A DNA stretch of 64,000 nt from Deltaproteobacteria bacterium (GTDB lineage: Bacteria; Desulfobacterota; Desulfobulbia; Desulfobulbales; JAJRZW01). The stretch lies in assembly GCA_024275015.1 (NCBI GenBank), contig JAJRZW010000016.1, forward strand, positions 70,899 through 134,898. The letters run 5' to 3'. The notes below the pieces were generated by a model. It was not told the DNA's origin and did not search any database. It saw only the letters and a list, made by a program, of their open reading frames with translations. Position numbers and translations under genes: made by a program. This document shows, in pieces, positions 1-64,000 of this stretch (the stretch's first letter is position 1; each line of letters begins with the position of its first letter).

Positions 1-2
1 TC

Positions 3-905
3 AGCGCAAACGTATATACTATAGCGTCCGCACAGCATGCCGACGATGACCAATACAAAACTATCATCGAAAATAGGCGAAAAAACTACGAGCTCACCCC
101 AGATGCGGCAGAAATGTACGGAGAACTGCTTGCAGATAAAACGAATAAAGATCCAGGTATATCGGTAAAGAAAATTCAAGCCAAGGGATCTTTATTATTG
201 AATAATATCACCGGTAATACTATGCACATGGTTACCGCGATAGGATACATATTCATTGGATTATTTTTACTTTCATCCATATTATCCTGCAACGATCCAT
301 CACATTCAGGAAAGGCAATAATTCCGTTATTTATTATTTTATATTTTGTGTCAGTATCAACATTCACCGATACAATTCAAAGATATATAGCCATTGTTTT
401 CCCATTATTAATTATGCAGATACCAATTGGATTCAGCCAAACAACACATGTCATCGCGAAATTACTTGTAACGAAAAGAACAACCCTTATCACGACTTTG
501 CTGTTCAGCCTCGGGATATTGTTTACACCTCATCTTTTTACTGAAGCCGTCATAATCCCTAAAGTACAAGAATCTCATGCACTGCTGCAAAAATGTAAGG
601 GAATAGTATCAGACAATGACCCGGTGTTTTGTTTTCATCCAGGCATTTCATATCAGACCGGAGGTGTTTTCAGAATCATGCCCCACGGCTCAATAAGGAA
701 TATCACCATTTACGCATCAAAAACCGGGGTTAAATGGCTTGCGTTCGCAGAGACAGCAGGCCAGAGAGACGAGTTGGAATATGCCCACTCCCGGTTAAAA
801 TATGAATACAAAGACCTTGACAATCTTTATCCTAATTTTTTTGACAAAAGCTGTAAAATTGATGACGTTCTATACTTATACAGATTCCGCAACTTGAAAA
901 ATTGA
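3..905 (+). CDS. C-terminal part of a multispanning membrane protein, probably GT-C glycosyltransferase (5' truncated by window)
   Basis: The ORF track starts at the ATG at 114, but the same frame is open back to base 3, so this is the 3' part of a longer gene cut by the window edge. The visible part has three hydrophobic stretches (track residues about 39-59, 70-105 and 123-140) followed by a soluble tail of about 110 residues. The phrase QRYIAIVFPLLIM resembles the last membrane helices of ArnT/PMT-type glycosyltransferases. It precedes a GT2 enzyme and a run of glycan genes on the same strand, so transfer of a sugar from a polyprenyl carrier at the inner membrane is a reasonable guess. The catalytic N-terminal half is not visible, so the family is unproven. 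Confidence 0.6.
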   Translation, partial: SANVYTIASAQHADDDQYKTIIENRRKNYELTPDAAEMYGELLADKTNKDPGISVKKIQAKGSLLLNNITGNTMHMVTAIGYIFIGLFLLSSILSCNDPSHSGKAIIPLFIILYFVSVSTFTDTIQRYIAIVFPLLIMQIPIGFSQTTHVIAKLLVTKRTTLITTLLFSLGILFTPHLFTEAVIIPKVQESHALLQKCKGIVSDNDPVFCFHPGISYQTGGVFRIMPHGSIRNITIYASKTGVKWLAFAETAGQRDELEYAHSRLKYEYKDLDNLYPNFFDKSCKIDDVLYLYRFRNLKN

Positions 906-930
906 CAGATGGGTATTTTTTAAAAAAAAA

Positions 931-1032
931 TGAGGACTTTCGTCCGAGGCCAAGGAATGAGCAAAATTAAAAAGCGCAGCGTATCGAAAATATGTGAGCA
1001 TTTTTCATTTTGCTCATAATTCCGGAATCGGG
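931..1032. repeat. Dispersed palindromic repeat, family B, copy 1
   Basis: This gap holds an imperfect inverted repeat: TGAGCAAAATtAAAAAgC against its mate ending cATTTTGCTCA. The stretch gtccgaggccaaggaatgag and the 18 bases after it recur, inverted, at 42116-42166, and a diverged copy lies at 51130-51225. It separates the truncated membrane protein from the GT2 gene and could act as a transcription end, but there is no clear U-tract. Confidence 0.7.
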
Positions 1033-1070
1033 CGAAAAGATCATTTTCAACATATCTGGATAACGAACTA

Positions 1071-1952
1071 ATGTCAGAATTAACCGACAAGACTCAGCAA
1101 AAAACAGCTGTCAGCATAATTCTCCCCGCGTTTAATGAAGAGATAGTTATAGACAAGACAATCCGACTGCTGAAAGAAATATATCAGGATTACGAAATAC
1201 TGGTGATCGATGACGGATCCACCGACGACACCATGCGTAAGGCAATGGATGCCGGGGCCAATGTCTGGCCCCACCCCTATAATATGGGAAACGGCGCCGC
1301 GATAAAAACCGGGATAAGAAACGCCCGCGGCGAATGGATCATTATGATGGACGCCGACGGCCAGCATGATCCCGCCGATATTGCCAGACTTTTAGAATAC
1401 AAAGACAGATTCGACATGGTGGTAGGGGCCCGGAACATGGAAGGACAGGCATCACTGCACCGGGGGCTGGCCAACTGGGCCTATAATCGTCTCGCCTCCT
1501 TTGTTACCAAGTTCAGAGTCGAAGACCTTACCAGTGGCTTTCGCCTGATTAAAAAAGACACTGCGCAACAATTCATCTATCTCCTTCCCAACACCTTTTC
1601 ATACCCTACCACTTTAACCATGGCCTATCTCCGCTGCGGCCGTACGGTAAAATATGTGCCGATTAACGTGGCGAGACGTAAAGGTAAAAGCAAGATCAAA
1701 CTCCTGCGTGACGGCACCAGGTTCTTCCTGATAATAACCAAAATCGCCACCCTTTTCTCGCCGCTCAGAGTCTTCCTCCCGGTCAGCCTGCTTTTCTTCC
1801 TTCTCGGAAGCGGATACTACGCCTACACATTCATTACCGCGCACCGCTTTTCCAATATGAGCGCCCTGCTCCTGAGCTCCTCAGTCATCATCTTTATGAT
1901 GGGTCTGGTTTCCGAGCAGATCACCCAGGCCCGATATGACCGAACGCAATAG
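1071..1952 (+). CDS. Family 2 glycosyltransferase, polyprenyl-phosphate sugar synthase type
   Basis: This is a GT-A fold glycosyltransferase of the DPM1/DPG-synthase group, which loads a sugar from a nucleotide donor onto a lipid phosphate at the cytoplasmic face. Visible motifs are IILPAFNEE at the N-terminus, VIDDGSTDD near residue 46, MDADGQHDP near residue 92 (the metal-binding region) and DLTSGFRLI near residue 150. Two transmembrane helices occupy about residues 230-285, matching family members that carry a C-terminal anchor. Length 293 aa is normal. It opens a tight run of glycan genes: the next start lies 9 bases downstream. The lipid-linked sugar may feed the truncated GT-C-like protein upstream; the sugar itself cannot be told. 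Confidence 0.9.
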   Translation: MSELTDKTQQKTAVSIILPAFNEEIVIDKTIRLLKEIYQDYEILVIDDGSTDDTMRKAMDAGANVWPHPYNMGNGAAIKTGIRNARGEWIIMMDADGQHDPADIARLLEYKDRFDMVVGARNMEGQASLHRGLANWAYNRLASFVTKFRVEDLTSGFRLIKKDTAQQFIYLLPNTFSYPTTLTMAYLRCGRTVKYVPINVARRKGKSKIKLLRDGTRFFLIITKIATLFSPLRVFLPVSLLFFLLGSGYYAYTFITAHRFSNMSALLLSSSVIIFMMGLVSEQITQARYDRTQ

Positions 1953-1961
1953 GCCGACAGC

Positions 1962-3026
1962 GTGAAAATTCTGGTCGATATCGGCCACCCGGCCCATGTT
2001 CACTTCTTCTCACACCCCATTAAGATATGGCGTAAACAGGGGGTTGAGATAATAATCACCTCCCGGCGAAAAGAGATGGCCACCGACCTCCTTGACTCTC
2101 TCGGGGTTAATCACCAGGTGCTGTCCACCAGTAACAGCGGCAACGCGGCGGCAATGTTTCGTGAGCTCCTGCAGCGTGATCTGGCTCTGCTTAAGGTGGT
2201 ACGAAAGGAAAAACCGGACATCATGACCGGCATTGCCGGCGTTTTCATCTCTCATGTCGGTCTACTGACCCGGACGCCCTCAATAGTATTCTATGACACC
2301 GAAAACGCCACCCTGTCCAATGCAATAACCTACCCCTTTGCCTCAGTTGTTGCGGCACCGGAATGTTATCGGGGATGGCTGCCCAGACACAACATTCGTT
2401 ACCCTGGTTACCATGAACTGTCATATCTTCACCCCAACAGATTCACCCCGAACCGCGGCGTTGCCATCAAATGCGGGCTTGACCCCGAAAAACCGACGTT
2501 CCTTCTCCGCACCGTCTCATGGCAGGCGAATCACGACCTGAGCGAGACCGGCTGGAGTCTTGAACTCCTTGAAAAGCTGTCTGAATATTTAGGCGAACGC
2601 GGCAAAGTCATAATCTCCGCAGAGGGCAAATTGCCTTCCCAGCTTGAACCACAACGTTATGAAGGGACTTATGCCGATATTCATCATCTCATGGGTCACC
2701 TTGCCCTTTTCGTCGGGGAATCAGCGACAATGGCATCCGAATGTGCCGTCCTTGGAATCCCGGCCATCTACGCCGCCAACACCGGCAGGGGGTACACCGA
2801 CGAACAGGAGAAAAAATTCTCCCTGGTCAAAAACATCAGGCGTCTGGGCTGGGACACAGTAAAAGAAGGGATCGACACAATGCTTTCAGTACCGGATACC
2901 ACCAGAAAAAAAACGCGCCATGCCCTGCTGGAACAAAAGATTGACGTTGCCCCCTTTGTGGCTGAACTGGTCAGTAATTACCCAGCCTCGCTAACCAGAT
3001 TTCGTGAACTTTTCAAAGGCTCCTGA
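1962..3026 (+). CDS. DUF354 family protein (GT-B-like)
   Basis: The N-terminus MKILVDIGHPAHVHFF is the hallmark of DUF354, a family of glycosyltransferase-B-like proteins found in polysaccharide clusters of bacteria and archaea. A second conserved stretch, FVGESATMASECAVLG near residues 248-263, corresponds to the nucleotide-sugar binding region of GT-B folds and 2-epimerases. The start is GTG, 9 bases after the GT2 stop. No membrane segment is seen, so it is probably cytoplasmic. The enzymatic activity of DUF354 is not settled as far as I know; a role in making or transferring an activated sugar is inferred from fold and neighbours. Confidence 0.85.
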   Translation: MKILVDIGHPAHVHFFSHPIKIWRKQGVEIIITSRRKEMATDLLDSLGVNHQVLSTSNSGNAAAMFRELLQRDLALLKVVRKEKPDIMTGIAGVFISHVGLLTRTPSIVFYDTENATLSNAITYPFASVVAAPECYRGWLPRHNIRYPGYHELSYLHPNRFTPNRGVAIKCGLDPEKPTFLLRTVSWQANHDLSETGWSLELLEKLSEYLGERGKVIISAEGKLPSQLEPQRYEGTYADIHHLMGHLALFVGESATMASECAVLGIPAIYAANTGRGYTDEQEKKFSLVKNIRRLGWDTVKEGIDTMLSVPDTTRKKTRHALLEQKIDVAPFVAELVSNYPASLTRFRELFKGS

Positions 3027-3028
3027 TC

Positions 3029-4888
3029 GTGTGTGGAATTGCCGGAATATTTGGCCCCGGGGCTGAATCATCGAGGAAAGAACTCAAGCGCATGCTCACG
3101 GCTATCGCCCATCGTGGCCCGGACGACCACGGCATCCGCATATTTCCAGAAGCGGCAATAGGCCATGTACGACTATCGATAATTGACATTACCGGTGGAA
3201 CCCAACCCATGGCCCTTAATAACCGCTGGCATATAAGCTATAATGGCGAGGTCTACAATTTCCCGGAGTTGAAATTAAACGAAGAAAAAAACGGCACCAT
3301 ATTCCGGGGTAACTCTGACACGGAAGTGGTCCTGCATCTGCTGGCCAACCGCGGAATCAAAGGGCTTAAAAGACTGCGGGGCATGTTTGCCCTTGCCCTG
3401 TGGGACAACGAGAGACAGGAAGCGTTGCTTGCCCGGGACCGCATGGGCATAAAACCCCTTTACTATTGCAACTATAAAGGCAGACTTTATTTTGCCTCGG
3501 AAATAAAGGCGCTTCTCGCCGCTCTCCCTTACCGTCCGGAATTAGACAAAAACTCACTCCACCTTCTGCTGAACTTCAGATATATACCCGGCGAAAGCAC
3601 AATGTTCGCCGGAATTAAGCACCTCGCCCCCGGACATTGCCTGAAATGGACCGCCGACGGCATAAAAATCTTATCCTGGTCCCCGCAAAAGACCGTGACT
3701 GGGCCGAAAAGCCCGGAAGAACTTGCCCGGACCTTAAGACAAGCGGTCAAAAGACAGCTGGTTAGTGACGTCCCCCTGGGCGGTTACCTGTCCGCCGGTA
3801 TTGACTCCGCTACCATCCTTGCCCTTTCTGAAACTTCGTATCCAACCTTCACCATTAATACCGGAGATTCCCCTGCAGAGGCGGTAGGCGCGGCCCGCAC
3901 CGCCGCTATCTTCCACTCCCCCAACCTGCAACAAGACGTTAATCCCGAAATGAACGCCATACTTTACCGTCTTATCTGGCACCTGGAGGTACCAAAAGTC
4001 AACGGACTCCAGACAGCTCTGGTGGCAAGGTTAGCCAAAAGCAAGGTCAAGGTAGCACTTTCCGGACTTGGCGGTGACGAGATATTCCTCGGCTACAATA
4101 TCCACGCCTGGATGTCCAGGATCGATGGGCTGCCCCCCGGACTCTCGGCGGTCGCGAAATTCTTAGGCAAAAAGGCCACCGCTGTCTGTCCAGCGCCTCT
4201 TGTTAACGGCGAAGAGATACGCCGTTCTTTTTTCCTTGCGGCAAACCTTGGAAACTGGTCCCGGTGTTACGGTATCCTCCGTAACGTGTGGGACAGCACG
4301 GCAATAAGGAACGCTGTATATGGCCCGGAAATGCTTAAGGCCGAAACCGACAACGCCTTCCGGCTGCTCGAAGACATGTGGCCGCGGGATGAACCTGATC
4401 CGGTGATGGCAACGGCCAAATTCGAACTTAAACAAAAGATGGTCAACGATCTCCTCCTACAGGAAGACCGCTTAAGCATGGCCTTCGGCCTCGAATCGCG
4501 GATTCCCTTCCTTGACGAGGATCTGGTCAATTGCGCAATGGCCATGGGCCGGAACCGCCTGATGAGAAATGGAGAGAAAAAGGGTCTGCTGAAACACCTG
4601 GCCCATCAATGGCTGCCTGAAGAGATCATTAAACGCCCCAAGAGCGGCTTTCAGATCCCTATTCACAAATTCTATCCGGAAAAACTTTCAGGAATATGCA
4701 AAAAAATCCTTACCCGCAGGCGCTTACAGGAAGACGGCCTGTTTAACCCGGATTTTGTTGAAAAAATAATCAACGCCCGCCCCCATAAACTGCTCCGCTG
4801 GCATTATTTTCTCCTTTATCTTATCCTTGGCACCACTATCTGGATCGACATCTTCCAGAATGGTAAAAATATCGGGGATTGGGAGTAA
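3029..4888 (+). CDS. asnB: Asparagine synthetase B-type glutamine amidotransferase
   Basis: The product has a class II glutaminase domain followed by an ATP-pyrophosphatase domain. It starts MCGIAGIFG, so Cys2 is the glutaminase nucleophile; the GTG start is fixed by this residue. The glutaminase part runs to about residue 210 (RGPDDHGI near 28, YNGEVYN near 70). The ATP-binding loop reads LSAGIDSATI where most homologues have SGGxDS, so one loop glycine is alanine. Length 619 aa is typical. AsnB paralogues are common in exopolysaccharide loci, where they are thought to amidate a sugar acid or peptide rather than make free asparagine. It begins 2 bases after the DUF354 stop, which supports co-translation. 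Confidence 0.93.
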   Translation: MCGIAGIFGPGAESSRKELKRMLTAIAHRGPDDHGIRIFPEAAIGHVRLSIIDITGGTQPMALNNRWHISYNGEVYNFPELKLNEEKNGTIFRGNSDTEVVLHLLANRGIKGLKRLRGMFALALWDNERQEALLARDRMGIKPLYYCNYKGRLYFASEIKALLAALPYRPELDKNSLHLLLNFRYIPGESTMFAGIKHLAPGHCLKWTADGIKILSWSPQKTVTGPKSPEELARTLRQAVKRQLVSDVPLGGYLSAGIDSATILALSETSYPTFTINTGDSPAEAVGAARTAAIFHSPNLQQDVNPEMNAILYRLIWHLEVPKVNGLQTALVARLAKSKVKVALSGLGGDEIFLGYNIHAWMSRIDGLPPGLSAVAKFLGKKATAVCPAPLVNGEEIRRSFFLAANLGNWSRCYGILRNVWDSTAIRNAVYGPEMLKAETDNAFRLLEDMWPRDEPDPVMATAKFELKQKMVNDLLLQEDRLSMAFGLESRIPFLDEDLVNCAMAMGRNRLMRNGEKKGLLKHLAHQWLPEEIIKRPKSGFQIPIHKFYPEKLSGICKKILTRRRLQEDGLFNPDFVEKIINARPHKLLRWHYFLLYLILGTTIWIDIFQNGKNIGDWE

Positions 4889-4890
4889 TC

Positions 4891-6084
4891 GTGGCGCAAA
4901 TAAATCAGGTTCTGGATAAACTATATAGTTTCAGCAGTAAAAATGGCTTCAAAGGCTACAATAAACATGACGGCCTCAACAGCCCGATAATGAGAGCCCT
5001 GTGCGGATGGGGAAAGTGGCCCAGGATCTGTGCCATCCAGATGGTCATGCGGGCACCATTTAACCCGAGAAAATTCTTATTTATCCCCAGAACCTATAAC
5101 CCTAAGGGATTGGCCCTCTTTGCCCAGGGACTGATGCTCAGACATAGAAGCAACCCCGAAAGCAACTTTCTGGGCGAGGCCAAAAAAGTACTGGCTCTAC
5201 TTGGGGATATCAAATCCCCAAAAACCCGAAACGGCACCGCATGGGGATATCATTATCCCTGGCAGGATCTCGGTTTTTTCGCCCCGGCCAACACTCCTAA
5301 CGCGGTGGTGACCGCTTTTGTTTCCGAGGCCTTTCTCGATGCCTTTGAGCTGACCTCGGACAAAAAATATCTGGATCCCGTTGCCGGAGCCATAGACTTT
5401 TTCCTAAACGACCTATGCCCCCTTGTCGATACCGACAGACATCTATGCTTATCTTATATGCCAATGCCAATGAGAATGCGGGTGATGGATGTATCAATAC
5501 TGATCGCCGCAGTCCTGGCCCGCTATGGCCGGATGGCAAAAACCAACGAATTCGCCCGGACTGCCCGGAGGCTGGCCTCATATGTCATTGATCTTCAAAC
5601 CGAATACGGCGCCTGGTTTTACACCGACCCACCGGGCGACTCCCCAATCGGCCACGACAACTACCACACCGGCTTCATCCTGGACGCGCTATGGCGTTAC
5701 ATGACAGCGTGTGAAGATTGGAGCGGAAAAATTAAATATGAAACCGGGCTGAATTTTTATGCTGAAAAACTGTTCAACCATAACGGTTCTCCCCGATGGA
5801 TGAGCGACCGCGATTACCCCCACGATATCCACGGCGCGGCCCAGGGACTGCTTACCTTTTCCATGGCCCATAATCACGGATATGAAACCGCCGACCTCGC
5901 GACGCGTATATATGAATGGTCTGTTGACAGAATGTATGATAATCAGGGGCGTTTTTATTATCAGGAAAAAAATTTTTTCAGAAAAAAGTTCACCCTGCTT
6001 CGCTGGTGCAATGCCTGGATGTTTAAAGGCATTTCCGCGTTTGCCGCGATCAGAAAACACACTAATGAAGGGGTGATGAGATGA
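4891..6084 (+). CDS. Unrecognised glycan-cluster protein, possibly alpha/alpha-barrel
   Basis: I do not recognise a named family. The track begins at a TTG inside asnB (4879), but GTG at 4891, 2 bases after the asnB stop, fits the spacing of this operon better and gives 397 aa. The sequence has no signal peptide or membrane helix. It is rich in Trp, Tyr and Phe and has repeated helix-like blocks ending in short Gly/Pro turns (for example FLNDLCPLVDTDRH and YETADLATRIYEWS), a texture typical of six-hairpin (alpha/alpha)6 toroids such as unsaturated-uronidase or epimerase-like enzymes. A role in modifying a glycan intermediate is therefore only a guess. It overlaps the next gene by ATGA. Confidence 0.7.
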   Translation: MAQINQVLDKLYSFSSKNGFKGYNKHDGLNSPIMRALCGWGKWPRICAIQMVMRAPFNPRKFLFIPRTYNPKGLALFAQGLMLRHRSNPESNFLGEAKKVLALLGDIKSPKTRNGTAWGYHYPWQDLGFFAPANTPNAVVTAFVSEAFLDAFELTSDKKYLDPVAGAIDFFLNDLCPLVDTDRHLCLSYMPMPMRMRVMDVSILIAAVLARYGRMAKTNEFARTARRLASYVIDLQTEYGAWFYTDPPGDSPIGHDNYHTGFILDALWRYMTACEDWSGKIKYETGLNFYAEKLFNHNGSPRWMSDRDYPHDIHGAAQGLLTFSMAHNHGYETADLATRIYEWSVDRMYDNQGRFYYQEKNFFRKKFTLLRWCNAWMFKGISAFAAIRKHTNEGVMR

Positions 6085-6899
6085 ACGGTTCAGAACTGGC
6101 ACACGACCCGGGACTCAGTCTCCTGGAAAGGCTGTATATCAAATTATTCGGGGTCCCCATAAACGGTCTGCGCATCAGAATCAGACGCATCATGCCCGAA
6201 TTAACCGGTGCCCCGAAAAAAATTCTCGATGCCGGCTGTGGCCGGGGAGTTTTCACATTCCTGCTGGCGCAAAAATTCCCCAATGCCACCATCATCGCGA
6301 TAGATACCGACAATGAACAGTTAGAAATAAACAGGACAATCGCTGCCAGAGCAAGGCTGGAAAACATCAGTTTTGAACGTCAGGACGTTGCCTCTCTATC
6401 CTTTCACAACGAATTCGACATGATTCTCTCGGTCGACAACATCGAACATATTGAAAACGACACCCTGGCACTGCAATGTCTTGCCGCGGCCTTAAAAAAA
6501 GGCGGGAAACTGGTTCTTCATGTCCCCGCCTACCAACGGCGCTGGTTCTTTTTTAAATTCAGAACCAATTTTGACGTCCCGGGCCATTTCCGTCCCGGCT
6601 ATAAACTTGACGATTTAAAACAAAAGGTAGCGCAAACGGGTTTAATTATAAAAAAATCCTGTTACACATATGGCATGCTGGAAAACTTAAGCAACAACAT
6701 CTCCTATCTTATAACCGGTGCCGAGGCCAAAAATAAAACAATATACGCGGTATTATTTCCCATACTTAACCTTATCGCCTGGATTGGCCAAAATAGTCAT
6801 CCTAAAGAAGGCGCCGGGGATCTAATAATAGCTAAAAAAGAACAAGATTATATACCAAGTAACAATCAAAACATTAATCACCCGTTGGAACTCTCATGA
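6081..6899 (+). CDS. Class I SAM-dependent methyltransferase
   Basis: A Rossmann methyltransferase: motif I is ILDAGCGRGVFTF near residues 47-59, the acidic residue after beta-2 sits in IIAIDTDNEQ near 75, and the post-motif region reads MILSVDNIEHIEND. A hydrophobic C-terminal stretch (about residues 222-240) may touch the membrane. Start and stop overlap both neighbours by four bases (ATGA), so it is translationally coupled. In this context it probably methylates a sugar or a lipid-linked intermediate, but the acceptor cannot be read from the sequence. Confidence 0.85.
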   Translation: MNGSELAHDPGLSLLERLYIKLFGVPINGLRIRIRRIMPELTGAPKKILDAGCGRGVFTFLLAQKFPNATIIAIDTDNEQLEINRTIAARARLENISFERQDVASLSFHNEFDMILSVDNIEHIENDTLALQCLAAALKKGGKLVLHVPAYQRRWFFFKFRTNFDVPGHFRPGYKLDDLKQKVAQTGLIIKKSCYTYGMLENLSNNISYLITGAEAKNKTIYAVLFPILNLIAWIGQNSHPKEGAGDLIIAKKEQDYIPSNNQNINHPLELS

Positions 6900-7642
6900 A
6901 AGACGACATAAGCGTAGTAAAGGAATTCTGGACAAACGATTTGAATGGGTTAAAATTTATACCAGCATTTCCGCAAAGTGCATCGGAATTCTGGCAGGCC
7001 TCAGAGATAAGGTACAAATATCATTATCACCTCCCACCTCTCTTTAACAGGGTGGCCCTGTCCTGTCCTGGAGCAAAACTGCTTGAGATAGGATGTGGCA
7101 TGGGGGATGATTCTGCCCAATGGGCAAAAAGAGGAATGCAGGTCACGGCCCTTGATCTTACCCAGCCGGCGATTGATTGTACCAGTTTACGGTTCGCAAA
7201 ATGCGGCCTTGAAGGTGAGTTCGTTCTCGGCAATGGCGAGGACCTTGATTTCGCCGACAACACCTTTGATGTTGTTTATTCATTCGGGGTATTGCACCAT
7301 AGCCCAGATACTGCCAAAGCCATTCAGGAGGCACATCGAGTCTTAAAACCTGACGGCCGGGCTATCATTATGCTGTATCACCGCAGATCATTGAACTTTC
7401 TTGTCCACAGGATTCTTGACTACCCGTTTGACGGCAGCAAGGGAGAGCCATGTCCTGTCGAACACGCCTACACAAAAAAACAAGTATTGGAAATGTTTAG
7501 AGGATACCGACAAAAATCCGTTCAGGTTGAATACCTTTTCGGTATAGGTTATGGATGGCTCAACACCTTGACACCGATTTGGCTAAACAGATTTCTCGGA
7601 AAACGCATCGGCTGGCATCTGATGATTGAAACAATCAAATAG
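6896..7642 (+). CDS. Class I SAM-dependent methyltransferase, UbiE/type-11-like
   Basis: This second methyltransferase has motif I LLEIGCGMGDDSAQWA near residues 63-78, ALDLTQPAID after beta-2, and VVYSFGVLHHSPDT at motif IV, the usual layout of Methyltransf_11 proteins. It is not a close duplicate of the preceding methyltransferase. Length 248 aa, no membrane helix. It overlaps the gene before it by ATGA and ends the tightly packed part of the cluster, with 45 bases before the radical SAM gene. Substrate unknown; a glycan or lipid acceptor is inferred from context. Confidence 0.87.
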   Translation: MKDDISVVKEFWTNDLNGLKFIPAFPQSASEFWQASEIRYKYHYHLPPLFNRVALSCPGAKLLEIGCGMGDDSAQWAKRGMQVTALDLTQPAIDCTSLRFAKCGLEGEFVLGNGEDLDFADNTFDVVYSFGVLHHSPDTAKAIQEAHRVLKPDGRAIIMLYHRRSLNFLVHRILDYPFDGSKGEPCPVEHAYTKKQVLEMFRGYRQKSVQVEYLFGIGYGWLNTLTPIWLNRFLGKRIGWHLMIETIK

Positions 7643-7687
7643 CGCAAAATCCTTCTGATAATAAAAAACGCCGATTATCAATTCAGA

Positions 7688-9181
7688 ATGCCCCTTAAAT
7701 CCATGACAAAAAACAAAATCGTTCTCGCCAGTCCAGCGCCACAGAAATTACAGTTTGGTCCAATTGCCCATTTACCACTGGCACTACTGTCCCTGGCCGC
7801 CTGGTTATCCGAGCATGGCGTTCCCGAAGATTACATCCGGATTGTTGACGGACAGATTTCCCCCCCAGCCAAAGATGATTTTGCCGACGCCACTATTGTC
7901 GGGATAACCGCAATGACTGGTTTCCAGATAAAGTATGGCCTTGAAATCGCCGCCCTTGCCAGATCGGCCAACCCGGAGGCCTTGATTGTCTGGGGGGGAG
8001 TGCACCCATCACTGCTGCCGGAACAGACCATAATGAATCCGCTGGTTGACATTGTCGTTATCGGCGAGGGGGAACATACATTTCTCGAGATAGTTGAAAA
8101 CTTCTCCAAAGGAAAAAGCCTGGAGGGAATACCCGGAACCTGTTACAAAAATCAGGCTGGTGAAATCATAATGGGCGGCAATCGCAGATTTCTCGACCTG
8201 AACGATTTGCCTCTACCTCTATATAATCTGGTTGATATCAATAAATACAAAGGTATCCGCCACCAATTTGATTATCAGTCATCCAGGGGGTGTCCTTTTC
8301 GTTGCGGATTCTGCTACAACACCGTCTTCTGTGGCAGCCGATACCGAAAAAAATCGGCTGAAAAGGTATTAACTGAACTGATATATCTTTATGACAATTA
8401 TGAAGTCGTCGATTTTGGCTTTGTTGATGACGAATTTTTCATCGAGAAAAAAAGGGTAGAGGCTATCATGGACGGCATTATTGAAAGCGGCAGGAAATTT
8501 AAAATCACCGCATCCTGTCGTCTCGACGTTGTCTGCGGATTCCCGGAACCACTGCTGAAAAAGATGAAAAAAGCCGGAGTATCACAAATTTTCTTCGGAG
8601 CCGAATCAGGCTCACCGGCAATGCTCAAGGCCATCCACAAAGACATCACCAAGACCCAGATAATCCAGGGGGCAAAAAAAGTCGCTGAAGCCGGGATAAG
8701 ACCTATGCTCAGCTTCATGAGCGGCTTCCCGGGGGAAACCATGGACGATCTAAGGATGACCCTGGACACCATTCGGGAACTATGGGATACCAACCCTCTG
8801 ATCACGGTCAATGGCATATTTCCATTTAACGCATATCCCGGAACCAAACTCTATCAGGAATCAATTTCTCTTGGCTTGAAGCCGCCATCTTCATTGAAAG
8901 AATGGAGCAATTGGTCCTTCCAATATGAACCGGACAACCCCTGGCTGAATAAAACCCAAAAAAGGTGGATGCAAATAGCCTTTTATATGGTTCGTTTCAA
9001 ATATTATATCGCCCGCTACGAAGACCGTTATAAAGATCATATAGGTCAGAAACTGCTAAAAACAGCAGCCTGGCCATTAATATACTCCCTGAACCTGCGA
9101 TTTAAAAAGAGATGGTTCAGGTTTGCCTTAGAGTGGCACATGTTCGCCTTTATAGCCAGAAAGACCTTCGGCTACCTCTAA
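7688..9181 (+). CDS. B12-binding-domain radical SAM protein
   Basis: An N-terminal cobalamin-binding Rossmann domain (about residues 10-150, with VIGEGEHTFLEI near 118) is followed by a radical SAM core whose cluster motif is GCPFRCGFC near residue 200. Later conserved parts include FVDDEFF and FFGAESGSPAML. This is the class B architecture of enzymes that methylate unactivated carbons or rearrange lipid or sugar skeletons (families such as HpnP, BchE and GenK). Length 497 aa is normal. The start may be ATG 7688 or ATG 7703; neither has a clear ribosome site. In a glycan cluster a C-methylation of a sugar or lipid carrier is plausible. Confidence 0.9.
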   Translation: MPLKSMTKNKIVLASPAPQKLQFGPIAHLPLALLSLAAWLSEHGVPEDYIRIVDGQISPPAKDDFADATIVGITAMTGFQIKYGLEIAALARSANPEALIVWGGVHPSLLPEQTIMNPLVDIVVIGEGEHTFLEIVENFSKGKSLEGIPGTCYKNQAGEIIMGGNRRFLDLNDLPLPLYNLVDINKYKGIRHQFDYQSSRGCPFRCGFCYNTVFCGSRYRKKSAEKVLTELIYLYDNYEVVDFGFVDDEFFIEKKRVEAIMDGIIESGRKFKITASCRLDVVCGFPEPLLKKMKKAGVSQIFFGAESGSPAMLKAIHKDITKTQIIQGAKKVAEAGIRPMLSFMSGFPGETMDDLRMTLDTIRELWDTNPLITVNGIFPFNAYPGTKLYQESISLGLKPPSSLKEWSNWSFQYEPDNPWLNKTQKRWMQIAFYMVRFKYYIARYEDRYKDHIGQKLLKTAAWPLIYSLNLRFKKRWFRFALEWHMFAFIARKTFGYL

Positions 9182-9230
9182 TGACGGTTCTTGGCTTGAG
9201 ACAACCTCCCCCTCATCTAAACCAAACACC

Positions 9231-10172
9231 ATGAGCAATGAAACCCCACCCCAAAAGACAAGAAAACGGTGGGTAAAATACCTGCGTCTCTGCGTCGCGT
9301 CCTTACTGCTGATCTTTCTGCTGACCCCAATCGGCCTGAATGAATTACTTCTTGTCATAAGAAATATCCGGCTATTACCGTTCATGGGAATAATGGTATG
9401 CGTTTTCGCCCTGATAACAATAGGAGCTTTCAATATATGGCTCCTGTTAAACACCCTGACACCAGTAGCCTACAGAAACCTGTTAAAGGTTTATTTTTAC
9501 AGCTGGGCAATAAGCTTGATTACCCCTGGGCAGTCAGGAGATGCGACGATAATACTGCTGATGAAGGAACAAAAAATCCCTTTTTCCCTGACCGGGGCGG
9601 CATATTTTATCGACAAGACCATAACCCTCTTTATATTCACAATCATCAGTGTTTATGGTTGTTCTTATCTGCTCCCGGACTATAAAATAAATTACCTGCA
9701 CATTTTTCCGGTCATAGCTCTTGTTTCCCTTGTCTCTGCTGCTGTCTTATTTCTCTTGTTCACTAAATTAAAGATCATCGACAGACTGCATAAATTCATT
9801 GGGAATTTGCAGAGAAACATGGTCATCATTAAAAACAATTACCATATAGTCCTGGCAAATACCCTTATGACACTTATCAAATGGATTGTGGTCAGCTGGT
9901 CTTTTCGCCTGGCATTTCTCAGCTTTGGTGTAAACATTAAATGGCCGGACATCGGAGTTATACCTATAATGTCAACACTGATTGGCTATATACCAATATC
10001 AATCGCTGGGCTTGGAACCGTTGAACTAACTGCATCTTATTTATTCAAAATAAAAGGTATAGATACAAGTACAGTTATTGTCGCTTACATTTTATTACGG
10101 CTAATAAACTATTTTTGTGCGTTCGGCGTTGTGACCTTTATGGATCCATTCAAGAATAGATGTCATGAGTAA
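9231..10172 (+). CDS. UPF0104 / lysylphosphatidylglycerol-synthase-like flippase membrane protein
   Basis: The 313-aa product has about eight hydrophobic helices and the conserved features of the UPF0104 (AglD/MprF N-terminal) family: [17 protein letters not shown] near residues 96-112 and [17 protein letters not shown] near residues 256-272. Members move or anchor lipid-linked groups at the inner membrane; in archaea AglD acts on dolichol-linked glycan. Here it lies between a radical SAM enzyme and an acetyltransferase and is the only flippase-like protein visible in the glycan cluster. Its last 8 bases overlap the next gene. Confidence 0.85.
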
Positions 10173-10698
10173 ATCAAAAACACCTAACAAATTCTTCAAA
10201 AACCTTGGCGACTATACAGCCATACTTTTAATATCTTTCTTACCGCATTTATCTATCTTTAACAAAATAAAAGCGTCAGTCATGCGATCCCGTGGGGCAC
10301 TGATCGGCAAGCGAACCAAATTATTAAGTGGAATATGGATAGATGACTTCAGTTTTCTCGAAATTAATGATGATGTATCCATTGCCAAAGACGTAATATT
10401 GGTGGCAACAGGCGGTATAAAGATCGGTCACCGTAGCATGGTTGGATACGGGAGCAAAATACTATCCACTAATCATATAATTCCGCCTGGAAAAGAATCT
10501 CTTCGCTTTCCCGGTTTGGAGTATAAGAAAGTTACAATCGGAAACGATGTCTGGATAGGGGCCGGGGTCATTATTTTACCTGGTATTACCGTAGGGGACG
10601 GAGCAATTATTGGGGCTGGATCAGTAGTTACAAAATCGGTTAACCCGTACGCCATTGTAGCCGGCGTACCGGCAAAAACAATTAGAATGAGAAACTGA
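10165..10698 (+). CDS. Left-handed beta-helix acyltransferase (WbbJ/colanic-acid type)
   Basis: A hexapeptide-repeat O-acetyltransferase of the LbetaH fold. The C-terminal 100 residues show isoleucine-patch repeats ([38 protein letters not shown] in pieces) and the closing motif [12 protein letters not shown] common to WbbJ/NodL/LacA enzymes. The catalytic His lies in STNHIIPPG. The N-terminal 40 residues are hydrophobic and may bind the membrane surface. It would transfer an acetyl group from acetyl-CoA to a sugar. It overlaps the flippase-like gene by 8 bases and is the last gene of the cluster; a palindromic repeat follows immediately. Confidence 0.92.
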
Positions 10699-10794
10699 CA
10701 GACCATTGAAAAAGCCGCCCATGTTTTTTTTCAACTCCGGCAAAATCAGCGGCGCGTCCATACGCCGCTTACAGTCCGTTGAAAAACGGACTGT
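10699..10794 (-). repeat. Multi-hairpin repeat family A, short copy
   Basis: A shortened copy in inverted orientation, ending in the hairpin cagtccgttgaaaaacggac tg. It lies between the convergent acetyltransferase and alcohol dehydrogenase genes, where it could serve as a two-way terminator. The part equivalent to hairpins 3 and 4 of long copies is missing. Confidence 0.85.
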
Positions 10795-10818
10795 AAAATG
10801 TACCCCCGGTCATAAAAT

Positions 10819-11967
10819 TCACACTGCGTTAATCAAGATACCTTCAATTACCCTGGCACAATAAGGCTCTTCGATACCCCATACTTTTGCCAGCCCGGCG
10901 GCGTTGGCGGCTATTTCGGGGATGGAGGATGCAGGTATGCCGACTTCTTTCAGTCTCACCGGAGCGCCGATCTTTTTGAGCCAGTCTTCAAGGGCGGTGA
11001 TGCCCTCTTCCGCGGTTCTGCGGCCGAAAATCTTGCGGGCGAAGCGTTCGTGCTGTTCCCGGTTCCGCGGGGCATGCCATTTCATCCAGGCGGGGATCAC
11101 CACTGCCAGGCCGGCTCCGTGAGGGATGTTATAGATGGCGCTCAAGGCATGTTCGATCATGTGGTTGGGAAATGCGTAAGGACCGACACCGGCAGGGGTC
11201 AGGCCATTCAGGGCCAGGGTGGCGGCCCACATGAAGGTCGCCCGGGCATCGTAGTCCTCCGGAGTTTCAAGTACGGTTTCAACGCTCTCCATTACCGTCA
11301 GAATAATCGACTCCACCAGACGGTCCTGGAGCCTTGTACCCGGCTCCTTGGTGAAATATGCCTCGATCACATGGGCAATGGCGTCAACCGCGCCGTATAC
11401 GCTGTGGTCCGGCGGCACGGTGAAGGTCAACTCGGGATTGAGAATCGACAGCCGCGGGTACAGGTGATCTGATGAAATACTGTACTTCTGCCTGGTATCA
11501 GTGTTGGTGATCACGGCGTTGCGGTTCATCTCGCTGCCGGTTGCAGCCAGGGTGAGGATGGTATAGACAGGCAAAGCCTTTTTGATTTCATCCCTGCCGA
11601 TAAAAAAATCCCAGACCTCACCGTCATGGAATATACCTGCGGCGATGGTCTTGGCCTCGTCGATCACCGAGCCGCCCCCCACCGCCAGCACCGCCTCGAC
11701 CTTATCCTTCCGGGCCCGGGCAATGCCGGTGACGACATGGGAAAGGACGGGGTTGGCGGCCACTCCGGAGTAATCGGTGAAATCGACCCCGCTTGCGACC
11801 AGGCTTGCCGTCACCCGATCGTAGAGACCGCTTCTTCCGACCGAACCCATGCCGGTGACCAGCAACACCCGGCCGATGCCGTCAGCGGCCAGCAGACGGC
11901 CGATCTCCTTTTCTCGTCCACGGCCGAAAACTATCCTGACCGGATTATGAAATTCAAAATCAAACAT
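10819..11967 (-). CDS. Iron-containing alcohol dehydrogenase, BdhA/YqhD type
   Basis: The ORF track start (12198) runs through a non-coding hairpin; the family N-terminus is FDFEFHNPVRIVFG, so the ATG at 11967 is the likely start and gives 382 aa, the usual length. GGGSVIDEAKTIA is the NAD(P) binding loop, AATGSEMNRNAV follows, and NHMIEHALSAIYNIPHGAGL contains the metal-binding histidines. These enzymes reduce aldehydes to alcohols with NADH or NADPH in the cytoplasm. It stands alone on the minus strand between the glycan cluster and the propeller/ABC locus, with repeats on both sides. Substrate preference cannot be read. Confidence 0.93.
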   Translation of the reverse strand: MFDFEFHNPVRIVFGRGREKEIGRLLAADGIGRVLLVTGMGSVGRSGLYDRVTASLVASGVDFTDYSGVAANPVLSHVVTGIARARKDKVEAVLAVGGGSVIDEAKTIAAGIFHDGEVWDFFIGRDEIKKALPVYTILTLAATGSEMNRNAVITNTDTRQKYSISSDHLYPRLSILNPELTFTVPPDHSVYGAVDAIAHVIEAYFTKEPGTRLQDRLVESIILTVMESVETVLETPEDYDARATFMWAATLALNGLTPAGVGPYAFPNHMIEHALSAIYNIPHGAGLAVVIPAWMKWHAPRNREQHERFARKIFGRRTAEEGITALEDWLKKIGAPVRLKEVGIPASSIPEIAANAAGLAKVWGIEEPYCARVIEGILINAV

Positions 11968-12026
11968 TTCCGTCCCGCCCAGCCGTCCCGCTCCCGACCC
12001 GTCAAAAATTATTACAAACAAAAACC

Positions 12027-12090
12027 GTAACCACTCACAGGGTGGGCAACTTACCTGAATATCAAGAAAAAACTGTAAGTGGTTACAGGG
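12027..12090. repeat. Satellite inverted repeat next to the 12.1-kb hairpin
   Basis: gtaaccactcacag at 12027 pairs with ctgtaagtggttac at 12073, with one mismatch and a 32-base loop. The second arm is shared with the 5' arm of the larger hairpin at 12075-12185, so the two structures are mutually exclusive. Confidence 0.6.
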
Positions 12091-12185
12091 TGTGCCTGAT
12101 GTGGACGAGCGGTAAGGCGCCATGTTACTGGTGCTACATAAGCCTTGCCGCTCGTACGCAGCAGGTGCGCCCTGTGACCGCTTAC
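12075..12185 (+). ncRNA. Long hairpin, candidate structured RNA or mobile palindrome
   Basis: The arms gtaagtggttacagggtgtg and its mate ending cctgtgaccgcttac are almost complementary, and the pairing continues in a second stem (gacgagcggtaaggc with gccttgccgctcgta). In the strongly pairing parts all differences between arms are U-G or G-U when read as plus-strand RNA, and A-C when read as minus-strand RNA. That asymmetry suggests the plus-strand RNA fold is the conserved form. It lies upstream of the promoter of the haem-propeller gene, in the gap to the divergent alcohol dehydrogenase. No downstream U-tract is seen. A degenerate transposon-derived palindrome is the alternative. Confidence 0.45.
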
Positions 12186-12280
12186 CAAAAACCGACATAA
12201 AAAACTTGTCATACGACCATATTAGCAGTTAGACTCCTAAATTCAATATTACTCCTGCGCTATTGCTATCATACGAAAAA

Positions 12281-12299
12281 GATAAAAACCATGATTTTC
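12281..12299. promoter_or_regulatory. Possible Fur-type operator
   Basis: gataaaaaccatgattttc matches 13 of 19 positions of the classical Fur consensus GATAATGATAATCATTATC. It sits 3 bases before the -35 hexamer of the propeller gene promoter. This is a weak match in an AT-rich stretch, and is mentioned because the locus has other iron-related features. Confidence 0.3.
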
Positions 12300-12302
12300 A
12301 TG

Positions 12303-12331
12303 TTGACAAGGTCTTCCTGAAAATTTAGATT
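12303..12331 (+). promoter_or_regulatory. Sigma-70-type promoter for the haem-propeller gene
   Basis: TTGACA (12303-12308) and TAGATT (12326-12331) are separated by 17 bases. The -35 is perfect and the -10 matches four of six positions. Transcription from here would give a leader of about 175 bases before the ATG at 12514. Confidence 0.6.
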
Positions 12332-12513
12332 AGACGTACCACGTTGTGGTAGTCTCCGGAAACGGGGATGCCTCCGGTTTCTTGGTTGCAAGAATAAAAG
12401 AGGCAGGAAGAGAGGCTTGGGGAAATACAGATTGTATCAAAACAAAACTGTTTTCCCTGTTTCCCGCCCTGAAACGGCGGGAGAAAAATCCAAACTGAAG
12501 AAGGGGTAAAAGT
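12332..12513 (+). promoter_or_regulatory. Long structured 5' leader of the haem-propeller gene
   Basis: The leader holds several consecutive stem-loops: CCAC-gtt-GTGG near 12342, gcctc...gaggc spanning 12370-12405, GGGAAA...TTTCCC spanning about 12420-12460, and cccgccctgaaacggcggg just before the ribosome site AAGGGG. I do not match it to a known riboswitch class. It may simply be a stabilising leader for a highly expressed secreted protein. Confidence 0.4.
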
Positions 12514-13554
12514 ATGAAGAAAAAACTGCTTGCGGTAGGAGCCGCTCTGGCGCTTGGTATTGCCGGGGCAACAGGGGCCAGCGCCCTTGACCTGAAAGGT
12601 ATCGCCTATGTCCAGGGCCACGGTGGTCATATCGCCGTTATCGACCTGGCCACCGGCGCGGTTGGCCGTTTCTCGCACGGTAAACCCTCCGACGCGGTCA
12701 CCGTGTCAAAAGACGGCAACACCCTGTTCACCTTCTCCCTTGACGGCTATGCCAAACAAATCAATGTCAACACCGGCAAACAGACGGCCTGGACCCGTCT
12801 GGGCCAGAAACACTGCGGTTCAAACTACGCCCCTGACGGAACCATCTGGGTCTCCGACATGAAAGACGGCAAAATCTACGTGTACGACCCCAAAAAAAAC
12901 AAGCTGGTTGACAGCTTCCCGGTCGCCAAATCCATCTGCGGCATCAACTTCTCCAAGGACGGCAAGTACTGCTATGTCTCCGACATGCCCGGCGGATTCA
13001 TTTCCGTGGTCAACGTCAGGACCAAAAAAGTTGTGAGCAAGATCAACGGCGTTGGTAACTTCATTCACCGGGCCGCTATCACCCCGGACGGTAAATACCT
13101 GTGGCAGTCCGAGGGTAACGAGCTTGCCAACGGCAAACCGGTTGGTGTCGGATATACCTCCACCGGCGGCTCTCCCGGCGGCGTAAGCATCGTCGACGTC
13201 AAAACCGGCAAGGTCGTTGACTTCGTCCTCACCGGCGGCAACCCCCATGACGTTGACTTCACCCCGGATGGCAGATATGCCGTAGTTGCGGTTCGGCAGA
13301 TGCCCGAACGCACCGACTCCGCCCTGATGATCGTCAACACCAAGACCAAAAGGATCGTCAAGATGTACTCTGCCTGTAAATCCTGTCACGGGGTTCAGGA
13401 CGTTGAGATCGACGATGAAATTGACGGTGGTCGGCCCTTCCTCTGCGCCGTTCAGGTCGACTGGAATCGCACTTCAATGCCCAAGGGTGTCGAGCTTGAG
13501 ACCAAAGCCCAGTCCATCCCCACGGTCAGCCCGAAATGTGCTGACCTCAAGTAG
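12514..13554 (+). CDS. Secreted YncE/NirF-like beta-propeller with one C-terminal haem c motif
   Basis: An N-terminal signal peptide (MKKKLLAVGAALALGIAG, cleavage near ASA-LD) places this 346-aa protein in the periplasm. Repeated blades such as GGHIAVIDLATGAVGRF, GKIYVYDPKKNKLVDSF and GGVSIVDVKTGKVVDFV are typical of cytochrome-cd1-like and YncE propellers. A CKSCH motif at residues 288-292 should bind one c-type haem. Further cysteines lie in QKHCGS, KSICGI and KYCYV. The lipoprotein at 17763 is a paralogue with its CxxCH at the same place. The gene has its own promoter, a strong ribosome site and its own terminator, so it is probably monocistronic and well expressed. Electron transfer or metal/haem handling for the ABC locus downstream is inferred. 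Confidence 0.88.
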   Translation: MKKKLLAVGAALALGIAGATGASALDLKGIAYVQGHGGHIAVIDLATGAVGRFSHGKPSDAVTVSKDGNTLFTFSLDGYAKQINVNTGKQTAWTRLGQKHCGSNYAPDGTIWVSDMKDGKIYVYDPKKNKLVDSFPVAKSICGINFSKDGKYCYVSDMPGGFISVVNVRTKKVVSKINGVGNFIHRAAITPDGKYLWQSEGNELANGKPVGVGYTSTGGSPGGVSIVDVKTGKVVDFVLTGGNPHDVDFTPDGRYAVVAVRQMPERTDSALMIVNTKTKRIVKMYSACKSCHGVQDVEIDDEIDGGRPFLCAVQVDWNRTSMPKGVELETKAQSIPTVSPKCADLK

Positions 13555-13584
13555 ACCGGCATAAAACCTAAGCATTATCCATCA

Positions 13585-13623
13585 CAGGGGAGAGGGCCAC
13601 CGTTGCCCTCTCCCCTGTTTTTT
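13585..13623 (+). terminator. Rho-independent terminator after the haem-propeller gene
   Basis: CAGGGGAGAGGGC pairs with GCCCTCTCCCCTG across a short loop and is followed by six T. It ends the propeller transcript 30 bases after its stop and separates it from the permease gene. Confidence 0.92.
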
Positions 13624-13758
13624 CGTCTGCCCGCCGTCTGCCGCGACAATTTGCCGCATCATGCCGGAGTGAAAATTGCTGACAAGAACCACGACAATAT
13701 GTCACATTAAAAACAATCTATTCTCTGAAAGACCTTCTCTTTTAATCGAAAAAGCCAA

Positions 13759-14964
13759 ATGAAATTAAAAATCCTCTCCCTGGCCTATTCCAATATGCGG
13801 CGCAAACTATTTCGCAGTATCGCCATTGCCCTGGCGGTAATGGTGGTCGCCGCCACCCTGTTTTCCGTCACCACGATCATGGATTCGGTCGAACAGAGCC
13901 TCGAACGCGGGACATCCCGCCTCGGCGCCGACATCATGGTGGTACCGGCCAAGGCCGAAGAAACGGCCCGAACCGCACTTCTGGCCGGCAAGCCCTCAAC
14001 TTTTTACATGGACGCGAAAATCGTCGATCAGGTCAGAAAAATAAAGGGGGTTCGCTCCGTTGCGGCCCAGACCTTTTTAAAAACCTCGACATATTCCTGC
14101 TGCGACATCAGCAATATGCTTTTAATCGGCTTTGACCAGGCCAACGACTTCACCATCAAGCCCTGGCTCACCCAAACACTTGGACGACCGCTGAAAAACG
14201 ACGAAGTCATAATGGGGCGCAACATCACCGCCTATGCCACCGGCTTTCGCCTGAACTTCTTCAACACCCCCTTCACCGTTGCCGGGATGCTGGAAGAAAC
14301 CGGGATGGACTTCATCGACAACTCGATCTTCATCCCCTTCAGCGGTCTGGAAAGAATCCGGGCCAATACGGAAAAAGACGCGAAGACCAAGGGTGCCCTG
14401 CCCGCCGGCAAGGTCTCGACCATTCTGGTGCAGGTTGAGCCACAGTTTACCGCCGACCGGGTCGGCCTGTTCATTGAGGCCGATATCAACGGGGTAAAGG
14501 CCATTGTTACCGACAAAATCATCGCCTCGGTCCGCCGGCAGATGTTCATTCTCCTTCGGAGTGTTCTGTCGGTAAGCGTTATCCTCTGGATCATGGCCCT
14601 GATCCTCATCGGGGTGGTATTTTCAATGATCGTCAATGAACGCAAAAAGGAAATCGGCATCTTCCGGGCCATGGGGGCTAAAAAAAGTCACATATTCCAC
14701 CTGGTGATGGCTGAGGCAACCATCCTCTCTCTTGTCGGCGGCGTCGTCGGCATCGCCACCGGCAGCAGTATCCTCAACATCTTCCGCGACAGCATCAATG
14801 CCAGTCTCCACGTCCCCCACCTGTGGCCGAGCCCCGGCAGAATGCTGTTTCTCATCGCCTTCTGCCTCATCCTTGCGATTCTCACCGGGGTGATCGCCGC
14901 CCTTATCCCGGCAGTCAGGGCCTCACTTATTGAACCATATGAAGCCATCCGCGGCGGAGAATAA
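13759..14964 (+). CDS. FtsX/MacB-type ABC transporter permease with a Cys-Cys motif
   Basis: The 401-aa protein has one N-terminal helix (about residues 18-40), a large periplasmic domain and three C-terminal helices (about 265-290, 315-345, 360-390), the MacB/LolE layout. LGADIMVVPAK near residue 55 begins the periplasmic domain. The dipeptide CC at residues 114-115 (in STYSCCDISNMLL) is shared with the second permease at 16026, followed in both by a (G)(F/Y)D...DFTI.PW(L/V) segment. Paired cysteines suggest metal or thiol chemistry. The layout permease-ATPase-permease-thioredoxin resembles the Cj1661-Cj1664 part of the C. jejuni p19 iron locus, as I recall it. The start codon has no strong ribosome site. 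Confidence 0.9.
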   Translation: MKLKILSLAYSNMRRKLFRSIAIALAVMVVAATLFSVTTIMDSVEQSLERGTSRLGADIMVVPAKAEETARTALLAGKPSTFYMDAKIVDQVRKIKGVRSVAAQTFLKTSTYSCCDISNMLLIGFDQANDFTIKPWLTQTLGRPLKNDEVIMGRNITAYATGFRLNFFNTPFTVAGMLEETGMDFIDNSIFIPFSGLERIRANTEKDAKTKGALPAGKVSTILVQVEPQFTADRVGLFIEADINGVKAIVTDKIIASVRRQMFILLRSVLSVSVILWIMALILIGVVFSMIVNERKKEIGIFRAMGAKKSHIFHLVMAEATILSLVGGVVGIATGSSILNIFRDSINASLHVPHLWPSPGRMLFLIAFCLILAILTGVIAALIPAVRASLIEPYEAIRGGE

Positions 14965-15177
14965 TTCCAGGAACAGCCCTGTTGCACGCATTAACATCCC
15001 GTTAAAAAACGGATTGTTATCGGCACCCGGCTTCCGGGCCAAACCCGGAACAACTTTGTAAGCTTTGCTAAATCAAGTCGTATATTCAACAAATTAAGGC
15101 AATCAGGAAAGTTGAACAAAAACTCACAAATATTACAGTCAAAAACGGGCTAACCTGTGGCACCTGGTGAACCATAG
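14965..15177 (+). repeat. Gap with a degenerate hairpin-1 relic
   Basis: The gap between the first permease and its ATPase is unusual for an ABC operon. catcccgttaaaaaacggat tg at 14996-15018 is a variant of the family A hairpin 1. The AT-rich stretch 15060-15150 shows nothing I recognise. Confidence 0.5.
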
Positions 15178-15270
15178 CAGGCCGTTGAAAAAGCCGTCCA
15201 TGGTTTTTCAATTCCGGCAAAATCGGCGGGGTGTCCATGCGCCGCGCACAGCCCGTTTTTCAACGAGCTG
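15178..15270 (-). repeat. Multi-hairpin repeat family A, short copy inside the ABC operon
   Basis: ccgttgaaaaagccgtccat, then the ggcaaaatcggcgg core and cagcccgtttttcaacgagctg: the short inverted version also seen at 10699 and 42191. It interrupts the ABC operon between permease and ATPase, so it probably does not stop transcription completely. Confidence 0.8.
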
Positions 15271-15342
15271 GTAGATGGCCCTGTAAAAAGTACTTGACCA
15301 ATATCGTCAATGACTATGGTTAAAAGCAAAAGGAGCAACACC

Positions 15343-16029
15343 ATGATTGAGGTCGTTAATCTGGAAAAAGACTATCGCCTTGAAGGGGAAACCATCAAGG
15401 CGGTCGACAATATCAACTTCAAGGTAGATCAGGGGGAGTTCATGGCCATCCTCGGTCACTCGGGCAGCGGCAAGACCACCCTGCTTAACCTCCTTGGCGG
15501 TCTCACCCGCCCCACCCACGGAACGGTAAAGATAGAAGGCCAGGACATCTGGGATCTTTCCGATAACCAGTTATCAGAGATGCGTAATGAAAAGATGAAC
15601 TTCATCTTTCAGTTCGCGAGCCTGATCCCGACCCTGAACGTCATCGACAATATCCTTCTCCCCACCGCTTTTGGCAAAAAAAGAGAACGAAAACATTACG
15701 ACCACGCCATGGAACTTCTGGGCATAGTCGGCCTCACGGAAAAAGGCCAGGCATACCCGGCTCAGCTCTCCGGCGGCCAGCAGCGGCGGGTGGCCATCGC
15801 CCGCGCCTTTATCAACGCCCCCAAAATAATATTGGCCGACGAGCCCACCGGCGATCTTGACGAAAAGACCGAGCAGGAGATGGTCAACCTCTTCCGGAAA
15901 ATGAACCAGGAAGAGAATACCACCTTTATCATTGTCACCCACAGTTCAAGCCTCGCGGCCCAGACCGATCGACAGATGCGGATGACCAGCGGCAGGCTTG
16001 AAGCAGAGCCCAACGGCTGCCCCCAATGA
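15343..16029 (+). CDS. ABC transporter ATP-binding protein, LolD/MacB type
   Basis: A nucleotide-binding subunit with Walker A GHSGSGKTTLLN, Q-loop FQFASLIPTLN, signature LSGGQQRRVAIARAF and Walker B IILADEPTGDLDE. The track start at 15310 is too early: ATG 15343 is preceded by AAGGAG at the right distance and gives 228 aa, the normal size. LolD/MacB-type ATPases drive FtsX-fold permeases that do not carry substrate through the membrane but move periplasmic material mechanically. It lies between two such permeases and overlaps the second by ATGA, so it probably serves both as a heteromeric complex. Confidence 0.95.
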   Translation: MIEVVNLEKDYRLEGETIKAVDNINFKVDQGEFMAILGHSGSGKTTLLNLLGGLTRPTHGTVKIEGQDIWDLSDNQLSEMRNEKMNFIFQFASLIPTLNVIDNILLPTAFGKKRERKHYDHAMELLGIVGLTEKGQAYPAQLSGGQQRRVAIARAFINAPKIILADEPTGDLDEKTEQEMVNLFRKMNQEENTTFIIVTHSSSLAAQTDRQMRMTSGRLEAEPNGCPQ

Positions 16030-17720
16030 CCGCGATTGTTTTTTTCATCACCGGCATTCTCTTTTTCATGGTGCCGCATTTCCTTCTCCCCATGGATCTC
16101 CTCTCCGGAGGACGGGGGGCATGGCTGTTAAGTGACTGCTCATTCCAGTTTCATCCGGAGACTGTAAGCGGTATCATCCTCATTCTGGCCGCGATTTTGA
16201 GAATGAAGGGGAAAAATGGATCCGTGGCGGCGTTGCTCGCCGCCGCCATTGCTCTAACCCAGGCCGCGATCATGCGGCCGTTGAGTTTTTATCTCCACAG
16301 CGAAGAAAACCTGGTCATCCTCGGCCAGACCTACTCCATGCGCGGCCACAGTCATATCCGCGAGACCCTGGTTTTTCTTGGCATGATCATCGTGGTAACC
16401 GTAATTGTCGATATATTGCTACGCCGGCGGACACGATGGACAATCAGTCTCTTTAACCTCTCGCTCAGCAATATCATGCGAAAACTGTTTCGCTCAACCG
16501 CCCTTGTCCTCGCCCTGAGCGTGGTCATCGGCGCCTTTTTTGCCGATGTTCTCCTGACCGACAGTATTAGCAACACCCTTGAGCTTGGCGCCGGCCGCCT
16601 CGGCGCCGATCTGGTGGTGGTCCCGAAAACCGCGGAAAAAGAGGCCCGCGAGGTCCTGATCAACGGCACCCCGCACATATTCAATCTTGACCGCGGGATC
16701 CTTGAAACTCTTAAAAAATGGCCGGAAATCGAAAAAATATCACCGCAACTATTCTTCCGCCCCTTCTCATACCTGGTATGCTGCACCACCGAGCAGGTTC
16801 TGGTGGTAGGATATGACCCGAAAACCGATTTCACCATCGCCCCCTGGGTCAATTATTTCCTCCATAAACGCCAGAAAAACAACGAAATCGTGGTCGGGGC
16901 CAGGGTAAAATTTTACCCTGGACAGCAAATATCTCTCTTCGGCAACCGCCTCGCGGTGGTCGCCTCTCTTGATCCCGCCGGCATTGGTTATTTTGATCGC
17001 AGCGCCTTTATCCCCATGACAGGGGCACAGGAACTGATAGAGTCCCTGAAGGATACGGAAAAAGAAGGCCGGTTGCATAAAAGAAAAAACATGAACGATC
17101 TCTCTCTGACCCATCTCTTTGATTCCCCGACTGTCCAGAAAAAACAGCTGGCCGAGGTTAATCCCCATGGAATTTCAGTGCTCATGGTAAAATGTCGTGA
17201 CGGTGTCGCGGTGAAGAAAATCGCGGCCCGAATCGAAAAGGAACTGCCCTCCACCGCGGTGGTCAACGTTCGGGCCGCGACCATCTCGGTGAAACGACAG
17301 TTGACATCCATGCTCGACGCATTTTTCCTGCCGATCATCATCCTCATGGGCATGGGCACGGTTATCCTTGCGGTGGTCTTTTCCATGAGCGCCAACGAAA
17401 GAAAACGCGAGGTCGGTCTCCTGCGGGCCATGGGGGCAAAGGAAAGAGATATATTCACCCTCTTCCTCCGCGAGGCGATAATGATCTCCATCCTTGGCGG
17501 GACATTCGGGGTATTGGGAGGAGGGTCTATTATCATCCTGTTTAAAAACAGACTCATGGCCACCCTGAACCTGCTATACATCTGGCCCCAAGCCGCAACA
17601 GTGGCCGAGGTGATCATCATTACCCTGGCCGCGAGTGTATTAATCGGTATAATTGCCGGTCTTTTTCCGGCGATCAGGGCCGCCCGTCAGGAACCATATG
17701 AATCCTTCCGCGCCAATTAA
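16026..17720 (+). CDS. FtsX/MacB-type ABC permease with extra N-terminal membrane domain
   Basis: At 564 aa it is about 160 residues longer than the first permease. The extra N-terminal part has four hydrophobic helices (about 3-22, 47-60, 66-86, 113-132) and resembles the small DUF4418 membrane proteins that neighbour such transporters, so this may be a DUF4418-permease fusion. The permease part begins SLFNLSLSNIMRKLFRS near residue 141, has LGADLVVVPKT near 192, the CC dipeptide at 252-253 (YLVCCTTEQ) and DFTIAPWV after it. Three C-terminal helices follow. It overlaps the ATPase by ATGA. Close similarity of the periplasmic segment to the first permease indicates an old duplication. Confidence 0.9.
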   Translation: MTAIVFFITGILFFMVPHFLLPMDLLSGGRGAWLLSDCSFQFHPETVSGIILILAAILRMKGKNGSVAALLAAAIALTQAAIMRPLSFYLHSEENLVILGQTYSMRGHSHIRETLVFLGMIIVVTVIVDILLRRRTRWTISLFNLSLSNIMRKLFRSTALVLALSVVIGAFFADVLLTDSISNTLELGAGRLGADLVVVPKTAEKEAREVLINGTPHIFNLDRGILETLKKWPEIEKISPQLFFRPFSYLVCCTTEQVLVVGYDPKTDFTIAPWVNYFLHKRQKNNEIVVGARVKFYPGQQISLFGNRLAVVASLDPAGIGYFDRSAFIPMTGAQELIESLKDTEKEGRLHKRKNMNDLSLTHLFDSPTVQKKQLAEVNPHGISVLMVKCRDGVAVKKIAARIEKELPSTAVVNVRAATISVKRQLTSMLDAFFLPIIILMGMGTVILAVVFSMSANERKREVGLLRAMGAKERDIFTLFLREAIMISILGGTFGVLGGGSIIILFKNRLMATLNLLYIWPQAATVAEVIIITLAASVLIGIIAGLFPAIRAARQEPYESFRAN

Positions 17721-17762
17721 TTATATGACGGAGTTACGAGACCATCTATATAAGGAGAAAAA

Positions 17763-18731
17763 ATGCGCTACCCCGCCGTTATACTGACCATAACCCTTCT
17801 TCTCCTCAGCGCCTGCAGTCAGGAGGATGAAGCCTCGTACACCCCGCCAAGGTATACCGCCACAGTATACGCCCTAGCCGCATCCGACCACATAGCCGTC
17901 CTTCACCTTAAAGACAATAAACTCGAACAAATCAAACTGGATCGGGAGGGGGCGGATCTCGCCACCGTTGACGGTCGGCTATTTATCCTCTCCACCGACG
18001 GAGCCGTCGCCGAGATAAGGAACCTGATCGTTGGTAAATGGACCCGGGTCAGCGATCACGGCGTTTCCCTGGCGATGAAAGACAAAAACACCCTTCTGGT
18101 TCTCGGCCGGACAGAGATATGCCTGTATAAACCCGGCAGCGGAGTAAAACAGCGGGTAGCCCTGAAAAAAAGGGCAAGCGCGATCAGCTTTGACCGGCAA
18201 AAGAACCTGATCTGGGCCATCGACCGCAAAGGCAGCCGGGCATTCAGCCTCAACGGTGATAGTTTCAAGCTGGTTAAAAAGATTGACGGCATCGGCAATT
18301 CCCCCCACCACGCCCTGTCCTTTCCGGGTACCAACGAGATCTGGGTCGCCGAGGGTAACGAGTTTATGAACGGCAAACCATACGGGGTCGGCTATGCCGG
18401 AAACGGAGTGGCGGCAAGCGGAGGGATCAACGTGGTTGACACCATAAACGGCCGCCAGACCGATTTCATCATCGTCGGCGGCAATGTTGTGGATCTCACT
18501 CTCTCGGCGGACAAGAAAAAAATATATGTCGCCACCAGCCAGTACCCCGAATATCTCGATGCGACCATGACGGTTGTTGACCCTGAACAACGGCGGGGAA
18601 AGGCCGAGTTCCGCCTCTGCCTCTACTGCCATGAAGAGCACAACGTCGAGCCCAAGGATGGCAGGGCCATAGTCCGAGCCATGGCGGTTGTCGAGCCTTT
18701 GGTGAAGCCCGTCTCCGGGAAGAAACCATGA
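17763..18731 (+). CDS. Lipoprotein beta-propeller with one C-terminal haem c motif
   Basis: The signal peptide ends in the lipobox LLSAC, so Cys19 or its neighbour is lipidated and the protein is membrane-anchored in the envelope. It is a paralogue of the 12514 product: both contain EGNE(F/L)..NGKP.GVGY and a CxxCH near the end; here CLYCH at residues 286-290, two residues off the equivalent place. Length 322 aa. The ribosome site AAGGAG is ideal, and the gene overlaps the TlpA-like gene by ATGA, so it belongs to the ABC operon. It probably docks near the permeases and passes electrons or binds the transported metal; that role is inferred. Confidence 0.87.
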   Translation: MRYPAVILTITLLLLSACSQEDEASYTPPRYTATVYALAASDHIAVLHLKDNKLEQIKLDREGADLATVDGRLFILSTDGAVAEIRNLIVGKWTRVSDHGVSLAMKDKNTLLVLGRTEICLYKPGSGVKQRVALKKRASAISFDRQKNLIWAIDRKGSRAFSLNGDSFKLVKKIDGIGNSPHHALSFPGTNEIWVAEGNEFMNGKPYGVGYAGNGVAASGGINVVDTINGRQTDFIIVGGNVVDLTLSADKKKIYVATSQYPEYLDATMTVVDPEQRRGKAEFRLCLYCHEEHNVEPKDGRAIVRAMAVVEPLVKPVSGKKP

Positions 18732-19255
18732 AAGTCGGCGCCGTCATCATTCTTGTCGCCATCGTTGTCGCCTTTGCCTCACCGCAACAGGCAACAGCGG
18801 TAATTCCACCATGGGAGATCGAAGGGCTCAAGAACAAACCGGCCCCGGAATTTTCGGCCAAAGACGTCGCAGGCAACAATCATATTCTGAAAGAATACCG
18901 CGGCAGGGTGGTGCTTATAAACTTCTGGGCCACCTGGTGTTCCCCCTGTCGCCGTGAAATGCCTTCCCTGATAAAACTTTACCATAAATACAATAACCAG
19001 GGGCTTGTCCTGCTCGCGGTGAGCGTCGATGAACAGCGGCGGGCGGTAGAAAACTTCACCCGCAAGCTACCCCTGCCCTTTCCGGTGATTTCCGACCCGG
19101 AGGAAAAGATATCATCCCACTACAAGGTCTTTGCCTACCCGACCTCATTCCTCATCGACAGGAACGGCATAATCAGGAAAATAATCACCGGTGAACGCGA
19201 CTGGCTGGCTCCGGAGTTCACCGCCAGGCTTGAAAAAATGATGGGAGTGGACTGA
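18728..19255 (+). CDS. TlpA/ResA-like periplasmic thioredoxin
   Basis: A signal peptide (about 25 residues) precedes a thioredoxin fold with the active site WATWCSPCRRE (Cys71, Cys74) and the cis-proline loop AYPTSFLID near residue 136. Family members (TlpA, ResA, CcmG) are membrane-linked thiol-disulfide reductases, often for apocytochrome c maturation. Here the haem-binding propellers and the CC-bearing permeases of the same operon are obvious candidate partners. It is translationally coupled to the lipoprotein gene by ATGA. TlpA-like genes are likewise found downstream of the p19-type ABC genes in C. jejuni. Confidence 0.92.
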   Translation: MKVGAVIILVAIVVAFASPQQATAVIPPWEIEGLKNKPAPEFSAKDVAGNNHILKEYRGRVVLINFWATWCSPCRREMPSLIKLYHKYNNQGLVLLAVSVDEQRRAVENFTRKLPLPFPVISDPEEKISSHYKVFAYPTSFLIDRNGIIRKIITGERDWLAPEFTARLEKMMGVD

Positions 19256-19256
19256 T

Positions 19257-19336
19257 GATGAACTCGTAACAACTCCCCGCCCGGCGGCCCGGAAATCGCC
19301 GTTTTCAGCCGGAGCGGGGAGTTATTACGAATCCAT
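19257..19336. repeat. Short palindromic element, family C
   Basis: gatgaactcgtaacaactcc and its mate ggagttattacgaatccat form the ends of an 80-bp palindrome. The ends match the terminal inverted repeat of the larger elements at 24502, 55720 and 58314. It begins 1 base after the TlpA stop and may end or attenuate transcription into the SPFH-like gene. Confidence 0.75.
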
Positions 19337-19367
19337 AATTACTTTTTACAGGACCATAAGGAAGCCC

Positions 19368-19913
19368 ATGAAGAAAAAAAACCTGCTCATAATTATCATC
19401 GCCCTGGCGATCGTCGTTGCCGTCAGCGGACGATGGGAAACTGTCGGCAATAGTGAAATCGCGGCCCGAACCTCCATCTTCGGCCCGATATCGACCTATG
19501 GCCCCGGCGATAAGGTTTTTGTCCTCCCCGGGGTCTATAAACTACTCCGATTCAAGGCCGAGGCGGTGAATATTGATCTCAGCGGTGACGCAGCCATAAT
19601 GATTGGCACCGGAGCTACCAGGAAGACAGTGGAATGCCAGATTGCCTACACCCTCAGCGACCCGGCGGCACTGATAAAAAAATTCGGCATCACCCCGCCG
19701 GGGGGAGAAATCAAGACGGAGATAAAAAAAATCATCAGCAGCGAACTTTACGCCGCAGCAAAGACCGACAAGGATTTCATGGGCACCATACCATCCAGGG
19801 TCCTTCTGACCGCCAGACTGCTGGATACCCTGAGCCAAAGACTTAATCCGGTGGGGATAAAACCACAAAGCCTCAACCTGCGCCTGCGGAAAGACGCAAA
19901 AAAGCCGGCCTGA
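19368..19913 (+). CDS. Short SPFH/band-7-like membrane-anchored protein
   Basis: One N-terminal helix (residues 4-20) precedes a domain of about 150 residues whose phrases GRWETVGNSEIAARTSIFG, LPGVYKLLRF and ECQIAYTLSDPAALIKKFG match the first half of SPFH/prohibitin proteins. Full SPFH proteins are usually 250-350 aa with a coiled-coil tail; this one is 181 aa and lacks the tail. The ribosome site AGGAAG is near the ATG. It may belong to the ABC operon (112-bp gap holding a palindrome) or be separate. A scaffold role for the membrane complex is a guess. Confidence 0.7.
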   Translation: MKKKNLLIIIIALAIVVAVSGRWETVGNSEIAARTSIFGPISTYGPGDKVFVLPGVYKLLRFKAEAVNIDLSGDAAIMIGTGATRKTVECQIAYTLSDPAALIKKFGITPPGGEIKTEIKKIISSELYAAAKTDKDFMGTIPSRVLLTARLLDTLSQRLNPVGIKPQSLNLRLRKDAKKPA

Positions 19914-19933
19914 GGCAACCGGCCGGCTTTTGA
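19901..19933 (+). terminator. Rho-independent terminator after the SPFH-like gene
   Basis: aaagccggcc...ggccggcttt forms a GC-rich stem with flanking A and T tracts. It overlaps the last codons of the SPFH-like gene and would end the ABC operon. Confidence 0.85.
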
Positions 19934-19946
19934 AACAAACAAGGCC

Positions 19947-20043
19947 GTTGGCCTCGCAATAGCGGGCCAACGGCAATTGCGTCTATAACTTGTTGAAATT
20001 ACATGAATCCTGTTCCGTTTACGATACTTGTTACGACTTCATC
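19947..20043. repeat. Palindromic repeat family D, copy 1
   Basis: gttggcctcgcaat...gcgggccaacggcaattgc with the right end acttgttacgacttcatc. The same unit recurs at 22226, 55395 and 63827. Its ends are diverged versions of the family C terminal repeat. It lies between the ABC operon and the convergent pilin-like gene. Confidence 0.85.
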
Positions 20044-20058
20044 AAGTTTGCGGCAAGC

Positions 20059-20445
20059 TTACCAGCTTTTGCTAAGCTTCGCCTTGACCGTGGGAGCGGT
20101 AGCACCGGACGGAGTCTCTGCGGTTGAAACCCAGATGGAATAACTGCCGGTAATGCTGTTAAGGCTCGATCCCGAAATCGTCCACCCCTCCGGCAACTCT
20201 TCCATGGCCGCCACCAGAGTGTTGGCGTCACTTATGGCGGTGGTTTTACTCGGGCTGAAAAGCCTTGAAGCAAAATTAACCGCAGCGGCGGCAGAGGCGC
20301 CGCCGTAAACTCCATCAGCCGCCGCCCTGGCCGCCTCGGTACGCAGGTCCTGATATTTCGGTACCGCAACCGCGGCCAGAAGCCCGAGGATAACAATTAC
20401 CATCACCAGTTCAATCAAGGTAAAACCACGATTATTCCTCAACAT
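20059..20445 (-). CDS. Type IV pilin-like / pseudopilin protein
   Basis: The start at ATG 20445 (not 20511) is fixed by the short leader MLRNNRG followed by FTLIELVMVIVILGLLAA, the canonical prepilin cleavage and methylation site with Phe at +1 and Glu at +5. AGGGAGG precedes this ATG. The mature protein is about 120 residues, the size of MSHA-type or minor pilins, with VPKYQDLRTEAARAAADGVY after the helix. Cleavage by prepilin peptidase would insert it in the inner membrane for assembly into a pilus or type II pseudopilus. No assembly genes adjoin it; pilT lies 42 kb away at 62528. Confidence 0.92.
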   Translation of the reverse strand: MLRNNRGFTLIELVMVIVILGLLAAVAVPKYQDLRTEAARAAADGVYGGASAAAAVNFASRLFSPSKTTAISDANTLVAAMEELPEGWTISGSSLNSITGSYSIWVSTAETPSGATAPTVKAKLSKSW

Positions 20446-21010
20446 GAATACCGCCTCCCTCTTTAGGGCACCTTTTAGACGTACCTTTTCATCCGACAAC
20501 TGCGTCAACACCGAAACAGCTCACATAATCTATGAAAATGATATGCTTTCATATTTCGGAGCCCCTTTGTTCCCGGACAAAAAATAAAAAAGGTATCCGT
20601 TAGTAAGATTTAACAACAGCCGTCCTTTCTACCTTATTATTTACCTGGATCCGTGACGGCTTAGTGGCAACCGAGTATGTATTCATCTGAATTCATGCGT
20701 TTTTTGCCGGATTTTCACTCCGGCGGGAATTTCACCCCGCCGCCCTTCGGGCGTCCGGGAACGACTCATCCGCGGTGTCGGCAACCCGTTGATATACCGA
20801 AGTATAATCAACGTGCTTGCCTCCTTGCGCCTGCGCCGTTCCCGAACGTCACGGATCCAAGTATTTAATAATATCACATGGTTCATTGATAAAAGCAAAA
20901 AAAACCGCCTTATTGCTTTTTCCCGACGACCAAACTATCCTATTCGCCCATCAAACACATTCCATATTGCGCCTGTTCCAGCCATAAATCATCGTCTTGA
21001 GGAAAAAGAG
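20446..21010. other. Divergent control region between pilin and LysR genes
   Basis: Coordinates span the divergent gap. atgaaaatgatatgctttcat near 20532 is an interrupted palindrome that could be a LysR-type site. From 20706 three hairpins follow each other: gccggattttcactccggc, ggcgggaatttcaccccgcc and cgcccttcgggcg; the first two share the loop motif ATTTCAC. I see no coding sequence. The track ORF 20789 uses this region only as an artificial N-terminal extension of LysR. Confidence 0.5.
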
Positions 21011-21901
21011 ATGGACCTGCATCACCTGAGAATATTCACCACTGTTTACGGTTGCGGCAGCTTTACCGGCGCGTCAAAAAAATTAGCCATCAGCCAGCCG
21101 ACCATAAGCGAACACATAAAGAACCTTGAGACAGAACTGTGTCTCACCCTCTTTGACCGGCTGGGTCGTTCGATAAAACCCACGGACGCGGCCCGAAGCC
21201 TTTTCCCCAGAGCCTTGAAAATAATTGACGACCTCGATTCCCTGAAAAATGATCTACAGCAGCAGGGCGACCCACTGGCCGGAGAACTGACCATTGGCGC
21301 CAGCACCATTCCCGGGGAATATATTCTCCCGGGGATAGCGGCAAAATTTAAAAGAAAAAACGAACTGGTAAGATTCAACGTCGAAGTCCACGATTCCGCT
21401 GATATCTGCCGGATGGTCGCCGGACACGAAGTGATTATCGGCATCGTCGGCGCCAGGAGTCAGGACAAACACCTGAACTTCAGGGCGGTATTCAACGACG
21501 AGCTTCTGCTTGTGGCCCCGGCAACAACAGGGTATCCCGACCAAATCACTATTGCAGACTTACGCGATCTGCCATTCATCTGTCGCGAGGAGGGATCAGG
21601 GACCCAAAAAAGCGTTGCCAGGATATTGGCAGCCCATGGGGTCGAGGTGGAAAGACTGACAAAAACGGCTACCCTGGGTTCAAGCACCGCGGCCAAGGAG
21701 GCGGTAAAAGCCGGGCTCGGGGTGGCGATAATATCCTCCCTCGCCATCAGGGACGAGCTTGACTCCCGACGGATGAAAAAAATCACGGTCAAAGGCCTTG
21801 AGATGAAAAGACGATTCTTCCTGGTTACCCACCGCAAACGCACTCTCCCCCACCTCTATCAGGCCTTCATCACCTCCATTAAACACGACCTGAAACCGTG
21901 A
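21011..21901 (+). CDS. LysR-family regulator of the selenium-metabolism-associated type
   Basis: The first conserved residues are MDLHHLRIFTTVYGCGSF, so the start is ATG 21011 after GAGG, not the track start at 20789; this gives 296 aa, normal for LysR. The helix-turn-helix covers about residues 18-37 (GASKKLAISQPTISEHIKNL). The substrate domain phrases LTIGASTIPGEYILPG, GIVGARS and GSGTQKSV match the LysR subgroup that accompanies selenium genes in anaerobes, as I remember it. selB at 38563 supports selenoprotein synthesis in this organism. Target genes are unknown; the divergent pilin gene is the closest candidate. Confidence 0.9.
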   Translation: MDLHHLRIFTTVYGCGSFTGASKKLAISQPTISEHIKNLETELCLTLFDRLGRSIKPTDAARSLFPRALKIIDDLDSLKNDLQQQGDPLAGELTIGASTIPGEYILPGIAAKFKRKNELVRFNVEVHDSADICRMVAGHEVIIGIVGARSQDKHLNFRAVFNDELLLVAPATTGYPDQITIADLRDLPFICREEGSGTQKSVARILAAHGVEVERLTKTATLGSSTAAKEAVKAGLGVAIISSLAIRDELDSRRMKKITVKGLEMKRRFFLVTHRKRTLPHLYQAFITSIKHDLKP

Positions 21902-21908
21902 GGGGCAG

Positions 21909-22057
21909 CAGTCCGTTGAAAAACGGACTGTACGCGGCTGATGTCCGCGCCGCCGATTTTGCCGGGTTGAAAACCCCGGTGAAATCGAGAGGTTGGCCGG
22001 AACTTGTTTTGGCCAACCGGGAGTTTAAAAAGCCAGGACGGCTTTTTCAACAGTCTG
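21909..22057 (+). repeat. Multi-hairpin repeat family A, full five-hairpin copy
   Basis: All five stem-loops are present in order: cagtccgttgaaaaacggac tg; the GCGG...CCGC stem; gattttgccgggttgaaaac with its mate; ggttggccggaacttgtttt with ggccaacc; and the aaagccaggacggcttt stem. It begins 8 bases after the LysR stop and may provide the transcript end. Confidence 0.9.
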
Positions 22058-22225
22058 ATAAAGGTATAAATCAAACAACCGCGTTTAATCTCAGCCACAG
22101 CCGTCACTGATTCAAACCTTGTTCCAGGGTATCAGGCTATCCAGACCCGCTGCCGTCTTTTCCGGATCAAAAACGAAAACTCGATTTAATTGGAAATTAT
22201 TTTTTTATGCTTATATATAAATATT

Positions 22226-22329
22226 GTTGGCCTCGCAATAAATTGCGGGCCAACGGCAATTGCGCTTATAGCTTATTGAAATTACGTGGACCCGCTTCCG
22301 TTTGAGATATTTGTTACGAGTCCATCATC
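22226..22329. repeat. Palindromic repeat family D, copy 2, with direct-repeat flanks
   Basis: gttggcctcgcaataaattg to cgagtccatcatc. AATATT occurs immediately before (22220-22225) and after (22330-22335), consistent with a 6-bp target duplication. A family C/A element starts directly after the right copy. Confidence 0.75.
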
Positions 22330-22335
22330 AATATT

Positions 22336-22456
22336 GATGGTCTCGTAATTCCCCGCGGAGGCGTCTTCGGCGATTTTCGGGAAAAGCGCCGAAGACGGGA
22401 TGGGTTACCAGTCCGTTGAAAAACGGACTGGTAAATGATGAATCCGTAACAAGTTC
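22336..22456. repeat. Composite C/A element, truncated copy
   Basis: GATGGTCTCGTAATTCCCC at the left end, then the stem gcgtcttcggcg / cgccgaagacg, then hairpin 1 cagtccgttgaaaaacggac tg, then a lone gatgaatccgtaacaagttc. Hairpins 2-5 are absent. It lies just upstream of the small cysteine-rich gene. Confidence 0.8.
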
Positions 22457-22496
22457 GATATACAAGGAGTAGCACATTTATGAAGAGGAGAACAAG

Positions 22497-22652
22497 ATGA
22501 ATGGCAACATAATCGTGGCCCTTATCGTAGTATTCGCTGCCCTTTTCACTATCAGGGGAATCATGAAGTGTGTCAGTGGAGAAAGCGACTGCTGCGGATG
22601 CCCTGACAACAAAAAATGCAAAAATGAAAAAAATCCCTGTGGGCCTGTATGA
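22497..22652 (+). CDS. FeoB-associated-type small cysteine-rich membrane protein
   Basis: This 51-aa gene is too short for the ORF track. It starts with ATG after AGAGGAG and reads one N-terminal helix (residues 4-22, IIVALIVVFAALFTI) followed by a basic, cysteine-rich tail with six cysteines, including DCCGCPDNKKC. This is the pattern of the FeoB-associated Cys-rich membrane proteins, which usually sit next to feoB. No feoAB gene is in the window, so here it is free-standing between two repeats. The cytosolic cysteines could bind iron or an Fe-S cluster. The good ribosome site and typical layout make it more than chance. Confidence 0.7.
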   Translation: MNGNIIVALIVVFAALFTIRGIMKCVSGESDCCGCPDNKKCKNEKNPCGPV

Positions 22653-22670
22653 CCCGGGATTACCGCATAA

Positions 22671-22819
22671 AGGCCGTTGAAAAAACAGACTTGTGCGGCG
22701 CATGTACGCGTCGATGATTTCACCGGATTGAAAAACCCGGTGAAATCGAGAGGCTGGCCGAAACTTTCTTGGCCAACCAGAGTTGAAAAAGCCATGAACG
22801 GCTTTTTCAACCGTCTGTT
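22671..22819 (+). repeat. Multi-hairpin repeat family A, five-hairpin copy
   Basis: ggccgttgaaaaaacagact, then a GCGGCGC stem, gatttcaccggattgaaaaa with its mate, gctggccgaaactttcttgg and the closing gccatgaacggctttttcaa stem. Hairpin 1 is decayed here. It starts 18 bases after the small cysteine-rich gene. Confidence 0.88.
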
Positions 22820-23050
22820 TGACTGCCCCGCCCCGCCTGCTATATAATTTCCCGTACGGATTTAAACAATATTGTCATTAAAATCTATCCTGGGAAACTC
22901 AGAATTTTCGTTCCAGAACAAGAAACGCCAAACTCAAAAAGCGCATTACCCCACAGCGGGATGAGCATTTTTATTTTGGGGTTGACATCGTAATGAAGCA
23001 AAAAAACATTTTATCAAAACAGCCTTAAATCTCATCAGGAAGGATCTACC
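22820..23050. other. Gap upstream of a small ORF, with a faint family B relic
   Basis: ccaaactcaaaaagcgcatt and gggatgagcatttttatttt (22929-22980) resemble the two arms of family B in diverged form. The rest is AT-rich with no gene visible apart from the ribosome site of the ORF at 23051. Confidence 0.4.
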
Positions 23051-23239
23051 ATGGAAGGTGGTTTCAAGGAAGGTTGGTACTCTCATCAAAGCATGGGATT
23101 GATCAAGGTATTCCAGAACCGGAACGATGCCTGGGTATATCAGTGCTACACCACTAACGGCACCAAAGCCCTGTCCCGGGAACGCCCAATGGACAGCTGG
23201 ATCTGGGCTCTGAGCCAAGAGGCCCCGGAACAACACTAA
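23051..23239 (+). CDS. Small hypothetical protein (62 aa)
   Basis: I do not recognise a family. AGGAAGGATCTACC before the ATG is a good ribosome site, and the composition is protein-like rather than repeat-like: three Trp, two Tyr, and the readable block MGLIKVFQNRNDAWVYQCY. No signal peptide or membrane helix. It lies between a repeat-filled gap and the convergent aspartate aminotransferase. The protein-like composition and ribosome site argue for a real short gene, but conservation is untested. Confidence 0.55.
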   Translation: MEGGFKEGWYSHQSMGLIKVFQNRNDAWVYQCYTTNGTKALSRERPMDSWIWALSQEAPEQH

Positions 23240-23257
23240 CCCCTCCTGACCTCGATT

Positions 23258-24469
23258 TCACCCGGGATTAAACGCCGCCAACGCCTTCTTCAGCCGGACC
23301 ATCCCCTGCTGCAGAACATCCATTGAAGTGGCAAAGGAGAAGCGAACGTGAGCGTCGGAGCCGAACGCGGCCCCGGGGACAGTGGCCAGCAGGGCCTCGT
23401 CAAGCAGGTATTCACTCATGGCCACCGATCCGTCAATGCGTCGCTCCCCGGCCTTGCGGCCATAATAAGCACTGAAATTGGGGAACACATAAAAGGCGCC
23501 GATGGGCTCAACACAAGTAACTCCGTCCATGGCGGCAAATTCCCCCAACAGATAGTCAAGTCGTTCACGAAAGGCAACGGTCATCATTGCCGCGAAATCA
23601 TGACCGCCGGCAACCGCGGCCAGGGCAGCCTTCTGGGCCACCGATGAAGGGTTGGAGGTAGACTGGCTCTGAATCTTGTTCATCGCCGCGATGATATGGG
23701 CCGGTCCCAGGGCATAGCCAATGCGCCAGCCGGTCATGGCGTAAGATTTCGACACCCCGTTTAAAATCATAACCTGATCGGTAAGTCCTGGATCAGCATC
23801 GAGAATATGGGACGGCATCCCGTCAGCATAATAAATAGTGTCGTAGATATCATCGCTTATCACTACCCAGTTATTCTCCCGGGCCATGGCGGCAATGGCG
23901 CCCAGAGAGTCAAGGGAAAGCACCGAGCCGGTGGGATTGGAGGGGCTGTTAATGATAATTCCCCGGGTCCGGTCAGTGACGTATTGCTTTAATATCTCCG
24001 GATCAAGGTCAAAATTCTTATCTTCCGACAGGGGAACGATAACCGGCCTGGCCCCGGCAAGCATGATAATCGCCGGATATGACACCCAGTAGGGAGCAAG
24101 AACAAGAACCTCGTCGCCGGGACCGAACAGGGCCTGGGCCATATTATAAAGCCCGTGTTTACCGCCGCAGGATACCTGAACCTGGTCCGGGGTGTAATTC
24201 CAGCCATGTTCGGCGGCATAATTCTTAACAATCTCTTCACGCAGCTCGACAATCCCCGGAACCGGAGTATAACGGGTGAAACCGTCGTCAATGGCCCTTT
24301 TCCCGGCAGCGCAGACCCATTCCGGAGTACCGAAATCAGGCTCACCCACGCTGAAATTAAGGACATCCGCCCCCTTGGCCCGCAGGGCCTTGGCCTTGGC
24401 ATTAACCGCCAGGGTCGGGGAGGGTTCTATCTGTGAAAGCCGCTCTGCAAGATTGATCTTTTCGTTCAT
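23258..24469 (-). CDS. aspC: Aspartate aminotransferase-family PLP enzyme
   Basis: A fold type I class I aminotransferase of 403 aa. PSNPTGSVLS contains the substrate-orienting Asn-Pro-Thr-Gly, and NGVSKSYAMTGWRIGY holds the PLP-binding lysine followed by the conserved glycine-rich turn. VRFSFATS near the C-terminus carries the arginine that binds the substrate alpha-carboxylate. It should interconvert aspartate and oxaloacetate with glutamate/2-oxoglutarate, though related enzymes prefer other amino acids. AGGAG lies upstream of the ATG. The truA gene lies upstream on the same strand, now separated from it by a 336-bp repeat element. Confidence 0.9.
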   Translation of the reverse strand: MNEKINLAERLSQIEPSPTLAVNAKAKALRAKGADVLNFSVGEPDFGTPEWVCAAGKRAIDDGFTRYTPVPGIVELREEIVKNYAAEHGWNYTPDQVQVSCGGKHGLYNMAQALFGPGDEVLVLAPYWVSYPAIIMLAGARPVIVPLSEDKNFDLDPEILKQYVTDRTRGIIINSPSNPTGSVLSLDSLGAIAAMARENNWVVISDDIYDTIYYADGMPSHILDADPGLTDQVMILNGVSKSYAMTGWRIGYALGPAHIIAAMNKIQSQSTSNPSSVAQKAALAAVAGGHDFAAMMTVAFRERLDYLLGEFAAMDGVTCVEPIGAFYVFPNFSAYYGRKAGERRIDGSVAMSEYLLDEALLATVPGAAFGSDAHVRFSFATSMDVLQQGMVRLKKALAAFNPG

Positions 24470-24501
24470 TACACACTTGCTCCTGTCAGGATATAAAAAC
24501 T

Positions 24502-24837
24502 GATGCTCTCATAACAAATCGCCATGAAGGCGTCTTCGGCAACTTTCGGAAAAGCACCTAAGACGGGATGCGTTAACAGTCCGTTAAAAAACGGACTGTT
24601 AACGGTGCATGGACGCGCCGCCGATTTTATTGGGTTTGAAAAAAACAATAAAATCGAGAGATTGGCCAGAACTTGTTTTAGCCAACCGGGGGTTGAAAAA
24701 AAGCAGGACGGCTTTTTCAACAGCCTGTTAAGAAATCCCGCATGTTTCAGGGCATAATCCAAGTTCGGGATTTCAGCAGCCCGGCGCCCGGAAATCGCCG
24801 TTTTCTCCCCGGAGCTGGAACTTGTTACGACGCCATC
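24502..24837. mobile_element. Full-length composite element (MITE-like) between aspC and truA
   Basis: The element runs from GATGctctcataacaa to ttgttacgacgcCATC: 336 bp with imperfect terminal inverted repeats. Inside are the gcgtcttcggc stem, hairpin 1 cagtccgttaaaaaacggac tg, the other four family A hairpins, and a stem made from gaaatcccgc...gcgggattt-like arms (24733-24775). AAAACT flanks both ends (24496-24501 and 24838-24843), a candidate 6-bp target duplication. The right end supplies the last two bases of the truA stop codon. No transposase is encoded. Confidence 0.8.
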
Positions 24838-25597
24838 AAAACTTATAAAAAACCTTTTCCAGAAAAAGCCCCCGGGCCGGAGCGGTAGGACCGGCCGCAG
24901 CCCGATCTTTCGCGGCCATTACCGCGGCGAATTCCTCCGCGCTCATTCGGCCCCGGCCTGCCTCAATCAGGGTTCCGACGATATTTCGCACCATATGGCG
25001 AAGAAAACCGTCACCAGACACCCTGATTATAACGCCATCATCACCGGAAGGCGCAAGCCCGGCGGTAAAAATAGTCCTCACCGCACCCCGGCCTTCCGCC
25101 CGGGGATCACGGGAACCGCTGGCCTCAAAACTGCTGAAATCGTGGCGACCCACCAGCCGCGCCATACAAGTCTGCATCGCCTCAATATCCGGTTTTACCG
25201 ACATTTGCCAGCAGTAGAGGCGCTCGGTCGGCAAAGCCGGAAAGGCAAAACTCAAACGATAAGCATAGACCTTGCCAACCGCGCTCTTGCGCGGATGAAA
25301 ATCCGCCCCGGCATCGATCGCCCTGATCACCACAATATCATCCGGGAGGATACTGTTAAGCCCCCGGAGAATACCATCCGCCGGGATATTGCCTTCGGTA
25401 AAGAAAGCGGCGGTCATCGCCAGAGCGTGGACCCCTGCGTCGGTTCGTCCCGCCCCGTGAACCGAAGAATTCTCTCCGGTCAGACGGATAACCGCGGCCT
25501 CAAGCTCGCCCTGGATCGTCCGCTGTTCCTTCTGTCTCTGCCAACCGCAATAAGCGGTACCGTCAAATGCGACCTCAAGGGCGATATTGCGTTTCAT
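24836..25597 (-). CDS. truA: tRNA pseudouridine38-40 synthase
   Basis: TruA converts uridines 38-40 of the tRNA anticodon arm to pseudouridine. The 253-aa product has EVAFDGTAYCGWQRQ at the N-terminus and the catalytic aspartate in GRTDAGVHALAM near residue 52. The C-terminal half has GDGFLRHMVRNIVGTL, another family signature. Length is normal. The stop TGA overlaps the terminal GATG of the repeat element by two bases. argC begins 21 bases upstream on the same strand, so the two may share a transcript. Confidence 0.96.
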   Translation of the reverse strand: MKRNIALEVAFDGTAYCGWQRQKEQRTIQGELEAAVIRLTGENSSVHGAGRTDAGVHALAMTAAFFTEGNIPADGILRGLNSILPDDIVVIRAIDAGADFHPRKSAVGKVYAYRLSFAFPALPTERLYCWQMSVKPDIEAMQTCMARLVGRHDFSSFEASGSRDPRAEGRGAVRTIFTAGLAPSGDDGVIIRVSGDGFLRHMVRNIVGTLIEAGRGRMSAEEFAAVMAAKDRAAAGPTAPARGLFLEKVFYKF

Positions 25598-25618
25598 ATC
25601 CTCACAGACGGTAAGACT

Positions 25619-26656
25619 TCAAGGAAACAAAGGCCGGGTAAGAAGACCGGTATCCTCGCCAAAGCCGGCCATCAGGTTCATATTCTGCACCGCCTGACCG
25701 GCAGCGCCCTTTACCAGATTATCGATGGCGGCAACCACGATAATCCGCCCGGTACGCGGATCGACCCGGAATCCGATGTCACAGAAATTACTGCCCCGGA
25801 CGTACTGGGTTGCCGGCAACGCATCTCCCCCGCAAAGGCGGACAAAGGCCTCATTCCCATAGCGTTCCCCATAGATGGCGGCGATCTCCACCGTTGAGCA
25901 GCCGCGAACGAGGGAGGCGTAAACAGTACTCAGGATTCCCCGCGACATGGGGACCAGATGGGGGGTGAAATTGATGATCATCTCCACCCCGGCCACCAGA
26001 GACAATTCCTGCTCGATCTCGGGAGTATGGCGGTGATCCCCAACCTTATAGGCCCGAAATCCATCCGTAACCTCACAGAACTGGGTGGCACTTCCGGCGC
26101 CGCGGCCGGCGCCGGAAGTGCCGGATTTAGAGTCGGCAATCACCGTCGCCGGATCAATCACCCCGGCGGCAAGCAGCGGCGCCATGGCAAGGATGATACT
26201 GGTTGGATAACAACCGGGGTTGGCAACCAGACGGGCGGAGATAATCCTGTCCCGGTGCAGCTCCGGCAAGCCGTAAACCGCCTCGGCCAAAAGTTCCGGA
26301 GCCGTGTGGGGGACATACCATTGTTCATAAATCGCACGAGAATGAATCCTGAAATCAGCGCTCAGGTCCACCACCCGGCAACCGTTGGCAAGCAGTTCCG
26401 GAATCACCGCCATCGCCGTTGCATGGGGAACGGCGGTAAAGACGAAGTCAGCCCCGGCAGCAATCCCGACCGGATCGACATCTTCAAAAACCAGCGAGAC
26501 CAGGTCCGTAAGATGCGGAAACAGATCTGCCACCGGCCGGCCCTTACGAGCCCGTGAGGTCATGGTCACCAGATTCACTTCCGGATGCAGGCTCAATATC
26601 CGCGCAAGCTCAGCGCCGGCATACCCAGAGCCCCCGACTATCGCGACATTTATCAT
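25619..26656 (-). CDS. argC: N-acetyl-gamma-glutamyl-phosphate reductase
   Basis: ArgC reduces N-acetylglutamyl-phosphate to the semialdehyde with NADPH, third step of arginine synthesis. The N-terminal VAIVGGSGYAGAELARIL is the NADP-binding loop; the catalytic cysteine is in ANPGCYPTSI. HRHTPEIEQEL holds the conserved histidine. The track starts at a TTG (26665) too close to the GAGG; ATG 26656 with ten bases spacing is preferred, giving 345 aa. No other arg gene is adjacent, so the pathway is scattered. Confidence 0.95.
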   Translation of the reverse strand: MINVAIVGGSGYAGAELARILSLHPEVNLVTMTSRARKGRPVADLFPHLTDLVSLVFEDVDPVGIAAGADFVFTAVPHATAMAVIPELLANGCRVVDLSADFRIHSRAIYEQWYVPHTAPELLAEAVYGLPELHRDRIISARLVANPGCYPTSIILAMAPLLAAGVIDPATVIADSKSGTSGAGRGAGSATQFCEVTDGFRAYKVGDHRHTPEIEQELSLVAGVEMIINFTPHLVPMSRGILSTVYASLVRGCSTVEIAAIYGERYGNEAFVRLCGGDALPATQYVRGSNFCDIGFRVDPRTGRIIVVAAIDNLVKGAAGQAVQNMNLMAGFGEDTGLLTRPLFP

Positions 26657-26682
26657 TTTTCTCAAACCTCTATGACGGCGGC

Positions 26683-26723
26683 GTCCCCGAACTCCTTAAC
26701 AGAGTGCGATTTTTTTTGCATCA
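26683..26723. repeat. Short repeat family E, copy 1
   Basis: ggcggcgtccccgaactcct and taacagagtgcgattttttt tgcat recur at 49333-49378 with few changes. Here it abuts a lone family A hairpin 1. Confidence 0.65.
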
Positions 26724-26746
26724 GCAGTCCGTTTTTCAACGGACTG
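26724..26746. repeat. Solo family A hairpin 1
   Basis: gcagtccgtttttcaacgga ctgc stands alone between argC and the rpsI terminator. No other family A module accompanies it. Confidence 0.85.
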
Positions 26747-26761
26747 CCAAGGCCGTGCCAT

Positions 26762-26797
26762 AAAAAAATCGGGAAGACAGAAACCTGTCTTCCCGAT
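26762..26797 (-). terminator. Rho-independent terminator of the rplM-rpsI operon
   Basis: On the minus strand ATCGGGAAGACAG pairs perfectly with CTGTCTTCCCGAT across a GTTT loop, followed by seven T. Confidence 0.95.
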
Positions 26798-26901
26798 CAA
26801 TAAATTCAGCCACAGGATCACCGGGGGGCAAAGTAAAAAAACCAAAAACACCGACGCCGCCTCGTATGGAGACATCTCCTCGACCCTGAGAAAAATAAAG
26901 A

Positions 26902-27300
26902 TTAACGTTTGGAGAACTGAAAACGGGCGCGGGCCCCCTTCTGACCGTACTTTTTCCGTTCCTTGGCCCGGGGATCACGGGTCAGCAATCCCGCTTTCTT
27001 CAGGCTCAAACGAAACTCAGGGTCAACCCCCAAAAGAGCCTTGGAAATACCGTGGCGCAGGGCCTCGGCCTGGGCTGATTTTCCCCCGCCCTTGACGGTG
27101 GCGAGGACGTCGTATTTACCAACGGTCTCGGTAATCGTCATCGGACGCTCGACCTTCTGACGATAATCATCGCCACCGCCGAAATAATCCTCAACGGAAA
27201 AAGTCCGGTTGACTTTGATGTCACCCTTCCCCGGGGTCAGCCATACCCTGGCAACCGCGGTTTTTCTCTTGCCGGTGGCGTAAAATCTTTCCACAGCCAT
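26902..27300 (-). CDS. rpsI: 30S ribosomal protein S9
   Basis: S9 sits in the head of the small subunit and its C-terminal Lys-Arg tail contacts P-site tRNA. The 132-aa product starts [18 protein letters not shown] and ends [17 protein letters not shown], both family signatures. It follows rplM on the same strand with a 33-base gap, the conserved L13-S9 operon. A strong terminator lies about 105 bases downstream. Confidence 0.98.
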
Positions 27301-27333
27301 GTTCCTGAACTCCTGCTTCTGTTTAGCGGTTAA

Positions 27334-27762
27334 TTAAAGATCGAGAGCTTCCGGCTGCTGGGCTTCGTGGGGATGCTCACTGCCGGCATATACCTTGAGT
27401 TTCCTGAGTTGGGCCCGGCCGAGGGTGTTCTTGGGGAGCATGCCCCGCACCGCCTTACGCAGAATTTCTTCGGGTTTCCTCTCCAGCATCTCCTTAGCGG
27501 TCATCTGCTTGAGCCCGCCCATATAACCGGAATGATGATAGTAAATCTTGTCGTCCCATTTCTTGCCGGTCAGTTTGACCTGATCGGCATTTACCACCAC
27601 CACGAAATCACCGGTATCCATAAAGGTGGAATAATTGGGTTTATGTTTCCCCCGAAGACGCAAGGCGACCTCAGTGGCGATACGCCCGAGTATTTTGTCA
27701 GAGGCGTCAACCACATACCATTTTCGCTCAATCTCCTTTACCGGAGTAAGATACGTTTTCAT
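27334..27762 (-). CDS. rplM: 50S ribosomal protein L13
   Basis: The conserved N-terminus is [20 protein letters not shown], so the start is ATG 27762; the track start at 27900 would read through the tRNA-Gly gene. [21 protein letters not shown] near residues 100-120 is the L13 signature. Length 142 aa is standard. It heads the rplM-rpsI operon and is preceded by tRNA-Gly on the same strand, which may be co-transcribed. Confidence 0.98.
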
Positions 27763-27855
27763 TGCCTTGATCCTGAAATTGCAATTATCGCCCCACAACC
27801 GGAGCGGAAAAACAAAAAAAGGCACGAAACAAGTCGAACCTTTTCGATAATTTTC

Positions 27856-27930
<75 letters not shown>

Positions 27931-28000
27931 ACAAGCACTTCAAAAAAACGAGAGTCATTTATACACCATCGCCTCACCATGTCAACAGAAAAAGCGAACT

Positions 28001-28038
28001 TAACAGAGTGTTGAAAAAGCCGCCCTGGCTTTTTCAAC
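28001..28038. repeat. Solo family A hairpin 5
   Basis: taacagagtgttgaaaaagc followed by cgccctggctttttcaac: the last stem of family A without the rest. It lies between tRNA-Gly and the divergent hisB. Confidence 0.8.
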
Positions 28039-28143
28039 CACCGCACATGATAAACACATAAAGCAGGTTGCCTATCTCCCCCTGATCCTGTTATAGAAAA
28101 TTAGATTACTAAAATATCCTTATAATAAACAGGAGCGCCACGG

Positions 28144-28743
28144 ATGAAAAGCCAGAGCCGGTATGGCTAAATAAACCGCAGTACCAGGGAAACCGAAATC
28201 AGCCTTGCCGTAAACCTTGACGGCAATGGTGAAAACGCCATCGACACCGGGGTTCCCTTCCTCGACCACATGCTGACCCTGTTCGCGGTCCACGGCTTCT
28301 TTAACCTCAAGATCAAGGCCCGGGGCGACACCGAGGTAGACGACCATCATACGGTTGAGGACATTGGTATCTGTCTGGGCCAGGCGGTAAAAAAGGCCCT
28401 GGGTGATTACCGGGGGATCAGCCGCTACGGTTTCTGCTCCCTGCCCATGGACGAAAGCCTGGTCCGCTCAAGCCTCGATCTTTCCGGCCGCCCGTATCTG
28501 AACTTTGCCGTCCACCTCCCCGACGCCAAGGTCGGCACCTTTGACACCTCGCTGGGACAGGAATTCCTCCGCGCCTTCTCGCTGCATGCCGGAATGACCC
28601 TGCACGTGGAGATGGTCTGCGGCGAAAACTCCCACCACATTCTGGAGGCGGTGTTCAAGTCATTGGGACGGGCCCTGGACCAGGCGGTCACCGTGGATCC
28701 CAAAGTCAAGGGGGTGCCGTCATCCAAGGGAACAATTGTATAG
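28144..28743 (+). CDS. hisB: Imidazoleglycerol-phosphate dehydratase with a broken 5' end
   Basis: HisB dehydrates imidazoleglycerol phosphate in histidine synthesis. The track ORF starts at 28270, inside the motif FLDHMLTLF, and at 157 aa misses about 35 residues. The same frame continues upstream to STRETEISLAVNLDGNGE, the family N-terminus, and to ATG 28144 behind a good AGGAG, but a TAA stop interrupts it at 28168-28170. Alternatively ATG 28163 (MAK) joins the frame if one A is added to the run at 28169. The rest is intact: DDHHTVEDIGICLGQA and ENSHHILEAVFKS carry the metal-binding histidines. It is either a recent inactivation, a read error in an A-run, or slippage. No other his gene is adjacent. 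Confidence 0.85.
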
Positions 28744-28848
28744 CCGTGGCCCTTGCAAAACCGACTTTTCGACCCATGGCGACGTCAGGATCGAAGCAAG
28801 AAAAAACGATAGACTCCAGCCATGAACCATATAAGCCCATAACCTCCG

Positions 28849-29583
28849 TTGGACATCAAAAAATCAATCAACCGTAAAATCGGCCGGGCCATGGCCGATT
28901 ATTCGATGCTCGACAACGGCGACCGGGTTCTGGTGGCGGTAAGCGGCGGGGTTGACTCCCTGTTTACCGCCTGTCTGCTCAAATTCTGGCGGGCCAGGAC
29001 CCCGATCGATTATCAATTAATCAACGTCCATATCGACCTCGGCTATAAAGAGGGAGCAAACGCGGCGGTAAACCGGGAATGCTCCCGGCTCGGACTTGAA
29101 CTCAGGGTGGAGAAAAGCCAGTACGGCCCCGAAGCCCTCACGGCCGAGGGAGGGAAAAACATCTGCTTTCACTGCGCCCGCAAGCGGAGGAACCGCCTCT
29201 TCTCCATTGCCGGCGATCTCGGCTGCAATAAAATTGCCTTCGGCCACCATAAAGACGACCTGATCGAGACCTTTTTCCTGAATCTCCTTTACAGCGGTAA
29301 CCTCAGCACCATGGTTCCGAACCAGGCCCTGTTCTCCGGTAGCCTGCACCTGATCCGCCCCCTGGCCTATCTCGACAAAGCTGAAATCATCAACAGCGCG
29401 GCGGCAAACGACATCCGCCCGGTGAAAGACCCCTGTCCCCACGGCGACGACTCGCGACGGACCGCGACCCGGAAAATCTTAAAAGATCTCGACCTGAGCG
29501 TACCCGGCTGCCGGGCCAGCATCTTCGCCGCCCTTGCCAATCCCAGACAGGGCTATCTCCTGAGGCCGGGAACAAAACCATGA
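28849..29583 (+). CDS. TtcA-like PP-loop ATPase (tRNA thiolation family)
   Basis: The product has the PP-loop SGGVDSLFTACLL near residue 33 and CFHCARKRR near residue 101, followed by IAFGHHKDDLIETFFLNL near residue 128, the layout of TtcA, which makes 2-thiocytidine-32 in tRNA with an Fe-S cluster held by CxxC plus a later Cys (here DPCPHG). Start is TTG, with 244 aa, a little short for TtcA proper. It overlaps by four bases the start of a truncated DUF89 gene. Whether it thiolates tRNA or belongs to a paralogous sulfur-transfer group is open. Confidence 0.85.
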   Translation: MDIKKSINRKIGRAMADYSMLDNGDRVLVAVSGGVDSLFTACLLKFWRARTPIDYQLINVHIDLGYKEGANAAVNRECSRLGLELRVEKSQYGPEALTAEGGKNICFHCARKRRNRLFSIAGDLGCNKIAFGHHKDDLIETFFLNLLYSGNLSTMVPNQALFSGSLHLIRPLAYLDKAEIINSAAANDIRPVKDPCPHGDDSRRTATRKILKDLDLSVPGCRASIFAALANPRQGYLLRPGTKP

Positions 29584-29687
29584 TGCCCGCCCGGCCCGAA
29601 TGTCTCCCGTGTTTTTTAAACCAGGCCCTGATCCGCGGCGCGGACATCAGCCGCCGACCGACATACGAAATAAATCCGCCGGAACAA
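29580..29687 (+). pseudogene. 5' remnant of a DUF89-family gene
   Basis: The start codon overlaps the TtcA-like stop as ATGA, and the first residues MMPARPECLPCFLNQAL match the opening of DUF89 proteins (Pro-x-Cys-x-x-Cys then Gln-Ala). Similarity stops after about 20-30 codons, where the frame enters the hemB gene on the opposite strand; the rest of the track ORF (to 30089) is only the shadow of hemB. This looks like a gene cut off by a deletion or rearrangement that brought hemB here. Confidence 0.6.
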
Positions 29688-30659
29688 TCAGCCCAGCAGC
29701 CGGGCCATGTCCTTGGCAAAATAGGTGAGAATAATGTCAGCGCCGGCACGGCGGATGGAAAGCAGGGTCTCGGCCATCACCCGGTCACCGTCGATCCAGC
29801 CGCGCTCAGCCGCGGCCTTGACCATCGCGTACTCACCACTAACGTGGTAGGCGGCGACGGGAAGATCAAACTCGTCCCGAAGCCGGCTGATGATATCAAG
29901 ATAGGCCACCGCCGGCTTGACCATGAGGATATCGGCGCCCTCCTCCACGTCGAGGGTGGCCTCGCGCATGGCCTCGCGGCTATTGGCCGGGTCCATCTGG
30001 TAACCACGGCGGTCACCCTCCTGGGGGGCGCACTCGGCCGCGTCGCGGAAGGGACCATAAAAGGCGGAGGCGTACTTAACCGCGTATGACATTATCGGAA
30101 TATCAGTGAAATTATTCTCATCAAGGGCAGCGCGAATCTCGCCAACCCGACCGTCCATCATGTCACTTGGCGCGACCATATCGGCCCCGGCCTTCGCGTG
30201 GGACAGGGCGGTCTCGGCCAAAACCTCGAGGGTGGAATCATTATCGACCATACCATCGAGAATGATTCCGCAATGACCGTGGTCGGTGTACTCGCACAGG
30301 CAGACGTCGGTTGAGACCATCATCTCCGGGACCCTGTTCTTGATCTCCTTTATCGCCCGCTGAATAATCCCGTTTTTTGCGTGGGCCCCGGAACCCATGG
30401 GGTCCTTTTTCTCCGGCAGCCCGAAAAGGATCACATGGTTCACCCCGAGGCCAAGACAGTCCTTTACTTCGGCACCCAACTGGTCAACCGACATCCGGAA
30501 TACCCCGGGCATGGAAGGCACCTCCTCGCGCACACCCTTGCCGGGCATGACAAAGAGGGGATAAATAAGGTTGGCGGCGGAGATGGAGGTCTCACGGATC
30601 AGGGACCGCATGGCCTCGTTTCGCCGCAGACGGCGGGGACGATAATCGGGAAATAACAT
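29688..30659 (-). CDS. hemB: Delta-aminolevulinic acid dehydratase (porphobilinogen synthase)
   Basis: HemB condenses two 5-aminolevulinate molecules to porphobilinogen for haem, sirohaem and cobalamin. The metal-binding cysteine run appears as [11 protein letters not shown] near residues 120-130, so this is a zinc-type enzyme. MSYAVKYAS and ADILMVKPA contain the two active-site lysines. Length 323 aa is normal; AGGAG precedes the ATG. Tetrapyrrole supply matters here because of the haem-binding propellers, the cytochrome-like lipoprotein and the B12 radical SAM enzyme in the window. Confidence 0.98.
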
Positions 30660-30827
30660 TTTACGCTCCTGTTCCAGGGTTCACGGTTCAACTATTGTAA
30701 AGGAATAGCGGCTGTGGATTTAAGGTTCGGAGGGCAGCGGGTCAACGCTACAAAATAAACCGGCGCGGGCCGCAGGAAACCGTAGGCCCGCCCCATGCAA
30801 TTACCTCCTTTTGCACCTCTGCCTTTT

Positions 30828-32615
30828 TTACTTTCGCCTTCCCGGCGCGTCCGGAATCGCGCTGTGACTAAAACTCTTCCGCACCAGATCATTAATGAAA
30901 GCGGCAGGGTCTTCCACCGCCCGATGATCAAGAACAAGGCGATGCATCTGTTTCTTGCGGGTCAGAAGACTTATTCCATGGCCCATGTCAGCGGCCATGG
31001 AATAGCATATTTCAACGGCACGGTCATTCCTGAACCCGGCCTTGACCATAATCGCGTCAATGGCCGCGTCGCTGAGTTCGACCTTGATATCATCAGGGAA
31101 AGACACAGACACGCACTCTTTGACCTCTTTTACCAGAGCGACGATCTTATCACAAACATAACGGGGGTCGTAATTTTTTTCCTGGCATCGACGGGCCACC
31201 AGCCGCAGTCTCTCCCTGCCGGCAGCGATACCCAAACCGGCAAAATAATCGCCAAAACGACTGGAGATAAATTCAAACAGGCTCTCAATCTCAATCCCGG
31301 CCAGTTCCCAATAGCGCTCCGCCTGGGCCGCGGCAAAATCGGGGTCGGTAAAGAAACGCTCCAGCACCTTTGCCGGGGCGCGAACCAGATCTTCAGAAAC
31401 GACAAGGGCGGTAAAACCAGAGGAGGGTAGCCGGCGTTCAAAGGGGAGAAGAATACGTTCGAGGATACTCACCAGCCCTCTGGCCCCGGTGCGTTCTTCC
31501 CTGGCCACGGCCGCGATCCGGATCAGGGCCTCATCTTCAAAGGCAATCCTGATGCCGTAAGCGAGAAAATCCTGTTTCTTCGCCACCACCACCGCACTGG
31601 TAGGACTGCGGAGGATCTGATACAGATCATCCGCGCCAAGATCATCAAGAACCGCCACCACCGGCAGCCGGCCGACAAACTCGGTTTCAAAACCAAATTC
31701 TATCAGATCCTCAGCCCTGACTCCGGCGAGGACGCCGCTGTCGGGACGACGGGGCCGGACCGGACTCTCAAAGCCCATGGCCGAAGGATTGACCCGACGG
31801 GAAATAATTTCCTCAAGACCACTGAAGGCACCGCTGACGATAAAGAGGATATTACGGGTATTCACCGTCTGGCGTTTGCGCTTGCCGTGGGTACGATAAT
31901 ATTCCATCGCCTCAAGCTGGGAAATGGGATCATGAGGGACCTTGAGGTCGACATCGGTCTCCTCCATGGGCTTCAACAGGGCCCGCTGTACCCCGGCGCG
32001 GCTGACATCATGGCCACGAAGGTCATTGCCGGCGGCAATCTTGTCAATCTCGTCGACATAAACGATACCGTACGAGGCAAGATCGAGATCACCGTCAGCT
32101 TCCCGGGCGAGATCTCGGATCAGATCCTCGACATCACCGCCGACATAACCGGTCTCGCTGAACTTGGTCGCGTCGCCCTTGACAAAGGGAACCCCGATCC
32201 GGGCGGCAATCAACTTGACCAGATAGGTCTTGCCAACCCCGGTGGGACCGATGAGAAGGACATTGCTCTTTATCTGACCCGGCCCCCGGGGTTCCTCTTC
32301 CTCCTCCCGGGCCTGGCGAACGCGGTTGAAATGGGTGCAGATCTTGGTCGCCAGCACCTCTTTCGCGTGGGCCTGGCCGACCACGTATTCGTCAAGATAG
32401 GCGATCAACTCATCAGGGCGGAGACGGAAATCAATTTTCCTCTTCTCCTCTGCCCCTTCCACCCGGTCATCGTCGTCAGTGACGGCGGGCCGGGCCTCGG
32501 GAAAGACTCCGGCCGAAATAATCTTGACCTGACCGCCGTATTTATCGCTCAGGTATTTACTGATCTCCTTTTCCAGCTCTTTCTGGTCCGGGACGGTGGT
32601 ATTATCGTCACTCAT
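30828..32615 (-). CDS. ClpX-like AAA+ ATPase without zinc-binding domain
   Basis: ATG 32615 behind GGAG gives 595 aa; the track start (32720) lies in a non-coding stretch. Walker A is GPTGVGKTYL near residues 123-132 and Walker B reads IVYVDEIDKI near 187. GDATKFSETGYVGGDVEDLI and GARGLVSILERIL are typical ClpX/HslU phrases. Unlike ClpX it has no N-terminal Cys4 zinc domain, but an acidic N-terminus, and about 150-200 additional C-terminal residues. The loop that in ClpX carries Ile-Gly-Phe for ClpP docking reads AMGF here, so ClpP contact is possible. Function as an unfoldase is inferred. It lies downstream of the NtrC-type gene. Confidence 0.85.
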   Translation of the reverse strand: MSDDNTTVPDQKELEKEISKYLSDKYGGQVKIISAGVFPEARPAVTDDDDRVEGAEEKRKIDFRLRPDELIAYLDEYVVGQAHAKEVLATKICTHFNRVRQAREEEEEPRGPGQIKSNVLLIGPTGVGKTYLVKLIAARIGVPFVKGDATKFSETGYVGGDVEDLIRDLAREADGDLDLASYGIVYVDEIDKIAAGNDLRGHDVSRAGVQRALLKPMEETDVDLKVPHDPISQLEAMEYYRTHGKRKRQTVNTRNILFIVSGAFSGLEEIISRRVNPSAMGFESPVRPRRPDSGVLAGVRAEDLIEFGFETEFVGRLPVVAVLDDLGADDLYQILRSPTSAVVVAKKQDFLAYGIRIAFEDEALIRIAAVAREERTGARGLVSILERILLPFERRLPSSGFTALVVSEDLVRAPAKVLERFFTDPDFAAAQAERYWELAGIEIESLFEFISSRFGDYFAGLGIAAGRERLRLVARRCQEKNYDPRYVCDKIVALVKEVKECVSVSFPDDIKVELSDAAIDAIMVKAGFRNDRAVEICYSMAADMGHGISLLTRKKQMHRLVLDHRAVEDPAAFINDLVRKSFSHSAIPDAPGRRK

Positions 32616-32732
32616 CTGATACTCCATGTTGCTTTCACACCTCTTTTTTCTGAATCCGTGACGGCTTCGCGCCGCCTTTTTTACTTCTGCGCCTGATTCA
32701 GCGCCGCCCTGCGGCGGCATCCGGTAACAAAT

Positions 32733-34121
32733 TCAGGTTTTGTTTACCGACGGGGCCGGGACCATATCAAAACCTTTTAATTTACGGTGGAGATGACTAC
32801 GCTCGACCCCGATCTCCTCGGCGGTCTTGGAAACATTGCCGTCATTGGCCGCAAGCCGGACGCGGAGGTACTCGCGCTCAAATTCCCGGCGCGCGTCCTT
32901 GAAATCCATGATTCCCATGGCCGGAATCGGCGGCATATCCCCCCCGACGTTGTTCATTACCGGCCGCAGAAGCATGGACACCGTGGCCCGGTCAATCGTA
33001 TCATCCCGGGTCATGATCACCGCCCGCTCAACAAAATTCTTCAATTCCCGGACATTCCCGGGCCAGGAATGCTGCATCATCAATTCAAGGGCGGCATCCT
33101 CAAAACAACGGTCGCCGAATCCCTTGCGACCGAGATGAACAAGGAAGGCGTCAACCAACTGCGGCAGATCAACCAGCCGCTGCCGCAGGGGCGGAACCTC
33201 AATCGGGACCACGTTCAAACGGTAAAAAAGATCGGCGCGGAAATTACCCTTCTCGATCTCCTCCTCCAGATTCTTATTGGTCGCCGCCAGAACCCGGACG
33301 TCGACGCTGATGGTCCGGCTGCCGCCGACCCGTTCAAAATTCTGTTCCTGGAGAATCCGGAGGATCTTGGCCTGGGTCTTGAGGCTCATATCGCCGATCT
33401 CATCCAGGAACAACATCCCGCCGTTGGCAAGATCAAATTTCCCCCGTTTCCTGGCCGCGGCCCCGGTAAAGGCACCCTTTTCATGGCCGAACAACTCGCT
33501 TTCGATCAGCTCCTCGGGTATAGCGGCGCAATTCACCTCGATCATCGGTTTTTCGGCGCAGACTGAGATACGATGGATGGACTGGGCCACCACCTCCTTT
33601 CCGGTCCCGTGTTCACCACGAATCAGCACCCAGGCCTGGGTCGGGGCTACCATCTCGATCTGTTTCTTCAACTCCCTGATCACCGGCGCGTCGCCCACCA
33701 GCTCCGGTTTTTTCTTTTCCTTGGTCCGAAGGATGACATTTTCCTCCTCAAGACGGGACAGGCGCAAACCATTGTTGACCGCGACCACGATCTTGTCATA
33801 GGACGGAGGCTTTTCGATAAAATCATAGGCCCCCATCCGGGTGGCCTTGACCGCGGTCTCAATGTTACCGTGGCCGGAAACCATAATCACCGGCAGGCGG
33901 GGATAATCGGCCCGAATCCGTTCAAGGGCGGCCATGCCGTCCATCCCCGGCATCCAGATATCAAGGAGGACCAGATCAATCTCCTCCTGTTCCAGCACCG
34001 CCAGCCCGGCCTCGGCCCCGTCAGCGCACACCGGGGCAAAGCCCTCGTCCGACAGGATCCCGGCCAGGGCCTCGCGGATACTCATCTCGTCGTCAATCAC
34101 CAGAATACGTTTCGCCATCAT
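32733..34121 (-). CDS. NtrC/NtrX-type sigma-54 response regulator
   Basis: Receiver domain (about 1-115) with the phosphoacceptor in DLVLLDIWMPGMDG, an AAA+ domain (about 140-375) with GEHGTGKEVVAQ and the sigma-54 contact motif GAFTGA, and a C-terminal helix-turn-helix SKTAEEIGVERSHLHRKL near residue 430. It should activate sigma-54 promoters after phosphorylation by the NtrY-like kinase encoded immediately upstream (1-base gap). The pairing with NtrY suggests NtrX; targets in nitrogen or envelope-redox control are known in other bacteria, but cannot be read here. Confidence 0.95.
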   Translation of the reverse strand: MMAKRILVIDDEMSIREALAGILSDEGFAPVCADGAEAGLAVLEQEEIDLVLLDIWMPGMDGMAALERIRADYPRLPVIMVSGHGNIETAVKATRMGAYDFIEKPPSYDKIVVAVNNGLRLSRLEEENVILRTKEKKKPELVGDAPVIRELKKQIEMVAPTQAWVLIRGEHGTGKEVVAQSIHRISVCAEKPMIEVNCAAIPEELIESELFGHEKGAFTGAAARKRGKFDLANGGMLFLDEIGDMSLKTQAKILRILQEQNFERVGGSRTISVDVRVLAATNKNLEEEIEKGNFRADLFYRLNVVPIEVPPLRQRLVDLPQLVDAFLVHLGRKGFGDRCFEDAALELMMQHSWPGNVRELKNFVERAVIMTRDDTIDRATVSMLLRPVMNNVGGDMPPIPAMGIMDFKDARREFEREYLRVRLAANDGNVSKTAEEIGVERSHLHRKLKGFDMVPAPSVNKT

Positions 34122-36332
34122 TTACCCCTGTCGCATATCCACCGGCAACTCAATAATAAACAGTGCCCCCTCGGGATGATTGTCTTTCACCCGGATAGTG
34201 CCGTCATGATCATTAATGATTGTACTGGCAATAGCAAGCCCCAGACCCGATCCCCCCTTTTTGGTGGAAAAATATGGTTCAAAGAGACGGGCCTTGTCCT
34301 CATCGCTGATCCCCGGGCCGTTGTCAGCGACCTCAATAACCATTGAGCCACTGTCAAGATGAACCGCAACCCCGATCTCGCCGGCGCCGACCACGGCCAC
34401 CGCGTTGTCGAGAAGGTTTATCAGTACCCGTCGCATCTGGGTAAAATCAAATGAGAATTGCGGCAGATCACGATCAAGGTCCAGACTGAAGCTGATCTCC
34501 TTATGGGCCTCACGGTAAAGTACCATGACCTCCCGCGCCAGGTCGGCAAAATCATTGTTCTCCTTGTTAATCCCGGGCATCCTGGCAAAAGTGGAGAATT
34601 CGGCCACCAGCCGTTTGAGTTCCTCGACCTGATTGATAATGGTCATGGTGCAGGAGTCAAAAACCTCGCCCTCGCCGGCGAGACGGTCGAGATAACGCTT
34701 GCGCAGCCGCTGGGCTGAAAGCTGTACCGGAGTCAAGGGGTTCTTTACCTCATGGGCGATCCGCCGCGCCACCTCACGCCAGGCCGCCATCCGCTGCATC
34801 TTCTCGATCTCGGTAAGGTTGTCAAACACCAGTACCACCCCAAGTTCGGCCCCGGACTTGTCCTTCAACCGGGTAAAAGTGACCCGGAGATAAAACGAAT
34901 CATTACGCAGGCTCAGGCGTATTGAACGCTGGATCGAGTCCAGTCCGGAGCGGGATAGTTCGGTGAAAAAGCCGTCCATTATCTCACGATGCTCCGGCTC
35001 CAGGACCTCGCGATAATCCTTGCCCACGATCATCTCGCTCCTGATTTTAAGCAGGGTCTCGGCAAAGGAATTGATGGTGGTTATCCGTCCGTCCGGATCC
35101 ATGGATATCACCCCGGCGGCAATATTCTGCAATATGGTCTCCATGTACTGCCGCCGTTCCTCAAGCTGCTGCTTGCTGGTCAGGAGATCACGGGTCATCC
35201 GGTTAAAGGAATCGACCAGGGTTCCCATTTCATCGCCGCTGTCACGGCTCAAGACAAAATCAAGATCCCCCCCGGCCACCCGCTGGGTCGCCCGCGCCAG
35301 TTTGGAAATCGGACCGGTAAGACCGCGGGCGACATAAAAGCCGAACCATACCGCGGCAAAGACGATAAGCAGGGTAATAATCAGGAGCATGACCAGAAGG
35401 CTGGTCTTGATCGGGTTCTTGAGCAGCATCAATTGCCGGTAACCCTCAAGGCCGCCGGAGATAACCTCCATGCTTGCCAGCTGCTTTTTCGGGATCAGAA
35501 ACGAGGTAACCAGAACCCGGTTCGCGCCCGCGCCCGGGGTATCGGGCTTAAGCGCCACTGCGCCACGGACAAGCTCACCAGCGGCAACCGACTGAATGGT
35601 CACCAGGTCACGTTCCCCGTCCAAGGCCTTACGGAATATGTCCGGCGGCAGGGATGGAATCTCCTTGATTTTCATCCCGCCGGTAAAAACCCGCGCCAGC
35701 GGTGTCCTCTGGTCGGAATAGAGTTCAAGTCCGGCAAGGCCGTGACTCCTGGCGATATCGTTTAAAAAAACATCAAGGTTATTGGCAATCAGATCCTGAT
35801 ACATCGACGATGCCAGACGGTCGGCGGTTGCTTCCCCCTGGGTTCGGACCTGATTCCGGGCCCGGTCGTATACCGTGCGTGCCATATCAAGTGATTCCTG
35901 CAGGGACTGCTCGACCTTACTGTTGAACCAGTAATCCATACTGGTGGAAACAAATTGCAGGGAGATAAAAAACAGCAACACTGTGGGGATAAGCGAAAGC
36001 GAGATAAAGGAAAGCACCAGTTTGGTCTTGAGTCTGGTCCCGAGGATGCGGCGTTTACGTTCAAAGACCAGCTGCACCAGGTTACGCAGGACCAGAAAAA
36101 CCATCAACAGAAGAAGAAGGACGTTCAGGTTGATGAGGACAAAAACGAGAACGTTACCACTGACCGGAAACGGTATCGCTCCTAATTGAAAGACCTTGGT
36201 CTCAGCAAAGGTAAGGAGGTGAATGAGAAGGAAACAGAAAAAAATGATCCACCAGATCCGCCGCCGCTTACGCCGATCGTGCTGAATGAAAAATTTCTGG
36301 GTCATTTCAGGATCAATAACGGAATTTGACAT
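34122..36332 (-). CDS. NtrY-like membrane sensor histidine kinase
   Basis: A 736-aa kinase with several hydrophobic helices in the first 130 residues, a periplasmic region, a helix near residue 295-320, HAMP (ARGLTGPISKLARATQRV), PAS (ILQNIAAGVISMDPDGRI), HisKA with the phosphohistidine in RIAHEVKNPLTPVQLSAQ, and HATPase with NGPGISDEDKARLFEP and GSGLGLAI. This order is that of NtrY. The start may be ATG 36332, which overlaps the DUF4390 gene by 20 bases, or ATG 36305. It forms a pair with the NtrC-type regulator downstream. Confidence 0.94.
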   Translation of the reverse strand: MSNSVIDPEMTQKFFIQHDRRKRRRIWWIIFFCFLLIHLLTFAETKVFQLGAIPFPVSGNVLVFVLINLNVLLLLLMVFLVLRNLVQLVFERKRRILGTRLKTKLVLSFISLSLIPTVLLFFISLQFVSTSMDYWFNSKVEQSLQESLDMARTVYDRARNQVRTQGEATADRLASSMYQDLIANNLDVFLNDIARSHGLAGLELYSDQRTPLARVFTGGMKIKEIPSLPPDIFRKALDGERDLVTIQSVAAGELVRGAVALKPDTPGAGANRVLVTSFLIPKKQLASMEVISGGLEGYRQLMLLKNPIKTSLLVMLLIITLLIVFAAVWFGFYVARGLTGPISKLARATQRVAGGDLDFVLSRDSGDEMGTLVDSFNRMTRDLLTSKQQLEERRQYMETILQNIAAGVISMDPDGRITTINSFAETLLKIRSEMIVGKDYREVLEPEHREIMDGFFTELSRSGLDSIQRSIRLSLRNDSFYLRVTFTRLKDKSGAELGVVLVFDNLTEIEKMQRMAAWREVARRIAHEVKNPLTPVQLSAQRLRKRYLDRLAGEGEVFDSCTMTIINQVEELKRLVAEFSTFARMPGINKENNDFADLAREVMVLYREAHKEISFSLDLDRDLPQFSFDFTQMRRVLINLLDNAVAVVGAGEIGVAVHLDSGSMVIEVADNGPGISDEDKARLFEPYFSTKKGGSGLGLAIASTIINDHDGTIRVKDNHPEGALFIIELPVDMRQG

Positions 36333-36921
36333 GACCCCAGTCCGTTTTAAGATCCCATACTCCCCAGAAGGGAATAAGGTAGTGAAAATAGAGGGGCAGA
36401 GTCGCCCGCTCCAACCTGGCCTTAACCCAGACCGCGTAAGTCTCGCCGCGTTTAAGCCCGGAAAGGCCCAGCACCTTTACCCCGTCAATACCGACCATTA
36501 CCTCCCGGGCCCGGGCAAAGGTCTTTACCACCACCGTCCGCCCCCCCTCCTCGCCGAGGGTAACCCGGTATTCATCCTTGAGATTGTCATAGGTCAGTTG
36601 ATGGTCAAAAGAGATATTTATCAGTTCCCGGTCCGGCCAGTCACGCACCTCACGCAGCAATTTGACCTCAAAGGTAAAAGACGCGGGAATGCCGTTCTTT
36701 ATCGCCTTCTCCATCTCAGGGGAAATAGCGTTTTCCACCCGACCGTAGAGGATCAGGTTCGTACTGGAATTGGCGGCGACCAGATCAACCAGGCTCGGTT
36801 TCACCTTTACCGCTCCGGCAACGCCGACGGAAATAAAAAAAACCAGCAGGGATACGGCCAGTAAAAACGGCAGTGAAAATCCGTCTCCCTTCCTGCCTGT
36901 ACTCTGTCGCATGTTCATCAT
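36313..36921 (-). CDS. DUF4390 domain protein
   Basis: A signal peptide or anchor (residues about 18-40, LPFLLAVSLLVFFISVG) precedes a beta-rich domain with VDLVAANSSTNLILYGRVENA and ENAISPEMEKAIKNGIP, as in DUF4390 proteins, which commonly sit just upstream of NtrY-like kinases. The start is taken as the ATG overlapping the hflX stop (ATGATGA region, 36921); the track start at 36990 lies inside hflX. About 202 aa. It is probably an envelope protein that interacts with the kinase sensor part; no function is established to my knowledge. Confidence 0.8.
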   Translation of the reverse strand: MMNMRQSTGRKGDGFSLPFLLAVSLLVFFISVGVAGAVKVKPSLVDLVAANSSTNLILYGRVENAISPEMEKAIKNGIPASFTFEVKLLREVRDWPDRELINISFDHQLTYDNLKDEYRVTLGEEGGRTVVVKTFARAREVMVGIDGVKVLGLSGLKRGETYAVWVKARLERATLPLYFHYLIPFWGVWDLKTDWGHVKFRY

Positions 36922-38546
36922 CCAGAAATTGAAATCCCGCCTGTTATTCCGGCAACGAGGGGCGAAAAGGTCCGGGAATCCCGGGCGCATACCGGAATCG
37001 CGTCAAGATCCCGAACCATTACAGCCTTATCTTTTTCCGCGATCAGGTCAATCTTATTCAATACCCGCAACAGCGGAATCCGGTCGAGATCCAGGTCGCG
37101 GAGAATATTCTCCACCGCCCTGACCTGTTCGACCATCGCCGGATTTGAGCCGTCGATGATATGAACCAGAAGATCGGAATCGCCCAACTCCTCAAGGGTG
37201 GCCTTGAAGGCCTGTACCAGGTCCCCGGGCAGACGACTGATAAAACCGACGGTATCGCTGATGACCACTTCGATATCCCGGGGGAAACGCAGACGGCGGG
37301 TGGTGGGATCAAGGGTGGCAAATAATTTGTCCTCGGCCGTGACCGTGCTGCCGGTGAGGGTATTGAGCAGGGTCGACTTACCGGCGTTGGTGTAACCAAC
37401 CAGCGAGATGACCGGAAGATTGTTCTGCCGTCGCCGTCCGCGACGCTGATAACGTTGCCGCGACACCTTCGAAAGCCTCTCGGAAAGCATGGCCAGGCGG
37501 CCCTTGATCCGACGGCGGTCGATCTCGAGTTTTGTTTCCCCCGGCCCACGGGCACCGATACCGCCGGTGAGCCGCGACAGGGCGTCATCCCGGCTTGAAA
37601 GCCGCGGCATGAGATATTTCAGCTGCGCCATTTCCACCTGCAATTTCCCTTCCCGGCTCATGGCCCGGGCGGCGAAGATATCAAGGATAAGCTGAGTCCG
37701 ATCTATGACCCGCATATCGGTATGGTCGGTGATCGAGCGCACCTGGGAGGGATTTAATTCCTGATCAAAGATCAGAAGATTGGCGTCATGCTGCAGAGCG
37801 ATGAGCATGATCTCGCCGAGTTTGCCCCGGCCCATGATCAGACGAGGGTTGACCCGCCGACGACGCTGGAACAGCCGGTCAACCACCTCGACCCCGGCGC
37901 TGCGGGCAAGCTCGCCCAATTCCACCAGAGATCTCTCAGCCTGGCCACGACTTTCAGTGCCGACCCTGAGAAGAATGGCGCGGTCACCGGTCCGCGCCTC
38001 ATGCCCGGCCCCGCCCCGGCGGGCAAACTCCTGTTCAAGGGCGGCGGTATTCAAGAGAAAGTCAGGTTCAAGACCGGCCGGATGCAACGGCGGCAGAACA
38101 GCCCAGGGATCCGTGCCAACAGCGGCGGGAAGGATATGGGCCCGGTGGATGAGAACCGGGTAACCACCGGAATCAACGGTGATCGCGGCCATGAGGTCAA
38201 GCCGGAGACAGGCGAGGTCCATGAGGTCATCCCGGCTCAGCGGTTCCGCCGCCAGATGGGTATGGACACAACGCAAACCCTTGAGACGGGCCCCGGCGGC
38301 CCGTACCTGCGGCAGGGCTGGAATCATTATGCCGTGCCGGTCACCGACCACCACCATCGCCACCCGACCGGCACGATCAATAAGCAGACCGACCTGACGC
38401 CCGATTTCCCTGGAAACGACGCCAAGTTCCCGGGCCGATTCCGCGGTGATGACATATTCGGGCGCGACCTTTTTGGTCCCCAGACGCTCAAGACGTTTGA
38501 GCTGGGCCGTTTTCAACCCGGCGATATTCCCCCGCGGCCGGGCCAT
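36918..38546 (-). CDS. hflX: HflX ribosome-associated GTPase
   Basis: HflX splits stalled or idle ribosomes. This 542-aa protein is longer than the 420-430 aa of E. coli HflX because of an N-terminal extension of about 170 residues, as is usual in deltaproteobacterial homologues. GGIGARGPGETKLEIDRRRI is the HflX domain signature; the G domain has GYTNAGKSTLLN (G1), DTVGFI (G3) and NKIDLI (G4). It lies 16 bases after selB and overlaps the DUF4390 start. Confidence 0.96.
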   Translation of the reverse strand: MARPRGNIAGLKTAQLKRLERLGTKKVAPEYVITAESARELGVVSREIGRQVGLLIDRAGRVAMVVVGDRHGIMIPALPQVRAAGARLKGLRCVHTHLAAEPLSRDDLMDLACLRLDLMAAITVDSGGYPVLIHRAHILPAAVGTDPWAVLPPLHPAGLEPDFLLNTAALEQEFARRGGAGHEARTGDRAILLRVGTESRGQAERSLVELGELARSAGVEVVDRLFQRRRRVNPRLIMGRGKLGEIMLIALQHDANLLIFDQELNPSQVRSITDHTDMRVIDRTQLILDIFAARAMSREGKLQVEMAQLKYLMPRLSSRDDALSRLTGGIGARGPGETKLEIDRRRIKGRLAMLSERLSKVSRQRYQRRGRRRQNNLPVISLVGYTNAGKSTLLNTLTGSTVTAEDKLFATLDPTTRRLRFPRDIEVVISDTVGFISRLPGDLVQAFKATLEELGDSDLLVHIIDGSNPAMVEQVRAVENILRDLDLDRIPLLRVLNKIDLIAEKDKAVMVRDLDAIPVCARDSRTFSPLVAGITGGISISG

Positions 38547-38562
38547 TATCCATCCCCGCCGA

Positions 38563-40479
38563 TCACGATCCCCCGCCCCGGAGAACCCGCTTGTCCCCCA
38601 CCCGCAGGGTAATCTTTTCCCGATCGAAATACTCCAGCAGGGGGATGGAAAATTTACGCGACAGCCCGGTCAGGCCCTTGAACCCCTGGGCATCAATATC
38701 ACCGTGTTTATTGATATGAGCGACAAGATCCTCCCTGAGAGAGGCGATGGCCGCGGCACTGAAATACAGGTCAACACTAACTTTTACCAGGACCCGGTCA
38801 TCAATCAGGATCCCGACAAGACCCATGATCTCATCACGACCGGCGTCGATCCGGGCGACGACCTCGTTGATGGTGGGGACCTTTAGTCCGGCCTCGCCGT
38901 AGGCGGCGATAATCTCGTCCCTGATCGCGGTATCATCACGGTTAAGGGCGACCTTGAACCGCGGCAGCCGCACCAGGGCCCCGTCGCTTACGATCTTCCC
39001 GCCCTTCTCAAGTTCATTGCAGAGACGGTTGAAAAGCCGCTGTTCTCCCTCTCCCAAGAGGCGGGAGCGCAATTCCTCCCTGCCGGCCCCCTGTTTTACC
39101 GGATTTTTCGCGTGAAAATCGGCTATCAAATCCAGGAGCCGGACCTGGAGATCTTCATAGACCTCAACCGCGATCATCCTCCGGCTATCTGGTTCAACCA
39201 CGATGATCTTACGGGCCGCGACCGCCGGGTCAATGAGTTTTTCAAGCCGGCGGCCAAAGACGGCGCAGCGGACCTCAAGCTCATGAAAACCAACCCCCCG
39301 GCGGCCGCTTTCGCGCAGATGCTGGATGGCGAACTCAAGCCGGTTCTCGCTGCGATAGACCGCAAAGGTCCCCTGGTTTATCTCTTTATATCGCCGCCTC
39401 TTCGGCGGCAGACTGTTCAGGACCACCCCGCCGCCGATGGTGGTAACCGGCGAATAACGGCGGATGACGAAGTGGTCGCCGGGCCAGACCGCGGCCCGGG
39501 TCTCAAGGTTAAGCTGAACATCGGCCGTGTCCCCGGGGAAGAGCTCGTCCCGGTCAAGGAGAATGACCCGGGCCATGATCTCGGCGGTACCCAGGTGAAG
39601 ACGGACCCGGGTCCGATTCTTGATTGGCTTGGTATTAGCGGAAAGATAATTCATTTCCACGTCGAGAAGCCAGGATGGCAGAAGACAGCCGGCCGTGGCC
39701 AGTACCTCTCCACGGTGAATTTCCTCCTTGTCCATCCCCTGAATATTTATGGCGGTCCGATGACCGGCCTCAGCCGCCTCAACGCTGCGGGAATGAAATT
39801 GAATCCCGCGGATACGGCCTTTTTTTCCCTCGGGATAGATGACGATCTCATCGGTGACCGCGATCCGCCCGGAAATGGCAGTGCCGGTAACCACCGCCCC
39901 GAACCCCTTGATACTGAAAATCCGGTCCACCGGAAGACGGAAGGGACCGGTGGCGGCGAAAAAATCGCTGTCAGCCACCAACCGGTCGATGGCGGCGACC
40001 ACCTGGTCGCGGCCGGAGTTATCAACCGCGGAAAACTCCACCATTGGCGCGGATTCTAAAAAAGTGTCGCGGAAAAAATCGCCGATATCCTCACGGACCA
40101 TTTCCAGCCATTCCGGCTCGACGAGATCGGTCTTGGTGAGGACAACAAGCCCCTTTCTGATCCCGAGCAGACGACAGATCTCAAAGTGTTCCCGGGTCTG
40201 GGGCATTACCCCCTCGTCGGCGGCAATGACAAAAGCGACCAGATCCACCCCGGCGGCTCCGGCCACCATATTGCGGACAAAACGCTCGTGTCCCGGGACA
40301 TCGACAATGCCGAGACGGTGGCCGCAGGGGAGGTCAAGATGGGCGAAACCGAGCTCAATCGTGATTCCCCTGGCCTTTTCCTCCTTCAGACGATCGGTGT
40401 CGACTCCGGTCAGGGCCCGGACCAGTGAGGTCTTACCGTGATCCACGTGGCCGGCGGTGCCTAATACCAGTTCACGCAT
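38563..40479 (-). CDS. selB: Selenocysteine-specific translation elongation factor
   Basis: SelB delivers Sec-tRNA to UGA codons with a downstream SECIS hairpin. The N-terminal GTPase has [19 protein letters not shown], the effector phrase [13 protein letters not shown] and [13 protein letters not shown]; the specificity motif is TKTDLV. The C-terminal third is the winged-helix SECIS-binding part. Length 638 aa is typical. It lies 3 bases after the MBL hydrolase gene. No selA, selD or selC is in the window. With the selenium-type LysR regulator it indicates selenoprotein synthesis in this organism. Confidence 0.97.
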
Positions 40480-40482
40480 GGG

Positions 40483-41124
40483 TCAGAATAACCCGCCGGT
40501 AATAAAGGGGTTTTCCCGTTTCTCAGCCCCGATGGTCGAGGAAAGGCCGCCATAGCCATGGCCGGGCCAGACCCGGGTATCATCAGGCAGAGTCATAAGC
40601 CTACTGGTGATCGCCTCCTGCATCTGCCGGGCGTCGCCGCCGGGAAAATCGGTGCGCCCGACCCCGCCGACAAAGAGGGTATCGCCACTGAAAAGGTCGG
40701 GCCTACGATAAAGACAGATCCCGCCGGGGGTATGGCCCGGGGTGTGAATAACCTCAAACTCAAGGCCGCCGAGTCTCAGCACCTCGCCTTCGGCGACCAG
40801 GATATCGGCGGGCGGCGAGGATTCAAGACCCAGCATGGAGAAATAACTGCCCACTTCAGGGCGATCAAAAAAGGCGGCGTCATCCCTGTGAAGAACAATG
40901 GCGGCACCGGTAGCATCCTTAAGCCGACGATTACCACAGACATGATCCGGATGACCGTGAGTGTTGACGATATACTTGAGCTTTACCCCTTTATCGGCAA
41001 TAAGAGTGAGGATTCGCGCCTCGTCGCCGCCGGGGTCGATCACCATGGCCTCCCTGCTATCTTCATCGGCAACGAGATAGCAGCAGACGGACATCTGACC
41101 GACGGTCAACTGTTCAAGAATCAT
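40483..41124 (-). CDS. MBL-fold hydrolase, glyoxalase-II-like
   Basis: ATG 41124 after GGAGG is the start (track 41169 is too early), giving 213 aa. NTHGHPDHVCGNRRL is the metal-binding HxHxDH, HTPGHTPGGICLY carries the next histidine and DTLFVGGVGRTDFPGG is the typical glyoxalase-II-like stretch. Small MBL proteins of this group hydrolyse S-lactoyl-glutathione or other thioesters, or act on persulfides; the substrate here is not known. It lies 11 bases downstream of the Mrp-type gene. Confidence 0.92.
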   Translation of the reverse strand: MILEQLTVGQMSVCCYLVADEDSREAMVIDPGGDEARILTLIADKGVKLKYIVNTHGHPDHVCGNRRLKDATGAAIVLHRDDAAFFDRPEVGSYFSMLGLESSPPADILVAEGEVLRLGGLEFEVIHTPGHTPGGICLYRRPDLFSGDTLFVGGVGRTDFPGGDARQMQEAITSRLMTLPDDTRVWPGHGYGGLSSTIGAEKRENPFITGGLF

Positions 41125-41135
41125 AAAATCCTCCG

Positions 41136-42101
41136 TCAGGACGATGACGGACAAGAGCCGCCGGAGCATGAAGCGCTGCTGGCGCAGGCGGAGCAGGCCT
41201 CCTCGCCCATGGGCGGAGACGCCGGGGCCGAGGCCGCCTGCTTTTCAACATTATCAACCACGGCGGCAAAGGCGGCGACCGCGGGACTGTCGCCTCCCGC
41301 GGCAAGGTAGGGAGCGCCGTCATCACCGCCGGAGACCACCATGGGGTCAACCGGAATCGCGCCGAGAAACGCCACGGCGAAATCAGCCGCCATTCTCTCG
41401 CCGCCGCCGCTCTTGAACAGGTCAACCGTTTCGTGGCAATGGGGGCAGACAAAACCGCTCATATTCTCAAATACCCCGAGAACCTGAAGATTGACATGCT
41501 TGCAGAAGTTAAGCGATTTGCGGACATCGGCAAGCGATATTTCCTGGGGAGTGGTGACCACCAGGGCCATGGCGTCCTTGATGGTCGAGGCCACGGTCAT
41601 CGGCTCATCGCCGGTGCCGGGGGGAGAATCGATGATCAGGTAATCAAGATCACCCCAGTTAATGTCGGCGATAAACTGCCGGATGGCCTGATTCTTCATG
41701 GGCCCCCGCCAGATCACGGTATCGTCACGGTTTTCCATCATATACTCAAGGGATATGACCTTGAGATTATCATTATAACGCATGGGCGGCACCAGGCCGT
41801 CCTCCTTTTCCGTTACCTCGGAAATACACTGGGTCAGCCCCAGCATCCGGCTGATATCAGGGCCGTGAAGGTCAACATCCATGAGTCCGACCCGGTAACC
41901 GCGGTTGGCCAGGGAAAGGGCCAGGTTGGTGGACACGGTACTCTTGCCGACTCCGCCCTTGCCGCTCATAACCAGGATCTTGTGACGAATCCGGCCAAGG
42001 GATGATTCTATCGCCAGATCCTGACGGGCAATAACAGCGTCGGCGCCGCCGCAGGCCGAAGCCTTGCCGTCGCCGCAGGAACTGCTTGAACACTTGCTCA
42101 T
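41136..42101 (-). CDS. Mrp/NBP35-family P-loop ATPase (Fe-S carrier)
   Basis: ApbC/Mrp proteins hold an Fe-S cluster and transfer it to apoproteins. KILVMSGKGGVGKSTVSTNLA is the deviant Walker A of the family; DVDLHGPDISRML and DSPPGTGDEPMTV follow. The bridging CxxC is FVCPHCHETVDLF near residue 220. An N-terminal cysteine-rich segment (KCSSSSCGDGKASACGG) and a cysteine-rich tail (EACSACASSASCSGG) are present; the N-terminal one resembles NBP35-type proteins. 321 aa. It is the first gene of the minus-strand run that continues into selB. Confidence 0.93.
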   Translation of the reverse strand: MSKCSSSSCGDGKASACGGADAVIARQDLAIESSLGRIRHKILVMSGKGGVGKSTVSTNLALSLANRGYRVGLMDVDLHGPDISRMLGLTQCISEVTEKEDGLVPPMRYNDNLKVISLEYMMENRDDTVIWRGPMKNQAIRQFIADINWGDLDYLIIDSPPGTGDEPMTVASTIKDAMALVVTTPQEISLADVRKSLNFCKHVNLQVLGVFENMSGFVCPHCHETVDLFKSGGGERMAADFAVAFLGAIPVDPMVVSGGDDGAPYLAAGGDSPAVAAFAAVVDNVEKQAASAPASPPMGEEACSACASSASCSGGSCPSSS

Positions 42102-42115
42102 TTCTTTTCTACCTC

Positions 42116-42175
42116 CAAAAATTTTCTGCGCTTTTTAATTTTGCTCATTCCTTGGCCTCGGACAAAAATCATCAT
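42116..42175 (-). repeat. Dispersed palindromic repeat family B, copy 2
   Basis: ctgcgctttttaattttgct followed by cattccttggcctcggac is the exact reverse complement of 38 bases of copy 1. Only the left half of the palindrome is present. It lies just upstream of the Mrp-type gene. Confidence 0.85.
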
Positions 42176-42190
42176 CTTTCAAGACACCCT

Positions 42191-42290
42191 TAACAGACTG
42201 TTGAAAAAGCCGTCCTGGCTTTTTCAACCCGGCAAAATCGGCGGCGCGGCCATGCACCGCGACCAGCCCATTTTTCACCGAGCTGTTAAC
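42191..42290 (-). repeat. Multi-hairpin repeat family A, short copy
   Basis: taacagactgttgaaaaagc, ggctttttcaacccggcaaa, then a mutated hairpin 1 cagcccatttttcaccgagc tg. Same short form as at 10699 and 15178. Confidence 0.85.
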
Positions 42291-42406
42291 TATAAAATCA
42301 TTTTCATTGCTGACGGTATTAAAAATAATCCTGAATCCGTGAGGATCCGGAAACAAACCTGATACCGAGACGGCTATAACCTTCGCAGATTACCCAGGTA
42401 CCAGAT

Positions 42407-43591
42407 TCATGTGTTAATACATACCTGATTACGACCCCGTTTTTTAGCCCGGTAGAGAGCCTGGTCCGCCTTTTTCATCGCTGCGGCCGTAGTTTCACCG
42501 CCAACAGCCCCGGCAAGACCGATGCTTATCGTCAGCCCGACCTGGCGGCCACCGCCACGCCGCGCCCACCAGCCGCCGCCGTTTTTTCTTATCCCCCGGA
42601 CAGTAAAGCCCTCATCTTCCACCCGCTGCCGCAAACGCTCAAGCCGGGGTTCAACCCGGTCGTATCTCCTCCCGGGAAAGACAATGGCAAACTCCTCGCC
42701 ACCGTAACGGAAGGGACGACCGCCACCGCCGACGGCGGCGATCAGGGACGCGACCTTGGCCAGGACCTGGTCGCCGACGTCATGACCAAAACGATCATTG
42801 AACTTTTTGAAGAAATCAATGTCAACCATGGCCACCGCATAAGGCGGCCGCAGACGGCGAAGAAAATCATCCATGGCCCGCCGGGCCGCAAGGCCGGTGA
42901 GACGGTCACGAAAGGCAAGGTCATAGGCGGCCTCAAGACAGACGGTAAACAAAAGCAACGGCCCCATTAAGTAAAGGACATACTCCGGCATCACAAGCAC
43001 TTTTTCATCCACCAGGGCCAGGATCATCGCCGCCATAATCCAGAACAACCCGGCGCTCTCGACATCGTCACGCCGAAACGCACGCCACAGGAGGAACAGG
43101 GCCGCGAGCGCCATAGCCCCGACCGCTATCGTATCCGCGGAAAAATCCGTTGTTGCCAAACCCCGCCTTACCGCGACCACGATCCCGGCATCACCTGTAA
43201 CCAGAAAGGCACACAGGGGGAACTGGGCGAACATGAGCCCGAGACGCACAACGGTATCAATGGCCATGGTTTTTCGCGCCGGCATCAACGAAAAAATCAG
43301 CAGATCAATGCCGATAACAAGAAACATCCCGGAAAACTGCACCGATCCGGGATGCAGAGCAACCCAGGACAAGGCCATCAACAACAGTATTTCAGCGTAA
43401 AAGAGACGCACCAGCCCAAAACGCAGGGAAAGAATAACAACAAGGAAGGCAAGCAGCAACGGGGCAACAAGACGGATAACCGGCAGCCAGTAAATGGATA
43501 CCGGGAGAGAAAAAAACCACAGGAGGAGGAACAAGGTTATCCCCCCGGGGCCGAACAGCCCCGCCAACCTCCTTAACGTTACGGCGAACAT
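42407..43591 (-). CDS. Membrane diguanylate cyclase (GGDEF)
   Basis: Seven to eight hydrophobic helices occupy residues 15-220. The GGDEF domain follows, with DRLTGLAARRAMDDFLRR, DIDFFKKFNDRFGHDVGD and the active site YGGEEFAIVFPG, so cyclic-di-GMP synthesis is expected. The residues before GGEEF (GGGGRPFR) do not form the RxxD inhibitory site, so product inhibition at that site is unlikely. 394 aa. It starts 9 bases after the WD40-Sel1 gene stop and is probably co-transcribed with it. Confidence 0.93.
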   Translation of the reverse strand: MFAVTLRRLAGLFGPGGITLFLLLWFFSLPVSIYWLPVIRLVAPLLLAFLVVILSLRFGLVRLFYAEILLLMALSWVALHPGSVQFSGMFLVIGIDLLIFSLMPARKTMAIDTVVRLGLMFAQFPLCAFLVTGDAGIVVAVRRGLATTDFSADTIAVGAMALAALFLLWRAFRRDDVESAGLFWIMAAMILALVDEKVLVMPEYVLYLMGPLLLFTVCLEAAYDLAFRDRLTGLAARRAMDDFLRRLRPPYAVAMVDIDFFKKFNDRFGHDVGDQVLAKVASLIAAVGGGGRPFRYGGEEFAIVFPGRRYDRVEPRLERLRQRVEDEGFTVRGIRKNGGGWWARRGGGRQVGLTISIGLAGAVGGETTAAAMKKADQALYRAKKRGRNQVCINT

Positions 43592-43600
43592 GAGGTGTCC

Positions 43601-46504
43601 CTAACGGTCAACCCCGCTCAGAAAATCACGGGCGTAGGGATCGCCCTTCCGGGCGGCCTGAATGTAATAATTCCTGGCCCGGCCGGGGTTTGCGCTTCCC
43701 CCAAGGCCGACTTCTTCAAAATAACCGAGGAAAAAAAGGGCGTGGGCGCTGCCTTGTTTCGCCGCCTGGCCAAGCCAGCGACGCGCGGAATTCCGGTTCA
43801 TGGCAATTCCCCTGCCGGTTACATAGGCGACCCCGAGCCTTAAAGCACTGTTATTATCGCCGGCGGCCGCGGCCCTGGTGTACCATGTCACTGCCGTAGC
43901 CGGATCTTTCCTGACCCCGAGGCCCTCTTCACTGGCAAGGCCAAGGTAATACTGGGCCGCGACATGCCCCTTGGCCGCCGCTTTTTCATAAAGCGCCAGG
44001 GCCTTTTTATTTGAGGCCGCGACCCCGTTGCCGGTAGCATAGGCCCGGGCCAGGCGATACTGGGCCTCAACCTCACCCTGGGCCGCTGCCAGCCTGAACC
44101 ACTTGACCGCCTCGGCATGATTCTCCTTGACGTTGCGACCAAGATCATACATCAGCCCCAGACGATACTGGGCGCCCGGATGGCCCTTGCTTGCCGCCTG
44201 ATGAAACCATTTCATCGCCCGGGCCGCGCTTTTGGGAACGCCCCGGCCCTCATAAAAGGCCTCGCCGAGAGAATAGGCGGCAACAACCACGCCCTTGGCA
44301 AATGCCTTGTTAAACAAGGCCACCGCGGCGGCCGGGGCCTTCGCCACCCCGTTTCCATCCATGAGCATCAGGGCGTATTTATACTGGGCCATGGCACTGC
44401 CGCCATCAGCGGCCCGCTTGAACCATTTGGCGGCCCGGCGGGGTTTTTTGGGCAGACCGTTGCCGGTAAGATACATATTGGCGACATTATACTGCGCCTT
44501 TACGTTGCCCCGCTGGGCCGCGTTCAGAAACCATCCGGCCGCCTTTCTCCGATTTACGCCCACCCCCCGGCCCTCGCTGTAGATAACCGCGAGTTCATAC
44601 ATAACCTGGGAGACCCCTCTGACCCCGGCGGCCTCAAGCCATTTAACCGCGGTGGCCATATTCTTTTTCACCCCAATCCCGTCGCGATAGCTTATCCCGA
44701 GACGATACATGGCCATGGGATGCCCCTGGGCGGCGGCGCGGCCATACCATTCCGCCGCGTCAACCGGCGACGCCTTCACCCCCATGCCCTTCTCATATCC
44801 CTCGGCAAGGCGATACTGTGATTCCGGATCTCCCTGTTCCGCCGCCTTACGATACCAGCGCATGGCGTCATGCATACTCTTTCTTATGCCTTTCCCCTGG
44901 GAGTAAAGGCGGGCAAGTTGGAACTGGGCCCCGACCTTACCCTGAGCCGCCGCCTTTTTCAGCCACCTCACCGCCCGGGTAAAGTTCTTTTCCACCCCCT
45001 TGCCGCCTTTCAGGTAAAGGATGGCAAGACTGTACTGGGCCTTGAGGTTTCCCTCCTCGGCGGCCTTCTTTGCCCAGCGCAGGGAATCGGCGTCAAGTTC
45101 CCCCTGGCTTGCGGCGACGAATTTTTTCTCAAGCTTCGCCTTGGCCCGGGCATAGCCCTGGGCCGCGGCCTTGCCCCACCACTCGGCGGCGGCGGCGTCA
45201 TCCTGTTTTACCCCGTCGCCAAAGGCATAACTGAGGCCCAGGAGATACTGGGCCTCAGGGTCCCCTTTCCTGGCCGCGGTCGTAAACCACTTTATCGCCT
45301 GTTTACTGTCTTTCCCGACTCCGCGACCTTCGCTGTACATACTCCCGAGACGGACCATGGCCCCGATATTACCTCCCGCGGCCGCCAGGGTGTACAGGCG
45401 TATGGCCTCGGAAGGATTTTCCTTAACCCGGTCATTGCCGTTCTCAAGCCTCGCCGCCATGGCGGCAAGATACTCCGGCCCCGCCACCGCCGGGGTCTGC
45501 CAGACGGTTAGGGAGCCGTCCATGCCACCGGCGGCAATCATCTTGTTATCAGGGCTCAGGGCAATCCGATTCAACTCGACCTTGGGAAGGTCATGGTAAT
45601 CAATAAGCTTGAAGGTATCGGCCCGCCATAACAGGGCGACTCCCTTCTGACCGGCAACGGCAACATACTTTCCGTCGGCGCTGTAGGCCATATCCATGAC
45701 ATCACCCCACCACCATTTCCGCGAGGACATCTCCTGTTTACCGCTGGCGGCGTCCCACAGGATCAAACTGCCGTCACGACCACCGGAAAGAATTTTTTTG
45801 CCGTCCGGGGACCAGGCCACCGCGTTAACCCAATCGGAATGTCCCTTAAGGGAGAGTTCCGCCTTTTCCCGGTCAAGATCAAACACCTGAGCCAGGTTAC
45901 TCCAGCTCTCTCCGGCAACGACCCTGTCCCCATCAGGAGAAAAGGCCAGGTCAAGAATATCGTTCTTCCTGACATCAACCTCTGCGATCTGCCGACCGCC
46001 GCGGACACGCCAGAGACGGACGCTATCATCTTCACTGCCGGAAACTATAGTCTTACCGTCAGGGGAAAAGGCCAGGGCCGTAATCCGGCGTTTATGGCCG
46101 CGCATGGTCTCTTCGACCTTGCCCTTGTCGACGTTCCACAGGTCAATAACAAATTCCCGTCCCCTGGCGCGGACGCCACAGGCGAGAAAGCCCCCCCGCG
46201 ATGACCAGGCAAGGGAATTAACGCTTTCATATTCTCCAAGGCTCTTGACCTTGGCGCCGTCGCTACTCTTCCAGATATTAATATGACCGTCTTCACCGGC
46301 GGTGGCGATAAGTGATGAATCAGGAGAAAAGACGAGCCCGACCACCACCCCTTTCTGCGCCCCGATCCGGAACAGGCGGGAAACATCCGTGGAATCAGCG
46401 GCTGCCGCCGGAATGCTGAAAGTAAAGAAAAAAACCGTAGCCACCAGGGCCATAGTTACCGCAGGATACGCTCGGAATACCGAAAAAAAACGCCGCATTC
46501 GCAT
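43601..46504 (-). CDS. Secreted WD40-propeller plus Sel1-repeat protein
   Basis: ATG 46504 behind GGGAG is a better start than the track's 46534 and opens a signal peptide (about 35 residues, ending AAAAD). About 310 residues of WD40 repeats follow (for example LAFSPDGDRVVAGESW and VAWSPDGKKILSGG), forming one seven-bladed propeller. The remaining 590 residues are about sixteen Sel1/TPR-like repeats with the pattern A.Y.LG..Y..G.GV......A..W...AA..G. Such proteins are scaffolds; Sel1 proteins of bacteria often work in envelope assembly or signalling. The two fold types in one secreted chain are unusual. The diguanylate cyclase downstream suggests a signalling link. Confidence 0.9.
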   Translation of the reverse strand: MRMRRFFSVFRAYPAVTMALVATVFFFTFSIPAAAADSTDVSRLFRIGAQKGVVVGLVFSPDSSLIATAGEDGHINIWKSSDGAKVKSLGEYESVNSLAWSSRGGFLACGVRARGREFVIDLWNVDKGKVEETMRGHKRRITALAFSPDGKTIVSGSEDDSVRLWRVRGGRQIAEVDVRKNDILDLAFSPDGDRVVAGESWSNLAQVFDLDREKAELSLKGHSDWVNAVAWSPDGKKILSGGRDGSLILWDAASGKQEMSSRKWWWGDVMDMAYSADGKYVAVAGQKGVALLWRADTFKLIDYHDLPKVELNRIALSPDNKMIAAGGMDGSLTVWQTPAVAGPEYLAAMAARLENGNDRVKENPSEAIRLYTLAAAGGNIGAMVRLGSMYSEGRGVGKDSKQAIKWFTTAARKGDPEAQYLLGLSYAFGDGVKQDDAAAAEWWGKAAAQGYARAKAKLEKKFVAASQGELDADSLRWAKKAAEEGNLKAQYSLAILYLKGGKGVEKNFTRAVRWLKKAAAQGKVGAQFQLARLYSQGKGIRKSMHDAMRWYRKAAEQGDPESQYRLAEGYEKGMGVKASPVDAAEWYGRAAAQGHPMAMYRLGISYRDGIGVKKNMATAVKWLEAAGVRGVSQVMYELAVIYSEGRGVGVNRRKAAGWFLNAAQRGNVKAQYNVANMYLTGNGLPKKPRRAAKWFKRAADGGSAMAQYKYALMLMDGNGVAKAPAAAVALFNKAFAKGVVVAAYSLGEAFYEGRGVPKSAARAMKWFHQAASKGHPGAQYRLGLMYDLGRNVKENHAEAVKWFRLAAAQGEVEAQYRLARAYATGNGVAASNKKALALYEKAAAKGHVAAQYYLGLASEEGLGVRKDPATAVTWYTRAAAAGDNNSALRLGVAYVTGRGIAMNRNSARRWLGQAAKQGSAHALFFLGYFEEVGLGGSANPGRARNYYIQAARKGDPYARDFLSGVDR

Positions 46505-46537
46505 CTTTGCATTTCTCCCGATTTCATTTATCATAAA

Positions 46538-46632
46538 CTGTAAAAAAAACCATCCTGGCTTTTAAAACTGCCGCATGGATAAAACAAGTCTCATCCATGC
46601 GCCGCGACCAGTCCGTTTTTCAACGGACTGGT
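46538..46632 (-). repeat. Multi-hairpin repeat family A, rearranged copy
   Basis: Hairpin 1 cagtccgtttttcaacggac tg follows a stem catggataaaacaagtctca tccatg, which is hairpin 4 with its loop preserved and moved next to hairpin 1. Confidence 0.8.
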
Positions 46633-46849
46633 AGACTTTCCGACAGATTCAACCAACCCGTAACCCTACAACCACAATTACCGTTTATTACGAAATAAAT
46701 AAATACTTTATAAAACAAAATCAATCATATACAAAATCAACCGTAATAACAATCCCGGCACTCGACCATGATCCATGGTCAAGTAAAACGACCTTGCCTG
46801 GTGATACAAGGGGTTCGCTCACAGATATACAATTATCTGAACCCCTTAG
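46633..46849. other. AT-rich gap, nothing recognised
   Basis: Between two family A copies. The AT-rich stretch near 46680-46745 contains no ORF or repeat that I can support. Confidence 0.4.
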
Positions 46850-47000
46850 CAGCCCGTTGAAAAACGGGCTGGTAGCGGCTGATGTCCGCGCCGCCGATTT
46901 CACCGGTTTGAAAAAACCGGTGAAATCGAGAGGTTGGATGAAACTTGTTTTATCCAACCGGCGGTTGTAAAAGGCAGGACGGCTTTTTCAACACTCTGTT
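46850..47000 (+). repeat. Multi-hairpin repeat family A, full copy
   Basis: cagcccgttgaaaaacgggc tg is hairpin 1 with a compensated base pair. Hairpin 3 is gatttcaccggtttgaaaaa with its mate, hairpin 4 is ggttggatgaaacttgtttt with atccaacc. Relative to the copies with ggttggcc/ggccaacc, both sides of hairpin 4 have changed together. Confidence 0.9.
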
Positions 47001-47199
47001 AGAGGTTTTTATCTCATTCGCCATTCATGCGGTGGATTTTAGTTGGCAGAGCGCATGACAAATCCCCTCTGTCCACTTTTAAATCACCAGGTTTCCTGCT
47101 ATAAAGGATATCGTACCGTTAACAACGGTAATCGGTAGACGCATACCGCCCTGTCGGAATGCGTTCCGTACCGCGGGCGCACAAAAAACAAGGAGGAAA

Positions 47200-48129
47200 A
47201 TGATGAGAAGGAACCTTATTATTCTAATGACCATGGCAATCTGCGCGGCCTTTTTCATGCCGACGCCGGCAAACGCCGCCAAAAAAAGGCTGCGATACTC
47301 GATAACCGTAAGCAAATTTGAAAATCGCTCAAACTGGCACGGCCAGTGGGACCTGGGCGATGCCTGGGGCGCGGTCCTGACCGACAGCCTGCAGCAGACC
47401 GGCAAATTCATCGTTCTCGGGGAAAGCGATATGCGCAATGCGGCGATGAAAGAGCAGGATTTCGCCATGAGCGGCCGCGCCGCCGGGGGGGGGAGAAAAG
47501 TCGCCACCGGACAGATGACCCCGGGACAGCTCCTGGTAAAGGGCGAAATCGTCCACTTTTCCCAGGCCACCTCGGGCGGTGGCGGCGGATTGAGCTTCAA
47601 AGGGTTCCGCCTTGGCGCCAAGGGCAGCACCGCCGAGATAGACGTGGTCATGTATATCATCGACTCCACCACCGGCCAGGTGGTCGCGTCCAAACGGATC
47701 AGCGGCAAGATCAAAAAACGGGGCCTCTCGCTTGGCTACAGCCATAACGGCTTTGGCGGCGATATCGGCGGGTTCAAAAAGACCAGCGCCGGAAAGGCGA
47801 TGGAAAAGGCGGTGGACAAGGGGGTAAAATTTCTGGTAGCCAAACTCGAAGAAATCCCCTGGACCGGTTCGGTTATCCTCAGCAAGGGGAGCAAGGTCTA
47901 TATCAACCGGGGCGAACGCGAAGGCGTGAGCGTCGGCGACAAATTCGAGGTCGGGGAGTCCACGGTCCTGCGTGATCCCGATACCGGCGAAGTTCTGGAT
48001 GAGAGCATTGAGAAAATGGGGGTGGTCGAGGTTGTCAAGGCCAAGAAAAAACTCTCAATATGCAAGGTGGTTTCCGGCGGCGGCATCACCAAGGGAATGA
48101 CGGTAAAACCGGTGGGGGGAAACAGTTGA
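47200..48129 (+). CDS. CsgG/HfaB-family secreted protein
   Basis: A signal peptide (first ~27 residues, ending NAA) is followed by the CsgG-type domain: SITVSKFENRS, a long loop, LGDAWGAVLTDSLQQTGKFIVLGE, LLVKGEIVHFS, and EIDVVMYIIDSTTGQVVASK. The lipobox cysteine of E. coli CsgG is not obvious. The C-terminal 90 residues (GSKVYINRGEREGVSVGDKFEVGE) are an extra domain seen in FlgT-like and other envelope proteins. CsgG forms the outer-membrane curli pore; relatives assemble holdfast or flagellar parts. GGAGG lies directly before the ATG. It overlaps the next gene by TTGA. Confidence 0.87.
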   Translation: MMRRNLIILMTMAICAAFFMPTPANAAKKRLRYSITVSKFENRSNWHGQWDLGDAWGAVLTDSLQQTGKFIVLGESDMRNAAMKEQDFAMSGRAAGGGRKVATGQMTPGQLLVKGEIVHFSQATSGGGGGLSFKGFRLGAKGSTAEIDVVMYIIDSTTGQVVASKRISGKIKKRGLSLGYSHNGFGGDIGGFKKTSAGKAMEKAVDKGVKFLVAKLEEIPWTGSVILSKGSKVYINRGEREGVSVGDKFEVGESTVLRDPDTGEVLDESIEKMGVVEVVKAKKKLSICKVVSGGGITKGMTVKPVGGNS

Positions 48130-49268
48130 AACCATGGGAGAAAATCGCGGGACTGACCGCATTGATACTGTGCCTCACCGCTTTTGTCGCCCTCCTTTCT
48201 CCACCGCCGGTCACGGCGGCGGAGAGCAAGGAGATAATCGCCACCGGCATGGGCAGCGGCAACAAGGCCAGGGCCCGGGACGAAGCGATCAACGACGCTC
48301 TCAGACAGGCGGTGAAACAGGGGGTCGGCACCTATATCACCAGCACCACCACGGTGGCGCAGATGATGCTGGTGGAAGACCGGATCTATTCCGAAAGCCG
48401 CGGCTTTGTCGAAAATTATAAGATATTAAGTGAAGGAGAGAAGGACGACGCCTACGCGGTCAAGATAAAGGCCACGGTCAGCATAGGCAAACTCAAGAAC
48501 GAGCTTGCGGCCATTGGCATAATCCTCAAAAAGAAACAGAACCCCCGGGTCATGGTGGTGGTCAGAAGTCATGAGGACAAGGGCAATTTCTTCGGTATTG
48601 AACAGGAAGGTAACCACAGTGCCGAAAACCTGCTCGAATCAATGCTGATGGCCAAGGGTTTCCGCCTGGTCGACGCCGGCCAGACCGGCCGCAAGCACAG
48701 ACTCGCGACCATCCTCATAGGCAGCGATCCGGGACTGGCGGCAAAAATGGCCAAGGATTTCGGGGCCGAGATATTGATCGATGTCGAGGTCAAGCGCCAA
48801 TTTACCGGCAACCGTGATATCCTCGGCCGCTCCATGCCCTTTTTCACCAACGACATCCGGATCAAGGCCATTGAAACCGATTCCGCCCGGATTCTTTACT
48901 CCGGGTTCAAAAACAGCCCGCCATCCGGGGCGAACGCCATCGACCGGATCGAAAGCAACACCAGAAAACTGGGACGGGAGATGATGGACGCGGTCCTGAA
49001 CCAGTGGAAAAAAGATGTCTATCAGGCCGCGACCTTTCAGATTGAGGTCAAGAACGCCGGATTCACCCAGCTCAACAAACTGCTGGAGGCGATCAAAGAC
49101 ATCCGGGGCATGGGTCCGGTACAGACCCGGAGCTTTGCCGCCAGGCACGCCGACCTTGAGGTCAGCTTTCAGGGCAACGTCAACGAACTTGCCACCCGCC
49201 TGAGCGCCATAAAAGAAATAGAAATCACCGGACTTACCGGCTCAACGGTGACGGTCAAGATGAAATAA
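48126..49268 (+). CDS. Secreted FlgT-N-like protein, coupled to the CsgG-like gene
   Basis: The track start at 48060 lies within the CsgG-like gene; TTG 48126, overlapping its stop as TTGA and preceded by GGGGGG, opens a signal peptide (KPWEKIAGLTALILCLTAFV). The domain that follows, ARDEAINDALRQAVKQGVGTYI and RIYSESRGFVENYKILSEGE, is the FlgT N-terminal domain type. 380 aa. FlgT and CsgG-like proteins are both periplasmic or outer-membrane assembly factors. Translational coupling suggests the two products interact. No flagellar or curli gene is present nearby, so the actual partner is unknown. Confidence 0.82.
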   Translation: MKPWEKIAGLTALILCLTAFVALLSPPPVTAAESKEIIATGMGSGNKARARDEAINDALRQAVKQGVGTYITSTTTVAQMMLVEDRIYSESRGFVENYKILSEGEKDDAYAVKIKATVSIGKLKNELAAIGIILKKKQNPRVMVVVRSHEDKGNFFGIEQEGNHSAENLLESMLMAKGFRLVDAGQTGRKHRLATILIGSDPGLAAKMAKDFGAEILIDVEVKRQFTGNRDILGRSMPFFTNDIRIKAIETDSARILYSGFKNSPPSGANAIDRIESNTRKLGREMMDAVLNQWKKDVYQAATFQIEVKNAGFTQLNKLLEAIKDIRGMGPVQTRSFAARHADLEVSFQGNVNELATRLSAIKEIEITGLTGSTVTVKMK

Positions 49269-49298
49269 ACGTAAGCGCCCCATGAACACCACCCTGCA

Positions 49299-49328
49299 CG
49301 CGCTTTAACCATCAGTGGTTAAAGCGCG
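49299..49328 (+). terminator. Perfect hairpin after the FlgT-like gene
   Basis: cgcgctttaacca-tcag-tggttaaagcgcg: 13 paired bases and a four-base loop, 30 bases after the stop. No T-run follows, so termination efficiency is doubtful. Confidence 0.55.
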
Positions 49329-49332
49329 CACA

Positions 49333-49378
49333 TGGCGGCGTCCCTGAGACACTTAACAGAGTGCGATTATTTTTGCAT
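49333..49378. repeat. Short repeat family E, copy 2
   Basis: ggcggcgtccctgagacact taacagagtgcgattatttt tgcat: matches the copy at 26683-26723 except for a few bases. Function unknown. Confidence 0.65.
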
Positions 49379-49654
49379 TTAGGTGTGGTTACCGGCAAAC
49401 ACAGAACAGAAAAAAAAGGCGCGGGCAACTCCTCCGCGTCCTTTTTTTATTTTTTCCCTCAATCCGTGAGCGTTCGAGAACAGGACCGGATGCAAATAGG
49501 CATAGAACGAGTTGCGACGGCCTGTTATCGGACGCCCCGGGATGATGCCGGATGAATTCTGCCGCCCAAACGCCAACACGGCCAAAGATACCCTGGTTCA
49601 GCCAGAGGAGCCATCAAGAAGCTCAAAACCACCACGGACCCGGAACACCCCGCC
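49379..49654. other. Gap with a short direct repeat
   Basis: tccgtgagcgttcgagaaca ggaccggatgc (from 49463) recurs with changes at 50652-50681. aaaaaaaaggcgcgggcaac and its mate near 49440 form a weak stem. No gene seen; the lipoprotein on minus ends at 49655. Confidence 0.45.
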
Positions 49655-50230
49655 TCAGCCTTGGGCTCGGCGGATGATCTCGTCGACAATGATCCGGGTA
49701 CAGTCAGGGAATCTGGCCCGCACCACCGCCTCAACCACGGTGGATGAACCATTGGCGGTATTGACGATCTCGAGACGATAACCGACCCGTTGCAGGAGCC
49801 CCCGGGTGGGAGCGACAAAGGTGGAACGCTCGGTGATCTCGCCAAAAAGAATAAAATCAGGCACGGCATTGAGCCCCAGCTTATCTTTAAGCGCCGCCCC
49901 CCGCAGGGAACGCAGGGAATTTTTCACCTCCTCCGCATCCTGATTCCTGTCACCGACATACAACTCCGGCTCCCAAAAACCGTTACGCTTGAAGTCCCGA
50001 TAAAAGAAGACGGCGTCATCGCCCCGGGCGATATAGTAGGCCCCCTCCCCGGTGGCAAATGGTCCTACCACCATAAGTTTTTTCCCTCTTTCAAGGGATG
50101 AAAGCGACCCGGAGACCACCTGAAAATTCTTGATCCCGTCGCCGAGACGGGTCATCTGGCCGATTATAGGGCCGCAGGAAACCATGACCAGAAGCAAGGG
50201 GACGAGAAAAAGAAGATGTATTTTTTTCAT
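49655..50230 (-). CDS. Lipoprotein of unknown family, near CsgG-like genes
   Basis: The lipobox VMVSC gives a lipid-anchored protein of 191 aa. After it comes VSGSLSSLERGKKLMVVGPFAT and a later block PDFILFGEITERSTF then YRLEIVNTANGSSTVVEAVV. This pattern (a core strand, an FGEI/ILxGEI block, then a description of cellular change) resembles LpoB/CsgG-like lipoproteins, but I cannot assign it. It is convergent with the CsgG/FlgT-like pair and lies upstream, on the same strand, of nothing but repeats. GGAGG lies 12 bases before the ATG. Confidence 0.75.
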   Translation of the reverse strand: MKKIHLLFLVPLLLVMVSCGPIIGQMTRLGDGIKNFQVVSGSLSSLERGKKLMVVGPFATGEGAYYIARGDDAVFFYRDFKRNGFWEPELYVGDRNQDAEEVKNSLRSLRGAALKDKLGLNAVPDFILFGEITERSTFVAPTRGLLQRVGYRLEIVNTANGSSTVVEAVVRARFPDCTRIIVDEIIRRAQG

Positions 50231-50281
50231 CTTTATGAAACCTCCATGAAAACAAATAATTTTTAGTCGTAACGGCTATTC

Positions 50282-50497
50282 TCAACGGCCAAGCTCAAGA
50301 CGATGACATTTCAGGCAGTTACCCCGGTCAGGCCTGTGAGGCATATCGTCACGATGACAATCGAGACAATCGGCAATGGTTTTGGCATTACGATGCTCGT
50401 CGGTAGCGCGCCGATGGGGTGCGGTCATGGGTCGCCGCACGGCACAACCGGCCGCTAAGACCAAGGCAAAAAACAATAAGAACAAAATTCTTTTCAT
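50282..50497 (-). CDS. Small diheme cytochrome-like lipoprotein
   Basis: ATG 50497, with GAGGTG ahead of it, is preferred over the track start and gives 71 aa. The signal ends in the lipobox LAAGC. The short mature part carries two haem c motifs, CLDCH and CLKCH, with extra histidines (HRDDMPHRPDRG) that may serve as distal ligands. Such mini-cytochromes pass electrons in the periplasm. It lies 51 bases upstream of the lipoprotein gene on the same strand and may share its transcript. The compact two-motif form is like one module of a multiheme protein. Confidence 0.85.
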   Translation of the reverse strand: MKRILFLLFFALVLAAGCAVRRPMTAPHRRATDEHRNAKTIADCLDCHRDDMPHRPDRGNCLKCHRLELGR

Positions 50498-50651
50498 CCA
50501 TTTCACCTCATAGCTCATTTGACTATTCATGCATGCCCGATTCCATCCAAACAGATAACAATTCCTAAATGCTGAGATTAAACCCGGAGCAGTGAATAGT
50601 CAAGCAGCATGGGGATCCTGAGACCCTTGTATACTGTGACGTTATTCTGAC

Positions 50652-50681
50652 TCCGTGAGCGTTCGGAAACGGGCCGTATGC
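50652..50681. repeat. Short direct repeat shared with 49463
   Basis: tccgtgagcgttcggaaacg ggccgtatgc, a variant of the sequence at 49463. It lies in the 247-base gap upstream of the diheme lipoprotein. Confidence 0.5.
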
Positions 50682-50744
50682 GATAAGGCACGCAACCGTC
50701 ACGGAATGATAGCACGGACCGGGGGGATTGAGCGCTATCAATGA

Positions 50745-51023
50745 TCAGGGGTTTTCCTTGAAGGGCAAACTCGGTAGAGCGCCAAGACGTTTCACAAAGC
50801 GTTGATGGTCATAGCCACCTTCCCGACCGATGGCCTGAAAAAACTCCACCCCGACCACGTAACCGATAAGACGCAGGGCCTCATCCCGTGGAAGCCCCCG
50901 GGCGAGGAGACGATCAAGGGTTTTCCTGGTCTCCGGCGGATCAAGACCTTCCACCTGGGCCAGAACCACCTGCTCTATCGCCCGCCGCATCCGGGCCAGT
51001 TGCTTCTCCGCCATCTCCACCAT
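50745..51023 (-). CDS. DUF1841-like small protein
   Basis: 92 aa, cytoplasmic by composition, helical. LDPPETRKTLDRLLARGLPRDEALRLIG resembles the DUF1841 family and other small proteins with a DPP...L...G...EA...I pattern. AGGGGG stands ahead of ATG 51023. It has no close operon partner. Function is unknown. Confidence 0.65.
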   Translation of the reverse strand: MVEMAEKQLARMRRAIEQVVLAQVEGLDPPETRKTLDRLLARGLPRDEALRLIGYVVGVEFFQAIGREGGYDHQRFVKRLGALPSLPFKENP

Positions 51024-51129
51024 CGGTTTCCCCCTGGTTTTTTGAAAAAGCTCAAGTTGTTTTTATAAATTCGTTCAGGTATCATCATCCTTGAAACATA
51101 ACCGGGAACGTAAGCATCCGAATAGAAGA

Positions 51130-51225
51130 TGATTCTTGCCCAAAACCAAGGACTGCGCAAAATGAAAAAACGCGGCATATCGAGAGTATGTGAGCATTTT
51201 TCATCTTGCTCACAACGCCGGACAT
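51130..51225. repeat. Dispersed palindromic repeat family B, copy 3 (diverged)
   Basis: gcgcaaaatgaaaaaacgcg and tgagcatttttcatcttgct ca match copy 1 at 931 with several changes. The palindrome covers the region just before the DUF2914 gene. Confidence 0.75.
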
Positions 51226-51288
51226 TGGCCGTTCCCGCCACGACGCCATAATAATTACAATAAAAAAAACTTCAACCGGAGGAAGACG

Positions 51289-51705
51289 ATGAACAGAAAG
51301 ATAACCACCCTGCTTTTGGCACTGATTACCGCCACCGCCCTTGTCTGGCCCGGCGCGGCCATGGCCGGGGACGATGACGCCGCCTCGATGACCATTGCCA
51401 GGTTCCAGACCTGCCAGGACGTCATGGATCACGAACCCCTCGGGGTTTCCGAGGTCTTCCCGGCCGACAGCGACCGGGTATTCGCATTTCTGGAGGCCCG
51501 CGACATATCCGCCGATGTCACTGTCAGCTTCGTCTGGATCTATCAGGGAGAAGAGCTTGCCAGGGTACCCCTGAACCTGCGGCAGGGATCAAGGTGGCGG
51601 ACCTATTCAAGCAAGAAAATCGTCGGCCGCGCCGGTAATTGGCGGGTGGAACTACGGGACAACGGTGACAACGTCCTTACCGGCGTCGACTTTGTTGTTG
51701 AATAA
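51289..51705 (+). CDS. Secreted DUF2914 domain protein
   Basis: The start is ATG 51289 after GGAGGA; the track start at 51190 lies in a repeat. A signal peptide (ATALVWPGAAMAG) precedes a domain of about 110 residues. FQTCQDVMDHEPLGVSEVF, VTVSFVWIYQGEELARV and WRTYSSKKIVGRAGNWRVEL are typical of DUF2914, an Ig-like beta-sandwich of unknown role in secreted or membrane proteins of deltaproteobacteria. 138 aa. It converges with the hybrid kinase gene across a long hairpin. Confidence 0.87.
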   Translation: MNRKITTLLLALITATALVWPGAAMAGDDDAASMTIARFQTCQDVMDHEPLGVSEVFPADSDRVFAFLEARDISADVTVSFVWIYQGEELARVPLNLRQGSRWRTYSSKKIVGRAGNWRVELRDNGDNVLTGVDFVVE

Positions 51706-51730
51706 ACCCTGCCCCCCCGGAAGCGGATCC

Positions 51731-51792
51731 CCGGTAAACAAAACTGCCGGAAGGTGACACGAAAATCACTTCCCGGCCATTTTGTTTACCGG
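51731..51792. terminator. Long bidirectional hairpin between convergent genes
   Basis: ccggtaaacaaaactgccgg and its mate ccggccattttgtttaccgg form a 62-base near-perfect palindrome with an inner gtga/tcac stem. It overlaps the last nine codons of the hybrid kinase. The TTTTGTTT arm could act as the terminal U-rich run in either direction. Confidence 0.7.
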
Positions 51793-53658
51793 TTCCAACG
51801 CCGCCGCGACCGCATCACCCAGGTCATGGATGGCAAGGGGCTTCATCAGCAACTTCCTGATCCCGGCCTTGGCCACTATCTCATCGGTCAGGACCTCGCT
51901 GAAGCCGGTACAGATAAGCGCCGGCATCTCCGGCCTGATTTCCAGGATCCTGCGGCAGAGCTCAAGCCCGGTCATATTGGGCATGGTCTGGTCGGTCAAC
52001 AGCAGGTCAAAATCCGCCGACCGGGAACGAAAAAGCTCCAGGGCCTCGACACTGCTGGTTCTCACAGTGACCTCATAGCCAAGATAGTCGAGCATCCGTT
52101 TCCCCATCTGCGCCAGGCTGTCCTCATCATCAACCAGCAGGACGCGGCCACCCCCCCGGGCCGGCATGGTCGCCACCTTTTCCACCGCTTCCGCCTCACC
52201 CGGCTGATCGATCCGGGGGAAATACACCTTTACCGTGGTCCCGGCCCCGGGGGCCGACTCCACCACCACCCCGCCGCCATAGGTGTTGATTATCCCATGG
52301 ACCACCGACAACCCCATGCCGGTGCCTTCGCCCTTGCTCTTGGTGGTATAAAAGGGTTCAAAGGCACGCTCAAGGACATACTCATCCATGCCGATACCGT
52401 TATCGGCCACCGTTAATACCAGATAACGGCCGATCGCAATGGTATCAATAATACCAACCAGTGGTTCCTCAATAGTCTCGGCACTGACGGCAACAATCAG
52501 CCGGGGATCACGATGATCACGCATGGCGTGATAGGCATTGGTACACAGGTTCATCAACACCTGGTGAATCTGGGTGGGATCGGCCATGATCCGGCCGTTT
52601 TCACAACTTATATCCTGGGTGATCGTTATGGTCGACGGCAGGGTGGCGCGCAACAGCTTGAGGGTCTCCTTAATCACCGGCACCAAAATCAGGGGCTTTC
52701 TCACCGACTCCCCCTGACGACTGAAAGAGAGGATCTGGGCGACCAGATCCTTGGCCCGGAGACCGGCGGTACGAATCTCCTCAAGATTCTCCCGCATGGG
52801 ACCGTCCCCGACCTCAAGCATGGCGAGATCGGCATAGCCGAGGATGGCCCCGAGGATATTATTAAAATCATGGGCGATTCCACCGGCCAGGGTGCCGATG
52901 GCCTCCATCTTCTGGGCCTGGCGCAGCTGTGATTCAAGGCTCTTCTGGGCGGTGATGTCACGGGCGACATGAATGATCCCGGCAAACTCGCCGGAACCCT
53001 TGAAAATCGGAAAAGAAGAAACCAAGTAACGCCGGCGGAGATTGGCGTGTTCGATCTCACCAAAATGAGGGGCGTGGGTGCGGATAGTCTTGATCTCCGG
53101 ACACATGGGACAGGGGGTGTCAAGACCGCGGAAGATCTCAAAACAATGGCGGCCAACGATATCTTCATGGCTCAGGCCCAGCTGCTCGCAGGCGGCACGG
53201 TTACAACGCAGGATCCGCATGTCCTCATCCTGGATGGTAATGATATCGCTGATGGCGTTAAAGGTCATCTCCCACTGGTTCTCACCGTCAACATCAACCG
53301 CGTTAACCAGACCGAGATCAACCCCGACCCCGAGGACGCCGTTAAGACTTCCGTGCGCATCGGCCAGTGGCAGGTGTTGCCACAGTATCCGTCCCCGCCC
53401 CCCGCTTTCGGTCACCAACGGCCGACGAACAAGCCCGGCGGCCGATTCCGGCCAGGGGCCACCGTCAACGATCCTCCATTCCGGACGCCCGCGCCAGTCG
53501 GGATCCGCCTGCAACTCCGTGACCGTAACAGAAAAAAAATCAGCAAAGAGATCATTGGCGCCAAGAAAACAATCATCGGAATCAACGACATAAAGGTAAG
53601 AACTGGAGCCGATGAAGGCGCTCAGGTAGCCGGTGATGTCAGAAAAAACGGTATGCAT
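51766..53658 (-). CDS. Hybrid PAS sensor kinase with receiver domain
   Basis: About 630 aa from ATG 53658 (track start 53745 is possible but starts in a G-rich stretch with no ribosome site). Two PAS domains lead: one near 15-120, the next with [18 protein letters not shown] and the cysteine pair TPCPMCPE near 210-220. HisKA has [18 protein letters not shown], HATPase has [19 protein letters not shown] and GTGMGLSVV, and a C-terminal receiver reads [18 protein letters not shown] with [14 protein letters not shown]. It is a soluble-looking kinase that may sense redox or a metal through its CxxC. It follows the second kinase on the same strand. Confidence 0.93.
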
Positions 53659-53799
53659 AGCAGGATGACGTATTCTATTAAAGATAATAAGATCCAGAGT
53701 AACCCCAGCCCCCCCCGGTGCCGGACTCATCATTAAAAAAAACATGGCCGCAGGTCAAAAAATAAAGATGTTCCCGGTATCGCAATAGATTCCGGTCTA

Positions 53800-53882
53800 C
53801 CTCTCGATTTCACTGGGTTTTTCAATCCGGTGAAATCGGCGGCGCGTCCGTGCGCGCGACCAGCCCGTTTTTCAACGGGCTG
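53800..53882 (-). repeat. Multi-hairpin repeat family A, partial copy
   Basis: Hairpins 3, 2 and 1 in inverted order: ctctcgatttcactgggttt, the ggcggcgcgtc stem and cagcccgtttttcaacgggc tg. The last lies 17 bases from the downstream kinase stop at 53901. Confidence 0.85.
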
Positions 53883-53900
53883 CTACGCCCCTTGTGGGGG

Positions 53901-55064
53901 CTAAAAGATAACGGCATCCTGTTTCTGCTCCGACGCAAACGGGGCGACCTGGAAGCTGAAGGTGGTTCCCTCCTCGGAGGTAGAGACAAACGAAACCTTA
54001 CCGCCAAGGAACTCCTCGCCGAAAAGCTTCATTGAATAGGTACCGACCCCGCGACCGGCGCCGCCCTTGGTGGAAAAATGACGCTGAAAAATCCGCAGCT
54101 TCACATCAGGCGCAATCGCCCCCCGATTCCAGACCTTGAAGACCAGAGCGTCATCACCCCCGGTAACCGACAGGACAACGGCGTCTCCGTCGGCTGAGGC
54201 CTCAAAGGCGTTTACCAGCATATTACAGATAACCCGGGTCAGGAGAGAGACATCAGTGGTAAACACCGTGTCATTGTCCTTGCCCCGGGTCTCAAGTTCC
54301 TTACCCCGGGCCGCAGGGTGGCCAAGGATACCCTGTTCAAGCTCAACCAGAAACGCACCGGCCCTGACCTTATGCCAATCACACTGATAGCTGCTCCAAC
54401 CATCACGCACCAATCGCCGCTGAACGTTTATCTCGTTTACCAGCCTATCCATTGAACGCTGGGCCATGTCAAGAATATGGGTATCACCATTATCCTGGGA
54501 CAGGGCCAGTAGTTCAATGGCACCGTGAAGAGACATAATCGTATTGTTGATGTCATGAAAGAAAGAACGCTCCAGGGCCGCCATCCGTTCAGTTCCGGTA
54601 ATATCCTGCATGAAGATCAGGATAAAACGCCTGGAGTTGACGTCGATCGGGGTGGTTCTGACCCAAAAGCACAGCTCTTCGCTGATGCCGTCACGGCACA
54701 CAACCAGGGAGCATTTACGGCTGGCTGGAACATTCTCCGAAAGGCTTGCGACAATGGCAATGGCGGCACCGCAGGTAGAGCAATAACGACTGGTGCCGCA
54801 TCCCCCGGGTTCTTCGTGGGAGTGGACGCAATGCAGAGCCTCACCCGGACGCAGACCCAACACCTCGTCGGCCTCCTCCACTCCGAGATCATTCAACAGG
54901 TTATGATTAACCGCCACTATCTGCCGGTGGGAATCAACAACCATAATCAGAGCGCCGCTTAATCGCAGAATACCTTCCACCGCCGGATCGTGACTGATAA
55001 TCTCGACCTCCTGGCCTAACTGCTCCGAGTCAACCCGCTCGGCCGGGGCAAAATAGGTTTTCAA
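53901..55064 (-). CDS. PAS sensor kinase with cysteine-rich PAS
   Basis: TTG 55064, 6 bases after GGAGG, is preferred over the track start at 55103, giving 387 aa. The PAS domain (about 45-170) includes ALHCVHSHEEPGGCG and RYCSTCGAAIAI, a four-to-five-cysteine arrangement typical of a PAS subgroup in sulfate and metal reducers; it may bind an Fe-S cluster, haem or metal. FFHDINNTIMSLHGAIELL carries the phosphohistidine; the ATPase domain has GAGRGVGTYSMKLFGEEF. There is no receiver, so it needs a partner regulator; the hybrid kinase downstream is one candidate. Confidence 0.9.
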   Translation of the reverse strand: MKTYFAPAERVDSEQLGQEVEIISHDPAVEGILRLSGALIMVVDSHRQIVAVNHNLLNDLGVEEADEVLGLRPGEALHCVHSHEEPGGCGTSRYCSTCGAAIAIVASLSENVPASRKCSLVVCRDGISEELCFWVRTTPIDVNSRRFILIFMQDITGTERMAALERSFFHDINNTIMSLHGAIELLALSQDNGDTHILDMAQRSMDRLVNEINVQRRLVRDGWSSYQCDWHKVRAGAFLVELEQGILGHPAARGKELETRGKDNDTVFTTDVSLLTRVICNMLVNAFEASADGDAVVLSVTGGDDALVFKVWNRGAIAPDVKLRIFQRHFSTKGGAGRGVGTYSMKLFGEEFLGGKVSFVSTSEEGTTFSFQVAPFASEQKQDAVIF

Positions 55065-55394
55065 CGCCTCCCTCCGAATAAAGACCAAGCAACAACAGAC
55101 CAATTACCGCCCTCCCCCGACAACGGCAGATGGTAAACAGCAGTAATTCCAAACCCCGGCGGCAGCCGGATAAAAGCCGGAGCAAAAAATCATAATCATA
55201 AAGTTTACCGTAATCCCTATTTATATATTTTAAGGATAACGCCAAGGGGAGACACAGGGAAAGAAAAAACAGATCTGTTTCCGGGCATGACCTTCTTTTA
55301 TCCCCAAAGGAGCGACAAACGGTCAGAGCCACCCCGTCGCTCAACCGTAAATTCCAAAACAATGGAGATCGAACTTTTCACGACGCCATCACCT

Positions 55395-55456
55395 GCTGGC
55401 CTCGCAATAAATTACGTGAACCCGCTTCCATTCAAGACAGTTGTTACGACTTCATC
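55395..55456. repeat. Palindromic repeat family D, internally deleted copy
   Basis: gctggcctcgcaataaatta joined directly to cgtgaacccgcttccattca and the right end ttgttacgacttcatc. The inner ggccaac arm present at 22226 is missing. Confidence 0.75.
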
Positions 55457-55462
55457 ACTTAT

Positions 55463-55610
55463 CAGCCCGTTAAAAAACGGACTGGTCGCGGCTGATGTCC
55501 GCGCCGCCGATTTTGCCGGGTTGAAAAAACCGGTGAAATCGAGAGTTGGACGAAACTTGTTTTATCCAACCGGCGGTTGAAAAGCCAGGACGGCTTTTTC
55601 AACACACTGT
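55463..55610 (+). repeat. Multi-hairpin repeat family A, full copy
   Basis: cagcccgttaaaaaacggac tg, the gcggctgatgtccgc stem, gattttgccgggttgaaaaa with its mate, gttggacgaaacttgtttta with tccaac, and aaagccaggacggcttt. It directly follows a family D unit. Confidence 0.88.
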
Positions 55611-55719
55611 TATACATGATACAGATTTAGCCAAACGAAGATTCAATATATTGCAGAATATTTCAGACGGGAGAAAAGGAGTAGAGATACGGGCAGGGCG
55701 TGGTTGATCTTTAAAACGT

Positions 55720-55900
55720 GATGGCCTCGCAACAAGTCCCCGCGGAGGCGTCTTCGGCGATTTCCGGAAAAAACGCCGGACGACGGGGTGGTCAGGAAAT
55801 CCCGCATGCTTGAAGGCATAGCCCGAGTTCGGGATTCCGGCAGCCCGGCACCCGGAAATCGCCGCTGTCTCCCCGGAGCGGGACTTGTTGCGACTTCATC
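55720..55900. mobile_element. Composite element without family A hairpins
   Basis: GATGGCCTCGCAACAAGTCCC at the left and gggacttgttgcgacttcatc at the right are nearly perfect terminal inverted repeats. Inside are the gcgtcttcggcga stem and gaaatcccgc/cgggatt stem, joined where the five family A hairpins would be. 181 bp. The flanks do not show a clear target duplication. It lies 17 bases before the tRNA-Glu 3' end. Confidence 0.8.
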
Positions 55901-55917
55901 GAAAATAAATAAAGAAA

Positions 55918-55992
55918 TGGTGACCCCTACGGGACTCGAACCCGTGTTACCGGCGTGAGAGGCCGACGTCCTAACCACTAGACGAAGGGGCC
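55918..55992 (-). tRNA. tRNA-Glu (CTC)
   Basis: The minus strand reads GGCCCCTTCGTCTAGTGG, anticodon loop CTCTCAC in the stem TCGGC/GCCGG, T-arm ACGGGTTCGAGTCCCGT, acceptor AGGGGTC and encoded CCA. The stems are complete. Confidence 0.96.
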
Positions 55993-56070
55993 ATTGATTT
56001 ACTCTTCAATTTTGTCAAGGTGGATTTAATAAATTATCTCCCCGTCTTTGTCAAATGTTTTCGGATTTCC

Positions 56071-56637
56071 TCACCTGAGACATTCACGGCCAAAGGCACG
56101 GGCTTTTTCAAGCTCGCCGGCCGCTTCCGCCATTTCTCCACGGCGGTCGATGCCCCGGACCAGGAGTTCACCGCCATAGCTTAACCCCATGGCATCAAAG
56201 GCGTATTTCATCGTGAGGACCGCGCCCTCGAACACCCGCCTTCCCCGGGTGGCAGCGACCGAGACCAGATATCCCCTGCGTTCCCGATTATGCCAGACGG
56301 CACCTTTCGCCTCCGGCAACCGCTGACGGTTCCACAGGGCCTGGGTGCGATCTATAAAGAGCTTACCCTTGGCGGTGATATTGTAAAAGTAGATGGGCGA
56401 GGCGAAAATAACCCGGTCGGCGGCAAGAATCATGTCGTATAGCGGTTCCATGTCATCATCAAAAACACAAATCCCATCCTTTTCGCAGCCGCCGCAATTG
56501 ATACAGGGACCAATATTCAGGGCAGTAAGGTTGACGAGATCAATATCCCCCCCGGCCAGGCCGGAAAGAACGGCATTCAGCAGGACCTCGCTGTTACCTC
56601 CTGGCCGCGGACTTGCCTGCAGGGCAAGAACCTTCAT
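56071..56637 (-). CDS. Iron-sulfur flavoprotein / NADPH-dependent FMN reductase family
   Basis: The N-terminus KVLALQASPRPGGNSEVLLNAV is the FMN phosphate-binding loop. CINCGGCEKDGICVFDDD near residues 49-66 is the compact cysteine motif of Isf-like flavoproteins, which bind a 4Fe-4S cluster. ADRVIFASPIYFYNITAKGKLFIDR follows. 188 aa. It moves electrons from ferredoxin or NAD(P)H to a small acceptor in anaerobes. AAGGAG precedes the ATG. It lies 37 bases downstream of malQ on the same strand, probably coincidentally. Confidence 0.93.
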   Translation of the reverse strand: MKVLALQASPRPGGNSEVLLNAVLSGLAGGDIDLVNLTALNIGPCINCGGCEKDGICVFDDDMEPLYDMILAADRVIFASPIYFYNITAKGKLFIDRTQALWNRQRLPEAKGAVWHNRERRGYLVSVAATRGRRVFEGAVLTMKYAFDAMGLSYGGELLVRGIDRRGEMAEAAGELEKARAFGRECLR

Positions 56638-56674
56638 CTTCTATCTCCTTCATAACGATAAATACCGAAGTCTC

Positions 56675-58180
56675 TCAGCCGCGATTGTAAAATTCAACCA
56701 TTTCCCGGATCCATCCGGATAATTCAGGGGTGAGATTACCTTCGGCAAGACGCCAGCACCAATTGCCGTTTGCGGTGCCGGGGACGTTCATCCGACAGTC
56801 GGCACCGTATCCCAGAAAATCCTGCATCGGAACCATGGCCAGGGCCGCAACCGAAGCCATGGCCAGACGAACCATATCTTCATGTACCCTTGCCGCGTCA
56901 CTATGACAATAACGACGCAACCGCGTCCGGCTTTCCTCACCGCAACGACCACTCATGAACCAGCCGAGGGTAGTGTCATTATCGTGGGTACCGGTATAGA
57001 CAACGCAATTTGTGTCAGGATAATTATGAGGAAGATAGGCGTTGGCACTGCCGGAGTCAAAGGCAAACTGCAGGACCTTCATCCCCGGCAGCCCGAGATC
57101 GTCCAGCAACTCATGGACATCGGCGCCGATCATCCCCAGGTCCTCGGCGATCAAGGCCAGCGGCCCCAGTCGTTCCGCCATTGCCGTAAAAAAAGCCCTA
57201 CCCGGCCCCGGAACCCACTCTCCCGCAATCGCGGAATCGGCCCCGGCCGGGATCTGCCAGCAGGAGGCAAAAGCGCGAAAATGATCAATCCGGCAGAAAT
57301 CCACCATCCTGAACATTGCCGCAAAACGCCTCTCCCACCAATCGAGAAGGCCTGGGTTAAGACTGTTGCCGTCAAACCAACGGTACAGGGGGTTACCCCA
57401 CAACTGTCCGGTATCACTGAAATAATCTGGAGGAACCCCGGCGACCACCGTCGGAGCACCGCCAGCATCGAGACGGAAGCATTCCTGGTTGGCCCAGACA
57501 TCGGCGCTGTCAAGAGCGACATAGATCGGCATATCACCGACCATAGCAACCCCCTTTGCCGCGGCATGACGGCGAAGAACCCGCCATTGCCGGAAAAAAA
57601 CAAACTGACAGAAGGCATGAAAACCAACCTCGGACGCAAGTTCATCCCCGGCAGCAACCAGGGATTCCCTCCTCCTATCGACAAGATCACCCGCCCACTT
57701 AAACCACGGCCGCCCCTTGAATTTTTCTTTCAAGGCAATAAAGAGGCAATAATCATCAAGCCATCCCGCCTCACGGTCACGAAAAGCATCAAACGCCGGG
57801 TCCCCGCCCCGATCGACAAAGGCGGCATAGGCCCGGCGCAGAACGGTATCGTTCCATGCAACAAGCGGTTTGTAATCGACAAGGTAAGGAGAGAACTCCG
57901 GCGCCGCGGCAATAACCCCGGGGGGGAGAAGACCATCGGTGACAAGGCCTTCGGGATCAATAAACAGAGGATTGGCGGCCATGGCCGAGGATGACATATA
58001 GGGAGAAAAACCGTGGCACCCGGCCACCGGCGAAAGGGGGAGAAACTGCCATACCCCGAGGGACGACTCGGCTAAAAAATCAACGAATCGGGCCGCCGCG
58101 GCCCCGAGGCGGCCAATACCAAAGCCGGACGGCAGGGAAGAAATATGGAGAAGGACCCCGGCCCTGCGAAACCCCGGCAG
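56675..58180 (-). CDS. malQ: 4-alpha-glucanotransferase (non-canonical start)
   Basis: MalQ (GH77) moves alpha-1,4-glucan segments between chains. The track start is GTG 58027, but the frame stays open upstream and encodes 51 further residues of clear family character (FRRAGVLLHISSLPSG, then RFVDFLAESSLGVWQFLPL). The most upstream plausible start is CTG 58180, giving 501 aa, the normal length; no ATG, GTG or TTG lies in this extension. CRIDHFRAF holds the conserved aspartate and arginine, and AEDLGMI contains the acid/base glutamate. An ATG at 58275 lies in another frame, upstream of an A-run, so a frameshift is an alternative. Confidence 0.9.
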   Translation of the reverse strand: MPGFRRAGVLLHISSLPSGFGIGRLGAAAARFVDFLAESSLGVWQFLPLSPVAGCHGFSPYMSSSAMAANPLFIDPEGLVTDGLLPPGVIAAAPEFSPYLVDYKPLVAWNDTVLRRAYAAFVDRGGDPAFDAFRDREAGWLDDYCLFIALKEKFKGRPWFKWAGDLVDRRRESLVAAGDELASEVGFHAFCQFVFFRQWRVLRRHAAAKGVAMVGDMPIYVALDSADVWANQECFRLDAGGAPTVVAGVPPDYFSDTGQLWGNPLYRWFDGNSLNPGLLDWWERRFAAMFRMVDFCRIDHFRAFASCWQIPAGADSAIAGEWVPGPGRAFFTAMAERLGPLALIAEDLGMIGADVHELLDDLGLPGMKVLQFAFDSGSANAYLPHNYPDTNCVVYTGTHDNDTTLGWFMSGRCGEESRTRLRRYCHSDAARVHEDMVRLAMASVAALAMVPMQDFLGYGADCRMNVPGTANGNWCWRLAEGNLTPELSGWIREMVEFYNRG

Positions 58181-58313
58181 AAAAACCGAATTACCCCCAG
58201 ACCCCGCTTTTACTGCTGAAACGATATTTTTTTTGATTTTTATTTTTTTACCCTCTCAGCTGACCAAGAAATCATGATAAAATATTCCTTAAAAAGACCG
58301 GTGGTTCAATAAA
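58181..58313. other. AT-rich gap upstream of malQ
   Basis: Runs of A/T on the malQ sense strand (tcaaaaaaaatatcg and aaaaaaataaaaatc) follow GAGAGGG, a possible ribosome site with no usual start after it. No gene seen. Confidence 0.5.
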
Positions 58314-58601
58314 GATGAAGTCGTAACAAGTCCCAGATCCGGGGAGAAAACGACGATTTCCGGACACCGGGGGGGGCGAACTGCTGAAATCCCGAACTCG
58401 GGCCATGCCCTCAAACATGCGGGATTTCTTAACAGACTGCTGAAAAAGCCGTCCCGGCTTTTTCAACCCAATAAAATCGGCGATGCGTCCATGCACCACG
58501 ACCAGTCCGTTTTTCAACGGACTGGGAACCCATCCCGCCGCCAGGCGTTTTTTTCGAAAATCGCCGAAGACGCCTCTGCGGGTAATTGTTACGGGACCAT
58601 C
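58314..58601. mobile_element. Full-length composite element with target duplication
   Basis: GATGaagtcgtaacaagtcc to ggtaattgttacgggacCATC, 288 bp, in the opposite orientation to the copy at 24502. AATAAA flanks both ends (58308-58313 and 58602-58607). Inside are the gaaatcccg/cgggattt stem, hairpins 5, 2 and 1 (hairpins 3 and 4 are missing) and the cgccgaagacgcc stem. It lies upstream of malQ. Confidence 0.82.
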
Positions 58602-58730
58602 AATAAAGACCAACAGACCTGGATACAAACCGTAAAGTGCCTGCGCCGGCGCATACGCCCTTTATTCTATCACACCAACCGCCAGGGAACAGCAACAGAA
58701 GCCATGCAATCCTTGACCTGTTTTTTCATC
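58602..58730. other. Gap upstream of the rpoD promoter
   Basis: After the AATAAA duplication there is a short stretch rich in gcctgcgccggcgcatacgc, which forms a small stem (tgcgccggcgca). No gene seen. Confidence 0.35.
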
Positions 58731-58759
58731 TTGCCTTGCATTGCTTTTAATGGTATCAT
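58731..58759 (+). promoter_or_regulatory. Candidate promoter of rpoD
   Basis: TTGCCT and TATCAT are spaced by 17 bases, about 60 bases before the GTG start. Four of six and five of six matches to the sigma-70 consensus. Confidence 0.45.
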
Positions 58760-58820
58760 TCTATGATTTGCTTTTATCCTCACTCTGTTTCTTTCACATC
58801 TTTAAAGGAGTTGGAATATC

Positions 58821-60116
58821 GTGTCCGTTGAAACGATAAAAGAAAAGCTGCTTGAGCAGGCCAAAAACAATGGCGGTGTCACTCTTGCCACCCTCAATGA
58901 CCTAATCCCTGATGACAAAAATCCTGATTTCATCGACGATATATTTGAATTCCTCAACCGTAACAACATAGAAGTCGTCAACAACAAAAATAAAAAAAAG
59001 GCGACCGACAAGAAAGACGAAGACGACTCTTTCACCGCGCTGACCATGCGCAAGGACGATACCCCGGATATCGAGGAAACCACCACCACCTATCTCCGCG
59101 AAATGGGGCAGTTCGAACTTCTGACCCCGGCAGAGGAAGAAAAATACTCCAAGGCGATCCGCCAGGGATTCAATGCCATCATTTCCGGAATCAGACTTGA
59201 GACCTCCGGGGTCAGTGAATTGGTCGAGATGCGGGAACGCCTTGACCTCTGGGAAAGAAGGGACCCCACCCTCAAACCGAAAAAACAGCACCTGAATTAC
59301 ATGACCCGGGTGATCGAAATAAGTTTTCAACACCACCCCGACCTTGACAATATCCGCGAATTACGCTTCAAGGTCAAAATGTACACCCGGGCCATCGAGA
59401 CCGCCAAAGACGCGATGATAAAGGCCAACCTGCGATTGGTGGTCAGTATAGCCAAACGCTACATGCATCAGGGCCTGACCCTTGCCGACCTGATTCAGGA
59501 AGGCAACCTCGGCCTGATGCGGGCGGTGTTCCGCTTCGACTATACCAAAGGCAATAAATTCTCCACCTACGCCAGCTGGTGGATCCGCCAGGCGATCACC
59601 CGGGCCATACTCGACAAAACCCGGACCATCAGACTTCCGGTACACTTCCTTGAGCTTCGGAGCCAGTTCTTCAAGGCCTTTTACTCTCTGCTGAAGGAAC
59701 TGGGCCGTGAGCCGACCCCGGTTGAGATCTCCGAGCAGACCGGTCTGTCCATGGACAAGATCCTGGCGATCCTTGAGGCATCAAGGGAACCGATCTCCCT
59801 TGAAACCCCGGTGGGCGACGACGAGAGCACCCTGGGTGATTTTCTTGAAAACCAGGAGGCGATCTCCCCTTACGAGGCGGTTAAAAATCAGGAACTGGCC
59901 GACCGGGTAACCGGCATCCTCGCCACCCTGAGCCCGAGGGAAGAAAAAATAATCCGTCTGCGCTTCGGCATCGGAGAAAACGCCGAGTACACCCTGGAAG
60001 AAATCGGTCGTCGTTTCAACGTCTCCCGTGAACGTATCCGCCAGATTGAAAAAAAGGCCCTGAACCGTTTACGCCATTCCAGCCGCCGGGAAAAACTCAA
60101 GCATTTCCTTGACTGA
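58821..60116 (+). CDS. rpoD: RNA polymerase primary-type sigma factor
   Basis: The protein starts with GTG behind AAAGGAG. Region 1.1-like N-terminus (residues 1-60) is followed by region 1.2 (DDTPDIEETTTTYLREMGQF near 80) and a short non-conserved insert. Region 2 has NLRLVVSIAKRYMHQGLTLADLIQEGNLGLMRAVFRFD and FSTYASWWIRQAITRAI, which bind and melt the -10 element. Region 3 and region 4.2 (YTLEEIGRRFNVSRERIRQIE) complete the sigma-70 layout. At 431 aa it is shorter than E. coli RpoD because the insert between 1.2 and 2.1 is small. Presence of 1.1 favours the housekeeping sigma. It overlaps comEC by 8 bases. Confidence 0.93.
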   Translation: MSVETIKEKLLEQAKNNGGVTLATLNDLIPDDKNPDFIDDIFEFLNRNNIEVVNNKNKKKATDKKDEDDSFTALTMRKDDTPDIEETTTTYLREMGQFELLTPAEEEKYSKAIRQGFNAIISGIRLETSGVSELVEMRERLDLWERRDPTLKPKKQHLNYMTRVIEISFQHHPDLDNIRELRFKVKMYTRAIETAKDAMIKANLRLVVSIAKRYMHQGLTLADLIQEGNLGLMRAVFRFDYTKGNKFSTYASWWIRQAITRAILDKTRTIRLPVHFLELRSQFFKAFYSLLKELGREPTPVEISEQTGLSMDKILAILEASREPISLETPVGDDESTLGDFLENQEAISPYEAVKNQELADRVTGILATLSPREEKIIRLRFGIGENAEYTLEEIGRRFNVSRERIRQIEKKALNRLRHSSRREKLKHFLD

Positions 60117-62541
60117 AAACCCCGTCAGCCCCAGCCGATTCCTCTTATTACAACTGCCTATCGCGGCCGGGGCCGGGGCCTTTTTTACCATCCGTTTCGG
60201 CCTCAATATCCCCCTGTGGTTATTGCCTGCCGTTTTCCTCCCGGCAGCGATCCTCGGCCTGTTTGAGCGCAGCCGGTCTCTGGCCCTGCTCCTTGTCCCC
60301 CTTTGTTCTTTCATCACCGCGGCCCAGCGGGCAACCCATCTGTCGCCCCCATCCGACTCCACCAACATCGCCAATCGGATAAAAATCACAACCGAGGCCG
60401 GGATAACCGGCATCGTGCGGGAAATGGTCGTCCACGACCGCGAAAGGGCGGTGGTGGTTATCGACTGCGAGAGGATTATCCTCAAAAAAGGCCGCGACGA
60501 GGCCTGCCGGGGGCGACTCCGACTGACCCTCTGGGGAAAAATATCCGAGGACATAACCCCCGGCGACCGAATCATGGCCCGGGCGAGACTGCGACCGGCA
60601 GACACCATCATGACCCCGGGGGTGGTGGATTTCCGGACCCGCCTTGCCGCCCGGGGAATCTGGACCACCGGCACTGTCCGCAAAGGCCTGCTGATCAAAC
60701 TATCCGATCCCGGCCATAGCCGCTCCCCGGTCATCATGATCACCCGCGCCCGACAGAAACTTGCCGCAACGATAAACGCCGCCGTCTCCGACCAGACCAC
60801 AGCGGCCATATACCGGGCCCTGCTAATCGGCGACAACAGCGGCATAAGCCCGAAGACAAGAAAAACATTCACCCATACCGGCACCATCCATCTCCTGGCC
60901 ATATCCGGAATGCATATCGGCATCATCTTCCTCGGCCTGACCCTGTTATTACGGGGTCTCATGCTTTCCCGCCCGGTCATGCTTCTACGCTTTGACTCCT
61001 GGAAGATCGCGGCCCTTGGCGCCATGCCGATCGTCTTTATCTATGCCCTCCTTGCCGGACTCAAGCCCCCGGTCTTCCGGGCCGCGATAATGATTGCCGT
61101 CCTTATATACGCCCTGAGTTCCGACCGACGCCACCATATTCTCGCCGCCATTGGTCTGGCGGCGACCGTTATTATTCTCACCTTCCCGGCCAGTATCATG
61201 TCGGCATCGTTCCAATTGTCGTTCGCGGCGGTCACCGCGATCATCATCAGCTGGCAACGACTATCGCCATGGCTTGAACGGCTTGCACCCGTAAACCGCG
61301 TGAGCCGATTCATCATCAGCGCCGCCCTGGCCGGAATCGCGGCCCAGGCCGGGACCCTGCCCTTCTCCCTCTACCACTTCAACATGATTTCCCCTCTGGG
61401 GGTACCGGTAACCATTGCCCTTATTCCGCTCCTGTGCTTATGGGCTCTGCCCCTGGGGCTTACAGCCCTCGCCCTTGGCCCCATTCTCCCGACCACGGCC
61501 GCGACTATTTTGAAAACCGGATCCCTGGGGATCAAAATCGCGACCACAATCACCACCGCTCTGGCCGCCAATCCCAACGCCGTCCTCTTTGCCCCGACCC
61601 CGCCACTGTTTCTGATCGCCGCCTATATCGCCGCCTTTATCCTCATATTTGCCTACCTGAAGAAACCGGCGCCGTTCCTGATCGCCATGATTCTGCTGCC
61701 GTTTATCTTTATCGCGGTCAACAGCCTGACCCCGGTACTGACAAGAGATATAAACCCTGACCCCAGGACCGTCTTCCTTGATATCGGTCCCGGCAGTGCC
61801 ACAATTATCTTTACCCCGGGAGGCAAAACCTGGATTGTGGACGGAGGCGGAATGAAATCAAAAAAATTTGATCCCGGGGCCATGATCATCGCCCCATTTC
61901 TCTTCCGCCAGGGGATCAGCCGCCTTGACGGGGTGGTGATCACTCACCCCCATGCCGATCACTATAACGGCCTGGGCACGGTCATGGCCATCTTCAAACC
62001 GCAGAGCCTGTGGATAAACGGCCGCCGGGGAGATCAGAACTACCGGAGACTGATCGCCCGGGCTGAAAAAAACGGGGTCAGGATAAAGAAAGCCCATGCC
62101 GGGGAAATAATATTCCGGGAAAAAGATGCCCGACTTGAATGCCTCAAGGATGGTGACAGCGGCAGGGACACCAACAGCGCGAGCCTGGTATTACTCTACC
62201 GCAGGGACGGCAGAAACATGCTGCTGCCGGGAGATATCCCCCCGCCGATACAGGCGCGGCTGGCGAACAATAATATCCTGCCTCGATGCGACATAATCCT
62301 TGCACCCCACCACGGCAGTCCGGCCTATTTTAACGCCGCATTTTTCACCGCCACGGCAGCAAAAACAGTAGTGATATCAAAGGGATCAAACAATACAATT
62401 GCCCCCGGCTGGTATACCGGGGGATGGAAAAAAGGGGGGAACCTCTGGATAACCTCCGACCATGGTACCGTTGAGACGAGGATGTCCGCGGCCGGAATCA
62501 GGGTCAGGCTGCCGTATGGAAACAGGTTCAGACCTCGGTGA
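60109..62541 (+). CDS. comEC: ComEC/Rec2-family DNA uptake channel protein
   Basis: An 810-aa membrane protein. N-terminal helices and a DUF4131-type OB region (about 1-190) precede the competence domain: GDNSGISPKTRKTFTHTGTIHLLAISGMHIGII with about eight helices to residue 500, then a metallo-beta-lactamase-like domain (ARTVFLDIGPGS..., THPHADHYNGL, HHGSPAYF). ComEC moves single-stranded DNA across the inner membrane. The TTG start overlaps the rpoD stop, so comEC is coupled to the sigma gene. The stop overlaps the 3' end of pilT on the other strand. With a pilin-like protein and pilT this gives three of the parts needed for natural transformation. Confidence 0.93.
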   Translation: MTENPVSPSRFLLLQLPIAAGAGAFFTIRFGLNIPLWLLPAVFLPAAILGLFERSRSLALLLVPLCSFITAAQRATHLSPPSDSTNIANRIKITTEAGITGIVREMVVHDRERAVVVIDCERIILKKGRDEACRGRLRLTLWGKISEDITPGDRIMARARLRPADTIMTPGVVDFRTRLAARGIWTTGTVRKGLLIKLSDPGHSRSPVIMITRARQKLAATINAAVSDQTTAAIYRALLIGDNSGISPKTRKTFTHTGTIHLLAISGMHIGIIFLGLTLLLRGLMLSRPVMLLRFDSWKIAALGAMPIVFIYALLAGLKPPVFRAAIMIAVLIYALSSDRRHHILAAIGLAATVIILTFPASIMSASFQLSFAAVTAIIISWQRLSPWLERLAPVNRVSRFIISAALAGIAAQAGTLPFSLYHFNMISPLGVPVTIALIPLLCLWALPLGLTALALGPILPTTAATILKTGSLGIKIATTITTALAANPNAVLFAPTPPLFLIAAYIAAFILIFAYLKKPAPFLIAMILLPFIFIAVNSLTPVLTRDINPDPRTVFLDIGPGSATIIFTPGGKTWIVDGGGMKSKKFDPGAMIIAPFLFRQGISRLDGVVITHPHADHYNGLGTVMAIFKPQSLWINGRRGDQNYRRLIARAEKNGVRIKKAHAGEIIFREKDARLECLKDGDSGRDTNSASLVLLYRRDGRNMLLPGDIPPPIQARLANNNILPRCDIILAPHHGSPAYFNAAFFTATAAKTVVISKGSNNTIAPGWYTGGWKKGGNLWITSDHGTVETRMSAAGIRVRLPYGNRFRPR

Positions 62542-63610
62542 AATCGGCCGGGGGCCTACGCAGGAAAGAGACGAATTTACTCTTGTCAATGGCGTTGGTA
62601 TAGGCGTCCTCAGGGGTAATCCAGCGTTTATGCAACATCTCCATGATCGCGTCGTCCATGGTCTGCATCCCGTACTTCTTACCGGTCTGCATAACCGAAG
62701 AGAGCTGGTAACTCTTGCCTTCACGGACAAGATTCCGTACCGCCGGAGTACAGATAAGGATCTCAAGAGCCGGGGCCCGCCCCTTGATATCAACCCTTTT
62801 CATCAGAGTCTGGGAAATCACCGCCCGCAGTGAATCAGCCAGGGTCGAACGGACCTGAGACTGCTGATTGGCGGGGAATATCTCAATGATCCGGTCCACG
62901 GTTTTGGAGGCATTGAGAGTATGCAGGGTGGCAAAAACCAGATGGCCGGTCATCGCCGCCTCCATGGCCAGGGACACGGTTTCGAGATCACGCATCTCGC
63001 CGACGAGGATAATATCCGGATCCTCACGAAGGGCGCCACGAAGAGCGGCTGAAAAACTCTTGGTATGGGTGCCGACCTCACGGTGATTGATAACGCAATT
63101 CTTGCTCTGATGCACGAACTCGATGGGATCTTCAATGGTAATGATATGATCCTTGCGAATCTTATTGGCCTCGTCAATAATCGCCGCCAGGGTAGTCGAC
63201 TTACCGCTGCCGGTGGGGCCGGTGACCAGCACCAGTCCCTTGGGGAGGCTCGCGAGTTTGGAAATAACCTTGGGCAGGCCGAGATCGTGACAACTCATGA
63301 TCACGCTGGGAATCTCGCGGAAGACTGAGCCGACCCCGTATTTCTGCTGAAAAAGATTGCCGCGGTAACGGGCCAGGCCCGGGATCTCATAACCGAAATC
63401 AACATCGCCGGTCTCTTCAAAACTCTTGATCTTGTCCTCGGAAATGATCTCATAGAGCATTTTTTTGAGATCACTGTTTTCCATGACATTAAACTTGACC
63501 CGTTCCATATCACCATGGATACGGAGCAGGGGCTGCTGGCCGGCGACCATATGGAGGTCGCTCGCCCCCTGTTCATTCATTAGTTTAAAGAAGGCGTCTA
63601 TCTGGGCCAT
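62528..63610 (-). CDS. pilT: Type IV pilus retraction ATPase PilT/PilU
   Basis: A hexameric ATPase of 360 aa that retracts type IV pili. FFKLMNEQGASDLHMVAGQ is the PilT N-terminal domain; the ATPase core has GPTGSGKSTTLAAIID (Walker A, near residue 130), the Asp-box DPIEFVHQS, Walker B DPDIILVGEMRD and the His-box TGHLVFATLHT. The C-terminal part is that of PilT/PilU. It converges with comEC and overlaps it by 14 bases. Retraction is needed for twitching and for pulling DNA during transformation. Confidence 0.96.
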   Translation of the reverse strand: MAQIDAFFKLMNEQGASDLHMVAGQQPLLRIHGDMERVKFNVMENSDLKKMLYEIISEDKIKSFEETGDVDFGYEIPGLARYRGNLFQQKYGVGSVFREIPSVIMSCHDLGLPKVISKLASLPKGLVLVTGPTGSGKSTTLAAIIDEANKIRKDHIITIEDPIEFVHQSKNCVINHREVGTHTKSFSAALRGALREDPDIILVGEMRDLETVSLAMEAAMTGHLVFATLHTLNASKTVDRIIEIFPANQQSQVRSTLADSLRAVISQTLMKRVDIKGRAPALEILICTPAVRNLVREGKSYQLSSVMQTGKKYGMQTMDDAIMEMLHKRWITPEDAYTNAIDKSKFVSFLRRPPADFTEV

Positions 63611-63657
63611 TATTCCCCTCCCAAGGAATTTTTATTCAAAGCGCAAACACCCCATAA
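63611..63657. other. Short leader of pilT
   Basis: ggaattttt and cccaaggaatttttattc contain the ribosome-site region of pilT on the minus strand. Nothing else is seen. Confidence 0.4.
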
Positions 63658-63808
63658 CAGTCCGTCGAAAAACAGACTGGTCGCGGTGCATGGACGCACC
63701 GCCGATTTTATTGGGTTTTAAAAATCCAATAAAATCGAGAAGTTGGCCGGAACTTGTTTTGGCCAACCGGGTGTTGAAAAAGCCAGGACGGCTTTTTCAA
63801 CACTCTGA
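63658..63808 (+). repeat. Multi-hairpin repeat family A, full copy
   Basis: cagtccgtcgaaaaacagac tg, cggtgcatggacgcaccg, gattttattgggttttaaaa with aatccaataaaatc, gttggccggaacttgttttg with gccaac, and aaagccaggacggcttt. Compared with the 46850 copy, hairpin 3 has ATTGG/CCAAT in place of CACCGG/CCGGTG: both arms changed together. Confidence 0.9.
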
Positions 63809-63826
63809 TGAGTGTATATCAAACTT

Positions 63827-63933
63827 GTTGGCCTCGCAATAAATCAAAACCTGCGGTTAGATCCGCTTCCCTGACTCGAACGGGAGCGAAATCTCTGGCC
63901 CCTGTGATGATTCTTAGCGGGATATTCAAATTC
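63827..63933. repeat. Palindromic repeat family D, left end
   Basis: gttggcctcgcaataaatca aaacctgcggt...ccgcttccctgactcgaacg. Only the left part and a diverged middle are present; the right end with ttgttacga is absent. Confidence 0.6.
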
Positions 63934-64000
63934 ATGTCAAAGAAAAACATCAATAATTTACCTCAGGATTGTGGTATGGTATGCCATGGCTCGGATTTCC
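63934..64000 (+). CDS. Possible 5' end of a gene cut by the window
   Basis: ATG 63934 opens a frame, MSKKNINNLPQDCGMVCHG, that is open to the window edge. The ribosome site is weak (GCGGGA about 13 bases upstream). Twenty-two codons are too few to judge; it is listed only so that it can be checked with the next segment. Confidence 0.25.
   Translation, partial: MSKKNINNLPQDCGMVCHGSDF

Follow-up and report, generated by a model that had tools for sequence, protein, structure and literature searches.

Genes and features at the locus

The window, a 64,000-nt stretch of contig JAJRZW010000016.1 from a bacterium of the order Desulfobulbales, carries a short element between two genes. One encodes an iron-containing alcohol dehydrogenase (10819-11967, minus strand), and the other a beta-propeller (haem-propeller) protein that matches cytochrome D1 weakly (12514-13554). 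A promoter-like site with 10/12 consensus bases (12303-12331) lies downstream of the element and before the propeller gene. Farther on, downstream of the propeller gene (13759-17720), two genes for permease-like proteins, as read from the translations alone, flank one for an ABC ATPase, and the three possibly form one operon.

The element begins next to an 8-bp target duplication CAAAAACC (12019-12026), which is identical to the copy that follows its other end (12186-12193). Between the two copies lie the left end GTAACCACTCACAGGG (12027-12042, plus strand), a spacer of 32 bp (12043-12074, plus strand), and a hairpin whose better-pairing strand is the plus strand (12075-12185), as delimited by folding and by a covariance model. 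The 3' foot of the hairpin, reading inward as GTAAGCGGTCACAGGG on the minus strand (12170-12185), is the right end of the element and adjoins the right duplication. The left end and the spacer are common to three copies in the same genome. Many relatives have homologous left ends with duplications, and homologous right ends are likewise found in relatives.

The two further copies in the genome are about 96% identical to the element in the window, and in the alignment of the three the common stretch is about 159 bp, not 111. Their duplications, GATGTATG and GTTTTACC (the latter with one extra base), differ from the one in the window. Different 8-bp direct repeats thus enclose each copy just outside its ends, a hallmark of transposition. 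The interval 12027-12185 is short, has the terminal inverted repeats GTAACCACTCACAGGG and GTAAGCGGTCACAGGG, contains no transposase gene, shows an 8-bp target duplication at all three copies, and is present in multiple dispersed copies. It is therefore a 159-bp non-autonomous MITE with GTAA ends (the right end starts with GTAAGCG and the left end with GTAACC), whose left end, spacer and hairpin move together. The preliminary description, which treated the hairpin as a free-standing unit of 111 nt, is contradicted by the 159-bp element, its duplications and the sister copies elsewhere in the genome.

The hairpin and its arms

The 111-nt hairpin itself was placed correctly in that description, to the nucleotide, and is far beyond chance: plus-strand RNA of 12075-12185 has a predicted folding energy of -81.0 kcal/mol, compared with -39.8 +/- 3.8 for shuffled sequences (z -10.85). 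Minus-strand RNA of the same interval reaches -58.9 kcal/mol. With single-stranded DNA parameters the plus strand also folds better (-41.1 as compared with -26.4 for the minus strand), and the covariance model gives the window hairpin 85.9 bits on the plus strand and 48.3 bits on the minus strand.

In the predicted plus-strand fold, 7/47 pairs are G-U. The preliminary description held that each difference in the well-paired parts of the arms is a G-U on the plus strand. This is so for the well-paired stem below the apical region, where only G-U pairs and two purine-purine mismatches occur, but not for the whole molecule, since a comparison of the arms made without reference to the fold gives 7 G-U, 2 A-C and 3 other differences. 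Seven of seven differences going one way in a single hairpin has by itself a p of about 0.016. The preference for G-U on the plus strand is solid because the two sister copies (9 G-U and 2 A-C each, by arm comparison) and the whole family agree. A second structure that had been described as competing for the 5' arm (12027-12090) does exist, at -21.3 kcal/mol, and is weak; it is now read as the left end of the element pairing with the 5' foot of the hairpin.

Spread and members of the family

The end motif occurs in 45/258 genomes of the order, with up to about 100 occurrences per genome, and a reversed-pattern control gave near zero. When the two feet were searched for as a pattern with 70-100 bases between them, a genome collection yielded 56 stretches, mostly in Desulfobulbaceae and other deltaproteobacterial assemblies. 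Hundreds of relatives were found by a covariance model built from 23 diverse hairpins, which has members in 15/297 genomes of the phylum, some of them outside the order. Its matches include about 24 places in the genome of the window and 109 members in 790 kb of one complete genome (G004). In the latter, 8-bp duplications were scored at 37/109 hairpins, a few of them perhaps by chance, as compared with 0.7% at random positions; nearly all 37 have the left end 23-46 bp upstream (mostly 43 or 44, and 24 in another subfamily). Throughout this large family of the phylum the hairpin is a constant part, specific to one strand. Its plan comprises a lower stem (about 23 bp) and upper stems, with small internal loops rich in purines and a short apical loop.

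In Rfam, tRNAs alone scored above the gathering score in the window, and the relatives gave only tRNA and weak chance hairpins. The plasmid and phage collections contained no DNA match, and no prior description of the family was found in the open-access literature.

Several members depart from the plan. A diverged member of a 95-nt type lies in the window at 20753-20847 on the minus strand (covariance model E 3.8e-6), folding at -52.6 on that strand and at -39.7 on the other. Its feet differ (GTTCGGG...CCCGGAC) and its apical loop is C(UUCG)G. Near-identical copies of this type are found at several other places in the genome, often with a GGGCGGCGGGGTGAA-like stretch behind them. On contig C69 of the same genome, two family hairpins in tandem and the 3' half of a third adjoin a tRNA gene (L198, 1410-1607). 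In L217 (14667-14795) and L247 (10388-10491) the apical or inner part is replaced by a palindrome, GGGGACAGTTTT..AAAACTGTCCCC, which is perhaps another inserted small repeat.

Covariation

A homologue search by covariance model, which had been proposed as a check of the hairpin, found relatives whose arm differences keep pairing; the result named beforehand as a refutation, differences that break the pairing, was thus not obtained. In the alignment of the 23 diverse members, pairing holds in 95.8% of cells (83.3% when shuffled) and the covariation score is 0.414 (0.184 when shuffled). Changes on both sides are seen at 23/36 pairs as compared with 10.4 in shuffled alignments; 0/500 shuffles reach this number, although the shuffles ignore the relatedness of the members. 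Controls with slid alignments leave 28-41% paired. The covariation exceeds these controls, as is expected of a structured RNA, with copying from arm to arm as a possible contributor. The internal loops recur (GR/GA; AAG/ATC or a longer variant; GAAG/TGA and similar), and the lower stem is sometimes wholly replaced.

In three members (L249 10498, L223 2279 and L228 287) part of one arm matches the reverse complement of the other exactly, in contrast to the loops usual in the family. This rewriting is likely the result of quasipalindrome (template-switch) correction, a process that could be the source of part of the both-side changes without selection.

Strand preference

Copies of the family were gathered by the fold model or by intact feet. 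When the orientation was set by the left end and the duplication rather than by the fold, the arms showed 239 G-U and 75 A-C differences, a count that includes a few doubtful left ends. Recent changes, defined as variants seen in a single copy of a subfamily and counted only at pairs that are Watson-Crick in the consensus, comprised 40 G-U and 16 A-C (p 0.0018). By genome, the recent G-U to A-C ratio was 20:2 in the complete genome, the source of most of the excess, 5:1 in another, and 9:8 and 6:5 in two others, whose copies had been selected by high score or intact feet. A count of good and bad transitions (85:91) was set aside; it scored changes from consensus G-U to Watson-Crick as losses. 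Within the lowest 23 pairs, counted from the foot, pair 17 is a wobble in 182/206 copies.

The bias is present in both arms (22:1 and 17:2) and is alike for sense, antisense and convergent neighbouring genes. Selective pressure for a weaker hairpin in the adjoining mRNAs was rejected as its cause, the bias being equal in all contexts, and so was a replication-strand preference of the insertions, which stand at 54:55. Since the bias is independent of context and of the replication strand, the fold is most likely a property of the element. In the spacers of the complete genome, distinct C>T and G>A variants are about equal in number (11 and 10), and strand-biased mutation therefore fails to explain the bias. 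It is very probable that what selection or the mobilisation process preserves is the plus-strand fold, and that this fold belongs to the element, not to a neighbouring host gene. The earlier statement that the hairpin is conserved only as plus-strand RNA holds insofar as homologues keep the arms paired on one strand; its restriction to RNA is not supported, single-stranded DNA giving the same asymmetry.

Placement relative to genes

Nothing ties the hairpin to the alcohol dehydrogenase or the propeller gene. The preliminary description placed it upstream of the promoter of the propeller gene, and it does lie upstream of the promoter-like site; a neutral insertion at this spot is the most likely account of its presence beside the gene.

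According to home-made gene calls, the hairpins of the complete genome are found in convergent gaps (33), in tandem gaps in antisense (38) or sense (17) orientation, and in divergent gaps (10). Seventy-one gene 3' ends face the right end of an element in this genome: 61/71 are within 16 bp, and in 25/71 of the genes the TAA of the element's own GTAA is the stop codon. When empty sites were rebuilt from the duplications, most native stops lay no more than about 10 bp from the 8-bp target. Smaller samples from other genomes show the same tendency of right end and stop codon. The left end has no comparably tight spacing to gene stops (complete genome, L212-L251), and neither the copy in the window nor either of its two sisters adjoins a stop codon. 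Termini of REP palindromes often supply stop codons too (PMC3733652), and for this reason selection against damage may account for part of the placement.

A candidate mobiliser

The best lead for a mobiliser is suggested to be of the IS66 type. Such ends and 8-bp duplications have been described for the IS66 family (PMC11946415), and IS66 elements of the order have GTAAGCG ends and 8-bp duplications; the present element has GTAAGCG at its right end, GTAACC at its left, and an 8-bp duplication. In a search of 1.8 Mb for paired ends with an exact 8-bp duplication, the sole long element was an IS66 with partly similar ends. The likeness of the ends is convincing over the first 8-11 bp only; further in, it was seen in two genomes (tail score 19 as compared with 0 +/- 7 for shuffled sequences) and, with the alignment used, not in two others. 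The IS66 transposase (PF03050) is absent from the assembly that contains the window (93% complete), and IS66 does not co-occur with the element in the order (16/45 element-bearing genomes, by hand count, as compared with 100/253 overall). No Y1/RAYT transposase (PF01797) was found in the same genome, and no autonomous copy was found by the 1.8-Mb paired-end search or among lone ends in that genome. Open reading frames near hairpins were rejected as transposases: they encode homoserine dehydrogenase, polyprenyl synthase, a methyltransferase, RecO, and other host proteins. Tentatively, then, a transposase of IS66 type, supplied by another copy or genome, may recognise the GTAA ends, with the 3' arm of the hairpin doubling as the right end.

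Comparison with known repeats

The family has the anatomy of ERIC, Correia and NEMIS elements and the abundance of REPs. ERIC, Correia/NEMIS and similar MITEs are small elements bounded by terminal repeats, and their transcripts would fold into a long stem-loop (PMC2229807). The present element shares with them a length of 100-160 bp, terminal repeats, target duplications, the absence of a transposase gene, a mostly intergenic position, and a transcript that would form such a stem-loop. It differs in that the hairpin forms only the right part, has conserved internal loops, and preserves the pairing of one strand; the duplication is of 8 bp, and sequence and hosts are unrelated. REPs of the GTAG and CGTC types are very abundant extragenic palindromes near gene ends (PMC3733652), and abundance, gene-end position and the supply of a stop codon are common to both. 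In contrast to the 20-40 bp of REPs, the hairpins here are about 108 bp (111 nt in the window), with GTAA feet, 8-bp duplications, and no PF01797 protein in the genome of the window. IS66 elements share the GTAAGCG ends and the 8-bp target duplication, but the present element is without transposase genes, its ends diverge after 8-11 bp, and its presence does not track that of IS66 across genomes.

Integron attC sites are imperfect palindromes with variable stems that are recognised by the shape of one strand. The hairpin resembles them as an imperfect palindrome with variable stems, but has no GTTRRRY/RYYYAAC core (the feet are GTAAG...CTTAC), is flanked by 8-bp duplications, and is dispersed rather than arranged in cassette arrays.

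Interpretation

Taken together, the locus is probably best explained by a MITE with a preserved plus-strand fold, possibly mobilised by IS66. A transposase of the IS66 type would act in trans on the GTAA ends of the element, with the 3' arm of the hairpin serving also as its right end, and insertion would duplicate 8 bp of the target; the plus-strand transcript, or the single strand during mobilisation, would fold into the stem. We consider it reasonably likely that what is preserved is an RNA transcribed from the element and folded into a stable stem; that it is a folded single DNA strand used in mobilisation is a possibility we hold with some doubt. Two features, the C(UUCG)G apical loop in the 95-nt type and the conserved wobble at pair 17, lead us to lean slightly to RNA. 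A stronger version, in which the folded plus strand (RNA or single-stranded DNA) is a required, shape-recognised part of a GTAA-ended, 8-bp-duplicating transposition and also explains the one-sided insertion at stop codons, appears unlikely.

A single-stranded DNA site, in which the plus strand extrudes and a recombinase or transposase reads its shape as in attC, with the internal loops marking the strand, would account for the better folding of the plus strand as DNA, for loops that are conserved while stems turn over, and for a bias independent of transcription context. This reading is rather doubtful, since the 8-bp duplications point to a cut in double-stranded DNA, the replication-strand preference is absent, the genome of the window has no Y1 transposase, and the loop and wobble just mentioned lean to RNA. 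Less probable still is a 3' structure that serves the host as a terminator or mRNA stabiliser and was spread or kept for its position behind stop codons. The tight facing of gene 3' ends, the use of the element's TAA, the 33/109 hairpins in convergent gaps, and the terminator-like A/T-rich feet of some copies agree with it. In tandem pairs, however, the plus strand is antisense in 73 cases and sense in 31, so that the strand present in mRNAs is mostly the one that pairs less well; neither the window copy nor its sisters lie at stop codons, and a gene-end position is equally predicted by selection against damage.

A transition in a palindrome always leaves one strand with a G-U and the other with an A-C, and a C>T bias on one strand would mimic the pattern seen here; two genomes, moreover, are without bias in recent copies. 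A functionless palindrome decaying under strand-biased mutation is nevertheless very improbable: the reading is largely refuted by the spacers of the same copies, which show no strand bias, and it is also opposed by the lack of replication-strand preference, the strong covariation, and the presence of the bias in both arms. As to an independent small RNA or a leader of the propeller gene, a strong plus-strand fold does lie near that gene, but the insertion with target duplication, the copies elsewhere in the genome, and the position of the promoter-like site downstream of the hairpin make this hardly credible.

Significance

Hairpin-forming MITEs are usually explained as by-products of inverted repeats. 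In the MITE with a preserved plus-strand fold described here the strands can be told apart, since homologues keep the fold and the small loops of one strand while the sequence of the stem turns over, and the idea that such MITEs carry a functional RNA (or single-stranded DNA) becomes testable. Were the plus strand indeed recognised by its shape, this would be a cut-and-insert element that relies on a single-strand fold to move or to find its target. The family is abundant and apparently undescribed: it is absent from Rfam, and searches of the open-access literature gave no earlier account. In many genomes the element sits at stop codons in one orientation, and it should be annotated when the gene ends and transcripts of sulfur bacteria are read. 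The folded single strand seems to be of importance for the element itself, not for the haem-protein gene beside it.
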